This document shows positions 1-64,000 of a stretch of DNA of 64,000 nucleotides, in pieces; position 1 is the stretch's first letter; the number at the start of each line of letters is the position of its first letter. The notes beneath the pieces are model-generated. The model saw only the letters and a program-made list of their open reading frames with translations, was not told where the DNA came from and did not search any database. Made by a program: the position numbers and the translations under genes. The stretch lies in NCBI RefSeq assembly GCF_023008165.1, contig NZ_JAKQZA010000001.1, positions 124,001 to 188,000 on the forward strand, in the 5' to 3' direction. The stretch is from Kordiimonas laminariae (lineage in GTDB: Bacteria; Pseudomonadota; Alphaproteobacteria; Sphingomonadales; Kordiimonadaceae).

Positions 1-496
1 TCAAAACACTTGGGCCGATAAGGGCGACAATCAATCCTGTAAGGATTACCACCACCGCACTAATGGCAGGAATACCGCCTAGGGGCTCAACCACCGCAAC
101 AGCCATAGGAGTTGTAATAGACTTTACGTAAAGACTTGTAACCACATCTGGCGATGTTTTCGCCCAGAGGGCAACTGCCACCGCGCTGCCGCTTCCTGCG
201 ACAGATCCACCAACAAGCGCAGACAGGATAGCAACAGGATTACGGCGAATAGCCGAAAAATTTCTGTAAAGCGGCACAGAAAGCGCCGCCATCGCAGCCA
301 TTAAAAGCACATCAAACACATAGGTAGCGCGCTCAAATACCGCATATTCAAGGCTGGTAAAATGCAGCGTAGATACCAGTACGAGTGTCGGGAGTATCAC
401 TGGGTGGAAAAAATGTTTTCGCCCTGATCGGCGGTATAACACATCTGCCATACCGTAAAGCCCGCACACACTTAAAAACCAAAAAAATTCAGTCAT
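1..496 (-). CDS. lrgB: LrgB/CidB-family membrane protein, partial (3' end beyond window)
   Basis: Reading the minus strand from the ATG at 496 gives an open frame to the window edge, starting MTEFFWFLSVCGLYGMADVL and ending inside a hydrophobic stretch containing VVVILTGLIVALIGP, typical of the LrgB/CidB family. About 165 codons are present; the family is usually around 230 residues, so the C-terminal quarter lies outside. It overlaps the upstream lrgA by 8 bases (ATGACTGA), so the two are translationally coupled. LrgA/LrgB pairs are holin/antiholin-like membrane proteins implicated in murein hydrolase control, or in export of small organic acids such as pyruvate or glycolate in some lineages; which applies here cannot be told from sequence. 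Confidence 0.85.
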   Translation of the reverse strand, partial: MTEFFWFLSVCGLYGMADVLYRRSGRKHFFHPVILPTLVLVSTLHFTSLEYAVFERATYVFDVLLMAAMAALSVPLYRNFSAIRRNPVAILSALVGGSVAGSGSAVAVALWAKTSPDVVTSLYVKSITTPMAVAVVEPLGGIPAISAVVVILTGLIVALIGPSVL

Positions 497-848
497 CTAC
501 TGTTCCTTTGGTTTTCGCAAAAATCAAATAAATGCGTCCTGCTACAACAAGCCCCAGAAGGCTGCTGAGTGTAACCGCGAAAAGTAACACCCAGATATTA
601 TCTGCTACCGTTTCAAGCAGAACCACCACCCCGACAAGTGCAGGGATAAACAACAGAGGAAACACCCTGAAAAGCTGCTCTGCTGATTTGGCAAGAAAGT
701 CCGGCAACCCAAATGCCGTATAGAAGATAGCGAGCAAAGCCATAAGCACGATAGGCGCAGGAACAGGTGAACGGTATGCTTTAAACACACCGTCCAGCAC
801 ATAGGCAAGCCCCGCAAAAACCAGTAACCCTATCCATGACTTAATCAA
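489..848 (-). CDS. lrgA: CidA/LrgA-family holin-like membrane protein
   Basis: A 119-residue protein made almost wholly of four hydrophobic segments, with the family-typical central segment around PAPIVLMALLAIFYTAFGLPD and a loop followed by FPLLFIPALVGVVV. This is the usual length for LrgA/CidA. It is the first gene of a two-gene unit with lrgB, whose start codon overlaps its stop. It should sit in the inner membrane and act with LrgB, either in control of autolysis or as part of a small-metabolite transporter; the sequence alone does not decide. The product class is clear, the physiological role is inferred from the family. Confidence 0.85.
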   Translation of the reverse strand: MIKSWIGLLVFAGLAYVLDGVFKAYRSPVPAPIVLMALLAIFYTAFGLPDFLAKSAEQLFRVFPLLFIPALVGVVVLLETVADNIWVLLFAVTLSSLLGLVVAGRIYLIFAKTKGTVDD

Positions 849-956
849 TGCATTCTCCTTTACCCTTTTGTCCTAACGGCTCTCTGGAGTGCATGCAAGC
901 TTGCTTGACTTTAAGCCCATACACTCCACCTTCATCAGGAACAGAGGGATATATTT

Positions 957-1409
957 ATGTATAAAGTTTTCTTTGAAGATATTGCAGTTGGTGATGTTCA
1001 AAAATTTGGCTCGTATGAAGTAACCCGCGAAGAAATACTTGAGTTTGCTTCCAAGTACGACCCGCAACCTTTTCATCTGGATGATGAAGCCGCCAAACAT
1101 TCCGTATTTGGTAAACTTTGCGCCAGCGGCTGGCATACAGGTGCCATGATGATGCGCATGCTCGTTGACCATGTAAAAGCCACAGGTGCCGCCAGCATGG
1201 GCTCTCCGGGCCTTGATGAAATTCGTTGGCTTGAACCTGTTTTCCCCGGTGAAACTCTTTCTGTTGAAACAGAGATTTTAGGTACCAGAGAAAGCAAATC
1301 CCGCCCCAATATCGGGCTTATTAAAGCGGCCTACAAAACATTTAATCAGGACGGCACCCTTAAAATGACCGCAATCTCTAACTATATGATCTTAAGGCGC
1401 CCTAAATAA
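957..1409 (+). CDS. MaoC-family (R)-specific enoyl-CoA hydratase-like dehydratase
   Basis: A 150-residue single hot-dog-fold protein. It starts MYKVFFEDIAVGD and carries the hydratase-2 type motif region ILEFASKYDPQPFHLDDEAA followed by FGKLCASGWHT; the Asp and His of the YDPQPFH stretch match the catalytic dyad region of MaoC-like (R)-enoyl-CoA hydratases. Single-domain members hydrate trans-2-enoyl-CoA or related thioesters in fatty acid, polyhydroxyalkanoate or branched acyl-CoA metabolism. A purine-rich ribosome site (GAGGGA) lies 9 bases before the ATG. It is divergent from lrgAB and stands alone with the next small gene, so its substrate cannot be inferred from neighbours. Confidence 0.85.
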   Translation: MYKVFFEDIAVGDVQKFGSYEVTREEILEFASKYDPQPFHLDDEAAKHSVFGKLCASGWHTGAMMMRMLVDHVKATGAASMGSPGLDEIRWLEPVFPGETLSVETEILGTRESKSRPNIGLIKAAYKTFNQDGTLKMTAISNYMILRRPK

Positions 1410-1471
1410 CTGCTACGTAAAATGATGGCAGACGGCGCATTTTACATATGTGACTTGCGAGGAGAAACCAC

Positions 1472-1855
1472 ATGAAACATGCACTATTCGGTGCTGCCGC
1501 TGCCCTTATGCTTGCCTTTTCAGGCCCTGCATCAGCTGGTGATAAAATCACACCAAAGGAAGCTGAAAAGAAAATCTATGAAGGCTGTGTAGAAGATAAA
1601 GACGCAACGGTAGAAGAATGCCAGTGCGTTGTGAAAAGCCTTAAATCAGAACTCCCCAAAAAAGAATATGACAAGCTGATCAACATCGTTGTGTTCGCCA
1701 TGAACGGCGAGATCAGTGGTCTTTGGGATTTTGTTGTGAAAAACGGCCTGACACTTAGCGAGCTTAAGAAACTGGGTGAAGAGCTTGATGAAGCCAGCGA
1801 CCGCATTGAGAAAATCTGCGGCGGCCGCCACATCAATCTTGAGCTTAATATCTAG
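1472..1855 (+). CDS. Small secreted cysteine-containing protein, unknown function
   Basis: 127 residues with a clear Sec signal peptide (MKHALFGAAAALMLAFSG, cleavage probably after PASA). The mature part is charged and helical, with four cysteines (GCVED, CQCVV, KICGG) that could form two disulfides or bind a metal in the periplasm. A good ribosome site (GAGGAG) precedes the ATG. It lies 62 bases after the MaoC gene on the same strand and ends at a strong hairpin. I do not recognise the family; the arrangement of an acidic helical body with a CxC pair resembles other small alphaproteobacterial periplasmic proteins of unknown role. Confidence 0.6.
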   Translation: MKHALFGAAAALMLAFSGPASAGDKITPKEAEKKIYEGCVEDKDATVEECQCVVKSLKSELPKKEYDKLINIVVFAMNGEISGLWDFVVKNGLTLSELKKLGEELDEASDRIEKICGGRHINLELNI

Positions 1856-1871
1856 TCAACTGATCCTACGA

Positions 1872-1891
1872 AGGAGAGGCAAGCCTCTCCT
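1872..1891. terminator. Hairpin terminator between convergent genes
   Basis: Perfect 9-base inverted repeat AGGAGAGGC / GCCTCTCCT with a 2-base centre (effectively a 4-base loop), placed 17 bases after the small secreted protein and 8 bases before the stop of the opposite-strand gene. Only a short T run (TTTA) follows on the plus strand, so it is a modest intrinsic terminator that may serve both directions. Confidence 0.65.
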
Positions 1892-1898
1892 TTAGCTA

Positions 1899-2918
1899 TT
1901 ATTTCTTGGCCGGAAGATATAGTTCGATAGCAACACCGTAATGATCCGATATTGGAACTACGCCCTTACCTTCAATCTCTACAACGGGATCACTGAAAAT
2001 CACTTCAGCTTTTCGCACTTCGCTGGCCTTAGTAAGGTTTGACGACAAGAAAATATGGTCAATTCGCTGAGTTAAAGAATCCGCGTGCGTACTACCAATA
2101 TTTAACGGGTTATCCGGGTCCCATGTCATTGAAAGGCTGCAATTATGCTCACCGCAGTAACGGGCATACGCATCCACATATCCATATTGTTTCAAATACT
2201 CATAGTTAGCCGAGGCGATTTTCGGGCTCGTGTTATAATCCCCTAAAATCATGCTGTATTTTATATTATTTTGCACATCCAACTGGTGCGCCTGCTCTAG
2301 TTGAAGCCGGCGGTCCTCCATAATTGCAGCAGAATCTTGCACATCCAGCGTGCCACCGCTTGTCGGATGAATATTGATAAGGCTTAGTTCTCTTTCTTCA
2401 TCCAGCTTCACGACCACAGACATAGCAGCCTTGCTGCCAAATACAGTTTCGTCGATTGGGCCCGCTTCTATGGGATAAAGCCCCGTTTTCCTTAGCGGAA
2501 ATTTGGAAAGTAGTACTAGCCCGTTATTCAGGCGAAATACCGCAGATTCTTTATAAAAGGAGTATGGATATACATCCTGAACATCGGCCAGCAATTTGGT
2601 GATATGATCCGTTTCATAAACTTCCTGCAAAGCGACGATATCCGCATCAAGCGCTTTTAAGGCAGGCGCCAACTTCACAAATCTTTCTTCCACAAAATCT
2701 GCTGGTTTAAAGACAGTTACTCCAAAGTAACGCAGGTCAAGCAGCCCCACATTAAAGGTAACAATTTTGAATGTGTCCTGCGTTTCACTGAGCTTCGGCG
2801 TTTCAAGATTATCGGAAACGCTCTCTCTTGAAATAAAAAATTCAAAAGCTGCAATGAGCGCCAGAATAATCAAAAGAACGAAAATAAAACGTTTGGTAAA
2901 TGTATAAACAATCGACAT
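1899..2918 (-). CDS. Endonuclease/exonuclease/phosphatase-fold protein, membrane-anchored
   Basis: The ATG at 2918 is preferred to the in-frame TTG at 2936, because GGAGG lies 12 bases before it; this gives 339 residues. The N-terminus is a single hydrophobic helix (FIFVLLIILALIAAFEFFIS) acting as anchor or uncleaved signal, so the enzyme domain is periplasmic. The DNase I-like fold is shown by its motif series in order: TFNVG, ALQEVYE, NIHPTS, ILGDYN, QRIDHIF and SDHYG, covering the metal and catalytic residues (Glu of QEV, Asp/Asn of GDYN, terminal SDH). Members cleave phosphodiesters in nucleic acids, inositol phosphates or sphingomyelin; the substrate is not evident. It is convergent with the secreted protein gene. 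Confidence 0.8.
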   Translation of the reverse strand: MSIVYTFTKRFIFVLLIILALIAAFEFFISRESVSDNLETPKLSETQDTFKIVTFNVGLLDLRYFGVTVFKPADFVEERFVKLAPALKALDADIVALQEVYETDHITKLLADVQDVYPYSFYKESAVFRLNNGLVLLSKFPLRKTGLYPIEAGPIDETVFGSKAAMSVVVKLDEERELSLINIHPTSGGTLDVQDSAAIMEDRRLQLEQAHQLDVQNNIKYSMILGDYNTSPKIASANYEYLKQYGYVDAYARYCGEHNCSLSMTWDPDNPLNIGSTHADSLTQRIDHIFLSSNLTKASEVRKAEVIFSDPVVEIEGKGVVPISDHYGVAIELYLPAKK

Positions 2919-2981
2919 AACTACCCCTGCCTCCAAGCTTGCTTCTTCAATGTATAAGGCAGGGTTTCTATTTCTGAAAAC

Positions 2982-3617
2982 TTATATTGCTTTTCTTCTG
3001 CGGAACACTTGTTGCACCGCCTTTATTCTAAGAACGAACAACAGGCCTAAAATACCGCCGTAAACAAGCGGCTCTATCTGAAAGCCTTTCCGCATCATCA
3101 CAAAGTGAATGATTACCAACACACCTACAACATAAACCGCTTTGTGAAGCCGCTGCCAACTCTTCGCGCCCATACGCTTGATCCAGCCCTGCGTGCTGGT
3201 TACCGCAAGCGGAATAAGAAGCAGAAACGCCCCCAAGCCCACAGTAATGTATAGCCGCTTCAGCACATCCTGCCAAAGCTCAGCCCAATCAAAGAGCATA
3301 TCAAGCCATACATAACTGATGATATGCAGGCATACATAAAAGAAGGCAAAAAGCCCTATCATACGCCGGAATAATACTGGCTTAGGGGATTTTATAAGCT
3401 TTGAAAGCGGTGTTAACGCCAGCGAGATCAACAGAATCCGCATGGCCCAATCACCCGTAAAACGGTTTGATGTTTCCTGCGGATTAAAACCCAGATCATT
3501 GGGCAGATACTGAAACGCCTGATACCAGTTCCATGAGAGCCATACAGCCGGGATAAGCATAAGGACAAACACAATTGGTTTGCCCACCATGCGCAGTTGT
3601 TTATTCGTGATCCTCAT
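2982..3617 (-). CDS. msrQ: MsrQ, haem-binding membrane subunit of the methionine sulfoxide reductase system
   Basis: 211 residues with about six membrane helices and the ferric-reductase-like fold of YedZ/MsrQ. Characteristic stretches are LGFNPQETSNRFTGDWA near the N-terminus, LFRRMIGLFAFFYVCLHIISYV with a haem-ligand His, and KRMGAKSWQRLHKAVYVVGVLVIIHF with further His residues. MsrQ draws electrons from the quinone pool or flavin and passes them to periplasmic MsrP. It lies immediately downstream of msrP on the same strand with 7 bases between them, the canonical operon order. Confidence 0.93.
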   Translation of the reverse strand: MRITNKQLRMVGKPIVFVLMLIPAVWLSWNWYQAFQYLPNDLGFNPQETSNRFTGDWAMRILLISLALTPLSKLIKSPKPVLFRRMIGLFAFFYVCLHIISYVWLDMLFDWAELWQDVLKRLYITVGLGAFLLLIPLAVTSTQGWIKRMGAKSWQRLHKAVYVVGVLVIIHFVMMRKGFQIEPLVYGGILGLLFVLRIKAVQQVFRRRKAI

Positions 3618-3624
3618 CAGCAGC

Positions 3625-4587
3625 CTAGTAGAATTTTCTCAAATCCATACCATCATACAGATGTGCAACCTGTTCGCCATAGCCATTAAACTTCAGTGTT
3701 TTCCGGCGACCAAATTCACCAATGCGGCGTTCCCGTGCCTGGCTCCAGCGTGGGTGGCTAACTTCAGGGTTCACATTGGAATAAAAACCATATTCCTGCG
3801 GCGCTGAAATATTCCAGCTGGTTGGAGGCTCTTTATCTGTAAGCGTGATGCGCACAATTGATTTAATGGATTTATAGCCATATTTCCATGGCACCACGAG
3901 GCGAAGCGGCGCACCATTCTGGTTCGGGATTTCTTTCCCGAACAGGCCAACTGCAATAAAGGCCAAATCATTCATCGCTTCATCAATGCGCAGACCTTCA
4001 ACATAAGGCCAATCAAGCACGCGGCTTCTAAGGCCGGGCATTTGTTCCCTGTCTGCCAGTGTTTGGAACGCTACATACTTGGCACCGTTTTGAACACCAA
4101 CCTTTTCAAGGATTTTTCTGAGCGGCACACCAATCCACGGAATAACCATGGACCATGCCTCAACACAGCGAAGGCGGTAAATCCGCTCTTCAAGCTGGTT
4201 CATGTCTACAAGGTCTTCAAACGCGTATGTAGCAGGCTTGTCTACAAGGCCGTTCACTTCCACGGACCATGGCTGTGGCTGCAGGCGCCAAGCATTCCGG
4301 GCAGGATCACCTTTACCGACACCAAATTCATAATAATTGTTATACTGTGTTACCGCTTGCTCTGGCGTGAGTGCATCACCCGCTGTGAAATCTGTCTGAC
4401 GGTACTTCAGTTCTTTAAGAACGCGTTTTTCGTCTGCTGTGAACGCGCCAGCCCCTACAGAAGCCAGGCCCGCTATGCCCGCTGTAGCAGCCGCGCCAGT
4501 GATAAACTTCCGGCGGTTCAGGTAAAGACTTTCACTGGTTACGCTGTTTTCTTTCAGCATCCAGCTTTTTGATTTTTTAATAAACAT
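3625..4587 (-). CDS. msrP: MsrP, periplasmic molybdopterin-dependent methionine sulfoxide reductase
   Basis: 320 residues from the ATG at 4587; a GTG two codons upstream is too close to the AAGGAG ribosome site (3 bases) whereas the ATG is 9 bases away. A twin-arginine signal is present ([20 protein letters not shown] near residues 25-26), fitting export of a folded Mo-cofactor enzyme. The sulfite-oxidase-type core is seen in [15 protein letters not shown], whose Cys ligates molybdenum, and in [18 protein letters not shown]. It repairs oxidised methionine in envelope proteins, with MsrQ supplying electrons. The mRNA leader holds a hairpin covering part of the ribosome site (see separate entry). 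Confidence 0.95.
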
Positions 4588-4598
4588 GTGCACTCTCT

Positions 4599-4618
4599 CC
4601 TTATCTCATAAGATAAAG
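4599..4618 (-). promoter_or_regulatory. Leader hairpin overlapping the msrP ribosome-binding site
   Basis: On the msrP transcript the sequence CTTTATCT-TATG-AGATAAGG can pair as an 8-bp stem (one G-U wobble) with a 4-base loop. The 3' arm contains AAGG of the AAGGAG ribosome site (4602-4597) that serves the ATG at 4587. At DNA level the core TTATCT-CATA-AGATAA is a perfect inverted repeat, so it may instead be, or also be, a protein-binding operator. What is seen is the pairing; any control function is inferred. Confidence 0.45.
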
Positions 4619-4724
4619 ATCAGCGCTTTTCAGTCCAGTCACGTCTGCTTGGCATTTTCGTGATCATACACCTACCTGCAAGCCTCTGATATTACGCTGT
4701 AATGGCTGGATAATAAGGCGTTTT

Positions 4725-4738
4725 AGACAGATCGGTCT
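4725..4738. promoter_or_regulatory. Palindrome AGACAGATCGGTCT, TetR/NemR-type operator candidate
   Basis: Fourteen bases read AGAC-A-GATC-G-GTCT: six of seven base pairs are symmetric, only the A/G pair at 4729/4734 breaks it. The AGAC...GTCT half-sites resemble the operators of TetR-family repressors such as NemR. It lies 137 bases upstream of the msrP start and 182 bases upstream of the first PAS gene. No tetR-like gene occurs in the window, so the regulator would be encoded elsewhere. Confidence 0.4.
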
Positions 4739-4920
4739 TATTAATTCACTTGATTAATCTTTGGTTTGGCTTATTGCATACGGGCGAACTTTCTGTGGGG
4801 GAAAGGAAATCGCCACCTAATAGTGCAGATAACAATTTACAGTCATTCATTTGGCAGGTTTTCGGCTGAAAATCTGAGAATCACGTGAATGAACATATGT
4901 TTTGAGCGTTTTGAGTGGGT

Positions 4921-5502
4921 ATGAATAAAATATTATCCGGTTTTAGATCTTCAGCTGCCACTGAACGGCTGATAGACACGTGGTTATCATTGCCGCGGGA
5001 AGCTGGTGCACTATGCCCCAAAAAGTCGGTATTCTCTCCCACCTCACTTGGAAAACATCTTAATCAGGTAGTGTTATTCGAACATCTAGGCCCCAGAGAA
5101 ATTATGATACGTGTTATCGGCACAGGTATTCAGGGCTACCTGCATGAAAAAATGACAGGCAAAAACCTTTTTGACCTGCTGCCACCCGAACATGTGATGG
5201 CTTATTCACATTATTATAAAAACCTTAGAGAGCTTCCTTGCGCGGGTTCCACGGAGCGTCCTTTACGGGGTAAAAACGGTACTGTGTTCCTAGCCTGTAC
5301 AGTCCACCTGCCGCTAACAGATGAAGCAGGCAATGTGCGCTATTATCTTGGTATGACCCAAGCATCCCCTATCCCAAAGCACTTTACTGATTACCGAAGT
5401 GTAGGCATTACAGCAGCAAATAACTTAAGTATTTCTTATTCAGATATTGGCGCCGGCATTCCAGAAGAAGAAACATACTATATCACTCGCGCTGCCATTT
5501 AA
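4921..5502 (+). CDS. PAS_5-like sensory protein (first of tandem pair)
   Basis: 193 residues from the ATG at 4921 (a GTG lies two codons earlier; ribosome site is weak for both). The sequence follows the pattern of the alphaproteobacterial PAS_5 family: an N-terminal helix with WLSLPREAGALCPKKSVFSP, then HLNQVVLFEHLGPREIMIRVIGTGI, MTGKNLFDLLPPEH and a C-terminal strand CTVHLPLTDEAGNVRYYLGM. No kinase, cyclase or DNA-binding output domain is attached, so the protein would signal through a partner. It is followed 105 bases later by a diverged second member. The biological signal is not known; assignment to the family is by sequence pattern. Confidence 0.65.
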   Translation: MNKILSGFRSSAATERLIDTWLSLPREAGALCPKKSVFSPTSLGKHLNQVVLFEHLGPREIMIRVIGTGIQGYLHEKMTGKNLFDLLPPEHVMAYSHYYKNLRELPCAGSTERPLRGKNGTVFLACTVHLPLTDEAGNVRYYLGMTQASPIPKHFTDYRSVGITAANNLSISYSDIGAGIPEEETYYITRAAI

Positions 5503-5607
5503 TTGTACAACTCTGTTTAGTAAATATTCACTTTTCGTCTTTAGATTTTAATTCACTATCTGTAAGATGTCTGTAGTGATTACTTATGAGTAAGTTGGGT
5601 GTTCAAT

Positions 5608-6153
5608 ATGGAGCAATTTTTCTTCTCTGAAACGACACGGTATATATTTGCCATGTGGAAGAACGCCGCTCTTCAGTCTCCCCATATCTGTCCTCACCGC
5701 AGCGACATCAATTTTGAAGCGCTTCCTTCTGAGCATGAAGCCAACACAGCCCTGCTCGCATACATTGATACTGATACCATTATTATCGCCCGGTGCGGTG
5801 CTAACATCACCAGAAACTTAAAGCAGGACATAAGCGGCCATAATATTCTGGCCTATCGAGATAAAGAAAAGCAGCTCTATGAAATCGATTACTATGAGCG
5901 CCTTGTGAAAACACCAGCAATAGGCTTCATTGAAAGGCAAATCAGCGATATCAACGGCAGGAAAGCCACGCTATCCAGCCTTCACCTACCGATGGCTGAT
6001 TATAATGATGAAGTAACTTATCTGTTTTCCATTTGCTCCACACATATTGACGGAAAACCTATAGAGGACCCAGCACTTACCATTATCCCGCAATCTCGGG
6101 TCATTCGTTCAGATTATATGCCACTGGATCAAATTATCTGGCCGAGAACCTAA
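5608..6153 (+). CDS. PAS_5-like sensory protein (second of tandem pair)
   Basis: 181 residues from the ATG at 5608, or 184 from the GTG at 5599; neither has a strong ribosome site. The layout repeats that of the preceding gene: a helix with IFAMWKNAALQSPHICPHRSD, a core ALLAYIDTDTIIIARCGANI with DISGHNILAYRDKEK, and a strand region SSLHLPMADYNDEVTYLFSIC. Identity to its neighbour looks low, so this is an old duplication or two separate recruits of the same family. It has no output domain either. It ends at a strong bidirectional terminator facing the ast cluster. Confidence 0.55.
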   Translation: MEQFFFSETTRYIFAMWKNAALQSPHICPHRSDINFEALPSEHEANTALLAYIDTDTIIIARCGANITRNLKQDISGHNILAYRDKEKQLYEIDYYERLVKTPAIGFIERQISDINGRKATLSSLHLPMADYNDEVTYLFSICSTHIDGKPIEDPALTIIPQSRVIRSDYMPLDQIIWPRT

Positions 6154-6167
6154 CGCACCTCAATAAA

Positions 6168-6193
6168 AAAGGCCAACCCGCAGGCTGGCCTTT
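6168..6193. terminator. Bidirectional intrinsic terminator
   Basis: AAAGGCCA / TGGCCTTT 8-bp stem, extended by CC/GG around a CGCA loop, flanked by an A tract on the left (AATAAAAAA) and T on the right (TTTCCTT). It lies between the convergent second PAS gene and astB, so it can terminate transcription from both sides. Confidence 0.85.
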
Positions 6194-6214
6194 CCTTAAG
6201 TGTTGTTCTAGCGC

Positions 6215-7555
6215 TTAAGCACGCTGGAAATCATATACACTGCCAATTTTCAGAATTTGGGTAAGCTCATCAAGCGCTGTAAAGTTTTCTTCCATCAGGC
6301 TTACATCACCCAGATCTTCCGGCATCACACGGTCACGGTAATGCTTCTTCACCCATGTACGCAGGCTACCCAAGAGATCATCCGTAATAATGCTGTTTGA
6401 ACCCATCGCTGCGATATCATCATCTGAAAGCGCTACACGAAGACGGAGACACGCTGGGCCACCACCATTACGCATGCTTTGGCGCACATCCATATAATCA
6501 GCATTGGAAATCGGTCCACCGCTTGCCACAAGTTCATCCACATAGGCCTTAGTAGACGCAGTTTCTTCCACCTCTGTTGGAAGGATAAGGGTCATACCGT
6601 CGCGGCCCGGCGTGCTAATGAGCTGGCTATTAAACAGATAGGATGAAACCGCATCTGCCATTGGAACCTTGGCAGCGGGCACTTTCACAAACTGCATTTC
6701 CACATCGCCCATGGCTTTCTGGATTTGCTCGCAAAGGAAGGCTGGATCTTCAAATGCTTCTTCATGATAGAAGAAAACATTCTTGTTACACACGGAAACC
6801 ACATCGTTATGGAACGCACCAGCGTTAATCGCTGCCGGGTTCTGACGAACCAGCAGCATTTTATGTGGGTTCACACCGTGCTGCGCGAAAATAGAATGGC
6901 AACTTTCCAGTGTCTGGCGCCCTGGGTAGGTAAGATCATCCGCTTTTTCAAAAGCACCACGACCGTAAACAAACAGGGAAACACCAACTTCACCATAATC
7001 TGCGCAGAAACGGTTATGGTTCGCAGCGCCTTCATCGCCCATATGCACACCACCAGGGATTGGCGCATGGTGCGCAAAACGCCCCCCTTCAGGGAACATA
7101 GCCGCGAGGATACGGCCTGTTGTTGGCGCCTCAATTGAACGGTGATACATCGCGGCAAGGTTCGCTGGCGTGAAATGCGTTCTACCGTCCGCCGCATCAG
7201 GCGCTGGCGTTACTGTAGCCGCATTCGCTGTCCACATCGTGCTTGATGACGACAGATTCGCCACAAGCGCCGGATTGGCGCGGTAGGCATTCACCAGAAT
7301 TTCAGCATCGGTTCCAGTAAAGCCCAAGTTACGAAGCGTTGAAATATGAGGGCGATCATGCGGAGGCAGGATACCCTGTGTCATACCCAAATCACGCAAG
7401 TGCTGCATTTTATCAAGGCCCTGAAGCGCACCCTCGCGTGGGTTGGCTACCATGCCCTTGTGCTTTGCAGATGCTACGTTACCGTAGGAAAGGCCCGCAT
7501 AGTTGTGCGTAGCACCCACAAGGCCATCAAAGTTAACTTCTTGCCAGTTCGCCAT
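6215..7555 (-). CDS. astB: N-succinylarginine dihydrolase AstB
   Basis: 446 residues, the normal length for AstB. It starts MANWQEVNFDGLVGATHNYA and shows the guanidine-modifying-enzyme family features: GNVASAKHKG, PGGVHMGDEGAANHNRFC with catalytic acidic/His residues, and near the C-terminus RNGGGPACLRLRVAL with the nucleophilic Cys. It hydrolyses N2-succinylarginine to N2-succinylornithine, two ammonia and CO2, the second step of the arginine succinyltransferase pathway. Its ATG shares one base with the stop of astD, so it is co-translated as the last gene of astA-astD-astB. Confidence 0.96.
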   Translation of the reverse strand: MANWQEVNFDGLVGATHNYAGLSYGNVASAKHKGMVANPREGALQGLDKMQHLRDLGMTQGILPPHDRPHISTLRNLGFTGTDAEILVNAYRANPALVANLSSSSTMWTANAATVTPAPDAADGRTHFTPANLAAMYHRSIEAPTTGRILAAMFPEGGRFAHHAPIPGGVHMGDEGAANHNRFCADYGEVGVSLFVYGRGAFEKADDLTYPGRQTLESCHSIFAQHGVNPHKMLLVRQNPAAINAGAFHNDVVSVCNKNVFFYHEEAFEDPAFLCEQIQKAMGDVEMQFVKVPAAKVPMADAVSSYLFNSQLISTPGRDGMTLILPTEVEETASTKAYVDELVASGGPISNADYMDVRQSMRNGGGPACLRLRVALSDDDIAAMGSNSIITDDLLGSLRTWVKKHYRDRVMPEDLGDVSLMEENFTALDELTQILKIGSVYDFQRA

Positions 7556-9030
7556 TATGCATCTCCACCAAGTTTAAGGCCTTGCGGCATTGCAGCTACT
7601 TCAACCTTACCTTCAGCATTTTCCATGCTTGCTACTGCAAATGAACAGTAATCCGCCGCATAGTAAGCGCTTGGACGGTGATTGCCTGACCAGCCAATGC
7701 CGCCAAACGGTGCTGTAGAAGCAGCGCCTGTAAGTTGCTGGTTCCAGTTTACGATACCAGCACGAGCACGTGGGTAGAAGCTTTCATAAAGATCGCGGTT
7801 ATCTGAAATCAGACCCGAAGCAAGACCATATTTGGTATTATTCGCTTCCTTCACCGCTGCTTCAAAATCCGCAACGCGTGTTAACTGAAGCATTGGACCA
7901 AATACTTCCTCGTCAGGCACATCCGAAGCGTTCGTTACATCGACAAGACCCGGTGTGAGATAAGCATCACCACGATCCATCCGCTTTACTTCGCGGATGG
8001 CTGTCGCCCCAGACGCAATCAAGCCTTCCTGTGCCTTAAGAACAAGATCAGCGGCGTGCGCAGAAACAACAGGCCCCATAAATGGCTGTTCGTCATCGCC
8101 CCAGGCGCCTACTTCAATTTTATCCATCGCAGAGGCAAGTGCGTCAACGAATGCATCACCTTCTGCGCCTACAGGCACGATAAGGCGGCGCGCGCATGTA
8201 CAGCGCTGACCCGAGCTTACGAAGGCGGAAAGGATCGTCATAACCGCAGCGGCCTGTGTATCTGCCGCTTCATGTACGATCAGAGGGTTATTGCCACCAA
8301 GCTCAAGCGCCTGAATGATATGTGGGCGATCAAGAAGTGCGCGGGAGATTGCCTGCCCCGTTTTTGCACTACCTGTGAAGAGAAGACCATCAATACCCTC
8401 TGCTGATACAAGCGCTTCACCTGTCGCGCGGCCACCCTGTACAAGGTTCAGTACGCCTTTAGGTAGACCTGCCTCTTCCCATGTCTTCACCATAAGCTCA
8501 GCAACAGCTGGTGTTATCTCACTTGGCTTAAATACAATTGTATTGCCCGCGATTAGCGCTGGTACTATGTGACCATTCGGCAAATGGCCAGGGAAGTTAT
8601 ACGGACCAAACACCGCCATAACGCCGTGCGGACGGTGCGTCAGGCGCGAACGAATAGCACCGTTTACCGCTTCTCGTGTACCTGTGCGTTCTTCAAATGC
8701 CTTGAGCGAAATTTCAATTTTATTCGCCATTGCCGTTGCTTCGCCCGTTGCATCCCAAAGTACTTTACCAGCATCTTTTGCAACAAGTTCTGCCATCTCG
8801 GCTTTGCGCTCTTTCAGTAGTTCACCATATTTGCGGATGATCACTAAACGATCCTCAAGGGACGTAAGCGCCCAATCGTCAAACGCATCTTTAGCTGCAT
8901 CCACAGCGGCTTGAACCTGATCAGATGTTGCTTCTTTACCGCTCCAGATCACTTCATTATTTGAAGGGTCAAACGAGCTGAATTCCTGGCCGTTTCCATC
9001 AAGCCAGTTACCACCAATAAATTGTGTCAT
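7555..9030 (-). CDS. astD: N-succinylglutamate 5-semialdehyde dehydrogenase AstD
   Basis: 491 residues of the aldehyde dehydrogenase superfamily, NAD-dependent. Visible features are FGPYNFPGHLPNGHIVPALIAGN, the Glu region QALELGGNNPLIVHEA and the catalytic Cys in FVSSGQRCTCARRLIV, all matching the AstD subgroup. It oxidises N-succinylglutamic semialdehyde to N-succinylglutamate. The gene starts 2 bases after astA ends and overlaps astB by one base, so the three are a single operon. The expected aminotransferase (AstC) that produces its substrate is not in the window. Confidence 0.95.
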   Translation of the reverse strand: MTQFIGGNWLDGNGQEFSSFDPSNNEVIWSGKEATSDQVQAAVDAAKDAFDDWALTSLEDRLVIIRKYGELLKERKAEMAELVAKDAGKVLWDATGEATAMANKIEISLKAFEERTGTREAVNGAIRSRLTHRPHGVMAVFGPYNFPGHLPNGHIVPALIAGNTIVFKPSEITPAVAELMVKTWEEAGLPKGVLNLVQGGRATGEALVSAEGIDGLLFTGSAKTGQAISRALLDRPHIIQALELGGNNPLIVHEAADTQAAAVMTILSAFVSSGQRCTCARRLIVPVGAEGDAFVDALASAMDKIEVGAWGDDEQPFMGPVVSAHAADLVLKAQEGLIASGATAIREVKRMDRGDAYLTPGLVDVTNASDVPDEEVFGPMLQLTRVADFEAAVKEANNTKYGLASGLISDNRDLYESFYPRARAGIVNWNQQLTGAASTAPFGGIGWSGNHRPSAYYAADYCSFAVASMENAEGKVEVAAMPQGLKLGGDA

Positions 9031-9032
9031 GA

Positions 9033-10079
9033 TTATTCTCCGGCTTTTGGTGTGATTGGGTCAACTGGGGCATACCGCATTGCATCCCCTTCTTTCAGTT
9101 CAAGTACTGAAGCTGCTTCAGATGGCAGCCACAGGCCGCTTGTACCTTCAACCACATTCGTCAATGTCACGCGGAAATTATCCAAAACAGGGTTGCAGGC
9201 AAGATGCATTGGATCATGACCTTCGCCGTCAACACAGCCGCCAAGGGCTCCCATCACGCTTTTGCGCGCGGTCCAGATAGCGTTTTTCTGAACAACCATC
9301 TCAGGGCCAGCATCAAAAATATCAACCGCACCTGAGAAGTGGAAACCTTCTTTTTCGAGAAGGCGCTTCGCCGGTGCTGCACCATCATGCGGGCGCCCAA
9401 TCACATCACGTGCTTCTTTTGGCAGAAGTGCAGTATAAATCGGATGCTTTGGCATGAGGTCAGAGATGAACTGGCTGTTGCCACGACCATTGATTTCGTC
9501 AGCCACGGTGAAATCCATACCAAAGAAATGGCGGCCAATTGCTTCCCAAAATGGGCTTTCGCCATTTTCATCAACCCAACCACGGATTTCCGCGATAACC
9601 TGCTCACCAAACCGTTTCGGATGTGAAGCGATAAGCATATAACGTGCTTTTGCAAGCAATTTACCAAGCTTACCAACATGGTGATAATCAGGGTTAAGGA
9701 ACAGGGTCGCCATCTCTGTAGCCCCTGTGAAATCATTCGACAGCTGCAAAAGCTGTGTGTCTACACGCATTTCCGGCTCTTTACTAAGCTGCGCCTGATG
9801 CAGAATGCGGTAGCTGTAGAAAGGTTTATCAAGGCCAACATTCACAATAAGTGCACTTGTGCCTGCGATTTTACCCTTTTCAGTATCTTCCAAAACCAGC
9901 AAATAGCCGTGTTTATCACTGCTCCCCTCGGGCAATGAAAACGCGGTAATTGAATCTTCTATTTTTTCCTGAAGTGCGGGACGGTGTGCTGGTAAAGTTG
10001 TTAAACCTGTCCCTGTTTTATGGGCGAGTTCCATCAGCCCATCGAGATCGTCTAAACGTACGGGTCGAACCACAAACAT
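9033..10079 (-). CDS. astA: Arginine N-succinyltransferase AstA
   Basis: 348 residues with the AstA signature start MFVVRPVRLDDLDGLMELAH followed by TGTGLTTLPAHR, and later the family stretch TATLFLNPDYHHVGKLG-like sequence (here EMATLFLNPDYHHVGKLGKL) and GRGNSQFISDLMPKHPIY. It transfers succinyl from succinyl-CoA to the alpha-amino group of arginine, committing it to the AST pathway. It is the first gene of the astADB operon. The region upstream separates it from the M20 hydrolase gene on the same strand, whose transcript may also read into it. Confidence 0.96.
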   Translation of the reverse strand: MFVVRPVRLDDLDGLMELAHKTGTGLTTLPAHRPALQEKIEDSITAFSLPEGSSDKHGYLLVLEDTEKGKIAGTSALIVNVGLDKPFYSYRILHQAQLSKEPEMRVDTQLLQLSNDFTGATEMATLFLNPDYHHVGKLGKLLAKARYMLIASHPKRFGEQVIAEIRGWVDENGESPFWEAIGRHFFGMDFTVADEINGRGNSQFISDLMPKHPIYTALLPKEARDVIGRPHDGAAPAKRLLEKEGFHFSGAVDIFDAGPEMVVQKNAIWTARKSVMGALGGCVDGEGHDPMHLACNPVLDNFRVTLTNVVEGTSGLWLPSEAASVLELKEGDAMRYAPVDPITPKAGE

Positions 10080-10181
10080 GTGATTTTTCCTTATGTTTTG
10101 TGGGCTTCTCTCGCGTCCTCACCTGTTTTGCGCAAGAAAATCCCTAGCGTCCGGGCAACTTGAAGGGCCCCGGTTGCCTAC

Positions 10182-10204
10182 GGCCTGATTTTCTTAATCA
10201 GGCC
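10182..10204 (-). terminator. Hairpin at the end of the M20 hydrolase gene
   Basis: GGCCTGATT-TTCTT-AATCAGGCC is a perfect 9-bp stem with a 5-base loop. It spans the stop codon (TGA at 10200-10198) of the M20 gene. No T run follows on the minus strand, so it may attenuate rather than fully stop transcription, or stabilise the 3' end, leaving astADB partly readable from the M20 promoter. Confidence 0.5.
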
Positions 10205-11457
10205 TTAGCTTTCACAACATGATCAAGTTGACCACTGGCAAAAGCCATCAGAATAAGCGCTGAAAGTTTTGCGCGTTCTGAAAAACTGTCTGCAACAACA
10301 AACTCATCTGCTGAATGGATCATACCACCACGAACACCGAGCGTGTCTACATTTGGAAGGCCAGCCGCCGCGAGGTTATTTCCTTCGCAACAACCACCTG
10401 TAGGAACATAATTGATATCAATACCAAGTTCCAGCCCACAAGCCTTAATAGCGTCCATAAGTTTCAGGTTCGCGTCAGATAAAGCTTTCGGAGGCCTGTT
10501 GATACCACCATGGAGTATAACTTCAAACCCATCTTTAGTATTACCACGTTCGACAATGGCTTTTACTTGCTCTTCAAACCAAACTGCATCCTCAGGCTCT
10601 TTAAGGCGGACATTGAATTTGCACCAGGCTTTATCAGGCACCACATTTGGCGCTACGCCGCCACTGATCACAGCGGGGTTTACCGTAAGTTCCGGCCTGC
10701 CGCCTGTAAGTGCAGCCAATTCACCAATCATCTCGGAAAGCAGCACGACTGCATTACGGCCGTTATGGAACTCGCGCCCCGCATGTGCCGCCTTACCATT
10801 CACGATAAGAGAATAGTTACCACTGCCCTTACGCGCACCAGCAAGCGTACCGTCCGCAAGTGCGGGTTCATACGTCATACCAATATCAGCAGTTTTAGCG
10901 CGTTCAGCCAATACCTTTGCAGAGGCAAGAGAGCCTGTTTCTTCATCTGGCGATAACAGGATTTCCCACCCTACGGACTGTGCGAGTGGTGTTTCTTCAA
11001 ATGCCATCAGGGCATTCAACATCACGAGAATGCCACCCTTCATATCTGCCACACCTGGGCCGTTCAGGGTGTTATCATCGAGCCATGTTGTGGTTTGAAA
11101 CGGATGATCAACCGCAAACACCGTATCTGTATGCCCCGTCATCAACACCTTTCGGTTCGCCTCTGGGCGTTTAAAAATACGAATTGTCCGGCCATTTTTA
11201 ACCGTTACAATTTCCCCTGCCGCATTTACCAGTTCACCATCATCAAGCTGAATCAGCTCAATTTCAGCGCCGAGCGGTTCAAATGCTTTAATGATAATTT
11301 CTTCCATTTTGGCAAGGCCATCAAGATTCCGGCTACCGCTGTTGATGTGCGACCACTTGATAACGGTATCAACCATCTCTTGTTGTCTGGAATTGATATG
11401 CTGAAGAGCCGCTTCACAAGCTTGCCAATTCGGCATGGACGTTGGGGTAATTGTCAT
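10198..11457 (-). CDS. M20-family metallohydrolase (carboxypeptidase G2/ArgE-DapE-like), ast-linked
   Basis: 419 residues of the M20 dizinc peptidase/deacylase family. The metal ligands are visible in order: His of LMTGHTDTVF, bridging Asp of GPGVADMKGG, catalytic Glu pair of LSPDEETGS, Glu/Asp of MTYEPALADG, and terminal His of GGMIHSADEF. The dimerisation insert (KGSGNYSLIVNGKAAHAG) is intact. It lies just upstream of astA on the same strand. A desuccinylase (AstE) is missing from this ast cluster, and M20 enzymes remove acyl groups from N-acyl amino acids, so it could release glutamate from N-succinylglutamate; this is inference from position only. The TGA lies inside a hairpin. Confidence 0.85.
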   Translation of the reverse strand: MTITPTSMPNWQACEAALQHINSRQQEMVDTVIKWSHINSGSRNLDGLAKMEEIIIKAFEPLGAEIELIQLDDGELVNAAGEIVTVKNGRTIRIFKRPEANRKVLMTGHTDTVFAVDHPFQTTTWLDDNTLNGPGVADMKGGILVMLNALMAFEETPLAQSVGWEILLSPDEETGSLASAKVLAERAKTADIGMTYEPALADGTLAGARKGSGNYSLIVNGKAAHAGREFHNGRNAVVLLSEMIGELAALTGGRPELTVNPAVISGGVAPNVVPDKAWCKFNVRLKEPEDAVWFEEQVKAIVERGNTKDGFEVILHGGINRPPKALSDANLKLMDAIKACGLELGIDINYVPTGGCCEGNNLAAAGLPNVDTLGVRGGMIHSADEFVVADSFSERAKLSALILMAFASGQLDHVVKAKA

Positions 11458-11566
11458 TCTGTCCCTATAATCTTTGGGTGATTATTTAAAAAGTTTGTAA
11501 CGTCTTTAATAAGCCAAACGCAACACTTAAGGCACAATACCGATAAACTAGTTTCATAAACCCTCC

Positions 11567-11635
11567 TTTCACCGCACCGAAAACTCATTTCACCGCATAC
11601 CTCCCAGTTCAACTTTCAGTTAGGCTATGGTGAAA
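11567..11635. promoter_or_regulatory. Repeated TTTCACC boxes upstream of the LuxR-type gene
   Basis: TTTCACCGCA occurs twice as a direct repeat (11567-11576 and 11588-11597), 21 bases apart start to start, about two helical turns. The core appears again inverted as GGTGAAA at 11629-11635. They lie 106-174 bases before the ATG of the LuxR-type gene and on the other side about 110-180 bases upstream of the M20 gene, so they could serve either promoter. No known regulator is assigned. Confidence 0.35.
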
Positions 11636-11740
11636 CTATGGAAGTTTGGGTAATAAACACCACATATAATAACACTTCCACACAGTGGGTTTCGGTTCAT
11701 AACAACACGACAAACCGATTTAGTATAAGCGAGGATAAAA

Positions 11741-12460
11741 ATGAAAGCACTAATCGTCGACAGCGAAGAAATCTTCAGACTCTCTCTCAGGGAGGTGGTC
11801 GCAGTTTCAGCATCATTCACAGATATTATAGAGGCAGGTTCAGAACATGAGTTTTTGGCAAAAACAGCTGCTCATACCGATCTGTCATTGATCATTCTGC
11901 ACCCAGACAGCCTTTCCAAGCAGGGAGAAGACTGGGTTAAACTTATTCGCCGCCTGTATCCAGGAATTGCAATTGTAACAGTTGCCAATGATACACATGT
12001 TCCTGAAAGCCGCTGGATGGGCACACTAACTGTGCCGCGTACAGCATCTGTAAATACTATGATCACAACAGTTCGCCGCGCTATGCGCCTGCCAACTGAC
12101 AGTACTGCTGGCCATTACGGCAAGGTAAAAGCGCCGAATCTACACGCAACATCATCGAACGATTTCAGCCGTTTCCAAGAAAACATCCCAGCGACAACGG
12201 CCAATGAAGGCGTAGACCTGAACCGCCTATCCTACCGCCAAAAACAAATTTTAGCGATGGCAGCTGATGGTCTTCCAAACAAAGAAATCGCAGCACGCCT
12301 TAATATCGCAGAAGGTACAGTGAAAGCACATATGCATTCTATCTTTAAAGTGCTTGGTGTTTCCAACCGTACTCAAGCAGTTATCCGCTACGGTGCTTCA
12401 GGCAAGCCAATGGGCCCAAACGGTACACCTAGCCCGGAATACCGAGCCTCTGCCATATAA
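11741..12460 (+). CDS. NarL/LuxR-type regulator with degenerate receiver domain
   Basis: 239 residues. The C-terminal GerE/LuxR helix-turn-helix is clear at about 168-225 (LSYRQKQILAMAADGLPNKE, then IAARLNIAEGTVKAHMHSIF). The N-terminal part (1-120) follows a receiver fold starting MKALIVDSEEIF, but the phosphoacceptor region reads DLSLIILHPDSL, with Ile where the conserved Asp is expected, and the conserved Lys near LTVPRTAS is replaced by Arg. It is therefore likely a phosphorylation-independent pseudo-receiver regulator. A good ribosome site (GAGGA) precedes the ATG. No kinase is adjacent. Its targets are unknown; it is divergent from the M20/ast genes. Confidence 0.85.
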   Translation: MKALIVDSEEIFRLSLREVVAVSASFTDIIEAGSEHEFLAKTAAHTDLSLIILHPDSLSKQGEDWVKLIRRLYPGIAIVTVANDTHVPESRWMGTLTVPRTASVNTMITTVRRAMRLPTDSTAGHYGKVKAPNLHATSSNDFSRFQENIPATTANEGVDLNRLSYRQKQILAMAADGLPNKEIAARLNIAEGTVKAHMHSIFKVLGVSNRTQAVIRYGASGKPMGPNGTPSPEYRASAI

Positions 12461-12462
12461 AA

Positions 12463-12480
12463 AGGGGCCCGAAAGCCCCT
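12463..12480. terminator. Intrinsic terminator between LuxR-type gene and mmsB
   Basis: AGGGGC / GCCCCT stem with a CCGAAA loop immediately after the stop codon, preceded by an A run (AAAAA) and followed by CTTCATTTTATT. The flanking A and T tracts allow function on either strand between the two convergent genes. Confidence 0.75.
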
Positions 12481-12514
12481 CTTCATTTTATTCTCGCTTA
12501 TTGAGGCGATCTGT

Positions 12515-13396
12515 TTACAGGTCGCCCGATAGGTGTTTGATAACGCCTGAGAAATCCACGCCACCGTTACCAGCATCATTCATAGCTGTGTAAATCTCTT
12601 CACTTAACTTACCAAGCGGTGTATTGGCACCAGTGCTACCCGCGGCCTCCATTGCAAGACGCAAGTCTTTCAGCATCAGTGCAGTTGCAAAGCCTGGATT
12701 ATAATCCTTATTCGCTGGTGATGTTTCAACTGGGCCAGGTACTGGGCAATAGCTCGTTAAAGACCAACACTGACCAGATGCGTTTGATGCCACATCGAAG
12801 AAGGTTTGATCATCAAGGCCAAGCGAACGGCCAAGATTAAAAGCTTCAGACACACCAATCATAGAAATCGCCAGCAACATGTTATTACAGGCCTTCGCCG
12901 CTTGCCCATTACCGGACTGGCCGCAATGCACAATCTTTGCTCCCATTGGATCAAGGATTGGCTCAGCAGATTTGAAAGCTTCCTCAGTACCGCCCACCAT
13001 AAAAGCAAGCGTGCCAGCAGCCGCGCCGCCAACACCACCAGAAACCGGCGCATCAACCATTGTAAAGCCTTTATCAGCAGCCTCACTTGCAACTTCACGC
13101 GCTGTTGCCACATCAATTGTTGAGCTATCAATGAAAAGCGCGCCAGCCTTTGCTGCCGTAAACACTTCACCGTAAACAGATTTAACAATCGCACCTGACG
13201 GCAACATAGTGATAACCACATCCGCACCTTCAACTGCTTCAGTAACGGCCGCGCAAGCAATACCACCTGCTTCAGTGCATGCAGCACGTACTTCTTCAGA
13301 CAGATCAAACCCGCGTACAGTGTGCCCAGCACCCAACAGGTTTTTCGCCATCGGCAGGCCCATATTTCCAAGGCCAATAAACGCAACGATACTCAT
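12515..13396 (-). CDS. mmsB: 3-hydroxyisobutyrate dehydrogenase
   Basis: 293 residues with an N-terminal Rossmann motif (IGLGNMGLPMAKNLLGAGH), the substrate motif DAPVSGGVGGAAAGTLAF and the catalytic Lys in GQAAKACNNMLLAISM. It oxidises 3-hydroxyisobutyrate to methylmalonate semialdehyde with NAD in valine degradation. It is the last gene of the run that also encodes 3-hydroxyisobutyryl-CoA hydrolase (15 bases upstream) and isobutyryl-CoA dehydrogenase, which make its substrate. Confidence 0.94.
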   Translation of the reverse strand: MSIVAFIGLGNMGLPMAKNLLGAGHTVRGFDLSEEVRAACTEAGGIACAAVTEAVEGADVVITMLPSGAIVKSVYGEVFTAAKAGALFIDSSTIDVATAREVASEAADKGFTMVDAPVSGGVGGAAAGTLAFMVGGTEEAFKSAEPILDPMGAKIVHCGQSGNGQAAKACNNMLLAISMIGVSEAFNLGRSLGLDDQTFFDVASNASGQCWSLTSYCPVPGPVETSPANKDYNPGFATALMLKDLRLAMEAAGSTGANTPLGKLSEEIYTAMNDAGNGGVDFSGVIKHLSGDL

Positions 13397-13411
13397 AATC
13401 CCAAATCCCTT

Positions 13412-14464
13412 TTATAGTTCTATTTCTTTGTCGCCGAGGCTTTCAAAATGTGCTTCCACGGCCGCTTCGCTTACATCAGCGAGGTTCGCAGGTTGCCACA
13501 CTGGCGCGTTATCTTTATCAAGCAAGATCGCACGAACACCTTCGAAGAAATCATTCCCCTTCATCGTGTTACACACAATCCGGTATTCCATTTTCATGTT
13601 CTCGCGGAAAGTTTCCATACCCTGCCCGCGTTTAAGCTGCTCGTATGTTACCTTCATGCTGGTTGGTGATTTACCGGACAGGATTTTAAACTGCTTCTGT
13701 GCCCATTCACCTTCATCCGCTTTGAGGCTTTCCATGATGGCTTCAACGGATGTACCATCGAAGTGATCATCAATATCATCAAAGTGTGGTGAAAGCGGTG
13801 CAGGCTCCGGGTCAGCATGGAACTTCGCAAGCACTTCCGCCGCATCATCATTATCTTTAATCTCAGCCGCAGCGAGTGCATCAATTACCCCATCAACCTT
13901 ATCGCTTGCCACCACATGGCTTGCGATACCAAGCGCATATAGATCAGCCGCCTTAAGACGCGCGCCCGTAAGCGCAAGGAACATACCCGTTTCACCCGGA
14001 AGGCGCGGCAGGAACCAGCCACCACCAACATCAGGGAACAAACCAAGGCCTGTTTCAGGCATTGCGAAAAGCGTTTTCTCAGACGCCACCCAGAAATCCC
14101 CGGGGATAGAAACGCCAACGCCGCCGCCCATCGTAATCCCATCAACAAAGCTGATGTATGGTTTCGGGAATTCATCAATGGCTACATTCATCAGATATTC
14201 TTCATGGAAGAATTCACGCCACTCTTCTGTGCCAGCTTGATAAGATTTGCAAACCTTCACAACATCGCCGCCAGCACAGAATGCTTTCTCGCCAGCACCC
14301 ACAACCACAACCGCATGAACAGAGGGCTTGGTTGCCCAATCAGCAAGCTGTGCTTTGATAAGCGTTGCCATGCCGCCAGTTAAGCTATTCAGCGCTTTCG
14401 GGCGGTTAAGCGTTATCAGGCCGATATTGCCGCGGGTTTCAAATAATACTTCTGCGTCACTCAT
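13412..14464 (-). CDS. 3-hydroxyisobutyryl-CoA hydrolase (crotonase family)
   Basis: 350 residues, the length of HIBCH-type proteins rather than simple enoyl-CoA hydratases (about 260). Crotonase features are FCAGGDVVKVCKSYQAG and SFVDGITMGGGVGVSIPGDF, with the hydrolase-specific MPETGLGLFPDVGGGWFL containing the catalytic Glu and Asp. It cleaves 3-hydroxyisobutyryl-CoA to free 3-hydroxyisobutyrate for MmsB. It starts 4 bases after the acyl-CoA dehydrogenase gene ends and precedes mmsB, consistent with one valine operon. Confidence 0.92.
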   Translation of the reverse strand: MSDAEVLFETRGNIGLITLNRPKALNSLTGGMATLIKAQLADWATKPSVHAVVVVGAGEKAFCAGGDVVKVCKSYQAGTEEWREFFHEEYLMNVAIDEFPKPYISFVDGITMGGGVGVSIPGDFWVASEKTLFAMPETGLGLFPDVGGGWFLPRLPGETGMFLALTGARLKAADLYALGIASHVVASDKVDGVIDALAAAEIKDNDDAAEVLAKFHADPEPAPLSPHFDDIDDHFDGTSVEAIMESLKADEGEWAQKQFKILSGKSPTSMKVTYEQLKRGQGMETFRENMKMEYRIVCNTMKGNDFFEGVRAILLDKDNAPVWQPANLADVSEAAVEAHFESLGDKEIEL

Positions 14465-14468
14465 ACTC

Positions 14469-15608
14469 TTAATCCTTCAATAGTGCCCGGCTGATAACAA
14501 CGCGCATAATCTCGTTTGTACCTTCAAGGATTTGGTGCACACGAAGATCGCGCAGAATGCGTTCGATCGGGTAATCCTGCAGGTAGCCGTAACCACCATG
14601 AAGCTGCAGTGCGTTATTCACCACATCAAAGCCTGTGTCAGTGGCAAAACGTTTTGCCATCGCAGCAGCTGATGCAGCATCTGGCGCTTTGTTTGAAACC
14701 TTCTGCGCAGCTGCATAAAGAAGTAAGCGAGCTGCCTCAAGCTCTGTTGCCATATCAGCGAGTTTGAACTGGGTTGCCTGAAAATCAGCGATTGAACGGC
14801 CAAACTGCTTGCGGTCTTTTGTGTAAGCTACAGCTTCATCCAGTGCACGCTGGGCACCGCCGATAGAACAAGCACCGATATTAAGACGGCCACCATCAAG
14901 GCCCATCATCGCAATTTTGAAACCCTGCCCTTCAGCACCCACAAGATTGCTTGCTGGAATGCGGCAATCATCAAACATAACAGCAGCGGTTGGCTGGCTG
15001 TGCCATCCCAGCTTCTTTTCCTGCGCACCAAAGGATAGACCCGGTGTGTCTTTTTCAACAACAAAGCAGCTGATGCCTTTTGCGCCATCGTCAGAAGTGC
15101 GGGCCATCACTACATAAACATCACTTTCACCGCCGCCTGAGATAAAGGCTTTGGCGCCATTCAGCACATATTCGTCACCGTCTTTAACAGCCTTGGTTTT
15201 AAGGGCTGCAGCATCAGAACCAGCACCCGGCTCTGTAAGGCAATAACTTGCAAGCTTGTTAAGGGTAGTCAGGTCACCAAGGAAACGGTCGCGTTGGCCT
15301 TCTGTACCAAACTCATCAATCATCCATGTAGCCATATTATGGATAGAAATCATCGCGGCAGTTGAGGGACACCCTTGTGAAAGCTGTTCAAAAATCAGCA
15401 CAGATTCAACGCGGCTTAGCGCGCAGCCACCTGCTTCTTCACTAATATAAATGCTGCCAAAACCCAGCTCGCCCGCTGCTTTCGCCACATCACGTGGCCA
15501 AACCTTTTCTTCATCCCAAATATGCGCGTTTGGGGTGATCATATCAGCGGTGAAGCTGCGCGCCATTTCCTGGATAGCACGCTGATCTTCGTTAAGTGAA
15601 AAATCCAC
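14469..15608 (-). CDS. Acyl-CoA dehydrogenase, probable isobutyryl-CoA dehydrogenase
   Basis: 379 residues of the FAD acyl-CoA dehydrogenase family. The start is GTG at 15608 with AAGGGA upstream. Visible are YCLTEPGAGSDAAALKTKA (FAD/substrate site), the helical C-terminal domain and the end LEGTNEIMRVVISRALL with a Glu in the position used by this family near the C-terminus. Position before the 3-hydroxyisobutyryl-CoA hydrolase and mmsB argues for isobutyryl-CoA as substrate, producing methacryloyl-CoA. A separate methacryloyl-CoA hydratase is not present here and would be encoded elsewhere. It follows the S9 peptidase gene by 28 bases. Confidence 0.9.
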   Translation of the reverse strand: MDFSLNEDQRAIQEMARSFTADMITPNAHIWDEEKVWPRDVAKAAGELGFGSIYISEEAGGCALSRVESVLIFEQLSQGCPSTAAMISIHNMATWMIDEFGTEGQRDRFLGDLTTLNKLASYCLTEPGAGSDAAALKTKAVKDGDEYVLNGAKAFISGGGESDVYVVMARTSDDGAKGISCFVVEKDTPGLSFGAQEKKLGWHSQPTAAVMFDDCRIPASNLVGAEGQGFKIAMMGLDGGRLNIGACSIGGAQRALDEAVAYTKDRKQFGRSIADFQATQFKLADMATELEAARLLLYAAAQKVSNKAPDAASAAAMAKRFATDTGFDVVNNALQLHGGYGYLQDYPIERILRDLRVHQILEGTNEIMRVVISRALLKD

Positions 15609-15636
15609 TCTAGTGTCCCTTCAGTACTTTTACTTA

Positions 15637-17556
15637 TTACTTTTCCGCAGCCAGATGCTTCTCAAGGAAAGCAGCAAGCCTGCGGCCATATGTTATGCGG
15701 TTTTTCATTTTGCGGACTGAATGCCCTTCATCAGGGAAACGCAGATACTCCACTTCAAAACCATTATCTCTAATAACTTTTACCATGCGGTCAGATTCTG
15801 TAACCGGATCACGCGGATCATTCACACCATGCTCGAAGAACATCGGTGCCTTGATGCGGTGCGCGTTATTAATCGGTGAATTCTCGGCATAAAACTTCTG
15901 CCATTTTTCTTCACGGATATCGCCATATTCAATAAGGTCGCTCGCCTTAAGGCCCGGCGAAGCTTCTTCAAGCGCGCGTACCCAGTTAGATACACCAACA
16001 AAAGAAGCACCAGCTTTAAAGGCTTCAGGGTAAAGGCCCATAACGGCATTCACCATATAACCGCCATAAGAACCGCCCATAACGGCAGCACGGTCACCGT
16101 CCACACGGCCATCTTCTTTCATCCATGCGATGGCATCAGCAAGATCCCGCACGCTATCACGGCGCTTTTCCATATTATCGAGGCGAGCGTATGTTTTACC
16201 AAATCCTGTGGAGCCGCGGACATTGATATCTAGAACAGCAATGCCTTTACCAACCAGATACTGGGTTCTGCCCAGCCATACAGGGCGCGCCTGTGCGGTT
16301 GGCCCGCCGTGTACATCCACCACAACAGCGGGCTTCTTCACACCCTTCGGCAGATAGAGAAGGCCCTGAACCGTAACGCCGTCACGCGCCTTAAAAGTGA
16401 TAGACTCTGGCTTCACCATCGTTGCCGCATTAAGGCCCGCTAGATTAGAAGCATAAACCTGTTCTACATCACCGGATTTTACATCCCAAACAAATACATC
16501 TCCCGGGCGGTCAAAGGCAGAAATACGAACGGAAAGTTTTGAACCTTCGCTCCATGATGTGCTGTACACACCGTCTGGTAGTTCAGCAGTTTTCACCATC
16601 TTGCCTGTCTTCACGTTCATCACATGAAGCTTGCTATAACCACCATGGTTAGTTTGCCACGAAAGATATGTTTTATCGCCGTTCAGGCGCACGGCTTCAA
16701 CGTCATGATCACCTTCATACAGGGTGGTAACCTTGCCGCTTGCCAGATCATATTTCGCGAGCGCCGTATATTCGCGGTCCTGATTGGTTGAATAATAGAA
16801 GTGCGAACCATCCGCAGCCCAAGCAAACCCTTGATAAGCTGAAGAAACCTCTGGTTTAAACAGCGTTTTCAGTTCTTTGTTTTTTGTATTCAAAAGGAAT
16901 ACATTATTTGCGTCTTCACCCACCGTTTGGGTGATAATCAAATGGTCACCATTTGGCTGATAACTCGCTGGGAAATAACCGAACTCAGCCTGAAACAATA
17001 AACGGCTTTCACCCGTTGCTGTATCAGCTTCGTAAATATCAAAATCACGGCCATTACGTTCAGTGGATGCAAACGAGAATTTACTGCCATCAGAGGAGAA
17101 GCTACCGAAACGGCGGAAAGCATCAGAAAACGGCATTAACTGACGTTCTGAAAGGCCATCCCGTTTCATCATGTAATAAGCTTCGCGCTCATCACCGTTG
17201 TTATCCGCACCGTAAATCAGGTGTTCACCATCAGGGTGCCACCGGAAGAAAGTAACCCCGTTACCGTAAGTAAGCTGCTTTGGCTGGCCGCCTGCTGCAT
17301 CCATAATCCACAGCTGCGGGGAGCCAGTTACGTTTGATGTGAAAGCAAGAGATTTACCATCTTTTGAAAGGGCTGTGCCACCCGCACCGCGCACCATAAG
17401 AAAACGCGTAATATCCGCAGGCATCTGACCTGCCAAGCCAACATCTACCGGTGATACCTTTGGCGTATCTTCAGGATACGGCCAATTGGTGTGATCATCC
17501 GCTAGCGCGGTTAATGCCAATAGCGATACGCTCAGCACTTTCAAAAAATGTTTCAT
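15637..17556 (-). CDS. Exported S9-family prolyl-oligopeptidase-type serine peptidase
   Basis: 639 residues with a short signal peptide (MKHFLKVLSVSLLALTALA). The central part is a WD-like beta-propeller (repeats such as WIMDAAGGQPKQLTYGNG and FRWHPDGEHLIYGADN), and the C-terminal alpha/beta hydrolase carries the nucleophile elbow GGSYGGYMVN, the Asp in EHGVNDPRDPV and the His in DEGHSVRK. These enzymes release short peptides or dipeptides in the periplasm. GGGAGA precedes the ATG. It lies 28 bases before the isobutyryl-CoA dehydrogenase on the same strand and is probably co-transcribed with the valine genes. Confidence 0.9.
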   Translation of the reverse strand: MKHFLKVLSVSLLALTALADDHTNWPYPEDTPKVSPVDVGLAGQMPADITRFLMVRGAGGTALSKDGKSLAFTSNVTGSPQLWIMDAAGGQPKQLTYGNGVTFFRWHPDGEHLIYGADNNGDEREAYYMMKRDGLSERQLMPFSDAFRRFGSFSSDGSKFSFASTERNGRDFDIYEADTATGESRLLFQAEFGYFPASYQPNGDHLIITQTVGEDANNVFLLNTKNKELKTLFKPEVSSAYQGFAWAADGSHFYYSTNQDREYTALAKYDLASGKVTTLYEGDHDVEAVRLNGDKTYLSWQTNHGGYSKLHVMNVKTGKMVKTAELPDGVYSTSWSEGSKLSVRISAFDRPGDVFVWDVKSGDVEQVYASNLAGLNAATMVKPESITFKARDGVTVQGLLYLPKGVKKPAVVVDVHGGPTAQARPVWLGRTQYLVGKGIAVLDINVRGSTGFGKTYARLDNMEKRRDSVRDLADAIAWMKEDGRVDGDRAAVMGGSYGGYMVNAVMGLYPEAFKAGASFVGVSNWVRALEEASPGLKASDLIEYGDIREEKWQKFYAENSPINNAHRIKAPMFFEHGVNDPRDPVTESDRMVKVIRDNGFEVEYLRFPDEGHSVRKMKNRITYGRRLAAFLEKHLAAEK

Positions 17557-17606
17557 CTCATGTCTCCCCGATCGAGCTCTATAATCCCCAAACTCCCAAC
17601 TAAGAA

Positions 17607-17628
17607 AAGCGGCGCCGAAGCACCGCTT
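17607..17628 (-). terminator. UUCG-loop intrinsic terminator after the M16 peptidase gene
   Basis: On the minus strand AAGCGGTGC-TTCG-GCGCCGCTT forms a 9-bp stem (one G-U pair) capped by a UUCG tetraloop and followed by TTCTTAG. It separates the M16 gene from the S9 gene, so the latter should have its own promoter in 17557-17606. Confidence 0.85.
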
Positions 17629-17648
17629 AATTCTTTATGCATTACCGA

Positions 17649-20453
17649 TTAATCGATTTTGTTGCCGTTTGCGTCCCAAACTTCAACATTACCGATACCA
17701 AGCTCTTTAATGCCTGCTTCGATGTTTGCACGATCACCAACAATCAACCATGTAAGCTGGCCCGGCTTCATTGTTGCCTGAGCTTGCGTTTTAATCGCAT
17801 CGATATTCAGTGCTTCATATTTGCCCTTCAGGCTTGGCACATAATCATTGCCGCGACCAAAACGATCATTTGAAAGCAAGCTACCAAGAACCGCACCAGC
17901 CGTTTCGTACTGGCCTGGCATCTGGCTTGTGTTCTTCACGATCAAACGAGAAAGCTCTGCTTGGGTTGCTGGGTTATCACCAAGGTAACCATCGAACTCT
18001 TTCATAAGCTCAGCGATAGATTCTTTGGTCTTATCCGTTTGTACTGGTGCATAAACCAGCATCATACGCTGACCACGAGCATCTGTTGTGAAAGTATAAG
18101 CGCCGTATGCCCAGCCTTTATCTTCACGGAGGTTCATGTTCACACGGGATGTGAACTCACCACCAAGGATATCAGTCGCCATCTGCTGGCTCATGTTGTT
18201 TTCATCACCAGTTGCAGGGAACAGGTGGCCCGCAAGGATAAGAGACTGCGGTGAGCCCGGCTTATCCATGATGATAACACGCGCATTTTCAGGCAGTGCA
18301 GCTTCCCCAATGTTCTTTGTTGGAACCGCCGACGCTGGCGCAGCCCAATCGCCAAATGTTTTTTCAAGTTCTGCTGTTGCTTCATCCAGTGTGATATCAC
18401 CAACCATAAAGATTGTCGCGTTATCTGGGCGGATCCAATCAGTGTGGAATTTCACCAGATCATCACGTGTCATACCACCGATGGAATCTTCAGTACCGGA
18501 ACCTGTGTAAGGAACACTGTATGCATGGCCATCACCATAAAGCATTGCTGGCAGCGTGCGCAGTGCAAGCTGAACAGGGTTTGCTTTTTCCTGACCAATA
18601 CCAGCGATCCAGCGCGGTTTCAGACGGTCAATCTCGCCTTGATCAAAGGCTGGATTACGAACGATATCCGCGGCAAGCGCCAGTGTTTCACCGAGGTTTG
18701 CTTTAAGCGCAGAAACGCTCACTGTGCTCATATCAAGGTTTGAACCAGTACCAATGTTTGCACCAAGGCTTTCTGCTTCCGCGGAAATTTCAAGCGACGA
18801 ACGTGTTGCTGTACCTTCATCCATCATGGAAAGCGCGAAGCTTGATGTACCTAGTGGGCGGCCAGCATCAGCTGCATAACCAGCATCAAACTGCATTGCC
18901 ATTGTTACAACCGGCACTGTTGGGCGGTTTGCAACGACAACCTTCATGCCGTTTGAAAGCGTTGCTTCCTGAATTTCAGGGAATGTCAGATCAGGCAGTG
19001 AACCAACATCTGGAAGGCCAGTCGAACGATCAACTGTTGAAGCGGTTGTTGTATATTTCGGTTGTGGGCGCATTGTGATTTGGTAATAACCTTCACTCAG
19101 CCAGCGATCAGCAGCGTTTTTCACTTCTGCTTTTGTCGCCATGTTCATCCAGTTCAATGTTTTCACATAGAAACCAGCATCACCGGAATAAAGTTCAGCC
19201 TGCGCAAGCGCCGTACCTTTACCACCGAAACCACCAATCTGTTCCAGACCGCGGATACGGTTAGCAAGAATGCTTGTTTTCGCACGCTTCAACTCATCAT
19301 CCGTTGGGCCTTCAGCGAAAAACTTTTCAAGTTCAGCGTTGATCAGTTCTTCTGCTTTTTTCTCATCTGCGTCTGGCTTAAGATCAACAGTGATTTCAAA
19401 CATAGAAGCAAGCTCAAGCGGGTTAATGCCCACATTCACGCTTGTTGCCAATTGGTTGTTATAAATCAGTGCCTGATAAAGACGTGAGTTTTTACCGCCG
19501 CCCAGAATTTCTGAAGCAAGGTTCAGCATGTAGGCGTCTTTATCGTTCCGCGTTGCCACAGCCCAGCTACGCGCGATGCGTGTTTGCGGTGCTGTTGGAT
19601 CAACCATTTCTTCAATGGTGTTATTTGCGCGCGTTGGAATCCATGCTTTATGCTGCTTAAGCGCTGGGCCCGCCGCGATATCACCAAAGTATTTTTCCAT
19701 CAGTGGCTTAGCTGTTGCCACATCAATATCACCAGCAAGAACAATAACAGTATTCGCTGCACCGTAATATTCTTTAAACCAGTTTTTCACATCATCAAGA
19801 GACGCGTTTGAAAGATCTTCCAGAGAACCGATTGTGGAATGACGGTATGGGTGACCAGGAGGGAAAAGGCCCTCAAGCTGGCGGTATTCATACTGGCCGT
19901 ATGGGTTATTATCGCCTTGGCGTTTTTCGTTTTGTACTACACCGATTTGCTCATCCAGCTTGTCTTGCGTTACCGCGCCAAGCAGGTGGCCCATCCGGTC
20001 ACTTTCCATCCACAGCGCCATTTCAAGTGCGGGTGTTGGAACATTTTCAAAATAGTTTGTACGGTCAAACCATGTTGTACCGTTCATCGCTGTTGCGCCT
20101 ACGGCTTCAAATGGCTTGAAGAATTCATCATCATAGTTTTCAGAGCCGTTGAACATCAGGTGTTCAAACAGGTGTGCAAAACCAGTTTTGCCTGTTGGCT
20201 CATCTTTAGAACCCACATGGAACCATACACCAACGGATACGATCGGCGCTTTGCGGTCTTCATGCACAATTACGCGCAGGCCGTTATCCAGTGTGAATTT
20301 TTCATAACCAAGGTGGAATTCAGTATCGAGGCCAGCTGTACGTGTTTCGGCCACAGCTTCGGCAGCAGTTGCTGTAGTATTTGACGCTTCTGGCTGGCAT
20401 GCAGCGAGCGCAGAAAGCGCAACAGCGCCCATTAAAATTGTTTTAAGTTTCAT
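17649..20453 (-). CDS. M16-family zinc peptidase, two-domain lipoprotein
   Basis: The ATG at 20453 (GGGGAGA upstream) gives 934 residues beginning MKLKTILMGAVALSALAAC, a lipoprotein signal with the lipid-bearing Cys at 19. The first pitrilysin domain has the inverted zinc motif HLFEH (residues 94-98) and downstream NEKRQGDNNPYG with the third ligand Glu. A second homologous half (from about LSNGMKVVVANRPTVPVV) lacks HxxEH, reading TSSFALSMMDEG there, so it is the structural half. It likely degrades peptides in the periplasm or at the outer membrane. It lies between mmsA and the S9 peptidase, each separated by terminators. Confidence 0.9.
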   Translation of the reverse strand: MKLKTILMGAVALSALAACQPEASNTTATAAEAVAETRTAGLDTEFHLGYEKFTLDNGLRVIVHEDRKAPIVSVGVWFHVGSKDEPTGKTGFAHLFEHLMFNGSENYDDEFFKPFEAVGATAMNGTTWFDRTNYFENVPTPALEMALWMESDRMGHLLGAVTQDKLDEQIGVVQNEKRQGDNNPYGQYEYRQLEGLFPPGHPYRHSTIGSLEDLSNASLDDVKNWFKEYYGAANTVIVLAGDIDVATAKPLMEKYFGDIAAGPALKQHKAWIPTRANNTIEEMVDPTAPQTRIARSWAVATRNDKDAYMLNLASEILGGGKNSRLYQALIYNNQLATSVNVGINPLELASMFEITVDLKPDADEKKAEELINAELEKFFAEGPTDDELKRAKTSILANRIRGLEQIGGFGGKGTALAQAELYSGDAGFYVKTLNWMNMATKAEVKNAADRWLSEGYYQITMRPQPKYTTTASTVDRSTGLPDVGSLPDLTFPEIQEATLSNGMKVVVANRPTVPVVTMAMQFDAGYAADAGRPLGTSSFALSMMDEGTATRSSLEISAEAESLGANIGTGSNLDMSTVSVSALKANLGETLALAADIVRNPAFDQGEIDRLKPRWIAGIGQEKANPVQLALRTLPAMLYGDGHAYSVPYTGSGTEDSIGGMTRDDLVKFHTDWIRPDNATIFMVGDITLDEATAELEKTFGDWAAPASAVPTKNIGEAALPENARVIIMDKPGSPQSLILAGHLFPATGDENNMSQQMATDILGGEFTSRVNMNLREDKGWAYGAYTFTTDARGQRMMLVYAPVQTDKTKESIAELMKEFDGYLGDNPATQAELSRLIVKNTSQMPGQYETAGAVLGSLLSNDRFGRGNDYVPSLKGKYEALNIDAIKTQAQATMKPGQLTWLIVGDRANIEAGIKELGIGNVEVWDANGNKID

Positions 20454-20558
20454 TAGACTTGTCTCCCCGCTAATGGTGATAAGGGGGATATATTCCCCCA
20501 TTACCTAGTCTAGCAAAACAGAAATACCTTACAGTTTTTCTGTATGCGCTAAAATAAG

Positions 20559-20584
20559 TACCCGGCAGCCTCGGCTACCGGGTA
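20559..20584 (-). terminator. Intrinsic terminator after mmsA
   Basis: TACCCGGTAGCC / GGCTGCCGGGTA stem on the minus strand with a short GA centre and one wobble pair, followed by CTTATTTTAGC. It lies just after the mmsA stop and upstream of the M16 gene, indicating mmsA is a monocistronic unit. Confidence 0.8.
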
Positions 20585-20593
20585 AAATACAAT

Positions 20594-22099
20594 TTAGCTA
20601 TTAAGTGTCGGAATTACAAACTCTGCACCCGAACGAATGCCCGTTGGCCAGCGTGACGTTACTGTTTTTGTTTTTGTATAGAAACGTACGCCTTCCATGC
20701 CGTGCTGGTTGATGTCACCAAAGGCAGAGTTTTTCCAGCCGCCAAATGTGTGGAACGCAAGCGGCACAGGGATCGGCACATTCACGCCAACCATACCAAC
20801 TTCAACGCGGTTTACATATTCGCGTGCTGTATCACCATCACGGGTGAAGATCGTTGTACCATTACCAAACTCGTGGATTGTTGGTAGTTCAGCGGCTTCA
20901 TCAAAAGATTTAGCACGCATGATCTGAAGCGTCGGGCCAAAAATCTCTTCTTTGTAGGTGCGCATTTCAGGGGTTACGTTATCGAACAAGGAACCACCAA
21001 GATAGTAACCGTTCTCATAGCCTTCCTGATCATTTTTGAAATCACGACCATCAACAACAACAGTTGCGCCTTCTTGCTCAGCAAGATCAAGATAGCCTTT
21101 AACTTTCGCCATATGCTCAGCTGTTACAAGTGGGCCCATTTCTGCTTCAGCATCCATTGAGTGGCCGATTTTCAGCGCTTCAACACGTGGCTTCAGCATC
21201 TTCACAAGCTTGTCGGCAACTTCATCACCCACACACACAGCTACAGAGATCGCCATGCAGCGCTCGCCCGCTGAACCATATGCCGCACCAATAAGGGCAT
21301 CAGCAACCTGATCAAGATCAGCATCAGGCATGATAACCATGTGGTTTTTCGCGCCGCCCATAGCCTGACAACGTTTGCCATTTGCTGTTGATGTTGCGTA
21401 AACATACTGTGCAATTGGTGTTGAACCAACGAAGGAAACAGCTTTCACGCGCGGATCTGTACACACAGTATCCACTGCTTCTTTATCACCGTTCACAACG
21501 TTAAACACGCCGTCTGGAAGGCCAGCTTCTTTCCAGCAATCTGCAATTAGCATTGGAACTGTTGGGTCTTTTTCAGATGGCTTCAGCACATATGTGTTAC
21601 CACATGCAATTGCCATACAGCTCATCCATAGTGGGATCATCGCTGGGAAGTTAAACGGCGTGATACCAGCAACAACACCAAGCGGCTTACGCATAGAATA
21701 CATATCAATACCAGTTGATACGTTATCGTTGAACTCGCCTTTAATCAGGTGCGGGATACCCTGCGCAAATTCAGCAACCTCAAGGCCGCGCTGCACATCA
21801 CCCTGCGCATCTGAGAATACTTTACCGTGTTCACGCGAAAGCGCCTCAGCAAGCTCATCCTTGCGCTTATAAAGAACATGCACAAGGTTCTGGATAACGC
21901 GAGCGCGCTTCACAACAGACGTTGCAGACCACATTGGGAATGCCTTCTCTGCTGTTTCAATTGCTTTTTCTACTTCCGCTTTTGAAGCAAGAGCAACTTT
22001 ACCAATCTGCTCACCAGTGGACGGATTAAAGATAGGACCAAAACGACCAGAGGTGCCTTCCACCTTCTCGCCAGCCATATAATGATGACACTCGTACAT
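20594..22099 (-). CDS. mmsA: Methylmalonate-semialdehyde dehydrogenase (CoA-acylating)
   Basis: 501 residues from the ATG at 22099, which has AAGAGG upstream; a longer frame from 22144 has no support. The catalytic Cys is in GSAGERCMAISVAV. The position of the usual general-base Glu reads GGAKNHMVI, Asn instead of Glu, which is the hallmark of the CoA-dependent MMSDH subgroup. It converts methylmalonate semialdehyde to propionyl-CoA and CO2, the last specific step of valine degradation after MmsB. It is transcribed divergently from a LysR-type gene across a region with clear inverted repeats. Confidence 0.95.
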   Translation of the reverse strand: MYECHHYMAGEKVEGTSGRFGPIFNPSTGEQIGKVALASKAEVEKAIETAEKAFPMWSATSVVKRARVIQNLVHVLYKRKDELAEALSREHGKVFSDAQGDVQRGLEVAEFAQGIPHLIKGEFNDNVSTGIDMYSMRKPLGVVAGITPFNFPAMIPLWMSCMAIACGNTYVLKPSEKDPTVPMLIADCWKEAGLPDGVFNVVNGDKEAVDTVCTDPRVKAVSFVGSTPIAQYVYATSTANGKRCQAMGGAKNHMVIMPDADLDQVADALIGAAYGSAGERCMAISVAVCVGDEVADKLVKMLKPRVEALKIGHSMDAEAEMGPLVTAEHMAKVKGYLDLAEQEGATVVVDGRDFKNDQEGYENGYYLGGSLFDNVTPEMRTYKEEIFGPTLQIMRAKSFDEAAELPTIHEFGNGTTIFTRDGDTAREYVNRVEVGMVGVNVPIPVPLAFHTFGGWKNSAFGDINQHGMEGVRFYTKTKTVTSRWPTGIRSGAEFVIPTLNS

Positions 22100-22193
22100 A
22101 CTAACCTCTTTCTGACTGTGGAGAGCCAACCAAAACCAACACATGCTTAAGGTTTAGCCCTACCCTCCCAAATTCAGCAAGCAGCCTATACCC

Positions 22194-22250
22194 TGCATAA
22201 ATGCATGTCACTGAGAAGTTTTGCACCATTCATTGTGCATTTTTGCACAA
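22194..22250. promoter_or_regulatory. Two TGCA-type inverted repeats between mmsA and its divergent LysR gene
   Basis: TTGTGCA-TTTT-TGCACAA (22233-22250) is a perfect 7-bp inverted repeat ending 20 bases before the LysR ATG. A second palindrome TGCAT-AA-ATGCA lies at 22194-22205. Their centres are 42 bases apart, close to four helical turns, and a further TGCAC half-site sits between them (22222-22226). The placement in the divergent promoter of a LysR regulator and its likely target fits an activation/repression site pair for that regulator, binding same-face sites. Confidence 0.6.
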
Positions 22251-22270
22251 ACTGTTATAGAACTATCATT

Positions 22271-23167
22271 ATGTTTGACTGGAACGATATCCGCTATTTT
22301 CTAGAGCTTGCTCGCCGAGGTAAATTATCCTCCGCAGCGCTCAGGCTTGGGGTAGACCACACCACAGTTGCGCGGCGCATCAAAGCGCTTGAAGAAGAAC
22401 TTGGTGTCAATCTGTTTGAACGTGAAAACCGCGCCTACAAGCTATCTGATGACGGTAGGCGTCTGCTCACGCATGCCGAAAAACTTGAAGCCAGTTCACT
22501 AGAACTTCTTCATGATATCACGCCGGAAAGCACTGGCCCCATAGGCACCATTCGTCTTGCGTCCCCAGAAGCTGTGGGCAGCCAATTTCTTGCGCGGCAC
22601 ATGCAGAGCTTCCATGCGCATAACCCCGGCATCGCGCTTGAGCTGGTCGCCGAAACACGCCATTTATCGCTCACCAAACGGGAAGCGGATGCGGCGATTG
22701 TGCTCGCAAAACCCCAACACGGTCGCGTGGTCAGCGAAAAACTAGGGGATTACCGACTGCGGCTCTATGCGGCTCCAGCTTACCTCCAGAAACACCCGCC
22801 CATTGTGCGACTTACTGATCTACAGCAACACCAGTTCATCTGGTATGTGGATGATTTGCTTCCTGTTCCTGAACTCCAGATGCTGGATAAAGCTATCACC
22901 GAGCCCAACATTATCTTCCGCACCACCAGCGTGACAGGCCAAGCCCACGCGGCTGAAGCCGGGCTCGGCATTGCACTATTGCCGTGCTTTGTCGCTGACA
23001 GAATGAAATCACTTACAACCGTACTACCGCGAGAGATAAGTGTGATCAGGGAATTGTGGTTGACGATGCACGCGGAACTGGCTGAACGCCCGCACCTAAT
23101 CAAAATGCGAGATTTCCTAACAGCCCTTATCGCCAGCGAACGCAGAACTTTAGTGGGTGAGCGTTAG
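22271..23167 (+). CDS. LysR-family transcriptional regulator, probable regulator of mmsA
   Basis: 298 residues from the ATG at 22271 (MFDWNDIRYFLELARRGKLS); the 22 residues of the longer frame have no supporting site. The N-terminal winged helix-turn-helix covers about 1-60 with SAALRLGVDHTTVARRIKAL, and the effector domain follows (GTIRLASPEAVGSQFLARHM, then GLGIALLPCFVADR). It is divergent from mmsA, the usual arrangement for a LysR protein and its target, and a perfect inverted repeat lies right before its start, suggesting autoregulation. The inducer would plausibly be a valine-pathway intermediate; this is inference. It ends base to base with the next convergent gene. Confidence 0.9.
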   Translation: MFDWNDIRYFLELARRGKLSSAALRLGVDHTTVARRIKALEEELGVNLFERENRAYKLSDDGRRLLTHAEKLEASSLELLHDITPESTGPIGTIRLASPEAVGSQFLARHMQSFHAHNPGIALELVAETRHLSLTKREADAAIVLAKPQHGRVVSEKLGDYRLRLYAAPAYLQKHPPIVRLTDLQQHQFIWYVDDLLPVPELQMLDKAITEPNIIFRTTSVTGQAHAAEAGLGIALLPCFVADRMKSLTTVLPREISVIRELWLTMHAELAERPHLIKMRDFLTALIASERRTLVGER

Positions 23168-23608
23168 TTATTTGCTCTGCTGTTTAGTGGTATCATGCAT
23201 TTGCCAGAGAACGTTGATAATTTTCCATTCACCATCCACTTTCATCAAATGCATATAGTCAATCCAGTCATCCGCCGTAAGCTTTACTGAAGCAACATTT
23301 TGGTCCATGTCCAGTATCTCAATGATCTTTTTCGGCTGTGCCGGAAAACCTTTGCCATCAGCGTTATAGGTTTCAGCAACACGGAGCATGGTTTCCTTCG
23401 ATGTTTCCATTACAAACGGTTTGCCGTTTTTATCCCGCCAATAAGTACGCTTCTTTAGCTCATCATGCAGCGCGCCTGCCATCTGGCTTGGGTTTGGTTT
23501 GTGCTGACTTTCAATATAATCAAGAGCTGCGCGTTTGATTGCTGCTTCATCTGGCACACCAGCCCAAAGCAGCATTGCGGCGGAAAAAACTGTCGTGACA
23601 TGGGCCAT
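23168..23608 (-). CDS. Exported NTF2-like (lumazine-binding-like) protein
   Basis: 146 residues with a short N-terminal hydrophobic signal (MAHVTTVFSAAMLLWAG). The rest follows the cone-shaped NTF2-like fold of the putative lumazine-binding/SnoaL group: AALDYIESQHKPNPSQMAGA at the helix, then VASVKLTADDWIDYMHLMKV and the typical ending DGEWKIINVLWQMHD. No catalytic residues can be assigned. Such proteins are common as orphan periplasmic proteins in alphaproteobacteria. Its stop abuts that of the LysR gene with no gap, and it is divergent from the S10 peptidase gene. Confidence 0.7.
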   Translation of the reverse strand: MAHVTTVFSAAMLLWAGVPDEAAIKRAALDYIESQHKPNPSQMAGALHDELKKRTYWRDKNGKPFVMETSKETMLRVAETYNADGKGFPAQPKKIIEILDMDQNVASVKLTADDWIDYMHLMKVDGEWKIINVLWQMHDTTKQQSK

Positions 23609-23757
23609 AGTATATCTGCCTTATCCTTTATTTGTTACGACATAACATTACAAAATTTAACAAACAACCCTATACTGTCATTTGCACAAAAAAACTTTAC
23701 TTTGCCCACCGCTCTATTCGCGTTACCAATTTTATCACGGTTATAGGGAGGGTTCTC

Positions 23758-25290
23758 ATGAAGAAATTTATTACAGGCGCAGCGCTTTCAGCTGTGCTTC
23801 TGGCTGGCTCTGCGCTTGCAGATGACAAAAAGAAATACGCCAATCCACCAGTGAAAGAACCACAGGTTTTCACCACTGAAAAATCTGGCACTTTTGGCGG
23901 CAAAAAGATTAACTACCGCACCATCGCGGGTGATACATTCACTTATATGGAAAACGGCGAGGCTGACGCCACTTTCTTTGCTTATGAATATATTAAAAAG
24001 GATGCGAAAGACCCGTCCACGCGCCCGGTCACATTTGTGTTCAACGGGGGCCCGGGCTCTGCTTCCATGTGGCTGCATATGGGTGTATTTGGCCCAAAGC
24101 GCGCAGTTATCCCTAGCGATCCGGATGATGACGGCGCAGCCCCATACAAAGTGATGGATAACCCTGAAACAGTGCTGGATGCTACTGATCTGGTTTTCAT
24201 TGACCCAATCGGCACCGGCATGAGCCGCTCGCTTGGTGATAACAATCCACAGAAACACTGGGGTGTGCTGGAGGACGGTAAATCTGTTGCACGCTTTATC
24301 CGCCAGTGGGTTCAGAACAACAACCGCTGGAACAGCCCCAAGTTCATTGCGGGCGAAAGTTACGGCACTGTGCGTTCTGCTGTTCTTGCGGATGAACTTA
24401 CCAATCGTCACAATATTGGCCTGAACGGTATTATGCTGATCTCCGCTGTTCTAGATTACCAAAACAGTCGCATTCAGGATGGCAGCATCATGAGCTATGT
24501 TTCCTTCCTGCCAAGTTATGCCGCAACGGCCTGGTATCATAACAAACTACCTAACAAACCTGCCAACCTTGAAGCTTTCCTTAATGAAGTGCGCGAATTT
24601 GCTGCGGGCGAATATGCCCAAGCACTTATTCAAGGTAATCGTCTGAGCACAGCGCAAGAACAAGCAATCATTGATAAATTGCATGCATACACAGGCCTGA
24701 AAAAGCAATATCTGAAAAACACAAACATGCGTATTCACGTCTTCCGTTTCTTCAAAGAACTGATGCGCGACGAAGGCAAAGTGGTTGGCCGCCTTGATAG
24801 CCGCTATCTGGGTGAAGAACCTGATGCCGCGGGTGAGTTTTTCTCGGGCGACCCGTTTGCCTATGCATCTGGCAATGCTTTCAATGTAGCGATTAACAGC
24901 CACCTGACTGACTTTATGGGCGTTGACTTCTCAAAGCCGGAACTTGGTCGCCGCATTTACAATATGTCGGCGCGCGCTTCTAAAGGCTGGAAATGGAACT
25001 GGAACGTATGGGGCAAAAGCGTGCCGAACGGCGGTCGTTTCGTGAATGTGATCCCGTACCTTGGCAAAGCTATGCGCCGCAACAAGGATATGGGTGTTCT
25101 CGTAACCAGCGGATATTATGATTTCGCAACACCTTTCTTTGGTGCAGAAAACGCACTGGCGGAAGTAGATATTGTCAAAGACCGCGTGGAATACACATAT
25201 TACGAAGCAGGCCACATGATGTATGTGCATGAGCCAAGCCGCCTTAAATTCCTGAATGATATCCGCGATTTCATCAAGAAATACGAATAA
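23758..25290 (+). CDS. Exported S10-family serine carboxypeptidase-like peptidase
   Basis: 510 residues from the ATG at 23758, preceded by GGGAGGG; the frame is open 42 codons further up but without a ribosome site. Signal peptide MKKFITGAALSAVLLAGSALA. The S10 features are the oxyanion stretch FNGGPGSASMWLHMG, nucleophile Ser201 in AGESYGTVR, and near the end the Asp of YYDFATPF and His of EAGHMMYVHEP. S10 enzymes remove C-terminal residues at acidic pH and are unusual in bacteria compared with yeast and plants, though known in several proteobacterial lineages. It adds a third exported peptidase to this region. Confidence 0.9.
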   Translation: MKKFITGAALSAVLLAGSALADDKKKYANPPVKEPQVFTTEKSGTFGGKKINYRTIAGDTFTYMENGEADATFFAYEYIKKDAKDPSTRPVTFVFNGGPGSASMWLHMGVFGPKRAVIPSDPDDDGAAPYKVMDNPETVLDATDLVFIDPIGTGMSRSLGDNNPQKHWGVLEDGKSVARFIRQWVQNNNRWNSPKFIAGESYGTVRSAVLADELTNRHNIGLNGIMLISAVLDYQNSRIQDGSIMSYVSFLPSYAATAWYHNKLPNKPANLEAFLNEVREFAAGEYAQALIQGNRLSTAQEQAIIDKLHAYTGLKKQYLKNTNMRIHVFRFFKELMRDEGKVVGRLDSRYLGEEPDAAGEFFSGDPFAYASGNAFNVAINSHLTDFMGVDFSKPELGRRIYNMSARASKGWKWNWNVWGKSVPNGGRFVNVIPYLGKAMRRNKDMGVLVTSGYYDFATPFFGAENALAEVDIVKDRVEYTYYEAGHMMYVHEPSRLKFLNDIRDFIKKYE

Positions 25291-25319
25291 AGATATCACT
25301 CGCTGAATGTTAAAATATG

Positions 25320-25350
25320 AAGCCCGCTTTGCATTTCGCAGAGCGGGCTT
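25320..25350. terminator. Bidirectional intrinsic terminator
   Basis: AAGCCCGCT / AGCGGGCTT 9-bp stem with an inner TTTGC/GCAGA fold around the loop. It lies 30 bases after the S10 gene and touches the stop of the opposite-strand kinase, followed by TTAAC on the plus strand and AAAATATGA upstream (T-rich on the minus strand). Confidence 0.75.
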
Positions 25351-26498
25351 TAACTTGCCCGGAAATCTTCCATAATTGAATGATTAAGGCTATCATCATC
25401 AGATGGTTTAACAGCTCTGGACGCAGGGAATATAAGGCGTGCATGCGTTCCTCTTCCCTTCTTGGATGTAAGTTCCACAGTGCCATCATGAAGCCCCATA
25501 AAAGTATTCACCAGCGCCAGTCCAAGCCCAGCACCCGCATTATCACCATATACTTTTGAAGCTTGCGCCTGCGAAAATGGCTCCAGTGCTAAATCAATCT
25601 CTTCGTTGGTCATACCAACGCCGTGGTCGAACACCTCAAGCACATGGCTACCATCCGTTCGCGCATAGGATTTAACGAGAATTTCGCCACCCTTCTGGGA
25701 AAACTTAATCGCATTAGAAAGCAGGTTAAGAAGCATCTGTTTTACGATGCGCTTATCGGCCCACAGCACAAGATCATCTTCTGTTTTAGAGACAAAATAA
25801 ATCCCCTGTTCGCTAGCTCTGGCCTGCACAATTGGCAAGCAATCCGTTACGAGCGACCGGAGAAAGAACGCTTCCTCAGTGATAGTTATCTGCCCAGCTT
25901 CTACCTTTGCTAAATCAAGAATATCATTAATGATACCAAGAAGAAGCTTGCCGCTTTCATGAATATGTTCGGCGTATTCAGCATATTCAGGCACTTCAAG
26001 ACTGCCGTACACTTTATTATTCATTACTTCAGAAAAGCCGATAATAGCATTTAGAGGCGTTCTAAGTTCGTGGCTCATTTTCGCCAGAAATTCGCTCTTT
26101 GCCTGATTGGCTTCACTCGCGGCAACCAACGCTTCCTTAAGCTGTTCACTGCGACGTTTCAGGCTCTCTTCCGCACGTTCACGCTTTTTAATTTCGCTTT
26201 CCAGCTTGAGGGTTACATGAAACCATCTTGAAAGCCCAAGACCTGTTAAGAAAACACCAGGGATATACCCAAGCACTGCGACAAGCAGGTTCCATTCCCC
26301 TTTATCCGCCATCATCAGCATAAAAGGTTCAAGAAGCGTTTCTTCAAGATAATCTACAAGAGCTGCCAGACTAAGAAGCGCTGTACCAACAAGAATGAAA
26401 TATACACCACGATCAAGACGCATAACACGTCGGTAACGTGCCAAAATAAGCACAGGGACGATGGAAATGCCTAAAAATATCAGCAAATCAGGATGCAA
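25350..26498 (-). CDS. Membrane sensor histidine kinase (orphan, tandem copy A)
   Basis: 382 residues, apparently starting at TTG (26498); the frame is closed by a TAA ten codons upstream and no better start exists. N-terminal 100 residues hold about three hydrophobic segments without a periplasmic sensor domain. A coiled linker (KLESEIKKRERAEESLKRRS) leads to the HisKA box KMSHELRTPLNAIIGFSEVM and an HATPase domain with the N box LLSNAIKFSQKGG, DHGVGM and GAGLGLALVNT. No HAMP, PAS or receiver is fused and no response regulator is adjacent. The next gene upstream is a clear paralogue with the same architecture. Confidence 0.88.
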   Translation of the reverse strand: MHPDLLIFLGISIVPVLILARYRRVMRLDRGVYFILVGTALLSLAALVDYLEETLLEPFMLMMADKGEWNLLVAVLGYIPGVFLTGLGLSRWFHVTLKLESEIKKRERAEESLKRRSEQLKEALVAASEANQAKSEFLAKMSHELRTPLNAIIGFSEVMNNKVYGSLEVPEYAEYAEHIHESGKLLLGIINDILDLAKVEAGQITITEEAFFLRSLVTDCLPIVQARASEQGIYFVSKTEDDLVLWADKRIVKQMLLNLLSNAIKFSQKGGEILVKSYARTDGSHVLEVFDHGVGMTNEEIDLALEPFSQAQASKVYGDNAGAGLGLALVNTFMGLHDGTVELTSKKGRGTHARLIFPASRAVKPSDDDSLNHSIMEDFRAS

Positions 26499-26615
26499 TA
26501 GAAAACCCCATATTTGTTCAATAACTTAAAAATACACTAAAATACTTAAAACAACCCGTTAAATACTCAGAAAAATAATACTCAGCACATATTCATAAGC
26601 TTCACCCCACAGAGA

Positions 26616-27836
26616 TTATAAATTCTCCTGAAACTTATCTTCCGGATTTTCCGTTACCCGCTGATAGGAGCTTAGCTCGTCATATGCTTCTGCGGAAGTC
26701 TCTAATTTTGCTGAAGCCTCCAAACTTGAAGGTTGCACCATACGGCTGGGCGGAAACTTCAGGCATACGGATGTGCCTCTATTTTTAAGAGATTCAAGGA
26801 ACATGTCGCCACCATGAAGTTCGGCGAATGTTTTCACCAGCGTAAGACCGAGGCCCGCGCCTTCGTGGCTACGGGTCATAGCGCCCTCAAGCTGGTTAAA
26901 AGGCCGAACCACATGCACAACCTCGGCCTCGCTCATGCCGCACCCTGTATCCTTTACCATAAAGGCACAGCTATCATCAGGCATCGGCAGTGTAGCCACT
27001 GTTACTTTCCCGCCGGGGTCTGTAAACTTGATGGCATTAGATATGAGGTTCAAGACCATCTGCTGAACCATACGCCTGTCTGCTTTAACAATAAGCCCTT
27101 CCTTCAAAGATATCTCTGTCTGCAGCCCTGCTTTCAGGATAATGGGATCAAGCAATTTCACACAGTCACGCACCAGCTTACTAAGGCAAAAAACCTCCTC
27201 CACCATCTGCATGCGGCCAACTTCAATATTAGAAAGATCCAGAATATCATTAATAATATCAAGAAGGTGGCTTCCACTTCGGTGCACCATATCCAGATAT
27301 TCTTTATATTGCGGTGCTCCCAGCTTCCCGAAAACTTCACTGGCCATCAATTCTGAAAACCCAATAATAGCATTAAGAGGCGTTCTCAGTTCGTGGCTCA
27401 TATTGGCGAGGAAATCACTTTTGGCACGGTTTGCTGCTTTCGCTTTTTCCGCCATTTCTTCATTACTTTTTGCAAGTTCTTTCAGTTCTTGCTCAATTTC
27501 ACTGCGCTGCTTGATTTCTTCCTCAAGCCGAAAGGTTAGCGCGAGCCAATTTCTGAACCCCAACCCCATCAGAACGATGCCCGGGAAATATCCAAAAATC
27601 ACAATACCGCTGCGATACAAGCGTTGGTCAATGTCGTTTCTGATCCAGTTTTTCACCACATCGATATAGGTATCTGCGTAATCAAGACCGGAAGACAAGC
27701 TAAGGAAAATACAACCAGCAAAAATATAGATAAATCCCTTATCCATATGTTTGATATGCTTGTAGTGATGCAGCAGAACGATAGGAATTATCGTTATACA
27801 AATAAAGACCAGTAATTCAGGGTGCAGATATTGCAC
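26616..27836 (-). CDS. Membrane sensor histidine kinase (orphan, tandem copy B)
   Basis: 406 residues from a GTG at 27836 with AAGGTG upstream. It repeats the layout of the downstream kinase: the N-terminus HPELLVFICITIIPIVLLHH matches HPDLLIFLGISIVPVLILAR of copy A, then three hydrophobic segments, a coiled linker, the H box NMSHELRTPLNAIIGFSELM, N box LISNAIKFTDPGG, DTGCGM and GAGLGLTLV. Its C-terminal 30 residues (after FPPSRMVQ) are an extra charged tail. The two genes are 117 bases apart and may be co-transcribed. No cognate regulator is nearby. Confidence 0.88.
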   Translation of the reverse strand: MQYLHPELLVFICITIIPIVLLHHYKHIKHMDKGFIYIFAGCIFLSLSSGLDYADTYIDVVKNWIRNDIDQRLYRSGIVIFGYFPGIVLMGLGFRNWLALTFRLEEEIKQRSEIEQELKELAKSNEEMAEKAKAANRAKSDFLANMSHELRTPLNAIIGFSELMASEVFGKLGAPQYKEYLDMVHRSGSHLLDIINDILDLSNIEVGRMQMVEEVFCLSKLVRDCVKLLDPIILKAGLQTEISLKEGLIVKADRRMVQQMVLNLISNAIKFTDPGGKVTVATLPMPDDSCAFMVKDTGCGMSEAEVVHVVRPFNQLEGAMTRSHEGAGLGLTLVKTFAELHGGDMFLESLKNRGTSVCLKFPPSRMVQPSSLEASAKLETSAEAYDELSSYQRVTENPEDKFQENL

Positions 27837-28042
27837 AAAATCACCTTAATCAGTGTTAATCCACATATGTTGCCCCCGACTAAAAACTTGCAACACAGTA
27901 CTAACTGAAAACCACTGAGAACCAGATAAATAGGATATCAGAAAATATCCTTATAAAACCAGCAACTATTGCTTGATCATGTATTTTTTTCTGTCAAAAG
28001 TATGCTCGTCGACATTATTAGCGAAAACCTCTAAACCTTAAT

Positions 28043-29068
28043 ATGTATAATCTATTTAAAGTTCATATGTGGCCGATCTGGCTTTTTGAAGTTGGCACCC
28101 AGGCCAAGAATTTCAAAGCGAATCCAATATTAGGCTCCAGGGTTTTAAATACGCTTGGTTTACATGTAGGCAGAATACTCCTCGCACAAGGCGCCATCCA
28201 CATCCGCTGGTTCCTCTTAAGGGGCTTGATGCCCAAAACATACCGCAAATCTTTTCATGCGGATGGTTTTATCGCGATAGAAGATTTCATAACAACTGAA
28301 GAGGTAGCCACAATCAGGGAAGAAATCGCCGCCTACAAGGGTGAAGTTCGGCAAATGACCCAAGGTGATACAGCCACTCAACGCTTTCTTCTGGATAGAG
28401 ATACTCTCAGCAAGGCCCCAACCCTTAAAGCCATAACTGAAAACACGGAATTCAGAAACTATCTCTCCTATACGGGAGCCAAAGCTACCCTGCCGATGCT
28501 ATATATCCAGCGTATCAGGAACGGCTTCAGGCAGGAAAAGGCTGACCCACAGAAAAACATGCATTCTGATACATTTCATCCAACGATGAAAGCATGGCTT
28601 TTCCTTGAGGATGTTACAGAGGAGATGGGTCCCTTCACCTATGTACCGGGCTCCAGCAAATGCACCTCGGCGCGTCTTAAGTGGGAGTACCGTAAATCCA
28701 CAGGTGCCGCCAAAATGAATGATAAATACTCAGAAAAAGGCTCCCTCAGAGCTGGCCCTGAAGATTTAGAAGAAATGGGTTTACCATCCCCTAAAGGCCT
28801 AACCGCAAAAGCGGGCACACTTGTGATAGCAAACACCAACGGCTTTCACGGGCGTGGTCAGGCACAGGCTGGTGCAAACCGCCTGGAGATTTGGGCCTAC
28901 AGCAGGCATAATCCATTCAATCCTTACCCGGGCTTTAACATACCGTTTGTACCGCACATCAAACATAAAGTGATGACTGCTTTCCTTCACCGGAAAGATA
29001 AGAAAGCGGCCGCAAAAGGCAGCAAACCCAGCTGGCATCTTATTTCCGAAGAAGAAATGCTGAAATAG
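28043..29068 (+). CDS. Phytanoyl-CoA dioxygenase (PhyH)-family protein
   Basis: 341 residues. The double-stranded beta-helix iron/2-oxoglutarate oxygenase signature is seen in MHSDTFHPTMKAWLF (His-x-Asp), the distal His in NGFHGRGQAQ and the 2-oxoglutarate Arg in NRLEIWAYSRHNPF. The first 70 residues, with LFEVGTQAKNFKANP and an amphipathic segment, are an extension. PhyH proteins hydroxylate lipids, secondary metabolites or sugars. It lies alone between the kinases and glmU with 100 bases to the latter, so its substrate is not indicated. The ribosome site before the ATG is poor. Confidence 0.8.
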   Translation: MYNLFKVHMWPIWLFEVGTQAKNFKANPILGSRVLNTLGLHVGRILLAQGAIHIRWFLLRGLMPKTYRKSFHADGFIAIEDFITTEEVATIREEIAAYKGEVRQMTQGDTATQRFLLDRDTLSKAPTLKAITENTEFRNYLSYTGAKATLPMLYIQRIRNGFRQEKADPQKNMHSDTFHPTMKAWLFLEDVTEEMGPFTYVPGSSKCTSARLKWEYRKSTGAAKMNDKYSEKGSLRAGPEDLEEMGLPSPKGLTAKAGTLVIANTNGFHGRGQAQAGANRLEIWAYSRHNPFNPYPGFNIPFVPHIKHKVMTAFLHRKDKKAAAKGSKPSWHLISEEEMLK

Positions 29069-29168
29069 CCACTATATTTGCACAATAACACCATTTTTCT
29101 TTCGAACATTCGTCTTAAACCCGTTAAGGTACACGCATTATTTAAGAAATTAGGGATGGCGTTATTTC

Positions 29169-30533
29169 ATGAGCACCAGCAACTTTGCAGCTATCATACT
29201 CGCCGCAGGTAAAGGCACCCGCATGAAATCCAGCACACATAAAGTGCTGCACAGTGTGGGCGGCAAGCCAATGCTGATGTACCTGCTTGATACTGTAAAT
29301 AAGCTTGATCCAGTTGAAAACATACTGGTTGTCGGCGCCGGCAAAGAGCAATTGATGAACGCCGTTTCAGGTGCTGACTTCGTTGAACAAACAGAACAAT
29401 TAGGCACAGGCCATGCCGCACGTATTGCCGTGGATAGCCTGCCTGAAGGTTTCAGTGGTGATGTTATCATCCTGTTTGGTGATGTCCCTTTCATCCCACT
29501 TTCTGTGATGGAAGAAATGATCGCAAAAGGCGGGTCTGAAGTTGGAAACGGCTTAACCGTTTTAGGCTTTCGCCCTGAAGATGCCGCGAAATACGGCCGC
29601 CTTGTCACCAGTACAGACGGTAAATTAGAACGTATTGTTGAATTCAAAGATGCCTCAGAACAAGAACGCGCCATCACGCTTTGTAACAGCGGTATGATGC
29701 TTATCAGCGGCTCGCATGCGAAGAAATGGCTGCATCAACTTTCAAACGATAATGCCGCTGGCGAATATTACCTGACAGATCTAGTGGAATTTGCCCGGAA
29801 AGACGGCTTTGATGTAGCTGTTGTTGAAGCTTCAGAAGATGATGTTCTTGGCATTAACAGCCGTGAAGATTTAGCCCGCGCTGAGTTGGCCATGCAGAAA
29901 AAGTGGCGCAAGCAAGCCCTTGATGGCGGTGTTACAATGACTGATCCTGATACGGTTTATTTCAGCCACGATACCAAGCTAGGCTTTGACGTTACCATTG
30001 AACCGAATGTTTTCTTCGGCCCCGGTTCAGTTATCGAAAACGGCGTAACCATAAAAGCAAACAGCCATATTGAAGGTGCCCATGTTCGGGCAAACAGCTC
30101 TATTGGACCATTTGCGCGCTTACGCCCTGCTGCTGATATTGGTGAAGGTTCCAAAATCGGTAATTTCGTAGAGATTAAAAAAACCAAATTGCATGAAGGC
30201 GTGAAGGTAAGCCACCTGACATACCTCGGGGATGCAGAAATTGGTGCGGATGCCAACATCGGCGCAGGCACTATCACCTGTAATTATGACGGTTTTCTGA
30301 AATATAAAACCTCTATCGGTGCAGGCGCTTTCATTGGCTCAAACTCAGCATTGGTTGCCCCTGTCACTATTGGTGATGGCGCCATTGTTGGTGCCGGTAG
30401 TATTATCACCAAAGATGTTGAGGTAGACAGCCTTGCAGTGGCACGTGGCCGACAACGGGGTATTCCGGAATTTGCCGCTAACTTCAGAGAAGAAAAGGCT
30501 GCTAAAAAAGCAGCTCAGAAGGGGAAAAAATAA
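29169..30533 (+). CDS. glmU: Bifunctional N-acetylglucosamine-1-phosphate uridylyltransferase/glucosamine-1-phosphate acetyltransferase
   Basis: 454 residues. The N-terminal uridylyltransferase begins with the nucleotide loop ILAAGKGTRMKSSTHKVLHS; the C-terminal left-handed beta-helix acetyltransferase shows hexapeptide repeats and GAGTITCNYDGFLKYKTSIG with the acetyl-CoA site. It makes UDP-GlcNAc for peptidoglycan and lipopolysaccharide. Its TAA overlaps the glmS ATG (TAATG), so the two are translationally coupled. Confidence 0.97.
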   Translation: MSTSNFAAIILAAGKGTRMKSSTHKVLHSVGGKPMLMYLLDTVNKLDPVENILVVGAGKEQLMNAVSGADFVEQTEQLGTGHAARIAVDSLPEGFSGDVIILFGDVPFIPLSVMEEMIAKGGSEVGNGLTVLGFRPEDAAKYGRLVTSTDGKLERIVEFKDASEQERAITLCNSGMMLISGSHAKKWLHQLSNDNAAGEYYLTDLVEFARKDGFDVAVVEASEDDVLGINSREDLARAELAMQKKWRKQALDGGVTMTDPDTVYFSHDTKLGFDVTIEPNVFFGPGSVIENGVTIKANSHIEGAHVRANSSIGPFARLRPAADIGEGSKIGNFVEIKKTKLHEGVKVSHLTYLGDAEIGADANIGAGTITCNYDGFLKYKTSIGAGAFIGSNSALVAPVTIGDGAIVGAGSIITKDVEVDSLAVARGRQRGIPEFAANFREEKAAKKAAQKGKK

Positions 30534-32347
30534 TGTGCGGTATTGTTGGTATTCTAGGCACTTCCCCTGCTACCCCTCGCATTCTGGAAAGTCTCCGCAG
30601 GCTTGAATATCGGGGTTATGATAGCGCAGGTATTGCAACCCTTGAAAAGAGTGAATTGAACCGCACGCGCGCGCCCGGAAAACTCGTTAATCTTGAAAAG
30701 GCTCTCCGAGACCATCCACTTACAGGCAATACAGGTATTGGTCACACACGCTGGGCCACACACGGCGAACCCACAGAAGCCAATGCCCACCCACATATGA
30801 CAGACAGGGTTGCTATTGTTCATAACGGCATCATTGAGAACTTCAAACCGCTTAAGGATGAACTCCTCGCCAAAGGTATTCATTTCGAAGGTGAAACGGA
30901 TACTGAAGTTGTAGCTAGGCTTCTAACGGAATATCTGAAAGACGGCATGGAAGTGCGTGCTGCATTCCAAAAAACCGTTTCCCGGCTTGAAGGGGCTTTT
31001 GCCCTTTGCGTACTCATCCGTGGTGAAGATGATCTGATGTATGGTGCTCGTGTCGGTAGCCCACTTGTGGTGGGTATCGGTGACGGTGAAAACTATTTCG
31101 GCTCAGACGCTATGGCGCTTGCGAGCCTCACCAACAAACTTATCTATCTGGAAGAAGGTGACTGGGCTGAAATCACACATTCTTCTGTAGAGGTTTTCAA
31201 AGCGGATGGCAGTGCAGTAAACCGTCCTGTAAGCGTAAGCCAAGTGGCGCACACCATGGTGGATAAAGGCAACCACCGCCACTTTATGCAAAAAGAGATA
31301 TTCGAACAGCCAACAGTAGTGGCGCAAGCACTCGGCAGGTACCTGGACCCGAACGCCGGGACTGTGAAGCTACCGGAAATACCATTTGATCTGGCAGGGC
31401 TTACAAAGGTAACGCTCATCGCATGTGGCACCAGCTTTTATGCAGCTCAGGTTGCGCGCTACTGGATTGAGAAGCTGGCGCGTGTGCCGGTTGAAGTGGA
31501 TATTGCGTCGGAATTCCGTTATCGCGACCCAGTTTACCCTGATGGCGGCTTGGCCATTTTCATCTCCCAGTCTGGCGAGACCGCCGATACACTCGCGGCA
31601 CTTAAGCACGCAAAAGCGGCTGGGCAGCATGTTATGGCACTTGTGAACGTGCTTGGTTCATCCATGGCCCGTGAAGCCGATGTGGTATTCCCGATTTATG
31701 CGGGGCCCGAAATTGGTGTGGCTAGTACCAAGGCTTTCACTTGCCAACTTTCGGTACTGGCGGCCTTTTCCATCAAACTGGCAGCGGCCAAAGGCAAACT
31801 ATCTGCATCCGAAGAAGCAGAGTATGTAGCAGAGCTTGAGCATGTACCAAGCTTGATGGCGAAAGTGCTACATAATGATGATGCTATCGCCGATATCGCA
31901 CGCCAAATTGCAACAGCACAGGATATCCTTTTTGTGGGCCGCGGCATCCATTTTCCTATCGCTATGGAAGGTGCCCTGAAACTTAAGGAAATCAGCTATA
32001 TTCACGCAGAAGGCTATGCGGCGGGTGAATTGAAACACGGCCCTATCGCGCTCATTGATGAAAACGTACCGGTTATTGGCATTGCACCAAAAGATGACCT
32101 GATTGATAAAACCGTTTCCAACCTGCAAGAGATCATGGCTCGCCAAGGCAAAGTTGTTCTTTTGTCTGATGATACAGAGGGTCAGGAAGGTTTCTTCGCA
32201 AAACTTAAAATGCCGTCCGCTGGTGAACTTGCTGCGCCTCTGATCTACGCACTGCCTGTTCAGTTGCTCTCGTATCATGTGGCAGTTGAAAAAGGCACGG
32301 ATGTGGACCAGCCAAGAAACTTGGCAAAATCAGTAACGGTTGAATAG
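30533..32347 (+). CDS. glmS: Glutamine-fructose-6-phosphate aminotransferase (isomerising)
   Basis: 604 residues. The N-terminal nucleophile Cys2 is in MCGIVGILGTSP, the glutaminase site in IGHTRWATHGEPTEANAHPH, the two SIS sugar-isomerase domains follow (LIACGTSFYAAQVARYW; LFVGRGIHFPIAMEGALKLK), and the C-terminus DQPRNLAKSVTVE is the conserved tail. It makes glucosamine-6-phosphate from fructose-6-phosphate and glutamine, the first step toward UDP-GlcNAc. It is coupled to glmU; no glmS ribozyme is present upstream, which sits inside glmU. Confidence 0.97.
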   Translation: MCGIVGILGTSPATPRILESLRRLEYRGYDSAGIATLEKSELNRTRAPGKLVNLEKALRDHPLTGNTGIGHTRWATHGEPTEANAHPHMTDRVAIVHNGIIENFKPLKDELLAKGIHFEGETDTEVVARLLTEYLKDGMEVRAAFQKTVSRLEGAFALCVLIRGEDDLMYGARVGSPLVVGIGDGENYFGSDAMALASLTNKLIYLEEGDWAEITHSSVEVFKADGSAVNRPVSVSQVAHTMVDKGNHRHFMQKEIFEQPTVVAQALGRYLDPNAGTVKLPEIPFDLAGLTKVTLIACGTSFYAAQVARYWIEKLARVPVEVDIASEFRYRDPVYPDGGLAIFISQSGETADTLAALKHAKAAGQHVMALVNVLGSSMAREADVVFPIYAGPEIGVASTKAFTCQLSVLAAFSIKLAAAKGKLSASEEAEYVAELEHVPSLMAKVLHNDDAIADIARQIATAQDILFVGRGIHFPIAMEGALKLKEISYIHAEGYAAGELKHGPIALIDENVPVIGIAPKDDLIDKTVSNLQEIMARQGKVVLLSDDTEGQEGFFAKLKMPSAGELAAPLIYALPVQLLSYHVAVEKGTDVDQPRNLAKSVTVE

Positions 32348-32356
32348 GAAGATACT

Positions 32357-32794
32357 ATGCTGAAGCTGGTGCTTATCTTAAACGCTTTGTGGTTTGCTTC
32401 AGCTTTTCATGTTTTTCATATTCGCCGGGAAATTTTTGCAAAAATCATTGTCCCCAAGGAACACCGAGACACTCCTGTGTTTCAAACACTTATCGCAACC
32501 GGGCCGTTTCTTGGCGGTTTTAACCTGGCGCTCTCAATTTTGAATATTCTACTTCTGATATTTATCAGCGATTTTGATAAAGATATTCAGTGGGCTATTT
32601 TACTTTTGGTAAATGCTGTAGCCCATGGTTCACAGTTTGCCGGAAATGTACCCACCGCTCTTGCAAACAAGCGCGGCGAAGGTGTTTGGAATGTATTTAA
32701 GGGCCTGATGCTGTTTATCTTTATCATTGATTTCACAATGATGGTCTTTAATGGCGTATTATCAATTTCATACTTTATGACACACCAAGGGTAG
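32357..32794 (+). CDS. Small four-helix inner-membrane protein, unknown function
   Basis: 145 residues with four hydrophobic segments: LKLVLILNALWFASAFHVFH, a second around LIATGPFLGGFNLALSILN, a third WAILLLVNAVAHGSQFAGNV and a last LMLFIFIIDFTMMVFNGVL. A ribosome site AGGAAG precedes the ATG, 9 bases after glmS, so it is probably the third gene of that operon. The layout recalls small DUF1304-like membrane proteins but I cannot confirm the family. The last 20 bases overlap the 3' end of the convergent regulator gene. Confidence 0.6.
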   Translation: MLKLVLILNALWFASAFHVFHIRREIFAKIIVPKEHRDTPVFQTLIATGPFLGGFNLALSILNILLLIFISDFDKDIQWAILLLVNAVAHGSQFAGNVPTALANKRGEGVWNVFKGLMLFIFIIDFTMMVFNGVLSISYFMTHQG

Positions 32795-34568
32795 CGAGCT
32801 GTTCCTTACGCCAACCTTTCCAACGCCCCTTCAGATTACTTTGAAAATACTGCCTGTATTCCGCTGCTTTAATCTCATCACCCACCGTCACAGCATGCTC
32901 AAGCAACATAAGAGCGGCATAAACACCCACCCAGCGATCACCGCTTACACGAGCGATATTAAACGCGGCCTCAGCTTCAGCCAGCGCTTTTTCAGTATTC
33001 CTTTGCCCAAAATAGATATTAGCCTTGAGTTTGTGACTGGTGGCATCATGCTCTACCTGCTCAGACACATTAAAAGCTTCGTCCCAGTTCTTTTCACTGA
33101 TCAATAATTCTACAAGGTTATCAGCCGCACTTTTAAGCACCCATGCATTTTCCGGTGTTTCTGGCCTCTTCAACGCTTGCCGGTACCAGTTTTTCTGCTC
33201 TTCAACATTTTCCGAAAACAGAGCAAAATGATAATCCACCAGCATAAAGTGTGACCGATCAAAACGGTAATCCAGCATCAAACGCTTCGCCTGATAGAGA
33301 TAATCATATTTATCCTGATGCTGCGCCAGCTTGCCTGCCATAATGGAAAGGAGCGTGTATGCTCTCACTTCCTTAACGGGTTCCTGCGCCATTCGGGCCA
33401 AAGATGCCGCTTCAAGAAGCAAACGCTTAATCTCCGGATACTTACGCTCAGAGATAGCAACCTCTGCCAATGCTTTCAAAACTTCTGACTGAATGAAAAG
33501 CAAATCAGCTCCGGAAGCGATAGCAGCAGCCTCCCTTAGATATGGCTCTGCATTCACAAACTGGCTTAGTGCAAGTGCGCGTTTCCCTTTAAGCATAAAG
33601 CCAATAGCCTTGTAGGCAGGCTCTTTTCGCACTTCATCCATACCAAGAAGGGCATCAATATAAGCACCCGCTACGTCTTGATTTTCTTCTTCCAGATGCC
33701 GCCCGATGAGAGAAATTAATATATCAATATCCGCTGGGTTCTCACTATGCAAAAGCTCAAGTTCTGATGTAACTAATGCCTCATCTTCAAGGCTGAAATA
33801 TTTGGATACGGTGATCCGCTGAATTTGTAGCGCTGCTGCTTCAGCAAGTTCTTTCGGAGACGATGCAATAACAAGAGCTTCCCAATTCCTGTATGCCCCC
33901 TGAATGCGATACGAAAGTATATATTTTCCAGTCTTCTGGCGAAGCATGCCAGACATTAACAAGCCATCATTATCAAGCTGCAATTTTGATCGTTCAATGA
34001 ATGAAGAATTCAGAAATTGTATGGCGGAAATATCATCAGCTTCAACTGTATGAGCAATCTCAGACAGGCGCTGATTTATGGTTTGTACTTCATCAGTCAT
34101 CAACCCTTCATGCCGTTCCATGATTGGAATGAAATTGATGTTTTCTGTGAATACCTTCTCTGCGCTATCTGACTGGGAAAAGAAAAACACAAAAATTATA
34201 CTGATTAACGAAAGCCCCCAGATATACGGAAACCAGATTTTCTTTTTTCGTGGAAGCGGAGGTGTACCTGATGGTTTTTCTTCATCAAAAGGAATTTGCC
34301 ACTGATACCCGCGCTTTGAGAAAGTTTTGATAGCATCGCTGGCGATCACGTTGCGCAGCTTGCTGATATTCTGGAAAACCACCTGTTCTGATACGGCGCG
34401 CCCTTCCCACACCTTATCAAGAATATCTTCCTTGCTGAAAATGGTTTGCGGCTCACTGATAAAAAGTGCCAAAAGTTCAGTTTGCTTTTGCGTAAGCGAT
34501 ACAGGTTTACCAAATTTAAAAAGCACTTTCTGCTTTTCATCAAATCTGAAATCCCCAAACAAAACCAT
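32775..34568 (-). CDS. CadC/ToxR-like membrane-bound winged-helix regulator with TPR-like C-terminal region
   Basis: 597 residues from the ATG at 34568 (a TTG lies 3 codons earlier). Residues 1-95 form an OmpR-type winged helix (LTQKQTELLALFISEPQTIF, EDILDKVWEGRAVSEQVVF, FSKRGYQWQIPF). Residues 111-131 are a single membrane helix after KKK. The remaining ~460 residues are helical and periplasmic, with TPR-like segments such as ALAEAEAAFNIARVSGDRWV and EAAALQIQRITVSKY. No receiver domain is present. Such one-component regulators sense envelope conditions and bind DNA from the membrane. It converges on the glmUS-linked membrane protein and diverges from the SUMF1-like gene, a possible target. 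Confidence 0.82.
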   Translation of the reverse strand: MVLFGDFRFDEKQKVLFKFGKPVSLTQKQTELLALFISEPQTIFSKEDILDKVWEGRAVSEQVVFQNISKLRNVIASDAIKTFSKRGYQWQIPFDEEKPSGTPPLPRKKKIWFPYIWGLSLISIIFVFFFSQSDSAEKVFTENINFIPIMERHEGLMTDEVQTINQRLSEIAHTVEADDISAIQFLNSSFIERSKLQLDNDGLLMSGMLRQKTGKYILSYRIQGAYRNWEALVIASSPKELAEAAALQIQRITVSKYFSLEDEALVTSELELLHSENPADIDILISLIGRHLEEENQDVAGAYIDALLGMDEVRKEPAYKAIGFMLKGKRALALSQFVNAEPYLREAAAIASGADLLFIQSEVLKALAEVAISERKYPEIKRLLLEAASLARMAQEPVKEVRAYTLLSIMAGKLAQHQDKYDYLYQAKRLMLDYRFDRSHFMLVDYHFALFSENVEEQKNWYRQALKRPETPENAWVLKSAADNLVELLISEKNWDEAFNVSEQVEHDATSHKLKANIYFGQRNTEKALAEAEAAFNIARVSGDRWVGVYAALMLLEHAVTVGDEIKAAEYRQYFQSNLKGRWKGWRKEQLATLGVS

Positions 34569-34739
34569 CTTATTCAATCGCCTTACACTTCCTCAAACCG
34601 GGCTGGGCCACACTATAGATTTCACCCGATATTTTTCTATCATTTTTCTATTTTCTGTATTTTTAAGAATTTCAATAAGATTTCCAACGGTTTGCTCACC
34701 ATGCTTCGCGCCAGAGTTACGTACAGCAAGGAAATGAGT

Positions 34740-36395
34740 ATGCAGAAAATAACAAAATACATCCCGCTAGCAGCAGCTGCCCTGCTTGGCGGCATCAGTG
34801 CGCAGGCGCAGGAACCTATCGAACCGATTATGGTAACTATCCCCGCAGCTATATTTGAAATGGGCAGTGAAGATCAGGAAACGACAAAACCCGTTCACAC
34901 AGTTAACCTGAAAACATTCAGCATGGGGATTTACGAAGTAACGGTGAAAGAATACCGGCGCTTTGTGGAAGCCACAAATTATGATGCCCCACAAAACTGC
35001 CGCCACGAGGTAGATGACTGGATGAAGCCTTTTTCAGAAGGCAGTTGGGACAGTAATTTCCCAACCCGCAGTGAATATATGCCTGTTGTATGCATTGGCT
35101 GGAAAGGCGCAAATGCTTATGCAGAATGGATTGCAAAAGAAACCGGAAAACCTTATCGCCTGCCATCAGAAGCGGAATGGGAATATGCAGCTCTTGGCGG
35201 TGCTCGCACCAAATTTCATTTTGGTGATGATCCAGACGGCACTGAAATATGCGCTTATGCAAACACATCAGATTTAGCTGGTGAAAACTTCCTCCAGCGC
35301 TCGACAAACACAAGCTATGTGAATTTCGCGGGCGGTAAATTCAACTGTGTTGACCATGAAGGTTTCACTGCCATCGTGGGCACTTATAAGCCCAATCAAT
35401 TTGGCCTCTATAATATGATCAGCAATGTGTTTGAATTTCTGGCAGATTGTTATCACCCCAACTATGAAGATGCGCCCGCAGATGGAAGCGCTCGAACAGA
35501 TGGCACATGTGAACGCCGTGTGGTGCGCGGTAACAGCTGGCACTGGAAAGCTAACCCTCTAACCCACCGCGCTGGCTTTACTGATTTTGTTGGCGGTATA
35601 GAAGGCTTCCGCCTTGCACTGGATGGCGAAGCACCTGCGAAAACGGCCGAAACTCAGCTCTTTGAAACTGAACTGGCTGCGGAACAAACCCGTGCGAAAA
35701 AACGTTATGCGGCAACACCTGCATATCCGGCAACTGTTCAAAACCTCAAACTAGACCAAAATGAAAATATGGTAACTCTCAGCTGGGATGCAGTTACTGG
35801 TGAAGGCCTGCACACTTATCGTGTTTACCGAAACTTCTTCGAAGGTGGGCGTTTCCGTTTGATTGCTGATAATCTTATGAAGCCTGTTTTCCGGGACGCA
35901 AACGCGGCACCACACATTTATGAATACCGTGTAGTTGCAGTCCAGGAAAACCGACAGGGCGACTACAGCAATTCTGTTATCACCAAAGGCGGCTGGATTC
36001 CTCTTACCAACCGCCTGGAAGCCGAGCATTTCAGTAAGGCAGAAGGCACCACCCCTGCTTATTCCCACGATGAGCACCGGCTGACAGCTGGTGTCACTGG
36101 CCGCGGCGGTATCGGCGAAAACGCTGTATTAGATTATCAAGTAGATATTCAAGAAGCTGGAACGTTCGAATTATCTCACCGTGTAGCAAGCATACGTGAC
36201 GGTAAAGGCTTTGAATTATGGCTTGATGGCAAGAAGCTAACTACCAGCAAAATACTCAACACTGGCGGGTATTGGAAATGGAAGACCCAACCGGGAGATA
36301 CAATAAGGTTGACAGCAGGTAGGCATCACCTTCAAATAAGGTCGCTTGATACTAACTGGAAACTAAACTGGATTGGTTTCGCCAAAATCAGTTAA
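34740..36395 (+). CDS. Exported SUMF1-like protein with C-terminal FN3-like and CBM6-like domains
   Basis: 551 residues from the ATG at 34740, which has AAGGA 7 bases upstream; two earlier in-frame ATGs (34701, 34734) lack proper spacing. Signal peptide MQKITKYIPLAAAALLGGIS, cleaved after AQA. The formylglycine-generating-enzyme-like domain (about 25-300) shows FEMGSEDQETTKPVHTVNLK, YRLPSEAEWEYAALGG, FGLYNMISNVFEFLADCYHP and GNSWHWKANPLTHRAGF. The paired copper-binding Cys of true FGE in that last stretch are absent. About 320-415 is an FN3-like domain (MVTLSWDAVTGEGLHTYRVY) and the final 130 residues a CBM6-like beta-sandwich (NRLEAEHFSKAEGTTPAY, HLQIRSLDTNWKLNW). It likely binds carbohydrate at the cell surface. 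Confidence 0.78.
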   Translation: MQKITKYIPLAAAALLGGISAQAQEPIEPIMVTIPAAIFEMGSEDQETTKPVHTVNLKTFSMGIYEVTVKEYRRFVEATNYDAPQNCRHEVDDWMKPFSEGSWDSNFPTRSEYMPVVCIGWKGANAYAEWIAKETGKPYRLPSEAEWEYAALGGARTKFHFGDDPDGTEICAYANTSDLAGENFLQRSTNTSYVNFAGGKFNCVDHEGFTAIVGTYKPNQFGLYNMISNVFEFLADCYHPNYEDAPADGSARTDGTCERRVVRGNSWHWKANPLTHRAGFTDFVGGIEGFRLALDGEAPAKTAETQLFETELAAEQTRAKKRYAATPAYPATVQNLKLDQNENMVTLSWDAVTGEGLHTYRVYRNFFEGGRFRLIADNLMKPVFRDANAAPHIYEYRVVAVQENRQGDYSNSVITKGGWIPLTNRLEAEHFSKAEGTTPAYSHDEHRLTAGVTGRGGIGENAVLDYQVDIQEAGTFELSHRVASIRDGKGFELWLDGKKLTTSKILNTGGYWKWKTQPGDTIRLTAGRHHLQIRSLDTNWKLNWIGFAKIS

Positions 36396-36411
36396 CAGTT
36401 GATCTCAAGTA

Positions 36412-36447
36412 TGAGAGCGCGGTCGCTCTGCTCGCGTCGCGCTCTCA
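36412..36447. terminator. GC-rich long inverted repeat after the SUMF1-like gene
   Basis: TGAGAGCGC (36412-36420) pairs with GCGCTCTCA (36439-36447) over an 18-base loop; the loop itself contains CGCTCT, which can pair instead with the first arm (AGAGCG-CGGT-CGCTCT). The region is markedly richer in GC than its surroundings. It lies 16 bases after the stop codon and 78 before the next gene. It lacks a T tract, so it may be a factor-dependent terminator or an attenuating structure with two alternative folds. Confidence 0.45.
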
Positions 36448-36524
36448 GCCCCCTTTCAAGCAAGAGAGTGTTTACTTTCCTCCTGTATCCTTGGTTTAGA
36501 AACCGTTAGCCAAGGTCACACCCG

Positions 36525-37247
36525 ATGAAAGTTTTCCTCGTTGTTCTTGTGTTGCTAGTATCCTCTATCACTGTTCGAGCAGATGATTTTTTTAAGTTCC
36601 ACGCTCCTAATATCCAGTATCTGTACGGAAATAACTTTGAGCTTGGTCCCAATGAACGGCATATCATCACACTCGAATATGCCAACGCCTTCAAATATGG
36701 TAATTTCTTCGCCTTTTCTGATTTATCCTTCCCAAACGGTGGTGATTTCAGCCACTATACAGAAGGTATTCTCCGCCTAAGCTTCAACAAAATGACAGAG
36801 TCAAAGCTGAAGCTTGGCCCTTTCAGTGATCTATATCTCGCAGGCTCGCTTGAACTTCCTAAAGGCAAAAACCCGCGCTATCTCTATGGTCTTTCCACAG
36901 ATATTGATGTTCCCGGCTTCAATTTCCTTCGCCTTATTGCCTATATCCGAGACAACCCGGACTTACCCGGTAGCACACACCAAATTACGGCAGTCTGGAA
37001 CCTCCCTTTTAAAATAGGAAATATCTCCTTCCTAACCGAAGGTGTAGCAGATTTCGCAGGCAGTGAAGGCCATACCCGCGCCAACCAGCTTATTATTCCA
37101 AGGCTTCTGGTAGATACCGGTGCCCTATTTTTTGAAAGACCAGGCAAGCTATTCACTGGCATCGAATTACAGTATTGGCATAATAAATTTGGCATAGAAG
37201 GCATCACTGAATCAGTTGTGCAGTTTCAGCTGAAATGGAACTTCTAA
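36525..37247 (+). CDS. Tsx-like (DUF5020-type) outer-membrane channel protein
   Basis: 240 residues with a signal peptide (MKVFLVVLVLLVSSITVRA) and a mature sequence of alternating amphipathic strands starting DDFFKFHAPNIQYLYGNNFE, ending in VVQFQLKWNF with the C-terminal Phe recognised by the BAM machinery. This pattern matches the Tsx nucleoside-channel superfamily, 12-stranded barrels that carry nucleosides or other small solutes across the outer membrane. AAGG lies 8 bases before the ATG. The substrate is not deducible; no nucleoside genes adjoin it. Confidence 0.75.
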   Translation: MKVFLVVLVLLVSSITVRADDFFKFHAPNIQYLYGNNFELGPNERHIITLEYANAFKYGNFFAFSDLSFPNGGDFSHYTEGILRLSFNKMTESKLKLGPFSDLYLAGSLELPKGKNPRYLYGLSTDIDVPGFNFLRLIAYIRDNPDLPGSTHQITAVWNLPFKIGNISFLTEGVADFAGSEGHTRANQLIIPRLLVDTGALFFERPGKLFTGIELQYWHNKFGIEGITESVVQFQLKWNF

Positions 37248-37358
37248 GGCGCCATCTTAGTTTGAGTTCCAATCGCTGCCATAATCTTATGTTTCCGTTC
37301 CCTCAAGAACCAGATATGAAGAGAGTCTGGATAAGGGAATGAAGCGGATATCTTACGG

Positions 37359-39629
37359 ATGGTGTGTTTTAAAACATCAGTAAAAAGGCTGGCCTCAGCG
37401 GCGTGCCTTATGGGACTATTATCAACATCACTCACGGCAGACAGCCACGACCAAAAACAAGAGGTAGAGCGCCCTAAAATCGGCCTTGTGCTATCTGGCG
37501 GCGGTGCTAAAGGCGCAGCGCACATCGGGGTGCTAGAGCAGCTTGAAGCTATGAATGTGCAGGTAGACTGTATCGCAGGCACCAGTTTCGGAGCCATCGT
37601 TGGCGGGTTATACGCTAGTGGTGTTTCCGTGAACGAGATGAAAAAATCCCTTCAGGATATTGATTGGGATACGGTGCTTTCAAACAGCATTCCCCGCCAA
37701 CAGCAAACCTTCCGCCGAAAGCAGGATACAGATAGTTTCCTGATCCCTTACCAGTTCGGCATAGTAGACGGCAAAGTAGTGAACCCACCTGCCTTTATCG
37801 ATAACGCTAACTTGAGCCAGGTGATAAGAGGCTTGCTGAAAAGTAGTCACGGTAATATTGATTTTGATAACCTTCCCATCCCGTTTCGCGCAGTTGCTAC
37901 TGATTTTTCGAACGGCAGTGAAGTAGTTTTAGGTGACGGTAATCTGGCAGATGCTATCGTGGCTTCTATGTCTGTCCCCAGCCTGTTCCCTGTATTTGAA
38001 TTAAACGGCAAGCTGTTGGTAGATGGCGGCATCGCTAACAACGTACCTGTATCCGTTGCCCGTAATATGTGCGCAGACCGGGTGATTGTAGTGAACCTTG
38101 CAGTCGACCCAGAAAAAGATGCACACGAAAACCGTGGCATAACTGGCGCACTTAAACAAATTTCAGCGCTTCTAACTTACCAAAATGCTCGCATCCAACT
38201 TGCTTCCATCAACGAAGAAAGCGGGGACATTATCATAACCCCCGATATGGAAGGCTTTAGCTTTACAGATTTCAAAAAAACCCTTGAAATTGCCGCTATT
38301 GGGAAGGAGGCCGCAGTACAAGTCGAGAGCAAGTTGGCCGCCTACAGTGTTGATGATACCCAGTGGACCGCTTTCGCAGAAGCACGGGAAGCAAAGACCC
38401 AGCATGCAGACCCTTACATCCGGGAAATCCAGATCACAAACGATAGCCCTCTCGTCACCGCAAAACTTGAGGCATTTCTAGGTATAACCGCTGGCGATAA
38501 ATTAGATAAAGCAAAGCTAGAAAGAGGGCTGAGCCAGCTATACGGTCTCGGGTATTTTGACCGCATAAAATACACTATTGATGAACACGAACTTGGCGGC
38601 AGCAAGTTGGCGATTGATGCCAAGTACCGGGAATGGGCTAAAGATACACTCCGCTTTGGTGTTGCTTTTGATGATAACTTTAACGGAGAAAGCTCCGTCC
38701 AGCTTAGTCTCCAACACACGCGAAATGGCCTAAATGGTCTTGGCGGTGAATGGCGAAATGAAGTGGAAATTGGCTCTAACCAGCGCCTTCAAACCCAGCT
38801 TTACCAACCACTAGACTATAAAGAAAAACACTTCTTGCAGGCCACTGCCCGTTTCCAGCGCACGGGGGTTCCATTTCGGGATGAAGATGGCATCATCACA
38901 CTTGAACTTGGTGCTAATGTGCTTGATTTCAGTTTGTCAGCAGGCCGAAACTTTGGCCAGTGGGGCAGTTTTTCTGTTGGTGCCGCTTATAGCTTAATTG
39001 ATATTGAGCGCAGAAGCGGCCTTATTACAGATCCTCAACTACAAGCCATTATTGATAATGATATTGTAGATGATCTTGGCGCTTTTGCTAATTTCCGCAT
39101 TGATACACTTGATAGCCTTACCTTCCCTCGCAAAGGTATGATCCTGAATGCCAATTATATTGTTGATGTTGGTCAGGGGGATGCCTTTTCTAACGGTTCA
39201 CTGCAGCTTGAATTCGCTGCGGCAAAAAGCTGGGGCCGAAATACACTCGCATTCTTCTCTGAATTCGGAACGAATTTCTCAGATAACGAAGAATTCCAAA
39301 ATGTGTTCCAGTTAGGTGGCTTTAGAAGCCTTTCCGGTTTTTCAAGAAATGAACTGGCTGGTTCACACATCACACAGGCGGGTCTCACCTTCTATCGACG
39401 TATGGGCGACGATAGCAAAGTATTGTTTGATTCCCCGCTTTATCTGGGTTTCAGCTCAGAAATTGGAAACGTATGGGCGGATCTGGATGATTTCAGCGCC
39501 GATGACCTGATACTGGGCGGAACTTTATTCGCAGGTGTTGAAAGTCCGATCGGCCCTATCTTTATAGGTGGCAGCCACAATAATGCGGGCCGGACATCCT
39601 TCTTCCTGTTTATCGGAGGAATTTTCTAA
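37359..39629 (+). CDS. PlpD-like patatin phospholipase autotransporter (type Vd)
   Basis: 756 residues. After a signal region (about 1-27) the patatin domain shows the oxyanion loop LVLSGGGAKGAAHIG, the nucleophile Ser76 in AGTSFGAIVGGLYASG and the catalytic Asp in LVDGGIANNVPV. Residues about 345-420 are a POTRA-like domain (IREIQITNDSPLVTAKLEAF; LERGLSQLYGLGYFDRIKYT), and from about 430 a 16-strand barrel of the BamA/Omp85 type runs to the final IGGIF. This three-part order is that of type Vd autotransporters such as PlpD, secreted or surface-displayed lipases of the phospholipase A1 kind. The ATG at 37359 has only a weak ribosome site. It ends at a strong terminator. Confidence 0.88.
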   Translation: MVCFKTSVKRLASAACLMGLLSTSLTADSHDQKQEVERPKIGLVLSGGGAKGAAHIGVLEQLEAMNVQVDCIAGTSFGAIVGGLYASGVSVNEMKKSLQDIDWDTVLSNSIPRQQQTFRRKQDTDSFLIPYQFGIVDGKVVNPPAFIDNANLSQVIRGLLKSSHGNIDFDNLPIPFRAVATDFSNGSEVVLGDGNLADAIVASMSVPSLFPVFELNGKLLVDGGIANNVPVSVARNMCADRVIVVNLAVDPEKDAHENRGITGALKQISALLTYQNARIQLASINEESGDIIITPDMEGFSFTDFKKTLEIAAIGKEAAVQVESKLAAYSVDDTQWTAFAEAREAKTQHADPYIREIQITNDSPLVTAKLEAFLGITAGDKLDKAKLERGLSQLYGLGYFDRIKYTIDEHELGGSKLAIDAKYREWAKDTLRFGVAFDDNFNGESSVQLSLQHTRNGLNGLGGEWRNEVEIGSNQRLQTQLYQPLDYKEKHFLQATARFQRTGVPFRDEDGIITLELGANVLDFSLSAGRNFGQWGSFSVGAAYSLIDIERRSGLITDPQLQAIIDNDIVDDLGAFANFRIDTLDSLTFPRKGMILNANYIVDVGQGDAFSNGSLQLEFAAAKSWGRNTLAFFSEFGTNFSDNEEFQNVFQLGGFRSLSGFSRNELAGSHITQAGLTFYRRMGDDSKVLFDSPLYLGFSSEIGNVWADLDDFSADDLILGGTLFAGVESPIGPIFIGGSHNNAGRTSFFLFIGGIF

Positions 39630-39634
39630 ATAAA

Positions 39635-39655
39635 AAGGCGGCTCAAAGCCGCCTT
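39635..39655. terminator. Bidirectional intrinsic terminator after the patatin gene
   Basis: AAGGCGGCT-CAA-AGCCGCCTT, 9-bp stem with a 3-base loop, preceded by AAATAAA and followed by ATCTTTCTG. It separates the patatin gene from the convergent 143-aa secreted protein gene. Confidence 0.85.
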
Positions 39656-39678
39656 ATCTTTCTGCTATAGAAATATAT

Positions 39679-40110
39679 CTAACTACGCGGTGTCATCGTA
39701 ATCCGAATTTCCGTGGCCCGCGAACCACGTTCAAGCATGATCACCACTACTCGGTTTGGTTTTGTATATACCAGCATGATATCTTCATCTTGAAGCTCAC
39801 TAATCAGATTCCAACCTGCAGCTGGCATATTATCAAGGAAAAAACGTACAACTTTAGAAGAAGATCCCTTGGTAGAAGCAATAATCCGACCATAAGAATT
39901 CACGCCACTACCGGTTAGAACCGTTTTGTCTGTATTAACCCTAGTACCGGCAGGTAATCGCACATCACCTACAAGAGGGCCTTGCTCGAGGGTAATTTCA
40001 GCAGGTGGCTGAACCCCTGTCCCCTTATAGTTATCAACATCTTCCTGTGCGGAAGCACCAAATGAAATAAAAGCAACAGCAAGTGCGCCAATAAACATGC
40101 GAACCATCAT
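39679..40110 (-). CDS. Small secreted protein, unknown function
   Basis: 143 residues from the first of two adjacent ATGs (40110, 40107), both near GGGGAG. Signal peptide MMVRMFIGALAVAFISFGASAQ. The mature part has an acidic, proline-containing linker (DNYKGTGVQPPAEITLEQGP) then an alpha/beta domain with VVRFFLDNMPAAGWNLISEL and MLVYTKPNRVVVIML, resembling small BamC-like or DUF-type lipoprotein folds in which a strand-helix pattern is repeated. I do not recognise a defined family. It is convergent to the patatin autotransporter and lies downstream of no gene on its own strand. Confidence 0.5.
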   Translation of the reverse strand: MMVRMFIGALAVAFISFGASAQEDVDNYKGTGVQPPAEITLEQGPLVGDVRLPAGTRVNTDKTVLTGSGVNSYGRIIASTKGSSSKVVRFFLDNMPAAGWNLISELQDEDIMLVYTKPNRVVVIMLERGSRATEIRITMTPRS

Positions 40111-40237
40111 TCGCTCCCCGAAATAACTTAACCTGTGATGATCTTAGAGCAGAAAAACAACTCCTGTCACCCGCTTTCTACTCTCACCCCTTTCACAAAG
40201 GGCTGATTTCGTTAAGATAAACATAAGTATGGCAATA

Positions 40238-40780
40238 TCATGAAGCTGTTTTTCTAAGCGCAATTTTTCTGATCAATTGAATGGCAATAAACAAAACCAC
40301 AATCGCTTCAAAGAGAAACACACTGCTCCATTTTGCAGTAGAAAGAGTAGCAGTAATACTAGCCTGCTTTTCCGGGATATTTGGGAAGTTATAGATCATG
40401 GCAGTGATCATAGAATTTTCAGTAAAATCCAGCATCGCTGTAATCACTGGAATAATAGCTAAAATGCGAAATTTTTCGTTCGGGCTTAACCTATATATCA
40501 AACCCACAAAAAAGCTGCCGTAAATGAAAGGGTAGGCCATATCTATGAAGCTACTGCCCCATTTATAAAACTCTCTGCCATCTGCGCCCAAACCATCCAA
40601 CACCTGCATAACTGTTATGGCATCGTAGCTGAAACGCGCATCAAGTGTTTTCACGCCGTTATAAGGCAGGTTCGGAAACACCAAAAACATCGTTGCGGCA
40701 CTTAGAATCCCCATAACAATCAATACTTTCGTAGATGAAAGCTTCTTACATAAAGTTTCAAGTACGGAATCGTTCATCAT
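40238..40780 (-). CDS. Inner-membrane protein, unknown function
   Basis: 180 residues from the ATG at 40780 (a second ATG directly follows, and others lie at 40789 and 40822; GGGGG just upstream favours 40780/40777). Four to five hydrophobic segments: VLIVMGILSAATMFLVFPNL, a second near FIDMAYPFIYGSFFVGLIY, a third RILAIIPVITAMLDFTENS and a last VFLFEAIVVLFIAIQLIR. A glycine- and aspartate-rich external loop (VLDGLGADGREFYKWG) lies between the first two. No family recognised. It is divergent from the 2OG-oxygenase gene, with which it shares a 102-base promoter region. Confidence 0.5.
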   Translation of the reverse strand: MMNDSVLETLCKKLSSTKVLIVMGILSAATMFLVFPNLPYNGVKTLDARFSYDAITVMQVLDGLGADGREFYKWGSSFIDMAYPFIYGSFFVGLIYRLSPNEKFRILAIIPVITAMLDFTENSMITAMIYNFPNIPEKQASITATLSTAKWSSVFLFEAIVVLFIAIQLIRKIALRKTAS

Positions 40781-40882
40781 TTCCCCCATAGCCTCCCCAA
40801 CGCTTTGAATATAGAGCAGCATATGCTTTACTATTATAAATTACAAATTTTAGGCTGTAGCCTGCAGCTTATAGGGGGATTT

Positions 40883-41503
40883 ATGCAGCGTGCTATTATT
40901 GACCTAAGTGTAGAACCTCGGGTCTATTCCGTGGATAATTTTCTTTCATCCATGGAATGTAAACATCTGATTGCTTCAGCAAATGGGGCAGGAATGAAGC
41001 GCGCCAAGGTTTCAGGCACTGATGAAGGCAAAGTTACAGAAGCACGAACAAACTCAGTATGCTGGTTGGATCATAGTCATGATCTTGGCACAAAACGTAT
41101 TGCTTCCCGTATTGCAGGGCTTCTTGGCTTGCCGATCAATTATGCTGAGAGATTTCAAGTTATCCACTATGAAACTGGCCAGGAATACCGTGCTCATTTT
41201 GATGCTTTTAACCCTCAGGAACCATCAGCAGCACGAAACATGAAAAACTGGGGTCAGAGACTTATCACCGTCCTGGGCTATTTAAATGACGTACCTAAAG
41301 GTGGTGAAACGACTTTCCCTAAATTGGATATAAAGGTACCTGCTGAAAGAGGAAAACTACTGGTATTTCACAACTGTAACCCCGGTACTAAAATTCGCCA
41401 TCCCAAAAGCTTACATGCAGCCTGCCCGGTTTTAGAGGGAGAAAAATGGGCTTTTAACTTGTGGTTTCGTGAAGGCCCCTATCAGCATCAAAGTCAGAAG
41501 TAA
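40883..41503 (+). CDS. Prolyl-4-hydroxylase-type 2-oxoglutarate/Fe(II) oxygenase
   Basis: 206 residues from the ATG at 40883, preceded by AGGGGGA; the longer frame starts inside the divergent promoter. The P4Hc signature is complete: HYETGQEYRAHFDAFNP with His-x-Asp, RLITVLGYLNDVPKGGETTF, distal His in KSLHAACPVLEGEKWAFNLW with the 2-oxoglutarate Lys of GEKWA. Such small soluble bacterial enzymes hydroxylate proline in peptides or proteins such as EF-Tu. No substrate is evident here. It lies before pgi with 178 bases between them. Confidence 0.85.
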   Translation: MQRAIIDLSVEPRVYSVDNFLSSMECKHLIASANGAGMKRAKVSGTDEGKVTEARTNSVCWLDHSHDLGTKRIASRIAGLLGLPINYAERFQVIHYETGQEYRAHFDAFNPQEPSAARNMKNWGQRLITVLGYLNDVPKGGETTFPKLDIKVPAERGKLLVFHNCNPGTKIRHPKSLHAACPVLEGEKWAFNLWFREGPYQHQSQK

Positions 41504-41542
41504 TCTGTCTCACAGGTGTAACAATATGCATTTACTTGCTAA

Positions 41543-41573
41543 TTGACAGTCATACTTATAAAATCTGCTATAT
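41543..41573 (+). promoter_or_regulatory. pgi: Possible pgi promoter
   Basis: TTGACA (41543-41548) followed after 19 bases by CTATAT (41568-41573), similar to alphaproteobacterial housekeeping promoters, though the spacer is longer than the usual 17-18. It is 109 bases upstream of the pgi ATG. Moderate to low confidence. Confidence 0.35.
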
Positions 41574-41681
41574 TACTGGCAAATCTTGACCATTTGGTTA
41601 AGGTTGCATTCAGTCACGGTTTCATAGTTGGGCGACTGTAAATAGGCTTCATGCCATTCTATTGATATATTAAGGATAAAA

Positions 41682-42953
41682 ATGTTTAGCTATTCATTCG
41701 GCGATAGCAGCGCACTGGATCAATTTGATAAACTTGGTCTTAAGGATGCATATTTAGCAAACCTCGACAAAGCGACAAAATTCGCAACAAAATTTGCCGC
41801 AGACGGCTTCTTACCTTTTGCCCGACAAACATCCGATGCCGCAGACATGGTTGGTATTCGTGAACTATCAAGCCATATACGCAATAACTTCACGGACTTA
41901 ATTGTTCTCGGCACAGGTGGCTCCAGTCTGGGCGCACAAGCGGCCATCGCTATTGCACCCTACCAAGGAGCAGCGGGCGTTGATATTCATACGCCAGACA
42001 GTCTTGATCCATTCCTGATGGATCGTCTGTTCAACCGCCTAAACCCTGCACGCACGCACATCATTGCAATCTCTAAATCAGGAACAACAGGTGAAACACT
42101 AGCGCAGCTCCTCGCTTGTCGCAGTTGGCTTGAACGTGCAGTTCTGATCAAACCAATCAAAGACCATTTCTCTTTCATCACAGAGCCGGGTGAGCGTGCC
42201 CTTCGCACTTATGGCGAAGATATGGGCAGTATTATTCTGGATCACCCAGATGATGTTGGCGGCCGTTTCAGCGTACTGACAAATGTAGGCATGCTTCCTG
42301 TTGCGGCTTCTGGTCTATCTGTTGAGGGTTTCAGAAATGGTGCAGCTGAGGTTTGCAGGGATTTCGCAAACAATCCGGAAACAGCAGTTGCTGTTGTGGG
42401 AGCAGCCGCCACACAAACTCTTTCCAAGCATCGAGGCATTTCCCAAATTCTCTTAATGCCGTATGCAGAAAGCCTTCGTTCCTTTACCCGCTGGCACGGG
42501 CAACTATGGGCGGAAAGTCTTGGTAAGGACGGCCATGGCACAACGCCTGTTCGCGCGGTTGGCCCTGTTGATCAGCACAGCCAGTTGCAGCTGTATCTTG
42601 ACGGTCCAAACGATAAGTTTTGCACAATTGTAACAATTCCAAGTTACGGCAAAGGTCCGCGCATTGATCCTGAAGAGGCCCGCAAATACGGTTTGGATTA
42701 TATGGCGGCTCGTACTATTGGTGACATGGTTACCTGCCAAAGTAAGGCGACACAGGATACGCTGCGTTCAAAAGGCAGAATGGTGCGGGAACTTGTTGTG
42801 GACGGCCTGACGGAAGAAAACCTTGGTGGTTTATTTATTTCCTTCATGCTGGAAACAGTGGTGACAGCGCACCTAATGGGCGTTGACGCTTATGACCAAC
42901 CAGCGGTAGAAGAAGGAAAAAGGCTTACTCGTAAATACCTAGGTGAATTATAA
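41682..42953 (+). CDS. pgi: Glucose-6-phosphate isomerase, short form
   Basis: 423 residues, against about 550 for enterobacterial Pgi; the short form occurs in some alphaproteobacteria. Signatures: LIVLGTGGSSLGAQAA (phosphate binding), ISKSGTTGETLAQLL, VGGRFSVLTNVGMLPVA, PVRAVGPVDQHSQLQLYLDG with the Glu/Gln site. It interconverts glucose-6-phosphate and fructose-6-phosphate, linking glycolysis with GlmS, GalU and ManC substrates encoded in this window. It is followed 39 bases later by galU, likely one operon. Confidence 0.93.
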   Translation: MFSYSFGDSSALDQFDKLGLKDAYLANLDKATKFATKFAADGFLPFARQTSDAADMVGIRELSSHIRNNFTDLIVLGTGGSSLGAQAAIAIAPYQGAAGVDIHTPDSLDPFLMDRLFNRLNPARTHIIAISKSGTTGETLAQLLACRSWLERAVLIKPIKDHFSFITEPGERALRTYGEDMGSIILDHPDDVGGRFSVLTNVGMLPVAASGLSVEGFRNGAAEVCRDFANNPETAVAVVGAAATQTLSKHRGISQILLMPYAESLRSFTRWHGQLWAESLGKDGHGTTPVRAVGPVDQHSQLQLYLDGPNDKFCTIVTIPSYGKGPRIDPEEARKYGLDYMAARTIGDMVTCQSKATQDTLRSKGRMVRELVVDGLTEENLGGLFISFMLETVVTAHLMGVDAYDQPAVEEGKRLTRKYLGEL

Positions 42954-42992
42954 TCGCCTAATTACGGAAGACATTTCCTTTAGGATATACTC

Positions 42993-43859
42993 ATGATTAA
43001 ACCCGTTAAGAAAATTGTATTACCAGTAGCAGGTCTCGGCACTCGTTTCCTGCCTGCTACTAAAGCTATTCCCAAAGAGATGCTGCCTGTGCTTGATAAA
43101 CCGCTTATTCAGTATGCGGTTGAAGAAGCGCTTGAAGCTGGCATTGAAGAAATCATTCTGGTTACAGGCCGCAACAAGCAAGTGATGGAAGATCATTTCG
43201 ACCATGCCTACGAGCTTGAACGCATCCTGCAGGAAAAAGGCAAAGAAGAAGCACTGGAGCTTTCCCGTTCTATGCTTTTGGAAGAAGGCCGTATCACATA
43301 CGTTCGACAAATGCGCCCACGTGGTCTTGGCCATGCTATCTGGTGTGCACGTTCTTTCGTGAATGATAGCCCATTTGCTGTTGCCCTTCCTGATGACCTT
43401 ATCAAAGGTAAACCAGGTGTCTTGAAGCAGATGATCCAAGCCTACAATGAAGTTGGCGGCAATATCATCGCGACAATGGATGTGGCTAAGGAAGATACAA
43501 GCAAATACGGTGTAATCACCCCAGGGGAAAGCAGTGGCAAGCTAACGGAAGTTAAAGGGCTGGTGGAGAAACCTCACCCAGAAGATGCTCCATCCACAGA
43601 AGCCGTGGTGGGACGCTATATTCTTCAGCCTGAAGTGATGGAACACTTGGCAGCCAAGGAAATTGGTGCAGGCGGTGAAATCCAGCTTACGGATGCGCTC
43701 GATAAGCTGATCGGCAATCAACCTTTCCATGCCCTTAACTTTGAGGGTAAGCGCTTTGACTGCGGTAGTAAAATCGGCTGGTTGATGGCGAACCTTTCAA
43801 TGGCCGGAGATGATCCAATCCTCGCCTCTCAAATGCGCCAGTTGATTACATTCCAGTAA
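42993..43859 (+). CDS. galU: UTP-glucose-1-phosphate uridylyltransferase
   Basis: 288 residues of the GalU family: the nucleotide loop LPVAGLGTRFLPATKAIPKE, RGLGHAIWCARSFVNDSPFAV and VEKPHPEDAPSTEAVVGRYI are canonical. It makes UDP-glucose for exopolysaccharide, lipopolysaccharide and periplasmic glucans. It sits after pgi and ends with a strong terminator. It is the first of several sugar-nucleotide genes concentrated to the right. Confidence 0.95.
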   Translation: MIKPVKKIVLPVAGLGTRFLPATKAIPKEMLPVLDKPLIQYAVEEALEAGIEEIILVTGRNKQVMEDHFDHAYELERILQEKGKEEALELSRSMLLEEGRITYVRQMRPRGLGHAIWCARSFVNDSPFAVALPDDLIKGKPGVLKQMIQAYNEVGGNIIATMDVAKEDTSKYGVITPGESSGKLTEVKGLVEKPHPEDAPSTEAVVGRYILQPEVMEHLAAKEIGAGGEIQLTDALDKLIGNQPFHALNFEGKRFDCGSKIGWLMANLSMAGDDPILASQMRQLITFQ

Positions 43860-43880
43860 TCCTTCACAAAAGAACAAAGA

Positions 43881-43914
43881 AAAGCCCGCTTCCATATGAC
43901 CGCGGGCTTTTATA
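43881..43914 (+). terminator. galU: Intrinsic terminator after galU
   Basis: AAAGCCCGC / GCGGGCTTT 9-bp stem with a 12-base loop, then TTATAATAAAG. It also lies just past the stop of the minus-strand hypothetical gene, with A-rich flank, and so may serve both. Confidence 0.85.
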
Positions 43915-43921
43915 ATAAAGC

Positions 43922-44563
43922 CTACCAACCACACCATGGAAGAATCCAATTTTTCGTTGCCTCATTATCCTCCGCTCCAAAACCAACAGATCCCTCCTCA
44001 AGATAACTCAGAAAATCCCCTCTAAGCACACTTGCGCCTCCCCATATTTCCTCAAACAATTCTATCAATGAAGAATCGCCTCCAATAACGGAAAAACGAG
44101 TTGCGTGCTCAACAATCAAGCATAGTTCCTGTTCAACAGCTAACACGCAAACGGGTTGAAATACTAATTGAGTAGTTATCCATTCACGAAATGAGTTTGT
44201 ATAACAACCTTGATATAAGCCATACTCTTCACACCCTAATCCCCATACAACAACACCCTTCGGTGTAGCTGTTTTAAAAAAACGATCAATTTTTTCCGCA
44301 TCATCAAATCCGTCGTCATAGTCCAGAGGTAGAATAGTCTCTCTAACGGCTCGTGCTTCTATATTCGGTTTAGGCCAATATATTTCGCGATTTGGGTATA
44401 ACGGAGAAGGCCACAATCTTCGCTCAAGTATGTTACTAGCCCTATTTAAATAGGGCTTTTCTTCCAAAGCCGTTATTCGTTCCACATTACTTGGTAACGG
44501 TAGTTGCATCCATGTTGGATATAGTCTTTCCGTAATCTTATCCAAATACTCGCCTTTCAGCAT
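43922..44563 (-). CDS. Protein of unknown function overlapping the VOC gene
   Basis: 213 residues. It begins MLKGEYLDKITERLYPTWMQ, is rich in aromatic residues (Trp, Tyr) and acidic patches, and contains GVVVWGLGCEEYGLYQGCYT and a C-terminal SVGFGAEDNEATKNWILPW. No signal peptide or membrane segment. I do not recognise a family; it recalls small immunity-like or SMI1-like cytoplasmic proteins only in style. Its base composition looks more AT-rich than its neighbours. The ATG lies 26 bases inside the preceding VOC gene, which ends at 44538, so it is translated from an overlapping start. Confidence 0.5.
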   Translation of the reverse strand: MLKGEYLDKITERLYPTWMQLPLPSNVERITALEEKPYLNRASNILERRLWPSPLYPNREIYWPKPNIEARAVRETILPLDYDDGFDDAEKIDRFFKTATPKGVVVWGLGCEEYGLYQGCYTNSFREWITTQLVFQPVCVLAVEQELCLIVEHATRFSVIGGDSSLIELFEEIWGGASVLRGDFLSYLEEGSVGFGAEDNEATKNWILPWCGW

Positions 44564-45005
44564 TCACTTCATCGGCACGGCGCTGCATTTCCTCATCTGT
44601 AACATCTTCAATATGGCTGGCAATAAACCAAGTGTTACCGCACGGATCGATCACACCGCCATGCCTGTCACCATAAAACATATCCATGGGCGGCATCATT
44701 TCAACACCACCTGCCTCCAGCGCTCTCGCGTGGCAAGCATCAACATCTTCAACATAACAGTAAAACGAGGTTGGGGCTGGCGCGTTGCCGTCTCGTGCAT
44801 CAGCAACAAACACACGGCTTGTCCCCACAGTTATATCCGCGTTCATGATGAGCCGTTCGCCACTTGGTCCCACATCACCATAAACAAGTCCGTTAACTTC
44901 TGCGCCAAATGTATGCTTCAGAAAATCAATCACTTTTCTAGCGTTTGAAACCACCATAAAAGGTGCAACGGTTGAATAACCCTCTGGTACACGGTCAACA
45001 GGCAT
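44538..45005 (-). CDS. VOC-superfamily (glyoxalase/bleomycin-resistance/PhnB-like) protein
   Basis: 155 residues of the vicinal oxygen chelate fold: two beta-alpha-beta-beta-beta units with VAPFMVVSNARKVIDFLKHT and CYVEDVDACHARALEAGG, then the PhnB-like ending MFYGDRHGGVIDPCGNTWFI and SHIEDVTDEEMQRR. The PhnB-type metal ligand pattern is not complete enough to name a reaction. It follows manC by 10 bases on the same strand and overlaps the hypothetical gene by 26 bases, so it is in the manC transcript. Confidence 0.8.
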   Translation of the reverse strand: MPVDRVPEGYSTVAPFMVVSNARKVIDFLKHTFGAEVNGLVYGDVGPSGERLIMNADITVGTSRVFVADARDGNAPAPTSFYCYVEDVDACHARALEAGGVEMMPPMDMFYGDRHGGVIDPCGNTWFIASHIEDVTDEEMQRRADEVNAERRVFG

Positions 45006-45014
45006 TGCAGTCTC

Positions 45015-46448
45015 CTATTTATCGTTTTCCCGATTAAAATCATCCTCAAGGCGTACAATATCATCTTCGCCCAGATAACTACCGGATTGCACCTCAATTA
45101 ATCTGAGCGGGATTTTGCCCGGATTATAAAGACGGTGCACCGCTCCAACCGGCAAATAAACACTTTGGTTCTCAGTGAGAAGCATTTCTTCTTCATCGCG
45201 GGTGACTACAGCGGAACCCTCTACAATCACCCAGTGTTCTGCCCGGTGATGATGTTTCTGAAGGCTTAAGCGTTTGCCTGCATAAACCTCAATTTCTTTT
45301 ACCTGATAGCGGTCACCCATTGCTAGTGTTCGGTAATTACCCCAAGGGCGGTAGACGGTGGAATGAAAATCAACTTCGGCTCGTTTACCGGCTTTCAGTT
45401 GCTCCACAACTTTTTTTACATCCTGATCACGGTCTTTGTTAGCAATCATCACTGCATCATCGGTAGCGACAACAACCAAATTTTCAACACCTACTGTGGC
45501 AATCAAATGCCCGTCACCGTGCACGAAGGTATTTTTAGTGTCTACAGTGAGCACATCGCCCACGGTTACGTTACCATCTGCATCCGCATCTTGAACACCT
45601 GCAAGCGCAGAAAAACTACCTACGTCAGACCAACCAAATTCTGCGGGCACCACCGCTGCGCGGTCAGTTTTTTCCATAATGGCATAATCAATACTGTCAG
45701 CAGGAACTCCACCAAATTCCCTCTCCCCCATGCGGAGGAAATTCAGGTCTGGTTTGGCGCTCTCAAGCGCCATCTTGCAGGCAGTGAGCATTTCAGGCTG
45801 CAATTTTTCAAATTCCTCAAGGATCGTAGAAGCCGCAAACATAAACATACCGCTATTCCAGCTGTAACCACCATCTGCGAGGTACGCTGCTGCTGTTGAA
45901 GCATCTGGTTTTTCTTTAAAACTTTCGATCACACATGTGCCTTTAGCGCCCTCGATCGCCTCACCAGCTTGAATATACCCATATCCGGTTTCCGCACGTG
46001 TTGGGTTCATACCAAAACATACGAGGTAACCCTTTTTAGCGGCACAAGCGGCTGCGTTCACAGCTTTATGGAAACCCGGCGTATCAAGAATCACATGATC
46101 AGAGGCAAGGAAAAGAAGTAACGCATCAGGATCTGCCTTAGCGGCCTGAAGAGCAGCCACCGCGATAGCTGGTGCAGTGTTCCGGCCCACTGGTTCAAGA
46201 ATAACAGATTGCAATTCTATTCCAGCTTTATCTGCTTGTTCATTTACAATGAAACGGTGATGTTCGTTAGCGACTACCAAAGGCATGCCAAAGCCATAAT
46301 CTGTCCCAACTCGTTCAAGTGCCTGCACAAACAAGCTCTTATTGCCAAGCATTGGCAGGAACTGTTTTGGAAATTTAGACCTCGACATCGGCCAAAGGCG
46401 CGAGCCAGAACCACCTGATAAAATCACAGGATAGATGGTCTTTTTCAT
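45015..46448 (-). CDS. manC: Mannose-1-phosphate guanylyltransferase / mannose-6-phosphate isomerase
   Basis: 477 residues, the bifunctional type. The N-terminal GMP domain has LSGGSGSRLWPMSRSKFPKQ, and SFKEKPDASTAAAYL; the C-terminal cupin isomerase domain begins near VDFHSTVYRPWGNYRTLAMG and carries QKHHHRAEHWVIVEGSAVV with the zinc-binding histidines. It makes GDP-mannose from fructose-6-phosphate together with a phosphomannomutase, which is not in this window. It is transcribed with the upstream unknown protein and GT4 gene. Confidence 0.95.
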   Translation of the reverse strand: MKKTIYPVILSGGSGSRLWPMSRSKFPKQFLPMLGNKSLFVQALERVGTDYGFGMPLVVANEHHRFIVNEQADKAGIELQSVILEPVGRNTAPAIAVAALQAAKADPDALLLFLASDHVILDTPGFHKAVNAAACAAKKGYLVCFGMNPTRAETGYGYIQAGEAIEGAKGTCVIESFKEKPDASTAAAYLADGGYSWNSGMFMFAASTILEEFEKLQPEMLTACKMALESAKPDLNFLRMGEREFGGVPADSIDYAIMEKTDRAAVVPAEFGWSDVGSFSALAGVQDADADGNVTVGDVLTVDTKNTFVHGDGHLIATVGVENLVVVATDDAVMIANKDRDQDVKKVVEQLKAGKRAEVDFHSTVYRPWGNYRTLAMGDRYQVKEIEVYAGKRLSLQKHHHRAEHWVIVEGSAVVTRDEEEMLLTENQSVYLPVGAVHRLYNPGKIPLRLIEVQSGSYLGEDDIVRLEDDFNRENDK

Positions 46449-46514
46449 ATAAAATCTCCAAATAAATCAATTTCTAAATATTCTATGCAAATCGGCAGAT
46501 GAAACAAGCTTCGG

Positions 46515-47474
46515 CTATAAATAACTGTAGACTTCTTCAAGGGAAATAAACTGAGAAACCTGTTCGACTTCAAGAAGCGGGATATCTGCTTCCCTCGTAA
46601 TTTCGAAGGCCTCATTACAGGCTCGCTGAGCTAACGTAAGAGCTAAAGTTCTGCCAAGCAGCAAACCATTTCCTTTAACCACCACAGTTTTAATTTTTTG
46701 CTGCTTTAGGTTAGCAATCAGCAATAATACTTCGCTTAGGAGCCAACGTGACAAAAGACCATCTGCAGATAAATTGCCACTTAAGCTCTGAGTATATTCC
46801 CAGGTACATTGACCTGCTTTATATGATTGCTTCGGGACAGGTAAGCGGAAATCCTGCTCAATAAGCTTCCTTGCATCGATGCAAGCTTCCAGCAGACGTC
46901 GATCCTCCGGCATACGCCACAGATAAACCATCCGCGCTAAAATATCGCCTGCATCACAATACCGCTTTTCTTCGGTAGCCTGTACAAGCAACTTCCCAAG
47001 TGTCGCTCGATCACGCGACAAACGTTCTTTTGCTTCTCCGGAGCCCAAGAGGGACTTCTGAAGCTTCAACTTCGCGGACATACCAACATCCACGCCTTTT
47101 ATTAAGCGAGAAATTTTTGCCACTGCAAAAACCGCGTCTCTTGGGCGTTTCACCCATACTCTCTGTGGAGAAGAAAATCCTACCGGATCAGCAAACAGGT
47201 AATCAGTATATTCCTGATCACCAATTTCAAGCGGCTTGCCAAAAGAATTTGTAAAACTCCACTCAATCGAAACCGCGTTCCTTATCGCTTCTCTACCACC
47301 AGCAACAATCTCCAGATCAAGAAACCAATTATCGGCGCTACCAATAAAAAAAGATCTACTAAGTCCTTTACGTGGCAGCAGTACCTTCTGCCGCTTAACT
47401 GAGCCAAAAGCACCAATCCGAGAAGCTCTAAAATCCCTTTTTCTTAGCGCTCTATATCCTGGAAGTTCTGTCAT
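46515..47474 (-). CDS. Unknown 319-aa protein coupled to a GT4 glycosyltransferase
   Basis: No signal peptide or membrane segment. The N-terminal third is beta-rich (RSFFIGSADNWFLDLEIVAG, then SIEWSFTNSFGKPLEIG), resembling a carbohydrate-binding or oxidoreductase-like sandwich; the C-terminal half is helical with Arg/Lys-rich segments and a SKLKLQKSLLGSGEAKERLS-like region. It includes VVVKGNGLLLGRTLALTLAQ near the end. No family recognised. Its ATG overlaps the TGA of the GT4 gene (ATGA), so the two are translationally coupled, and manC follows 66 bases later. Position in a glycan operon suggests a helper or modifying role, but this is inference. Confidence 0.45.
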   Translation of the reverse strand: MTELPGYRALRKRDFRASRIGAFGSVKRQKVLLPRKGLSRSFFIGSADNWFLDLEIVAGGREAIRNAVSIEWSFTNSFGKPLEIGDQEYTDYLFADPVGFSSPQRVWVKRPRDAVFAVAKISRLIKGVDVGMSAKLKLQKSLLGSGEAKERLSRDRATLGKLLVQATEEKRYCDAGDILARMVYLWRMPEDRRLLEACIDARKLIEQDFRLPVPKQSYKAGQCTWEYTQSLSGNLSADGLLSRWLLSEVLLLIANLKQQKIKTVVVKGNGLLLGRTLALTLAQRACNEAFEITREADIPLLEVEQVSQFISLEEVYSYL

Positions 47475-48637
47475 GAACGTGCTTTCAACTCACCAAAAAA
47501 CTTATCCGATACAGCATGGGCAGCATTCGCTTCAGCCCAGGTGAGCAGCTCTAATTCCAAATTTGAATTCTGTGATTTTTCATACGCTGCGGCACACGCT
47601 TCATATGAACTGATAAAATCAGCGGGGTCGAATTCCGTAATAGCATCCGTTACTTCACGGAGCGTTGGTTTAATAAAAGACGGTGCTACAACTGGCCTGC
47701 CAAAACTGGCTGCTGTCATCACAACACCGGAATTCAATCCTTTAATATACGGACAAACCACCACATCAGCGGCCTTAAACAACATCTGGATATGCTGATC
47801 ATCTACATGCCCTGCCATGAGTTTTACATCAATTCGGGGCGATGAAAGCTTTAGTACTTCTTCATAGAAACTGCCAAGGCGTGCTTTACCAGCAACCAGT
47901 GCTATAGCCTCTCCACCGAAGTATTTCTGAAGTTCGTCCATTCCCTGAAGAAACTGCCGTGTACCCTTTTGGGGCATCAACGAGCCAAACAAAAGAAATA
48001 CAGGCTGCTTAGGAGGCAGCCCCAGCTCTAACCGAGCCTGAGCCTTTGACAGATAACTACCATAAACATTCGCATATGATGGATGTGGTACTTCAAGTAT
48101 TTTTTGGGAATCAAGCATATAATACGGTGCACAAAGTGCTGCAGTTCTGGGATTCATTACGTGAATGATATCTGCTAACTCTGCAAACCGCATACGTAAG
48201 TTCAATTCAATAGCTTCATATTGCGAACCATGGGAAATTACATTGTGGATGGTCCAAACAATTCTAATCCCCCTATCTTTCAGACTTTCCACATTCTTTA
48301 GAAATTTATCAGCTGCATCATGAGCCTCTATTTCTGTATTAATCTTTGAAAAGACCTGATGTATCCAATGAAAATGTACAGAAAGCTTAATACCAGACGG
48401 TACATCTTCCAATTCAGACAACTGCTTTACAGCAATAGGCGCCATGCCAAATTGCATAGCACGGGAATACAACATTCTCTGAAATGGGTTGTTTTCAACA
48501 CCAGGGTGGTAGGCCAATATTTCGCACTCATCCGCACTGAAGCCAGCGTCAGACAGCCCAATAAATCCATCCATGCATTTTTCACTGAATGTTCTGAGGT
48601 CTACCCCATCATCCCAATGCCGCATAACCGCTGACAT
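47471..48637 (-). CDS. GT4-type (GT-B fold) glycosyltransferase
   Basis: 388 residues with a two-domain GT-B layout. The N-terminal domain (1-180) has HFHWIHQVFSKINTE and RIVWTIHNVISHGSQY; the C-terminal domain shows LLFGSLMPQKGTRQFLQGMD, AGKARLGSFYEEVLKL and the GT4-type donor region VVCPYIKGLNSGVVMTAASF with GRPVVAP. No membrane segment is present. It probably transfers a sugar from a nucleotide donor (GDP-mannose is a candidate given adjacent manC) onto a lipid- or protein-linked acceptor. It is the first gene of the minus-strand set and is divergent from rfbC. Confidence 0.85.
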   Translation of the reverse strand: MSAVMRHWDDGVDLRTFSEKCMDGFIGLSDAGFSADECEILAYHPGVENNPFQRMLYSRAMQFGMAPIAVKQLSELEDVPSGIKLSVHFHWIHQVFSKINTEIEAHDAADKFLKNVESLKDRGIRIVWTIHNVISHGSQYEAIELNLRMRFAELADIIHVMNPRTAALCAPYYMLDSQKILEVPHPSYANVYGSYLSKAQARLELGLPPKQPVFLLFGSLMPQKGTRQFLQGMDELQKYFGGEAIALVAGKARLGSFYEEVLKLSSPRIDVKLMAGHVDDQHIQMLFKAADVVVCPYIKGLNSGVVMTAASFGRPVVAPSFIKPTLREVTDAITEFDPADFISSYEACAAAYEKSQNSNLELELLTWAEANAAHAVSDKFFGELKARS

Positions 48638-48758
48638 AAACGCCGTTTTCTTCCCTATTGAGCCTAATTCAGAATATATTCATCATGGCTCTTTTATTTG
48701 CCAATTGCGGTCAGTATAAAGGGCACATTCTTAAAGCCAATAATAATTGGGATATTTT

Positions 48759-49322
48759 ATGCAAGCGGAAGCACTTTCACTACCCGGAGTTTACCTGTTC
48801 TCACCTAAAAAGTTTGGTGATGATCGGGGCTTTTTCTCCGAAACTTTTAATGCACGTGCATTCGAAGAAGTTGTTCCAGGCGTAAATTTTGTACAGGATA
48901 ACCAGTCCCTGTCCCGTGATGTTGGCGTTATTCGCGGTATGCACTTTCAAACACCTCCTTATACACAGGGAAAGCTTGTACGTGTAACTCGCGGTAAAGT
49001 GCTGGATGTTATCGTTGACATCCGTAAAGGCTCCCCAACATACGGCAAACATATCGGGGTTGAACTATCTGCTGAGAATTGGCAACAGCTCTGGGTTCCC
49101 AAAGGCTTTGCCCACGGCTTTTGTACGCTCGAACCAGATACCGAATTCTGCTATAAAGTAGACGATTATTACGAGCCCGAGCATGATGCAGGCATTGCGT
49201 TTGATGATCCCGATCTAGGCATTGAATGGCCAATAGATATTACTGCTGCAATCCTTTCAGATAAGGATCGTGCTCAGCCAAAATTAAAAGAGATTGAAAA
49301 CCCGTTCGTTTTCGAAGGGTAG
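48759..49322 (+). CDS. rfbC: dTDP-4-dehydrorhamnose 3,5-epimerase
   Basis: 187 residues from the ATG at 48759; a TTG four codons upstream is not needed. RmlC cupin features: DDRGFFSETFNARAFEE, VIRGMHFQTPPYTQGKLVRV with the catalytic His, and FAHGFCTLEPDTEFCYKVDD YY. It epimerises dTDP-4-keto-6-deoxyglucose. First gene of the rfbCBDA run; 15 bases to rfbB. The 121 bases between it and the divergent GT4 gene hold both promoters. Confidence 0.95.
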   Translation: MQAEALSLPGVYLFSPKKFGDDRGFFSETFNARAFEEVVPGVNFVQDNQSLSRDVGVIRGMHFQTPPYTQGKLVRVTRGKVLDVIVDIRKGSPTYGKHIGVELSAENWQQLWVPKGFAHGFCTLEPDTEFCYKVDDYYEPEHDAGIAFDDPDLGIEWPIDITAAILSDKDRAQPKLKEIENPFVFEG

Positions 49323-49337
49323 TTTAGGAATTTATCG

Positions 49338-50387
49338 ATGAAAATTATTGTAACAGGCGGTGCAGGATTTATTGGCTCAGCGGTATGCCGTTATTTGGTA
49401 AAAGACCTCGGCTACACAGCAATCAACGTTGATAAGCTAACCTATGCAGGCAACCTTGAAACCCTCAAGGAAATTGAAGACAGCGAACTCTATCATTTTG
49501 AAAAAGTAGATATCTGCGACAGAAATGCCCTTGATGAAGTATTTGCGAAGCACCAACCTGATGCGGTAATGCACCTAGCGGCTGAAAGCCACGTAGACCG
49601 CTCTATCACTGGTGCTGGTGAATTTATTCAAACCAATATTGTTGGTACATTCAATATGCTTGAGGCTGCCCGTGCTTATTGGCTTGGCCTTCGGGAGGTT
49701 GACCAAAAGGCATTCCGTTTCCTTCATGTATCAACTGACGAAGTGTACGGCAGCCTTGGTGACGAAGGTTTATTCCATGAGACAACGCCTTATGATCCAA
49801 GTTCACCTTATTCTGCATCCAAAGCATCAGCAGACCATCTGGCAAATGCCTGGCACGAGACATACGGTTTCCCTGTTGTAATTTCTAATTGCTCAAATAA
49901 CTACGGCCCATACCACTTCCCGGAAAAGCTTATTCCGCTGGTAATCCTGAATGCTCTTGATGGCCACCCGCTTCCGATTTATGGCGATGGCTCGAATGTT
50001 CGCGACTGGCTCTACGTAGAAGATCACGCGAAGGCGCTTTTCACCATTATGAGCAAAGGCCGTTTGGGCGAGAAATATAACGTGGGCGGCAGAAACGAAC
50101 GAACTAATCTTGAAGTGGTAACACGTATCTGCGAAATCCTTGATGAAGTACGCCCGAAAAACAAGCCATACGCTGAACAGATTACTTATGTAACCGACCG
50201 ACCGGGTCATGATGCACGCTACGCCATTGATGCAACAAAGCTTGAAGACGAACTTGGATGGAAAGCTGAAGAGAACTTCGATACTGGCATCAAAAAAACA
50301 ATCCAGTGGTATCTGGATAATGAATGGTGGTGGGCACCGCTTCGCAGCCATGCGACCGAACGCAAAGGCGTACTGAAGGAAGATTAA
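49338..50387 (+). CDS. rfbB: dTDP-glucose 4,6-dehydratase
   Basis: 349 residues, extended short-chain dehydrogenase fold: Rossmann [16 protein letters not shown]-like start (here [16 protein letters not shown]), [12 protein letters not shown], the active-site region [15 protein letters not shown] and [20 protein letters not shown] with Tyr-x-x-x-Lys. It makes dTDP-4-keto-6-deoxyglucose, shared by rhamnose synthesis and by amino-sugar routes that use a DegT-type aminotransferase such as the one at 60 kb. One base separates it from rfbD. Confidence 0.96.
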
Positions 50388-50388
50388 T

Positions 50389-51288
50389 ATGACCCGCATT
50401 TTTGTTGCAGGTTCATCTGGCCAAGTTGCGCTTTCTCTCAAGGAAGCGGCAGAGCATAAAGCCATCACGCTTGCCACCGCGGGTCGGCCGGATTTTGATC
50501 TTACAGACCCTGAAGGTATGCGTGCTGCCATAACGGCGTTTCACCCAACAGCGATTGTTAACGCGGCTGCCTACACTGCTGTAGATGCCGCGGAAGATAA
50601 CGAAGAAACTGCAAACGCAGTAAATATAGAAGGCCCGAGAGCTCTTGCAGCTATTGCAGCAAGCCTTGAGGTGCCCTTCATTCACATCTCCACCGACTAT
50701 GTTTTTGATGGAGATAAAGATGATGCTTATGTGGAAACTGATCCCGTGTCCCCGCAAGGGGCTTATGGGCGCAGCAAGCTTGCTGGTGAGATAGCAGCAA
50801 CTGCATCAAACCCGAATAGCATCATCCTGCGCACAGCCTGGGTTTACAGCCCTTTTGGAAATAACTTCCTAAAAACAATGCTAAAGCTTGCTCAGAACCG
50901 AGATGAACTGAACATAGTTGCAGATCAACGCGGCAATCCAACCTATGCTATTGATATCGCTGAAACCATTTTGGAAATAGTACAACAGTTAGACGCTGGA
51001 AAACCACTTGCTAATGTCGCGGGTGTTTATCATCTGGCTGGTTCGGGAGATACGAATTGGCATGGCTTTGCCTCCTTCATTTTTGAAGAAGGCCGCAAAT
51101 ACGGACACCCCGTACCAAAGGCAAATGCAATACCGACAGCGGAATATCCAACACCTGCCAAACGCCCAATGAACAGTCGGCTTAATTGTGATAAAGTTCA
51201 GGAAGCGTTCAGTATTACAATGCCAGATTGGTACGAAAGCACCGCAAAATGCGTAAAACGCCTTTTCGGTGAAGGTCAGCTAGGCTAA
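50389..51288 (+). CDS. rfbD: dTDP-4-dehydrorhamnose reductase
   Basis: 299 residues with the RmlD pattern: FVAGSSGQVALSLKEAAEHK, VNAAAYTAVDAAEDNEETAN, FIHISTDYVFDGDKDDAYVE and GAYGRSKLAGEIAATASN, with the Tyr-x-x-x-Lys dyad. It reduces dTDP-4-keto-L-rhamnose to dTDP-L-rhamnose. It lies one base after rfbB and 42 bases before rfbA. Confidence 0.95.
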   Translation: MTRIFVAGSSGQVALSLKEAAEHKAITLATAGRPDFDLTDPEGMRAAITAFHPTAIVNAAAYTAVDAAEDNEETANAVNIEGPRALAAIAASLEVPFIHISTDYVFDGDKDDAYVETDPVSPQGAYGRSKLAGEIAATASNPNSIILRTAWVYSPFGNNFLKTMLKLAQNRDELNIVADQRGNPTYAIDIAETILEIVQQLDAGKPLANVAGVYHLAGSGDTNWHGFASFIFEEGRKYGHPVPKANAIPTAEYPTPAKRPMNSRLNCDKVQEAFSITMPDWYESTAKCVKRLFGEGQLG

Positions 51289-51330
51289 AGAAGTATTTAA
51301 ACAAGTTATTTTAGAATTCGGGGAAACACT

Positions 51331-52209
51331 ATGAAGGGTATCATTCTGGCTGGCGGCTTAGGCACGCGCCTCTACCCTCTTACAAAATCAATCAGCAAGC
51401 AGCTGTTGCCAATTTACGACAAGCCGATGATTTATTATCCGCTCACCACACTTATGCTGGCGGGTATCCGGGAAATCTTGATCATCAGCACACCACAGCA
51501 CCTGCCACTCTACCGTGACCTTCTTGGCGATGGTAGCCAGTGGGGCATCAGGCTTGATTATGTCGTGCAGGAAACACCAGCAGGCCTTGCCCAAGCTTTC
51601 CTTCTTGGCGAACAGTTTATAGACGGCCAACCTTGTGCGCTCGCGCTCGGCGACAATATTTTCTATGCCGCAGGTTTCACTCAGTATCTCCAGCAGGCTG
51701 GCAGTGTTGAAAAAGGTGCGTACGTGTTTGCCTATCCTGTTGGCAACCCGGAAGCCTTCGGTATCGTGGAAATGGACGAAAATGGCCGCGCATTGAGCGT
51801 GGAAGAAAAACCGACTAATCCGAAAAGCAACCTCGCGGTAACCGGCCTTTATTTTTATGATAAAGATGTGGTTGATATCGCGAAAGAAGTTAAACCTTCT
51901 GCACGCGGTGAACTGGAAATTACCAGCGTAAATGATGCTTACCTTCAGCGCGGTGATTTAAACGTTATCAAACTTCTGCGTGGTACCGCATGGCTGGATA
52001 CCGGTACTGTTGATAGCCTGTTGCAGGCCAGCCAGTTTGTGCAAACAATTGAAGCGCGCCAAAGCCTGAAGATTGCATGCCCGGAAGAAGTAGCTTGGCG
52101 CTCAGGCTTTATTGATGACAGCAAACTTGAAGAAGAAGCTGCAAAATATAAAAACAGCTACGGTGAATACCTTTCCAACCTGTTGAAATTTGAAAGCCGC
52201 AGCCAGTAG
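51331..52209 (+). CDS. rfbA: Glucose-1-phosphate thymidylyltransferase
   Basis: 292 residues: [20 protein letters not shown] nucleotide loop, [28 protein letters not shown] and the conserved [18 protein letters not shown]. It makes dTDP-glucose from glucose-1-phosphate and dTTP, starting the dTDP-rhamnose route. The order C-B-D-A and the 15-base gap to the large glycosyltransferase tie nucleotide-sugar supply to its use. Confidence 0.96.
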
Positions 52210-52224
52210 GTTGCGGCAAACGCT

Positions 52225-54492
52225 ATGTTTGGGCTTGGAAAAAAAGCGAAAAAATACTGTAGCGCGGATGATGCCAGAGGCTTCCTGCTCATCTTTCTGG
52301 GCCGTGAACCCAAGCATGAAAGCGATATTAGCCGTAGAGAAGGTAAGCCTGTTGCCAGCGTTCTAAGCGGCCTTATCAATTCAAAAGAGTTTATCTATGG
52401 GGTCCTACAGCCCTTGTCACTCGGCAAACCGCTCGCCTGGATGCCCTATTCTGCTGAACAGCAAAAGCTGGTTATTCAGACTGTAAAAAAGCATCTCGGC
52501 ACCAAAATAAAATCGGTTGAACACCGTACAAAGGCATTGCTAGCCATAAGCAACAACTGGCGTTTCTTACAGATTATAGATAATGGCCCCTCAGGCTATT
52601 CAGCAGCAGATTTTGCCACACGCATTGAAAGTTATTTTGGTCACCAACCTGCTCCGGTTCTTGGCGTGATTGAAGATATTAGAGGCAATGAATGTTTTGG
52701 CTATGCCCTGGATTTGAGCCGTAAAGGGGAAAGCCTGCGACTGGATTTCTATTTGAACGGTACATATGTTGGCACTACTGAGGCTGACGGTCTTCGCCGT
52801 GATGTTGAGGAGCAGCACCCGGGCTTTAAACACACAGGTTTTACCTTCACGGTAACCATACCTGGGCATCTAGCCAAGCTGGATCATTTAATTCTTGCGG
52901 TCTTCGATCACGCAACCGGTGCCCCAATATGTCCTGCTCGCGCTATCCCTAACATGGGTGCCTCATATCCGCTTAACATTGTTCGCTTTACAAATGCGCT
53001 TGAGCATGCAGCACAACAGAGCCCTGAAAACATCCAGCAGCAGATCGAGTGTATTCAAAATGCATTACCAGACTTGAAAAACTATGCTGCGATCCCAGTT
53101 GCGGCTTATTCACAATCAAAGCATTTATTGCAGGAAACCACCGCTAGGCCACAAAAGGTTATAGCGTTAAAACTTTATGCTGGCGAAGGCCTTTTAGCAA
53201 CCGATAGCGCTGAATATTTCTTCCAAGAAGCCGCCTTAAAAAATCCGAATGCTGTTATCTTTTTTTCTGACCACGAATGGATGGAAACAGACGGCACCAT
53301 AACCCCTATTTTTAAGCACAGCTTTGACTATGAAGAACTCCTGACAAGAGCAGCTTATGCCAACGCATTTGCCGTAAAAGAAGGTGTTTTCCCTGAAGGT
53401 ATGAAGCCTCATGATATGTGGCTCAAAGCCTATGAACAATTAGGCGAACAGGCGTTTTCCCATGTTCCCCATATGCTCTTTGAAGCAAAACAAACATGTA
53501 TCGCTTCAGTAAATGAATACAAACGAGCTGTTGAAGCACATTTCGCGAGAACAACTCCAGACGCCAAACTTGAACTGGAAGCCAATGATCCATATGCAGG
53601 CGTCGCAGCAGAAACTGGCTATATAAAATGGCCATTGCCTGCGAAAAACCCATTAATGGCGATTATCATTCCAATGCGAGACGCGCTTGATCTCACGCGG
53701 AACTGTATCAAAAGCCTCCGAAACACTTTGCAGCATTCCTACGACACCGAAATCATCATTGTGGACAACGGCAGTGTAGAAGAAGACACAAAAGACTGGC
53801 TAAGACGAGTGGATGCAATGGACGGTATTCGTGTGCTTTTACACGATGCTCCATTCAACTGGGCCGAGCTCAACAATCTTGCCGTACAGGCTACTGAAGC
53901 TGAATATCTGTTGTTTTTGAATAACGATACAATCGCACTGGATTACGGCTGGGATCATATATTACGTGGATATCTGAACCGCCCGACTGTTGGCGCTGTT
54001 GGTGCGCGCCTACTGTTTGAAGATGGTACCCTGCAATATGGCGGGTACATTCTCAACCCAGATAACATTGTACTGAAAGAAGCTTACGGCGAAAGCCCGA
54101 ACCAAAGCTATAATCAGCGGTCACAGTTACCGCACCAAACATCAGCGCTCATTGGAGCCTTTCTGGCCTGTCACCGAAATACCTATGAAAAAGCTGGTGG
54201 ATTTGATGCAGAAAACCTGCCTGTCGCCTTTAATGATGTGGATTTCAGTCTGGCTGTCTCCAAAATTGGACTAAAAAATATTTATGTGCCAGCCATTACC
54301 TTTCAACACTTAGAATCTAAAAGTCGTGGCTATGATGCTCAAGATAAAGTAAAGCAAGTTCGCGAAAAAGCTGAGCGGGAGAAAATACGCCAAAAATGGC
54401 GTGATTTGTTAGTTGCAGATAGGTACTATTCTCCCGTACTACTAGCGCAAGAGCCAACTCATGCTTCTATATTGAAGCGTGATTGCCGCTAA
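52225..54492 (+). CDS. Multidomain GT2 glycosyltransferase with DUF4214-like N-terminal domain
   Basis: 755 residues, no membrane segment. Residues 13-60 read FLLIFLGREPKHESDISRRE followed by LINSKEFIYGV, the pattern of DUF4214-like helical modules. About 145-240 is a beta-sandwich (VLGVIEDIRGNECFGYALDL). About 313-425 looks like a diverged GT2 half-domain with VIFFSDHEWMETDGTITPIF, lacking a clear catalytic acidic pair. Residues 475-735 are a full GT2 domain: LMAIIIPMRDALDLTRNCIK, IIIVDNGSVEED, LLFLNNDTIALDYG and VAFNDVDFSLAVSKIG. It follows rfbA by 15 bases and is likely a rhamnosyltransferase or a partner in polymer assembly; substrate specificity is inferred from context. Confidence 0.82.
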   Translation: MFGLGKKAKKYCSADDARGFLLIFLGREPKHESDISRREGKPVASVLSGLINSKEFIYGVLQPLSLGKPLAWMPYSAEQQKLVIQTVKKHLGTKIKSVEHRTKALLAISNNWRFLQIIDNGPSGYSAADFATRIESYFGHQPAPVLGVIEDIRGNECFGYALDLSRKGESLRLDFYLNGTYVGTTEADGLRRDVEEQHPGFKHTGFTFTVTIPGHLAKLDHLILAVFDHATGAPICPARAIPNMGASYPLNIVRFTNALEHAAQQSPENIQQQIECIQNALPDLKNYAAIPVAAYSQSKHLLQETTARPQKVIALKLYAGEGLLATDSAEYFFQEAALKNPNAVIFFSDHEWMETDGTITPIFKHSFDYEELLTRAAYANAFAVKEGVFPEGMKPHDMWLKAYEQLGEQAFSHVPHMLFEAKQTCIASVNEYKRAVEAHFARTTPDAKLELEANDPYAGVAAETGYIKWPLPAKNPLMAIIIPMRDALDLTRNCIKSLRNTLQHSYDTEIIIVDNGSVEEDTKDWLRRVDAMDGIRVLLHDAPFNWAELNNLAVQATEAEYLLFLNNDTIALDYGWDHILRGYLNRPTVGAVGARLLFEDGTLQYGGYILNPDNIVLKEAYGESPNQSYNQRSQLPHQTSALIGAFLACHRNTYEKAGGFDAENLPVAFNDVDFSLAVSKIGLKNIYVPAITFQHLESKSRGYDAQDKVKQVREKAEREKIRQKWRDLLVADRYYSPVLLAQEPTHASILKRDCR

Positions 54493-54534
54493 CTAATATT
54501 ACAGGCACATATCGAATACGCTAAGCGGAATTAC

Positions 54535-57468
54535 ATGAAGAAGATTATTCAATCTATCGCCACTCCTTTTGCACAGTCTAAGGGTACAAAAGAAGTAATC
54601 CTTCAATCTGGGCTGTTTAATAGCGATTGGTATGCTGCCAATTATCCCGACGTACTTCAAAAAGATATTGATCTTCTTGATCACTACATTTCAGTGGGTG
54701 ATGCAGAAGGATATAAACCCAACCGTTATTTCGACCCCAACTGGTACAGAGAACATGCTCCCGGGGCTCGTAAGCCTAGTGTTAATGCACTTGCTCAATA
54801 TATTACGTTTGGCCATAAACGCGGCAAAAACCCATCAAATCAGTTTTCCTCTGAGCTTTATTATGAAGCATACCCAGAGGCACAGAATTATGATGGTTCT
54901 GCATTGGAACATTTTTTAAAACTAGGCCAACATCAGGGGAACTTAACTTTCCCTGTCACATTACAGTTCCGTAAAGACGGCAAAAAACTTTTTAAAGATA
55001 TGCTGCTCATAAAAGATAGTGGTCTGTTTATGGAAGACTGGTATCGTAATCATTATTCCAATTTGTGGGATTACGAGGGGAATTTGCTTTTCCATTTCGT
55101 TTCATACGGACACAAATATCAACTTCAGCCAAATCCCTATTTCAACACCCACTGGTATAGGGTGTTCAATAAAGAATACATGGTAGAAGATAATCCACTT
55201 CTTCATTATATCACTGCGCCTAAAAACAAGTTTGACCCTGCTCCTGATTTTAGCAACACCGCTTACTTTGCCTGCCACAAAGAGTTAAACCCAGAAACAG
55301 ATGACCCACTGTTACATTATCTTACTATCGGTATAAAATCTGGTGAGACACAACCGAAGACCACGAAAAGGAAAGTGAGAGCAAAAGCTAAACTCCCTGT
55401 TCCCGATCGCCTTCGAGGCATGGTTGATTACCCTAAAACAGATCTGTCGCCAGAAACGATGGATTTCAAAAGCAGCAAGCTGAATATTCATTGGATTATT
55501 CCAGATTTCGCGGCTGGTGGTGGTGGTCATATGACCATTTTCCGCATGACAAATTTTCTTGAAAAGCAAGGTCACAAACAAACTATCTGGATAAATGAAC
55601 CAAATCAGCATTCATCTGAAGAACAGGCTGCGGATGATATTTTAAAGCATTTCCAGCAGTTTACCGGAAAAGTAAAGTTTTTGGACAAACGCTTTAAGAA
55701 AGCTAAAGGTGATGTCATTATCGCCACAGACTGCTGGACAGTATGGCCTGCGCTTTCGGCCAGTAATTTCAAACGCCGTTTTTACTTCGTACAGGATTTT
55801 GAACCTAGCTTCCATGCTATGGGGAGCGACTATTTGGCCGCTGAACAAACCTATTATGAAGATTTAGACTGCATTTGTGCTAGTCCATGGCTTGCAAAAC
55901 TCATGGAAGAAAAATACGGACGCTGGGCACGGCCCTTCTGGCTAGCCGCGGACACCAAGCTGTATCACCCAGTGTCTAAAAAGAAACCTAACAAGCGCCC
56001 TCGTATTGCGTTTTATGCGCGGCACTTCACAGCACGTCGTGCTGTAGAACTTGGTATGCTAGCTTTGGAGGAACTTGCCAAACGTGGCCTTGATTTCGAA
56101 GTTGATTTCTTCGGCGCTGAACTGGAATTTCAGGTAGCGCCCTTCCGGTTTAAAGATCATGGGGTTGCCTCGCCGGAAGAGCTAGCAGCTTTATTCCAAA
56201 AAGCCGATATCGGCGTCGTTTTTTCAGCAACTAATTATTCACTCGTACCTCAGGAAATGATGGCGTGTGGCCTGCCTATTGTAGAACTAAAAGGGGAAAG
56301 CACAGAGTGTATTTTCCCCAAAGAAACAGTAAGTCTAGCCGAGCCTCATCCAAGCAAAATTGCTGATGCTATGGAGTGTCTGATCAAAGATGAGAAAAAG
56401 CGAAGAAAACAATCGTTAGCTGCCCGGGATTGGGTTCAGGGCTTTAGCTGGCAAGCGTCCGCTGAACTTGTGGAACAGGCTATCCTCGACCGATTGAACG
56501 AAATTGGTAATGATATCGCACCAAAAAGCGAGCGCTCCAAAAAAGGTAAAAACAAAGCATCTGTCATTATTCCAACCTTAAATGCTGGTCCTATTCTAGA
56601 CAGCGTTTTAAAGGCTGTGACAGAGCAAAACACTCCCTGGCCATACGAAGTACTCGTCATTGACAGTGGCTCAACAGATGGCACGCTGGAAGCCATCGCC
56701 AAATACCCATCCGTTAAGCTCCATCAAATCGAAAAGAAGGATTTCAATCATGGGGGTACACGTAATTTAGGGGCAGAATTAACCGATGGCGAATTTATCG
56801 CCTTTCTCACTCATGATGCTTTGCCCGCAAACGAAGACTGGCTCTACAATCTGGTGTCCGCTATTGAAATGTACCCTGATGCGGCAGGAGCCTTCGGAAA
56901 ACATCTACCATATCCAGATGCTTCGGAATTCACTAAACGCGATCTCAACACGCATTTTCAAAATATGCTTGAGGCCCCTCTGTGCGTTAGTAAAACCACT
57001 AACAAAAAGCGCTTCAAAAATGATGAGGATGTGCAGTGGCACCAATTTCTGCATTTCTATAGCGATAATAACAGCTGCATGCGCCGTAAGGTTTGGGAAA
57101 AACTTCCTTACCGCGAAACTAAGTTTGGTGAAGATCAAATATGGGCTGATGATATTATTAAGGCCGGTTATAGCAAAGTGTATGCTGTTCGCTCTGTCGT
57201 GTTCCATAGCCACGACTTTACCCCAGAAGAAAATCAAGAGCGAAATATGGTGGAAGCTGCCTTCTTCAAACACTTCTTTGGTTATAAGCTGATCAGTAAT
57301 GAAGAAGAGCTTCAAAATACTCTAAGCGATTTAAACAAAGCTGACCGCGAATGGGGTAAACAGCAAGGGCTCGAAGCGGATATCATTGAAGACCGAATGC
57401 AGCAAAACGAAGCAAGGTTGAGAGGCTATCTGGAAGGATGGCAGGCAGATACCTCTACTATGTTTTAA
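54535..57468 (+). CDS. Large bifunctional glycosyltransferase: six N-terminal repeats, WsaF-like GT4, GT2
   Basis: 977 residues, cytoplasmic. Residues about 22-280 contain six diverged copies of an F-[ND]-x-x-W/Y-Y ... L-x-H-Y/F-x-x-x-G unit (for example LFNSDWYAANYPDVL, YFDPNWYREHAPGA, LYYEAYPEAQNYDGSALEHF, LFMEDWYRNHYSNL, YFNTHWYRVFNKEY, TAYFACHKELNPETDDPLLH). Residues about 315-640 are a GT4-like domain resembling the rhamnosyltransferase WsaF (LNIHWIIPDFAAGGGGHMTI; RRFYFVQDFEPSFHAMGSDY; VVFSATNYSLVPQEMMACGL). Residues 675-930 form a GT2 domain (KASVIIPTLNAGPILDSVLK; DSGSTDGTLEAIAKY; AFLTHDALPANEDWLYNLVS). It lies 42 bases after the 755-aa gene, downstream of rfbCBDA, so it may add rhamnose and a second sugar alternately. 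It ends at a strong terminator. Confidence 0.85.
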   Translation: MKKIIQSIATPFAQSKGTKEVILQSGLFNSDWYAANYPDVLQKDIDLLDHYISVGDAEGYKPNRYFDPNWYREHAPGARKPSVNALAQYITFGHKRGKNPSNQFSSELYYEAYPEAQNYDGSALEHFLKLGQHQGNLTFPVTLQFRKDGKKLFKDMLLIKDSGLFMEDWYRNHYSNLWDYEGNLLFHFVSYGHKYQLQPNPYFNTHWYRVFNKEYMVEDNPLLHYITAPKNKFDPAPDFSNTAYFACHKELNPETDDPLLHYLTIGIKSGETQPKTTKRKVRAKAKLPVPDRLRGMVDYPKTDLSPETMDFKSSKLNIHWIIPDFAAGGGGHMTIFRMTNFLEKQGHKQTIWINEPNQHSSEEQAADDILKHFQQFTGKVKFLDKRFKKAKGDVIIATDCWTVWPALSASNFKRRFYFVQDFEPSFHAMGSDYLAAEQTYYEDLDCICASPWLAKLMEEKYGRWARPFWLAADTKLYHPVSKKKPNKRPRIAFYARHFTARRAVELGMLALEELAKRGLDFEVDFFGAELEFQVAPFRFKDHGVASPEELAALFQKADIGVVFSATNYSLVPQEMMACGLPIVELKGESTECIFPKETVSLAEPHPSKIADAMECLIKDEKKRRKQSLAARDWVQGFSWQASAELVEQAILDRLNEIGNDIAPKSERSKKGKNKASVIIPTLNAGPILDSVLKAVTEQNTPWPYEVLVIDSGSTDGTLEAIAKYPSVKLHQIEKKDFNHGGTRNLGAELTDGEFIAFLTHDALPANEDWLYNLVSAIEMYPDAAGAFGKHLPYPDASEFTKRDLNTHFQNMLEAPLCVSKTTNKKRFKNDEDVQWHQFLHFYSDNNSCMRRKVWEKLPYRETKFGEDQIWADDIIKAGYSKVYAVRSVVFHSHDFTPEENQERNMVEAAFFKHFFGYKLISNEEELQNTLSDLNKADREWGKQQGLEADIIEDRMQQNEARLRGYLEGWQADTSTMF

Positions 57469-57472
57469 CGGA

Positions 57473-57498
57473 AAAAGGGGCTTATCACTGCCCCTTTT
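57473..57498. terminator. Bidirectional intrinsic terminator
   Basis: AAAAGGGGC / GCCCCTTTT 9-bp stem with an 8-base loop immediately after the 977-aa gene and overlapping the last bases of the minus-strand sulfotransferase-like gene, so it can serve both. Confidence 0.85.
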
Positions 57499-58165
57499 GT
57501 AACCCGGTATGTTTTAATCTTCTGCCTACGATTTCAGTTACTTTTTCCAAATCAAATGGTTCTCCGAGGAAATCAAAGAGTGGCTGGAAAGCTGCTGGAT
57601 TATTTTTGGTTTCATCATATGAGAGCTGGAGTGTACGCTCAGGATACTTTTGCTGATATGCAGCATACATACTGTCACAACTTTCAACAATTCCTCGGAC
57701 CAGTTCCTGGTCCATAGAAGCCCACCATCCAGATTTAGAAACATCTTGCCAATTTCGCACATTAAAAACGAATTTACATGGCGCTAAGTTTTCATGGATA
57801 AAATTCAGATAGTCTTCAAACTGTTCGGGGCCGGCTTCATGAAAACGAATCTCTTTAAAGCCGATTACTCTAGCATCTGAAGGTGGCTGAATAATCTCTT
57901 CAACAAAAATATCTATCAGCTTTTTAGAAAACCGTTCCGGTACAACTTTATCGGCTCCATACCAGGGCTCTTCCATACCGTGGTCTTTATTACCATGATC
58001 ATAACGAGTGGAATGGGCAGCATTAGCAGCCCTATAAAGAGAATATAGTACATTCATATTCTCTCCGCGAATATGGTATCCTGGGATCGTTTGTAGAACA
58101 GTTTGCAAAACCGTAGAGCCGGAACGGCCATATGTTACAATGCAAACAAAAGGTAGATTTTCCAT
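57485..58165 (-). CDS. Sulfotransferase-family protein
   Basis: 226 residues from the ATG at 58165; a GTG at 58216 inside the upstream gene is possible but unlikely. The N-terminus FVCIVTYGRSGSTVLQTVLQ is the 5'-phosphosulfate-binding loop of PAPS-dependent sulfotransferases, and FKFVFNVRNWQDVSKSGWW-like sequence (here CKFVFNVRNWQDVSKSGWW) matches the 3'-phosphate-binding region. Members sulfate carbohydrates or other alcohols. It is the last gene of the minus-strand run with the GT41-like and DegT-like genes, so the target is probably the glycan made there. Confidence 0.75.
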   Translation of the reverse strand: MENLPFVCIVTYGRSGSTVLQTVLQTIPGYHIRGENMNVLYSLYRAANAAHSTRYDHGNKDHGMEEPWYGADKVVPERFSKKLIDIFVEEIIQPPSDARVIGFKEIRFHEAGPEQFEDYLNFIHENLAPCKFVFNVRNWQDVSKSGWWASMDQELVRGIVESCDSMYAAYQQKYPERTLQLSYDETKNNPAAFQPLFDFLGEPFDLEKVTEIVGRRLKHTGLQKGQ

Positions 58166-58199
58166 AGTAAACCTAACTGATATCCTGCGTATCAGGCAG

Positions 58200-60089
58200 T
58201 TATGCTGCCTTTTCACCCAGTTTTGTTACAACCTCTTGAGTAGAAAAAGACTTTTGGTCTGAAGCTTGAAGTTCTTCATGATATTCATACGCAAAACGTA
58301 CCGCCCGACCGAATGACGGGCATGTGCCGTCGGGGCTTACCATCATTACTTCATCAAAATCAAAGTTAGCCAGTGCTTTACTAATTTCTACACGTTCTTC
58401 ATCATTTTCGATCAAACGCAATACAGCCCTGATATAATCCCCTTCATCATCGGTGGACAACCAATTTGGCTGAGGCATGTGAGAAACCATCTCAGAATCG
58501 TTCATCGCATGCATCTCGTCCCCCTTCATGTTCACGATAGGTAGTCCGAGCGGACACGCATCAAGAATACCATTGGTCGCACCAAAAGGTATGGAACTCA
58601 GGAAAATATCACACTTGGATAGCTCGCTGATATACTTGTTATAGTTGGTGCGCGGCAACACTGTTGCTGTGAACATACTCTCGACCCGACGCTTGACCGC
58701 TTGGTAGAGAGATCCTGCGCCATTTGGGAAAAAGACAAACTCTACCGGCTTTGTAGAGAGCATTTCGATCTTCTGACAGATTGTCAGTAACCTTGGTGTA
58801 ATTTTCCGTGACCAAGCCGGCACTGCAATTTTCAGGCTTTTAGCATTTTCTTTAATGAATGCCTTTGGCTTTTGAGCATCATGCCGATGTTCATAGCGCG
58901 CTATTTCATGCCAATAAATGATTTTATCGGCGATAGTGTCTTCACTCCCGACCAAACCTTCAACGAGGAGCGAATAATCAATATACTTCGAATGTGTTGT
59001 TGCCGGGTGGCCGTATGTCATAACCTGAACAGGTGCAAGCCTTAGGTTGGTTCCATAAATACTCAACATGCGCATACCCACGCTCGGGTAATAAATTACA
59101 TCTGGCTGATATGCCTTTACCTTATCAAAAAATGCTGCAGGGTTTGCGTGATCCAATGTTTCGGTGTCGATTTCATCAAACATATACTCAAGCTTCGGAT
59201 CGCACTTACCTTCAGCAGACATATAGATAATCTTAAAATGATCTCTCAGAGAACGGATCGCAGGGCCATAACAGCGATGCATTGCGTGAATGGCCGTATA
59301 AAGTTCTGCCATTACAATGAGTGTTGGCTTCTCTTTGATAGGCCTAGGCTTGTTGGAAAAATCTACATCAGTCAGCCCTTTCCTTAAAAGCCAATCCCTC
59401 ACAATCGAATTAACGGTTTTTTTGATATCATGCTTGTGAGGAGCATCTGCGTAGCTACACCCCATGTAAACGGGGCCCATGGCTTGAGCCACAGCATCCG
59501 TAGCTTTTAAATCACTCCATAGATGACTGTTGGAGAAAAGTTCGGAACGAATTTCTTCTGCTTTAGGGTTGTAGACAAGCTGCTCTGTCAAGAAGGCCCG
59601 TGCAATTGGCCACGCAATATCCTTATTTTGTTTCAACAACAGTTTCAGAAGCGATTCATTCATAGAATTGATTGATATTACACATAAGAGTTTCGGAACA
59701 TTTGCTCTGGTGATGCTCAGAGAACCATTCTCTTTCTTAGTGGCCAACATCTCAATAAAATGGCTTGTGCCCCTATAGCCGCTAATCTCAAATGCTTGGC
59801 TAACTACCCGCTTATTACGCGCTAATATTTCAAACATACGGCGACGCATAACGAAATTAGGGGATGTGATCATCTGCGTGAATGCAGATGCAAAAATCGT
59901 TGCTTCCTGTTCACTTAATGGCGTTAGCGTCGTCAGGTTTTCACCAAAGGTTGTTTGGCTTCGTTCGAGGCGATTAAAGATACTGACTAAAACACCAACA
60001 GTATCGTCGAACTTTTCTTCATTCACCAGCGACCGATACTCATGAATAGACGTGATCAGTTTCTCTTGTTTCTTCTTATCGTCTGTCAT
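58200..60089 (-). CDS. GT41/HMW1C-like glycosyltransferase
   Basis: 629 residues, close to the length of HMW1C-type protein N-glycosyltransferases. The first ~200 residues are helical (AARMIFEILARNKRVVSQAFEI-like series, with MRRRMFEILARNKRVVSQAF) as in the all-helical domain of that group. The GT-B part carries VIYYPSVGMRMLSIYGTNLR (about 335), MTYGHPATTHSKYIDYSLLV (about 360), CDIFLSSIPFGATNGILDAC and GLPIVNMKGDEMHA, matching the conserved series of HMW1C proteins. These enzymes add glucose or other hexoses to Asn or Ser/Thr of adhesins or other proteins in the cytoplasm. It overlaps the DegT gene (ATGA) and precedes the sulfotransferase-like gene. Family assignment is by motif pattern; activity is inferred. 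Confidence 0.72.
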   Translation of the reverse strand: MTDDKKKQEKLITSIHEYRSLVNEEKFDDTVGVLVSIFNRLERSQTTFGENLTTLTPLSEQEATIFASAFTQMITSPNFVMRRRMFEILARNKRVVSQAFEISGYRGTSHFIEMLATKKENGSLSITRANVPKLLCVISINSMNESLLKLLLKQNKDIAWPIARAFLTEQLVYNPKAEEIRSELFSNSHLWSDLKATDAVAQAMGPVYMGCSYADAPHKHDIKKTVNSIVRDWLLRKGLTDVDFSNKPRPIKEKPTLIVMAELYTAIHAMHRCYGPAIRSLRDHFKIIYMSAEGKCDPKLEYMFDEIDTETLDHANPAAFFDKVKAYQPDVIYYPSVGMRMLSIYGTNLRLAPVQVMTYGHPATTHSKYIDYSLLVEGLVGSEDTIADKIIYWHEIARYEHRHDAQKPKAFIKENAKSLKIAVPAWSRKITPRLLTICQKIEMLSTKPVEFVFFPNGAGSLYQAVKRRVESMFTATVLPRTNYNKYISELSKCDIFLSSIPFGATNGILDACPLGLPIVNMKGDEMHAMNDSEMVSHMPQPNWLSTDDEGDYIRAVLRLIENDEERVEISKALANFDFDEVMMVSPDGTCPSFGRAVRFAYEYHEELQASDQKSFSTQEVVTKLGEKAA

Positions 60090-61228
60090 GAAATAACCCC
60101 AACAACTATGTCACAAATTTCTCTAATATTATCTTCTGATAAAAAGGCATGGAACGGCAAGCCCACCAACCCTTCAGCTAGTTCCAAGCTTACAGGCAAA
60201 GCCTCTTCCGCCTGCATATTATCAATAAACGGTATATCATGAAGTGCAGGATGTTCATGCAGCAAAGGTAAATACCATCGACGTGTTTGAATTCCTGCTT
60301 CAGCAAGAGCATCAAAGATAGCACCCCCTTTTCCTTTTGCATAAATCTGCAAGGTTGCTGGTATGTACTCTTCACCACAACCAGCCTGTAATTCAATCCG
60401 GTTGCCTAATTTTTTCAATTCTTTCCAGTAAAACTCTGAAATTTTCCTGCGCCGTTCAACAACTTCACCCCATCGTGCAATTTGCTGTAGGCCAACCGCA
60501 GCATAATATTCACCAAACTTTGCGTTGGTTCCCGTTTGCTGCACCATACCACCAGGGCCAATAAACCCGAAATTAGAAAGAGATCGAGCACGTTCCAAAG
60601 TTTCCAGATCACTGGTAGCGACAAGTCCTCCTTCGCCAACACCAAAGGGTTTAGTAGCATGAAGCGAGAAAACAGATGTAATATCCTCAGGCACCGCCTG
60701 CTGTCCTAAAACAGCAGCTGCATCCCAAAATACCTGTACGCCAGTTTCCTGTTGGAATTTCAACCAGGCTTCACCGTCTAGCGGTTTACCGTACGTTGCC
60801 ACAGGTACGACAGCGTCAAGAGGCTCTACCGCATGTGCTGCTCGGGCAATCTCAGGCGTCAATAACCAACTATGCCTATCTACATCCGCAAAAACTGGCT
60901 GATAACTGGCGTTAAGTACAGAGAGAGCCGTCGCAGGGAAAGTCAGCGCAGGAATTAAAACCTTAGCCTCTTTGCCCAAACGTTTTGCCCGCAGCATCAG
61001 TTCAAGGGCTGTGGTAGCTGATGAAAATGTTCCTGTTTCTAATTTTGCCGACCCGGTTTCCTTTAAAAAGCGCGCCATCTCGGTTTCAAAGCGGCTATTC
61101 AAGGGGCCAAAGTTGGTATACCAGCGGTTTGCATGAATTTCAGACAAATAACTCCCCACTTCCGCTGGATCGGGCATATCAGGGATAAGACAGAAAATTT
61201 TTGGGTCTTGTTTCAAAATATCTACCAA
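60086..61228 (-). CDS. DegT/DnrJ/EryC1/StrS-family PLP aminotransferase
   Basis: 380 residues starting at a TTG (61228); a TAA two codons upstream leaves no better start, and the sequence from KIFCLIPDMPDPAEVGSYLS onward matches the family. Features: GTFSSATTALELMLRAKRL, GVQVFWDAAAVLGQQ with the PLP-pyridine Asp, and FSLHATKPFGVGEGG whose Lys (about residue 192) forms the PLP aldimine. It transaminates keto-sugar nucleotides to amino sugars. A dTDP-4-keto-6-deoxyglucose from rfbA/rfbB is one possible substrate; this is inference. It lies 31 bases after the 666-aa GT2 gene and overlaps the GT41-like gene by four bases. Confidence 0.88.
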   Translation of the reverse strand: MVDILKQDPKIFCLIPDMPDPAEVGSYLSEIHANRWYTNFGPLNSRFETEMARFLKETGSAKLETGTFSSATTALELMLRAKRLGKEAKVLIPALTFPATALSVLNASYQPVFADVDRHSWLLTPEIARAAHAVEPLDAVVPVATYGKPLDGEAWLKFQQETGVQVFWDAAAVLGQQAVPEDITSVFSLHATKPFGVGEGGLVATSDLETLERARSLSNFGFIGPGGMVQQTGTNAKFGEYYAAVGLQQIARWGEVVERRRKISEFYWKELKKLGNRIELQAGCGEEYIPATLQIYAKGKGGAIFDALAEAGIQTRRWYLPLLHEHPALHDIPFIDNMQAEEALPVSLELAEGLVGLPFHAFLSEDNIREICDIVVGVIS

Positions 61229-61259
61229 TAGTTCTTAGGGTACTTAATACAAACGCTGC

Positions 61260-63260
61260 TTAACCAGCGTGCTTAAGTATACTCCTATAAAAATCATCTT
61301 TTTTGATAAACTTGGAGGGCGGAAAGCCTTCAGCTGTCAATGCAACGCTGTAAGCGTCCTCATCCGTTGCAATATTTACGATAGCATGCTCGTAGGCGAG
61401 TAATTTTCCAAGCTGAGTTGTGTTCTTGGTTTCTGCTACAGCAAATTCTTTTTCCAGAAGTACATACCCTGGTGCACCATGCAGTCGAGCTTCGCCAAAT
61501 GCTTCCAGCATTGCAACAGCCCCGCATCCAATAACTCTAGTGCACTGCCGAGCAAACAGCGCTGTATCCTCTGGTGTACCAAAAGCTAACTCCGCAGAAA
61601 TTCCCCGTCCCAGATACATTTTATAGATACCGCTTTTATCACCTATCTGATAGGGGACGACAGTCCCAACCAAATGCTCCCATTCATCATATCTACAAGC
61701 CAGTAAATCACAGCCCGACGCATGTTCAATAAGTAACACTGTCTCATGGTTTTCCTGTTTCAGTTGATTAAGTAGCTGAACAACACGGTATCGGATAGAA
61801 TCTGTAAGCAGGAATTCGCTCTTTACCGCAACGAGGGTACGTTCAATTTGTTCACATGCAGGAAATGGCTGTCGGTCTTCCAACGCGCAAACTTCTCGGA
61901 TCAAATCATTCCGGATACGCCCAGTAGCTGGTCCCGCATACGCCCGATTCTGATGTAGAATATATTTGGGAGCCGGCGACAACTCTTTAATAAATTCTTG
62001 CTCCAGACAGTCAAAATACGTTGGCGACCGGTGTTCTATTTCATCAGCATATAGCAATCCCATCAGTCCGTGATGTAACTTTGGTTCCTGATAGTCTTCA
62101 GCGGTTTCTGATGTCGCCATAATTTTGGCGCGAATATGAGCCATAGAAGTGATCGAAATCGCAAATTCTGCATCTACTCCAACTTCACCACTATGAAGAT
62201 ACAAACCTGAGTGGTTATTCTGACGAAGACTCAGGTATAGTTTTTCAACAGGTTTTTCCCGGAGCTGCCAAAACAACCACCTTAGTAGTTTTCGGTTATC
62301 TTGAAGAGCTGTCCAGGCCTTCTGTTCCATAAAGAGAAGCAACGGCGGAAAGAAAAACTCACGTGGCGAATTATTCCATTGATGAAATCGAGTTTTAAAC
62401 TCTTTGAAACTAATTTTCTCTGGATCGATCGCAGGGTCGCTGAATAATAATATCGTATCTTTCGCATCGCTTAAACACAAAGCGAAATATGGTGCTTCTC
62501 TATGCTCAAGCATCATAACATGCTGAGGATTAAAAAGCTTTTTATGAGTTCTGCGCATGCGCGAAACCAGCTCATCCCCCATACGGGTGCTATCAGCCAG
62601 CATACTCTCAGGTCTACGGCGATACAGGAAGCCTGAATTTTCACATCTGCGCCCTTTAAAGCCGGCCTCAAGAGCATATAACCAAAAATCCCAGTCTTCA
62701 TACCCGAAGATCATGGTTTCGTCGTACATCACCCCTTTTCTGAAAACCTCTGCTCGCACCATTGAGCCAGCTTCCGATATGTTCCCAATCAAATGTTTGA
62801 GAAGGCTATAATCTGGGGCGGTCTCTCTTGTATCAAAACCGTTTTCGCCGTGTGTTAAGCCGAAGAAAGAAATATCCGGGTACGCCCAGCCAACTTCCGG
62901 ATCATCCCCAATAGTTTTCCGATAAGCTTCGATGCTGTATGGAGAAATACGGTTATCTGCATCCAAAAAGTAAATCGCATCCAGATCTGGCAACAAATTC
63001 AGAAGAAATCGAATACCGGTGTTTCTGGCACCTGGCAGTCGCGTATTTTTCTGCCTGACGTAATGTAGTTTTCCGTTATAAACTGGTAATAAATTGGCAA
63101 CTGTCGCTCGCGTTTCAGGGAACTTACAGCCGTCATCAACAACAACAACATGGATTTCCCGGTCAGTGTCTTGCTCACACGCACTTATGATAGCCTCAGC
63201 TAAAAACTGCGGATGCCCGTATCCAGGAATAACAACACCGATGGGTGGTTTCGCATCCAT
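61260..63260 (-). CDS. GT2-family glycosyltransferase with long C-terminal extension
   Basis: 666 residues. The N-terminal GT2 domain (1-~260) shows IGVVIPGYGHPQFLAEAIIS, VVVDDGCKFPETRA, RLPGARNTGIRFLLNLLPDL and YFLDADNRISPYS with the D-x-D metal site. The remaining ~400 residues are a mixed alpha/beta region without a recognised fold (for example LLEHREAPYFALCLSDAKDT; GVDAEFAISITSMAHIRAKI; IRYRVVQLLNQLKQENHETV) that could be a second transferase-like or acceptor-binding domain. It starts one base after the unknown upstream gene and precedes the aminotransferase, in one operon. Confidence 0.82.
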   Translation of the reverse strand: MDAKPPIGVVIPGYGHPQFLAEAIISACEQDTDREIHVVVVDDGCKFPETRATVANLLPVYNGKLHYVRQKNTRLPGARNTGIRFLLNLLPDLDAIYFLDADNRISPYSIEAYRKTIGDDPEVGWAYPDISFFGLTHGENGFDTRETAPDYSLLKHLIGNISEAGSMVRAEVFRKGVMYDETMIFGYEDWDFWLYALEAGFKGRRCENSGFLYRRRPESMLADSTRMGDELVSRMRRTHKKLFNPQHVMMLEHREAPYFALCLSDAKDTILLFSDPAIDPEKISFKEFKTRFHQWNNSPREFFFPPLLLFMEQKAWTALQDNRKLLRWLFWQLREKPVEKLYLSLRQNNHSGLYLHSGEVGVDAEFAISITSMAHIRAKIMATSETAEDYQEPKLHHGLMGLLYADEIEHRSPTYFDCLEQEFIKELSPAPKYILHQNRAYAGPATGRIRNDLIREVCALEDRQPFPACEQIERTLVAVKSEFLLTDSIRYRVVQLLNQLKQENHETVLLIEHASGCDLLACRYDEWEHLVGTVVPYQIGDKSGIYKMYLGRGISAELAFGTPEDTALFARQCTRVIGCGAVAMLEAFGEARLHGAPGYVLLEKEFAVAETKNTTQLGKLLAYEHAIVNIATDEDAYSVALTAEGFPPSKFIKKDDFYRSILKHAG

Positions 63261-63261
63261 A

Positions 63262-64000
63262 TTAATCGCTATCCTCTGGTGCGCTCAAAATATTCACTGG
63301 ATGCTCATAACCTTCAGTAATGTTGGCAAAAAGATACCAGTTACACCACCCAAAACTGATATTACCATCCAATGAAATAACTGCGAATACAACATCCCCT
63401 GCTTCCACACGAGGGGCGCCAAAACCTATAGATAAAGTGCAGCGGCACATAGGTTTCACAGTAAGAGAAGACCAGAATACTCCGCTTTCAGGTTCACTAC
63501 TATTGTGAACACCGTCTCTCACTTTTTCTGCTATTTCCTCAATAACTTCCCGGCGGTTCTGAACATCGGTTGGTAGAACCATCATTATATAGGTGAAGTT
63601 AGGCGCACTTTCATGGCCTGTGCCAATTTCGGCCATAATACGCCGAGCCCCAACAACTGCCCCTCCAGACATAACAGTGGCTGACAACTCCTCCGACAAT
63701 GGGTGGGTCTGCATTGCTCCAGTACCTTCACTAACCATAAGCGGAGAGAAGCCATATTTGTCAGTAAGTTCCTGCTGCTTGTTTAAACCATTATAGAACT
63801 CCACCTGCCCTAAAATTTCTGAAAAACGGGAAGCACGCACCTGCAACTTACTATTTTCACTCATTAATTTTTGTTCAGCAGGTATTTCACGAATAACATC
63901 AGCGGGGCTAAGCTTCACCTCTGTGGTAAGTTGATGCCAGCGGAGACGTCCAAGATGGTTACTATCGCCTAGTGGTTTTGCGAGCAGCAATAAATCTGCG
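63262..64000 (-). CDS. Unknown protein, 5' part outside window
   Basis: The frame is open to the right edge (reading ADLLLLAKPLGDSNHLGRLR) without a start, so at least 245 residues continue into the next sequence. It is beta-rich with MQTHPLSEELSATVMSGGAV, NFTYIMMVLPTDVQNRRE, GVFWSSLTVKPMCRCTLSI and ISFGWCNWYLFANITEGYEHPV. The pattern recalls large secreted or glycan-associated proteins but I do not recognise it. Its TAA is one base from the ATG of the 666-aa GT2 gene, so they share a transcript. Confidence 0.55.
   Translation of the reverse strand, partial: ADLLLLAKPLGDSNHLGRLRWHQLTTEVKLSPADVIREIPAEQKLMSENSKLQVRASRFSEILGQVEFYNGLNKQQELTDKYGFSPLMVSEGTGAMQTHPLSEELSATVMSGGAVVGARRIMAEIGTGHESAPNFTYIMMVLPTDVQNRREVIEEIAEKVRDGVHNSSEPESGVFWSSLTVKPMCRCTLSIGFGAPRVEAGDVVFAVISLDGNISFGWCNWYLFANITEGYEHPVNILSAPEDSD

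Follow-up and report, generated by a model that had tools for sequence, protein, structure and literature searches.

These data describe a 977-residue protein that joins an N-terminal module of six repeats, arranged as two triads, to a GT4 and a GT2 glycosyltransferase domain in one chain. It is encoded in the window, the whole 64,000-nucleotide stretch of Kordiimonas laminariae DNA analyzed here. By domain, structure and open-access text searches, which returned no catalogued domain or solved structure for it, the helical module is undescribed. Our best reading, tentative and a little short of an even call, is that the protein is a bifunctional capsule transferase in which the module keeps hold of the nascent polymer. 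From its architecture, it is reasonable that one such enzyme could make a repeating unit.

The repeat module

Self-alignment of residues 1–320 scored 161, whereas none of 60 shuffles exceeded 53, and a custom 37-position profile placed six copies of the repeat in the protein (Table 1). The profile had been widened using the same data later scanned with it, and its best E-value among 335 shuffled family sequences was 9.2. The initial annotation described six N-terminal repeats followed by GT4 and GT2 in one chain, an architecture that the profile and Pfam bear out, but with a period of about 42 residues where we measure 38. The copies fall in a 3 + 3 arrangement, with a 24-residue linker between the blocks that contains a helix in the model. 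The N-terminal prediction is confident (pLDDT 94, pTM 0.88), and the modeled N-terminus is an ordered helical repeat.

Table 1. Features of the repeat-bearing transferase gene and its neighbors, in window positions
Feature	Position	Strand	Evidence
rmlC, rmlB, rmlD, rmlA (dTDP-L-rhamnose precursor genes)	48747..52209	+	ORFs; rmlC and rmlD over NCBIfam cut-offs
755-aa GT2 protein immediately upstream	52225..54492	+	Pfam; synteny kept in relatives
Two-domain glycosyltransferase with N-terminal repeat module, 977 aa	54535..57468	+	ATG start; stop codon counted in
Helix ahead of block 1 (residues 11-25)	54565..54609	+	Model secondary structure; residues 1-14 low-confidence
Repeat 1, block 1 (residues 27-63)	54613..54723	+	Custom repeat profile
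Repeat 2, block 1 (residues 65-101)	54727..54837	+	Custom repeat profile
Repeat 3, block 1 (residues 103-139)	54841..54951	+	Custom repeat profile
Linker helix joining blocks 1 and 2 (residues 149-162)	54979..55020	+	Model
Repeat 4, block 2 (residues 164-200)	55024..55134	+	Custom repeat profile
Repeat 5, block 2 (residues 202-237)	55138..55245	+	Custom repeat profile
Repeat 6, block 2 (residues 238-274)	55246..55356	+	Custom repeat profile
GT4 (WsaF-like) domain, residues 317-657; Y494, R496, R501, E574	55483..56505	+	Pfam; limits from model
GT2 domain, residues 675-943	56557..57363	+	Pfam; limits from model
Sulfotransferase, convergent neighbor	57485..58216	-	Pfam Sulfotransfer_3; synteny
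NGT/HMW1C-like glycosyltransferase	58200..60089	-	NCBIfam NF049992 2e-76, under curated cut-off

A low-confidence stretch of the model where the module joins GT4 would suit repeats that are an inert spacer, merely positioning or stabilizing the GT domains. The conserved repeat positions (aromatic, Gly, Pro and His) and the occurrence of the module in very different proteins, secreted ones included, argue against such a spacer, and we give it hardly any credence. Relatives carry two to four triads each, or tandem dyads, and copy number shifts among them mostly by whole blocks (6, 9 or 12 repeats, or 4, 6, 8, 10 or 12 in dyads). This block-wise change is the one point in favor of a length gauge, in which repeat copy number would set chain length. 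Block-number variation is however usual in tandem domains that have no gauge role, two triads are present in 21/26 family proteins despite divergence elsewhere, and secreted RTX proteins have the same module, all of which make a gauge very unlikely. One relative, L064, whose gene is split over two overlapping open frames and holds one unknown letter, was kept unmended; it was scored as repeat-less in copy-number profiling and as repeat-bearing in the rml-neighborhood tally below.

Neither Pfam nor PDB searches found a family for the repeat, Foldseek against the PDB gave no matching fold, and none of the best 25 NCBIfam families listed overlaps the repeats. TPR identity was rejected, as no TPR was found among the Pfam matches of 23 triads (E-values up to 10) and the period is 38 residues, where that of TPRs is 34. 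SLH and CWB2 identities were rejected with neither a Pfam match nor a PDB fold match, and any other catalogued domain was rejected because the Pfam, PDB and Foldseek searches were all empty. Searches of open-access PMC text by repeat letters and by topic returned no description of the repeat. A phage source was also rejected, the repeat being unmatched in 50,697 phage records.

Active sites and genomic context

The GT4 domain matches WsaF_N (PF21374, 30.0 bits) and WsaF_C (PF22772, 35.6 bits), both with a cut-off of 27; Glyco_trans_1_4, Glycos_transf_1 and Glycos_transf_2 also passed their Pfam cut-offs in this protein. Its predicted GT4 fold matches that of the β-1,2-rhamnosyltransferase WsaF (PDB 2x0d-f; Foldseek E 1.2e-13), which at 413 residues is too short for repeats or a GT2 domain. 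Y494, R496 and R501, kept in 29/29 aligned sequences, match the pyrophosphate-side residues Y247, R249 and R254 of WsaF, and E574 is the counterpart of its E333. Unlike WsaF, the domain has TNYSLVPQE in place of PHPSYPPLE, with TNYSL[VIA]PQE in 29/29 aligned sequences, and the WsaF thymidine contacts K302 and Y308 are replaced by V544 and L550 (V/I/T/L and L across 29 sequences). In PMC3898925, PHPSYPPLE with its central Tyr is proposed as a rhamnose signature, and TNLSLLPLE is given as a fucosyltransferase motif; TNYSLVPQE is closer to the latter. A rhamnosyl-specific GT4 is disfavored because the domain departs from the rhamnose signature, and with neither thymidine contact kept, the "rhamnosyl-like" label of the initial annotation lacks specific support. 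The GT2 domain (PF00535, E 3.3e-22) contains the motifs DSGSTD (710–715), THD (759–761), GED (865–867) and HSH (891–893), among which D761 and E866-D867 are conserved. Key active-site residues of both GT domains are conserved in all 29 aligned sequences, and together with the ordered repeat in the model this leaves standing both points on which the initial annotation could have failed.

The rml genes lie upstream, including rmlB and rmlA, which we take to be such from their sequence. The placement of rfbCBDA upstream of the transferase gene therefore stands, but a single GT2 gene, encoding the 755-residue protein, intervenes. Between 22 and 45 kb downstream on the same contig are genes for KpsE, KpsM, KpsF and KpsS and a Capsule_synth (KpsC-type) gene, together with a Wza/KpsD-type export protein, an ABC ATPase at the KpsT position, and CysN (sulfate activation). 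Type I secretion system (T1SS) genes are also found downstream, and an RTX protein is encoded in the same locus.

A relative of the 977-residue protein is present in 27/29 family genomes. Titles and matching places were used to assign 22 loci to the window's family, and an rml gene was found within the fetched flanks of 17 of these, 11/33 other repeat-bearing loci and 2/8 repeat-less relatives. The suggested co-occurrence of the repeat with rml genes is frequent in family loci and less so in other repeat-bearing loci. In the 12-repeat relatives G001, G011 and G012, the gene and rmlC are on different contigs. Flanks of at most 10 kb held kps-type genes in 0/22 family, 8/33 other repeat-bearing and 1/8 repeat-less loci; the kps link of repeat-bearing loci is narrow. 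For three plasmid loci of Alphaproteobacteria that encode repeat-bearing transferases, the 16–20 kb read contained no ABC-export gene. The repeat comes after capsule or O-antigen ABC-export genes in 6/6 enterobacterial loci selected for annotation reading, and the stretches read of these six contain no annotated T1SS.

This context raises another role, in which the 977-residue protein glycosylates an RTX protein exported by the T1SS encoded downstream, rather than acting in capsule synthesis. T1SS genes share the locus with an RTX protein and an NGT/HMW1C-like transferase, and they occur near 11/22 family loci, in the same flanks where kps is near 0/22. We consider this role improbable, given the kps and sulfate-activation genes further along the contig in its own genome, the finding of T1SS genes near only 1/33 non-family loci with the repeat, and the lack of annotated T1SS in the six enterobacterial stretches.

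As a bifunctional capsule enzyme, the protein would be a cytoplasmic transferase with two active sites that elongates a deoxyhexose-containing and putatively sulfated polysaccharide, for which an ABC-transporter (Kps-type) capsule system would be the exporter. GT4 would add one sugar, whose donor is probably a dTDP-6-deoxysugar, and GT2 would add a second. In this putative polymerase, the two blocks of three 38-residue repeats may hold the chain beside both active sites, allowing processive elongation. The initial suggestion that the repeats scaffold the polymer stays plausible, as does polymer binding, and this view gains indirect support.

The repeat in enzymes and secreted proteins

The repeat was detected (E ≤ 1e-5) in at least 49/398 sampled genomes, of which three belong to the window's own family; no more than 11 candidates were scored for each genome, making these counts lower bounds. 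One chromosomal repeat-bearing locus of E. coli has matches in 50/5426 complete genomes, 37 of which cover ≥80% of the 2.3-kb query. The repeat is found both in polysaccharide-building enzymes, those of E. coli kps-type loci among them, and at the ends of secreted RTX proteins. It is fused to many enzymes that build or tailor polymers: GT2, GT4, RgpF, WbsX, GT92, GT61, methyltransferase and sulfotransferase. Pfam tallies covered 78/85 repeat proteins (38 + 40), with the seven exceeding 1450 residues left out.

The 42 RTX-motif proteins have the module at the N-terminus in 14 cases and at the C-terminus in 24. Those 14 N-terminal cases, and the presence of the module in transferases too, led us to reject a type I secretion signal. 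The cargo of RTX-type carriers is unrelated (proteases, the β-lactamase family), and a terminal position beside unrelated cargo is what an attachment module would show. In 8/12 RTX-carrier genomes there are also carriers with fewer than two RTX motifs, but several of these carriers are themselves extracellular by domain (Calx-beta, CAP, Ig-like). The occurrence of the module in both synthesis enzymes and secreted-protein ends suggests a module that holds on to surface sugar polymers, and on RTX proteins it would tie its carriers to the exported surface polymer. Co-occurrence of the secreted and transferase forms per genome is weakened as an expectation, as just 1/12 genomes with RTX-type repeats (G164) also has the repeat fused to a recognizable transferase, counted from 69 repeat-bearing ORFs against GT profiles and four GT seeds. 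The two uses therefore need not share one polymer. A further point against the best reading is that no second repeat protein was found in the window's own genome, among 11/15 candidates scored. The broadest form of this proposal is a new-fold polysaccharide-binding repeat, in dyads, triads and longer runs, that serves both sides of the envelope by retaining the growing chain at transferases for capsule and O-antigen inside and tethering enzymes from type I secretion to the exported polymer outside; we think this unlikely as a whole.

The main rival to polymer holding is homotypic docking, where the repeats of two proteins stack as a scaffold, grouping pathway enzymes in the cytoplasm and supporting RTX assembly outside. 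Helical repeats often bind proteins. In six fetched loci, a protein with the repeat at its C-terminal end is followed by one with the repeat at its start, in 2 + 1 or 2 + 2 copies; the facing genes are spaced -24 to +10 bases. These comprise five gene pairs: an E. coli methyltransferase–GT pair found in two strains (loci L238 and L249), a similar plasmid-borne pair of E. coli (L246), and pairs in Enterobacter (L240), G699 (L250) and G723 (L251). A fused methyltransferase–repeat–GT4–RgpF form is also known (L179), and oligomerization of CgT requires its helical domain, according to an excerpt of PMC5063993. For the facing-end genes, docking fits as well as or better than polymer holding. However, gene fission by itself could yield facing repeats, and 12/18 same-strand neighbor pairs in which both members have repeats are not facing. 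The ten RTX-motif carriers of G231 and eight of G326 resemble anchoring on a common polymer more than pairwise docking. At its own locus no docking partner is visible, as no repeat was found in other ORFs of the window or the next 40 kb. Overall, docking is somewhat less likely than the best reading, and would, if correct, provide an organizing principle for polysaccharide enzyme complexes. Should the module instead bind polymer, its sequence would tag polysaccharide-building enzymes across Pseudomonadota, including those of E. coli kps-type loci, and one small, well-folded domain would allow tests of chain holding, processivity and surface anchoring.

Comparison with known systems

The closest architectural parallels, described here from excerpts of the cited papers, are Cps3D and Cps7D of Actinobacillus pleuropneumoniae (PMC11666461), where N-terminal helical repeats likewise precede two transferase domains in one chain. 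Both serve ABC-transporter-dependent capsules, as is predicted here from the kps context. Truncation of their N-terminal TPR abolishes poly(Gro3P) elongation and hampers processive elongation. They differ in having a TPR repeat and a glycerol-phosphate transferase first, in place of a repeat without a Pfam family and GT4 plus GT2. The Hib capsule polymerase Bcs3 is also a multi-enzyme chain, and carries a polymer-binding SH3b domain (PMC10299916, excerpt); by analogy, the repeats may be such a separate polymer-holding domain, albeit beside different transferases and not of the SH3b type.

In the excerpt of PMC10433991, a 3B-like cluster of Leclercia MN423365.1 (7593-31994) is listed with rmlBCAD, and our repeat match in that record (13514-13741) falls within it. 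The glycosyltransferases and a methyltransferase of E. coli group 3 (3B) kps loci are named in that excerpt, and the repeat module is not. The E. coli loci examined here look like group 3, an assignment made from likeness to that description rather than by accession match.

Outside the cell, the module invites comparison with the SLH and CWB2 anchors, small repeats that act as triads in surface proteins, with SLH binding cell-wall polysaccharide (PMC6081394, excerpt). Unlike these, the same module is found here also in cytoplasmic-type enzymes, and has no Pfam or Foldseek-PDB match. If the proposal of one repeat serving both sides of the envelope is true, Gram-negative bacteria would have an equivalent of SLH and CWB2 with an added part in polymer synthesis.

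The repeat module and its predicted fold

The open reading frame lies where the initial annotation had placed it, and the first 320 residues of its product align to themselves with a score of 161, whereas 60 shuffled versions scored no higher than 53. Our own repeat profile recovers the six N-terminal copies first proposed, with a period of 38 residues in place of the suggested length of about 42. Across the wider set of repeat proteins the consensus is LFDAAWYLAQYPDVAAAGINPLEHYLTFGWREGRDPS, and the repeat is present in 58 of the 67 family proteins examined. The gap between successive copies is exactly one residue (period 38) in 197 of 281 cases and 17-28 residues in 57; the repeats are therefore arranged as blocks. 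Among the 58 repeat-bearing proteins these blocks form triads (3+3 in 19, 3+3+3 in two, 3+3+3+3 in three) or dyads (2+2 in eight, 2+2+2 in three, 2+2+2+2 in five, a single dyad in four), and the remaining 14 proteins have other patterns, two runs of six among them. Copy number in 26 Kordiimonadaceae proteins is six in 21, nine in one and 12 in three, with four detected in one.

Pfam assigns GT2 (3.3e-22), WsaF_C (9.5e-9), Glyco_trans_1_4 (6.6e-8) and WsaF_N (6.5e-7) to the 977-aa protein, and over its repeats no credible family ('Triabin' at 0.039 is under its cut-off). ColabFold models the whole chain with a mean pLDDT of 90.1 and pTM of 0.69 (29-row alignment) and two helices in most repeats; residues 19-290 modelled alone reach 94.1 and 0.88 (25 rows). 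Foldseek matches of the whole-chain model (MshA, WsaF, chondroitin polymerase, TarP) all run through the GT domains. For the N-terminal model, Foldseek found nothing in the PDB at E <= 0.001 (best 7.5), and a second structural comparison with 20 chains found none reaching Z >= 2; a profile from 23 triads matched no PDB sequence at E <= 10, and Pfam gave no family common to these triads. Such absence of matches does not prove that the predicted module is a new fold. In a viral library (BFVD) its single match below 0.001 is a Fadolivirus (giant virus) glycosyltransferase (2.4e-4), and weaker matches are other giant-virus proteins, including Hyperionvirus, several of them glycosyltransferases. 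As far as searches of Pfam, NCBIfam (its 25 best-scoring families), the PDB and open-access PMC text show, none of which yielded a description, the repeat has not been described so far.

The annotation of two complete transferase domains is borne out by their key residues. WsaF Y247, R249, R254 and E333 align with Y494, R496, R501 and E574, identical in all 29 aligned sequences, and Asp761, Gly-Glu-Asp 865-867 and His-Ser-His 891-893 of the GT2 domain are kept in 29 of 29; D710 and D715 are also kept. Judged by these residues, both sites look functional. The label 'rhamnosyl-like' for the GT4 domain is not specifically supported: WsaF K302 and Y308, reported as thymidine contacts, are replaced by V544 and L550, and PHPSYPPLE, a possible rhamnose signature proposed for WsaF, by TNYSLVPQE, which is nearer the counterpart stretches given for a fucosyltransferase (TNLSLLPLE) and an altrosyltransferase (TNLSYLPVE) (PMC3898925).

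Relatives and gene neighbourhood

Named relatives place the window in Kordiimonadaceae, and a relative of the protein occurs in 27 of 29 genomes of this family (the window's included; best E 0 to 5e-140), its match being partial in two (G022, G007) and in several pieces in five (G001, G011, G012, G019, G025). No relative was found in the 30 genomes searched from elsewhere in the order; their better matches span one GT domain only. rmlC scores above the cut-off in 28 of 29 Kordiimonadaceae genomes versus 10 of the 30 others. Eilatimonas milleporae (G019, locus L048) carries the protein with rmlA-, rmlB- and rmlD-like genes and without rmlC above the cut-off, so its sugar may be other than rhamnose; genome G026 has rmlC and rmlD and lacks a gene for this type of protein.

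Within the fetched flanks, some of them shortened by contig ends, rml genes (at least 100 bits) accompany 17 of the 22 family loci, 11 of the 33 further repeat-bearing loci and two of the eight that belong to repeat-less relatives. Kps-type genes are near 0, eight and one of these loci, respectively, and T1SS genes near 11, one and 0. Relatives with 12 repeats (L024-L026, L051, L086, L087) lie on a contig other than that of rmlC, with T1SS and DUF6212 genes close and a different gene order. The architecture of the 977-aa protein was also found in Vibrio, Microbulbifer, Thiothrix, Methylobacterium and Rhodobacterales; in Synechococcus relatives one or two repeats were detected.

In window order, the gene follows those of ManC, a 319-aa protein and a GT4 (all minus strand), rmlC, rmlB, rmlD, rmlA and a 755-aa GT2 (ManC, RmlB and RmlA are presumed from sequence), and precedes a convergent sulfotransferase, an NGT-like protein, a DegT aminotransferase, a 666-aa GT2 and a DUF6212 protein. 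Because kps, KpsC-type and CysN genes, the last beside what we take to be CysD, lie downstream, we infer a sulfated polysaccharide exported by Kps. The NGT/HMW1C-like transferase may, with the T1SS set, serve glycosylation of the RTX protein.

Positions of the features discussed
Feature	Position	Remarks
FGE-sulfatase domain + CBM6 in one protein	window 34446-36395	gene overlaps, and is divergent from, a Trans_reg_C-domain gene
Patatin joined to POTRA + Omp85-type domain	window 37359-39629	
977-aa protein	window 54535-57468, +	
NGT/HMW1C-like transferase	window 58200-60089	same locus as T1SS and 784-aa RTX protein
HlyD and PrtD-type T1SS genes, 784-aa RTX protein	L098 2486-8319	directly past window end
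Wza/KpsD-type export protein	from 22 kb downstream	first of the capsule-export genes
KpsE	from 22 kb downstream	1.6e-80, under curated cut-off
ABC ATPase, 256 aa	from 22 kb downstream	KpsT position; named by position and Walker motif
KpsM	from 22 kb downstream	7e-30, under curated cut-off
KpsF	from 22 kb downstream	above cut-off
KpsS	from 22 kb downstream	1.9e-83, under curated cut-off
CysN	from 22 kb downstream	after KpsS
Capsule_synth gene (KpsC-type, PF05159)	~44 kb downstream	
Adjacent genes with facing repeats	L249 12515-17667	
400-aa protein, E. coli plasmid pLR-28_1	L239 9032-10234	only a C-terminal dyad; coiled-coil-like by eye; adjoins capsule-type transferases including a GT
T1SS, rfbC, RTX protein with N-terminal triad, glycosyltransferase	L245 1-10481	together on a Rhodospirillum rubrum plasmid
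Relative's gene	L064 5594-8103	gene lies in two open frames that overlap, with an unknown letter; kept uncorrected

Other carriers of the repeat

The triad profile matches at least 35 of 385 alphaproteobacterial genomes (E <= 1e-3) and at least 49 of 398 genomes of the phylum (E <= 1e-5), the window's genome included in both. Regions fetched round nearly all matches of the alphaproteobacterial survey hold 85 proteins with at least two repeats, from 30 genomes. At least two RTX motifs occur in 42 of them; in 14 of these the module begins no more than 19 residues from the N-terminus, in 24 it reaches to within 17 residues of the C-terminus, and in four it does neither. Pfam matched the RTX repeat in 35 of the 38 scanned RTX-motif carriers, beside subtilase, serralysin, beta-lactamase and other domains once or twice each. 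Forty scanned carriers with fewer than two RTX motifs matched chiefly Glyco_trans_1_4 (7), Glycos_transf_2 (5), Glycos_transf_1 (5) and RgpF (4), and further WbsX, GT61, GT92, methyltransferase and some extracellular domains; many of these carriers had no Pfam match (five of ten in one batch, three of ten in another).

Among plasmids, 116 of 72,556 records match the repeat. Of 60 listed matches 51 are annotated, by our own count as glycosyltransferase (18), glycoside-hydrolase-99-like (15, presumably of the WbsX type), methyltransferase (4), sulfotransferase (1), lipopolysaccharide biosynthesis (1), extracellular (4) or hypothetical (8). The repeat protein lies downstream of ABC-export genes in all six annotated enterobacterial loci inspected (five plasmid and one chromosomal, hand-picked; one more had no annotation), two of which also have rfb (rml) genes within the stretch. 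Of six other plasmid loci inspected, three with repeat-bearing transferases show no ABC-export gene in the 16-20 kb covered, and the remaining three hold extracellular carriers, one beside T1SS genes and rfbC. Among 5426 complete genomes, 50 match the chromosomal E. coli locus, and in 37 of these the match covers 80% or more of the query. A match in Leclercia MN423365.1 falls within a published 3B-like kps cluster. According to that source, every group 3 cluster of its authors' earlier analysis except K11 has rmlBDAC, and a conserved block of three GTs is proposed to make a linker (PMC10433991). Linker synthesis is therefore a further possible job for such enzymes.

Possible roles of the module

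The module occurs both on surface-polysaccharide enzymes, which handle the growing chain, and on secreted proteins with unrelated cargo. If one ligand serves on either side of the membrane, it would most simply be a polysaccharide. In glucansucrases and glucan-binding proteins, glucan-binding repeats lead the same double life. Against such a common ligand, only one of 12 genomes with secreted forms has a recognisable transferase fused to the repeat. Moreover, in E. coli CU532-9 a methyltransferase carries two repeats at its end, and the gene that follows after a few bases starts with one; L240, L246, L250 and L251 hold comparable pairs, and these four loci, L238 and L249 all have repeats at the C-terminus of the first and the N-terminus of the second of adjacent genes, as if a single module were split across two proteins. 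Such facing ends suggest that repeats of different proteins contact each other. We therefore propose only tentatively that the module grips the growing polysaccharide, and regard docking between repeats as only slightly less likely. Helical N-termini on multidomain capsule polymerases are already known. In function, the nearest parallel is Cps3D/Cps7D, which are reported to need their N-terminal TPR region for elongation (PMC11666461).
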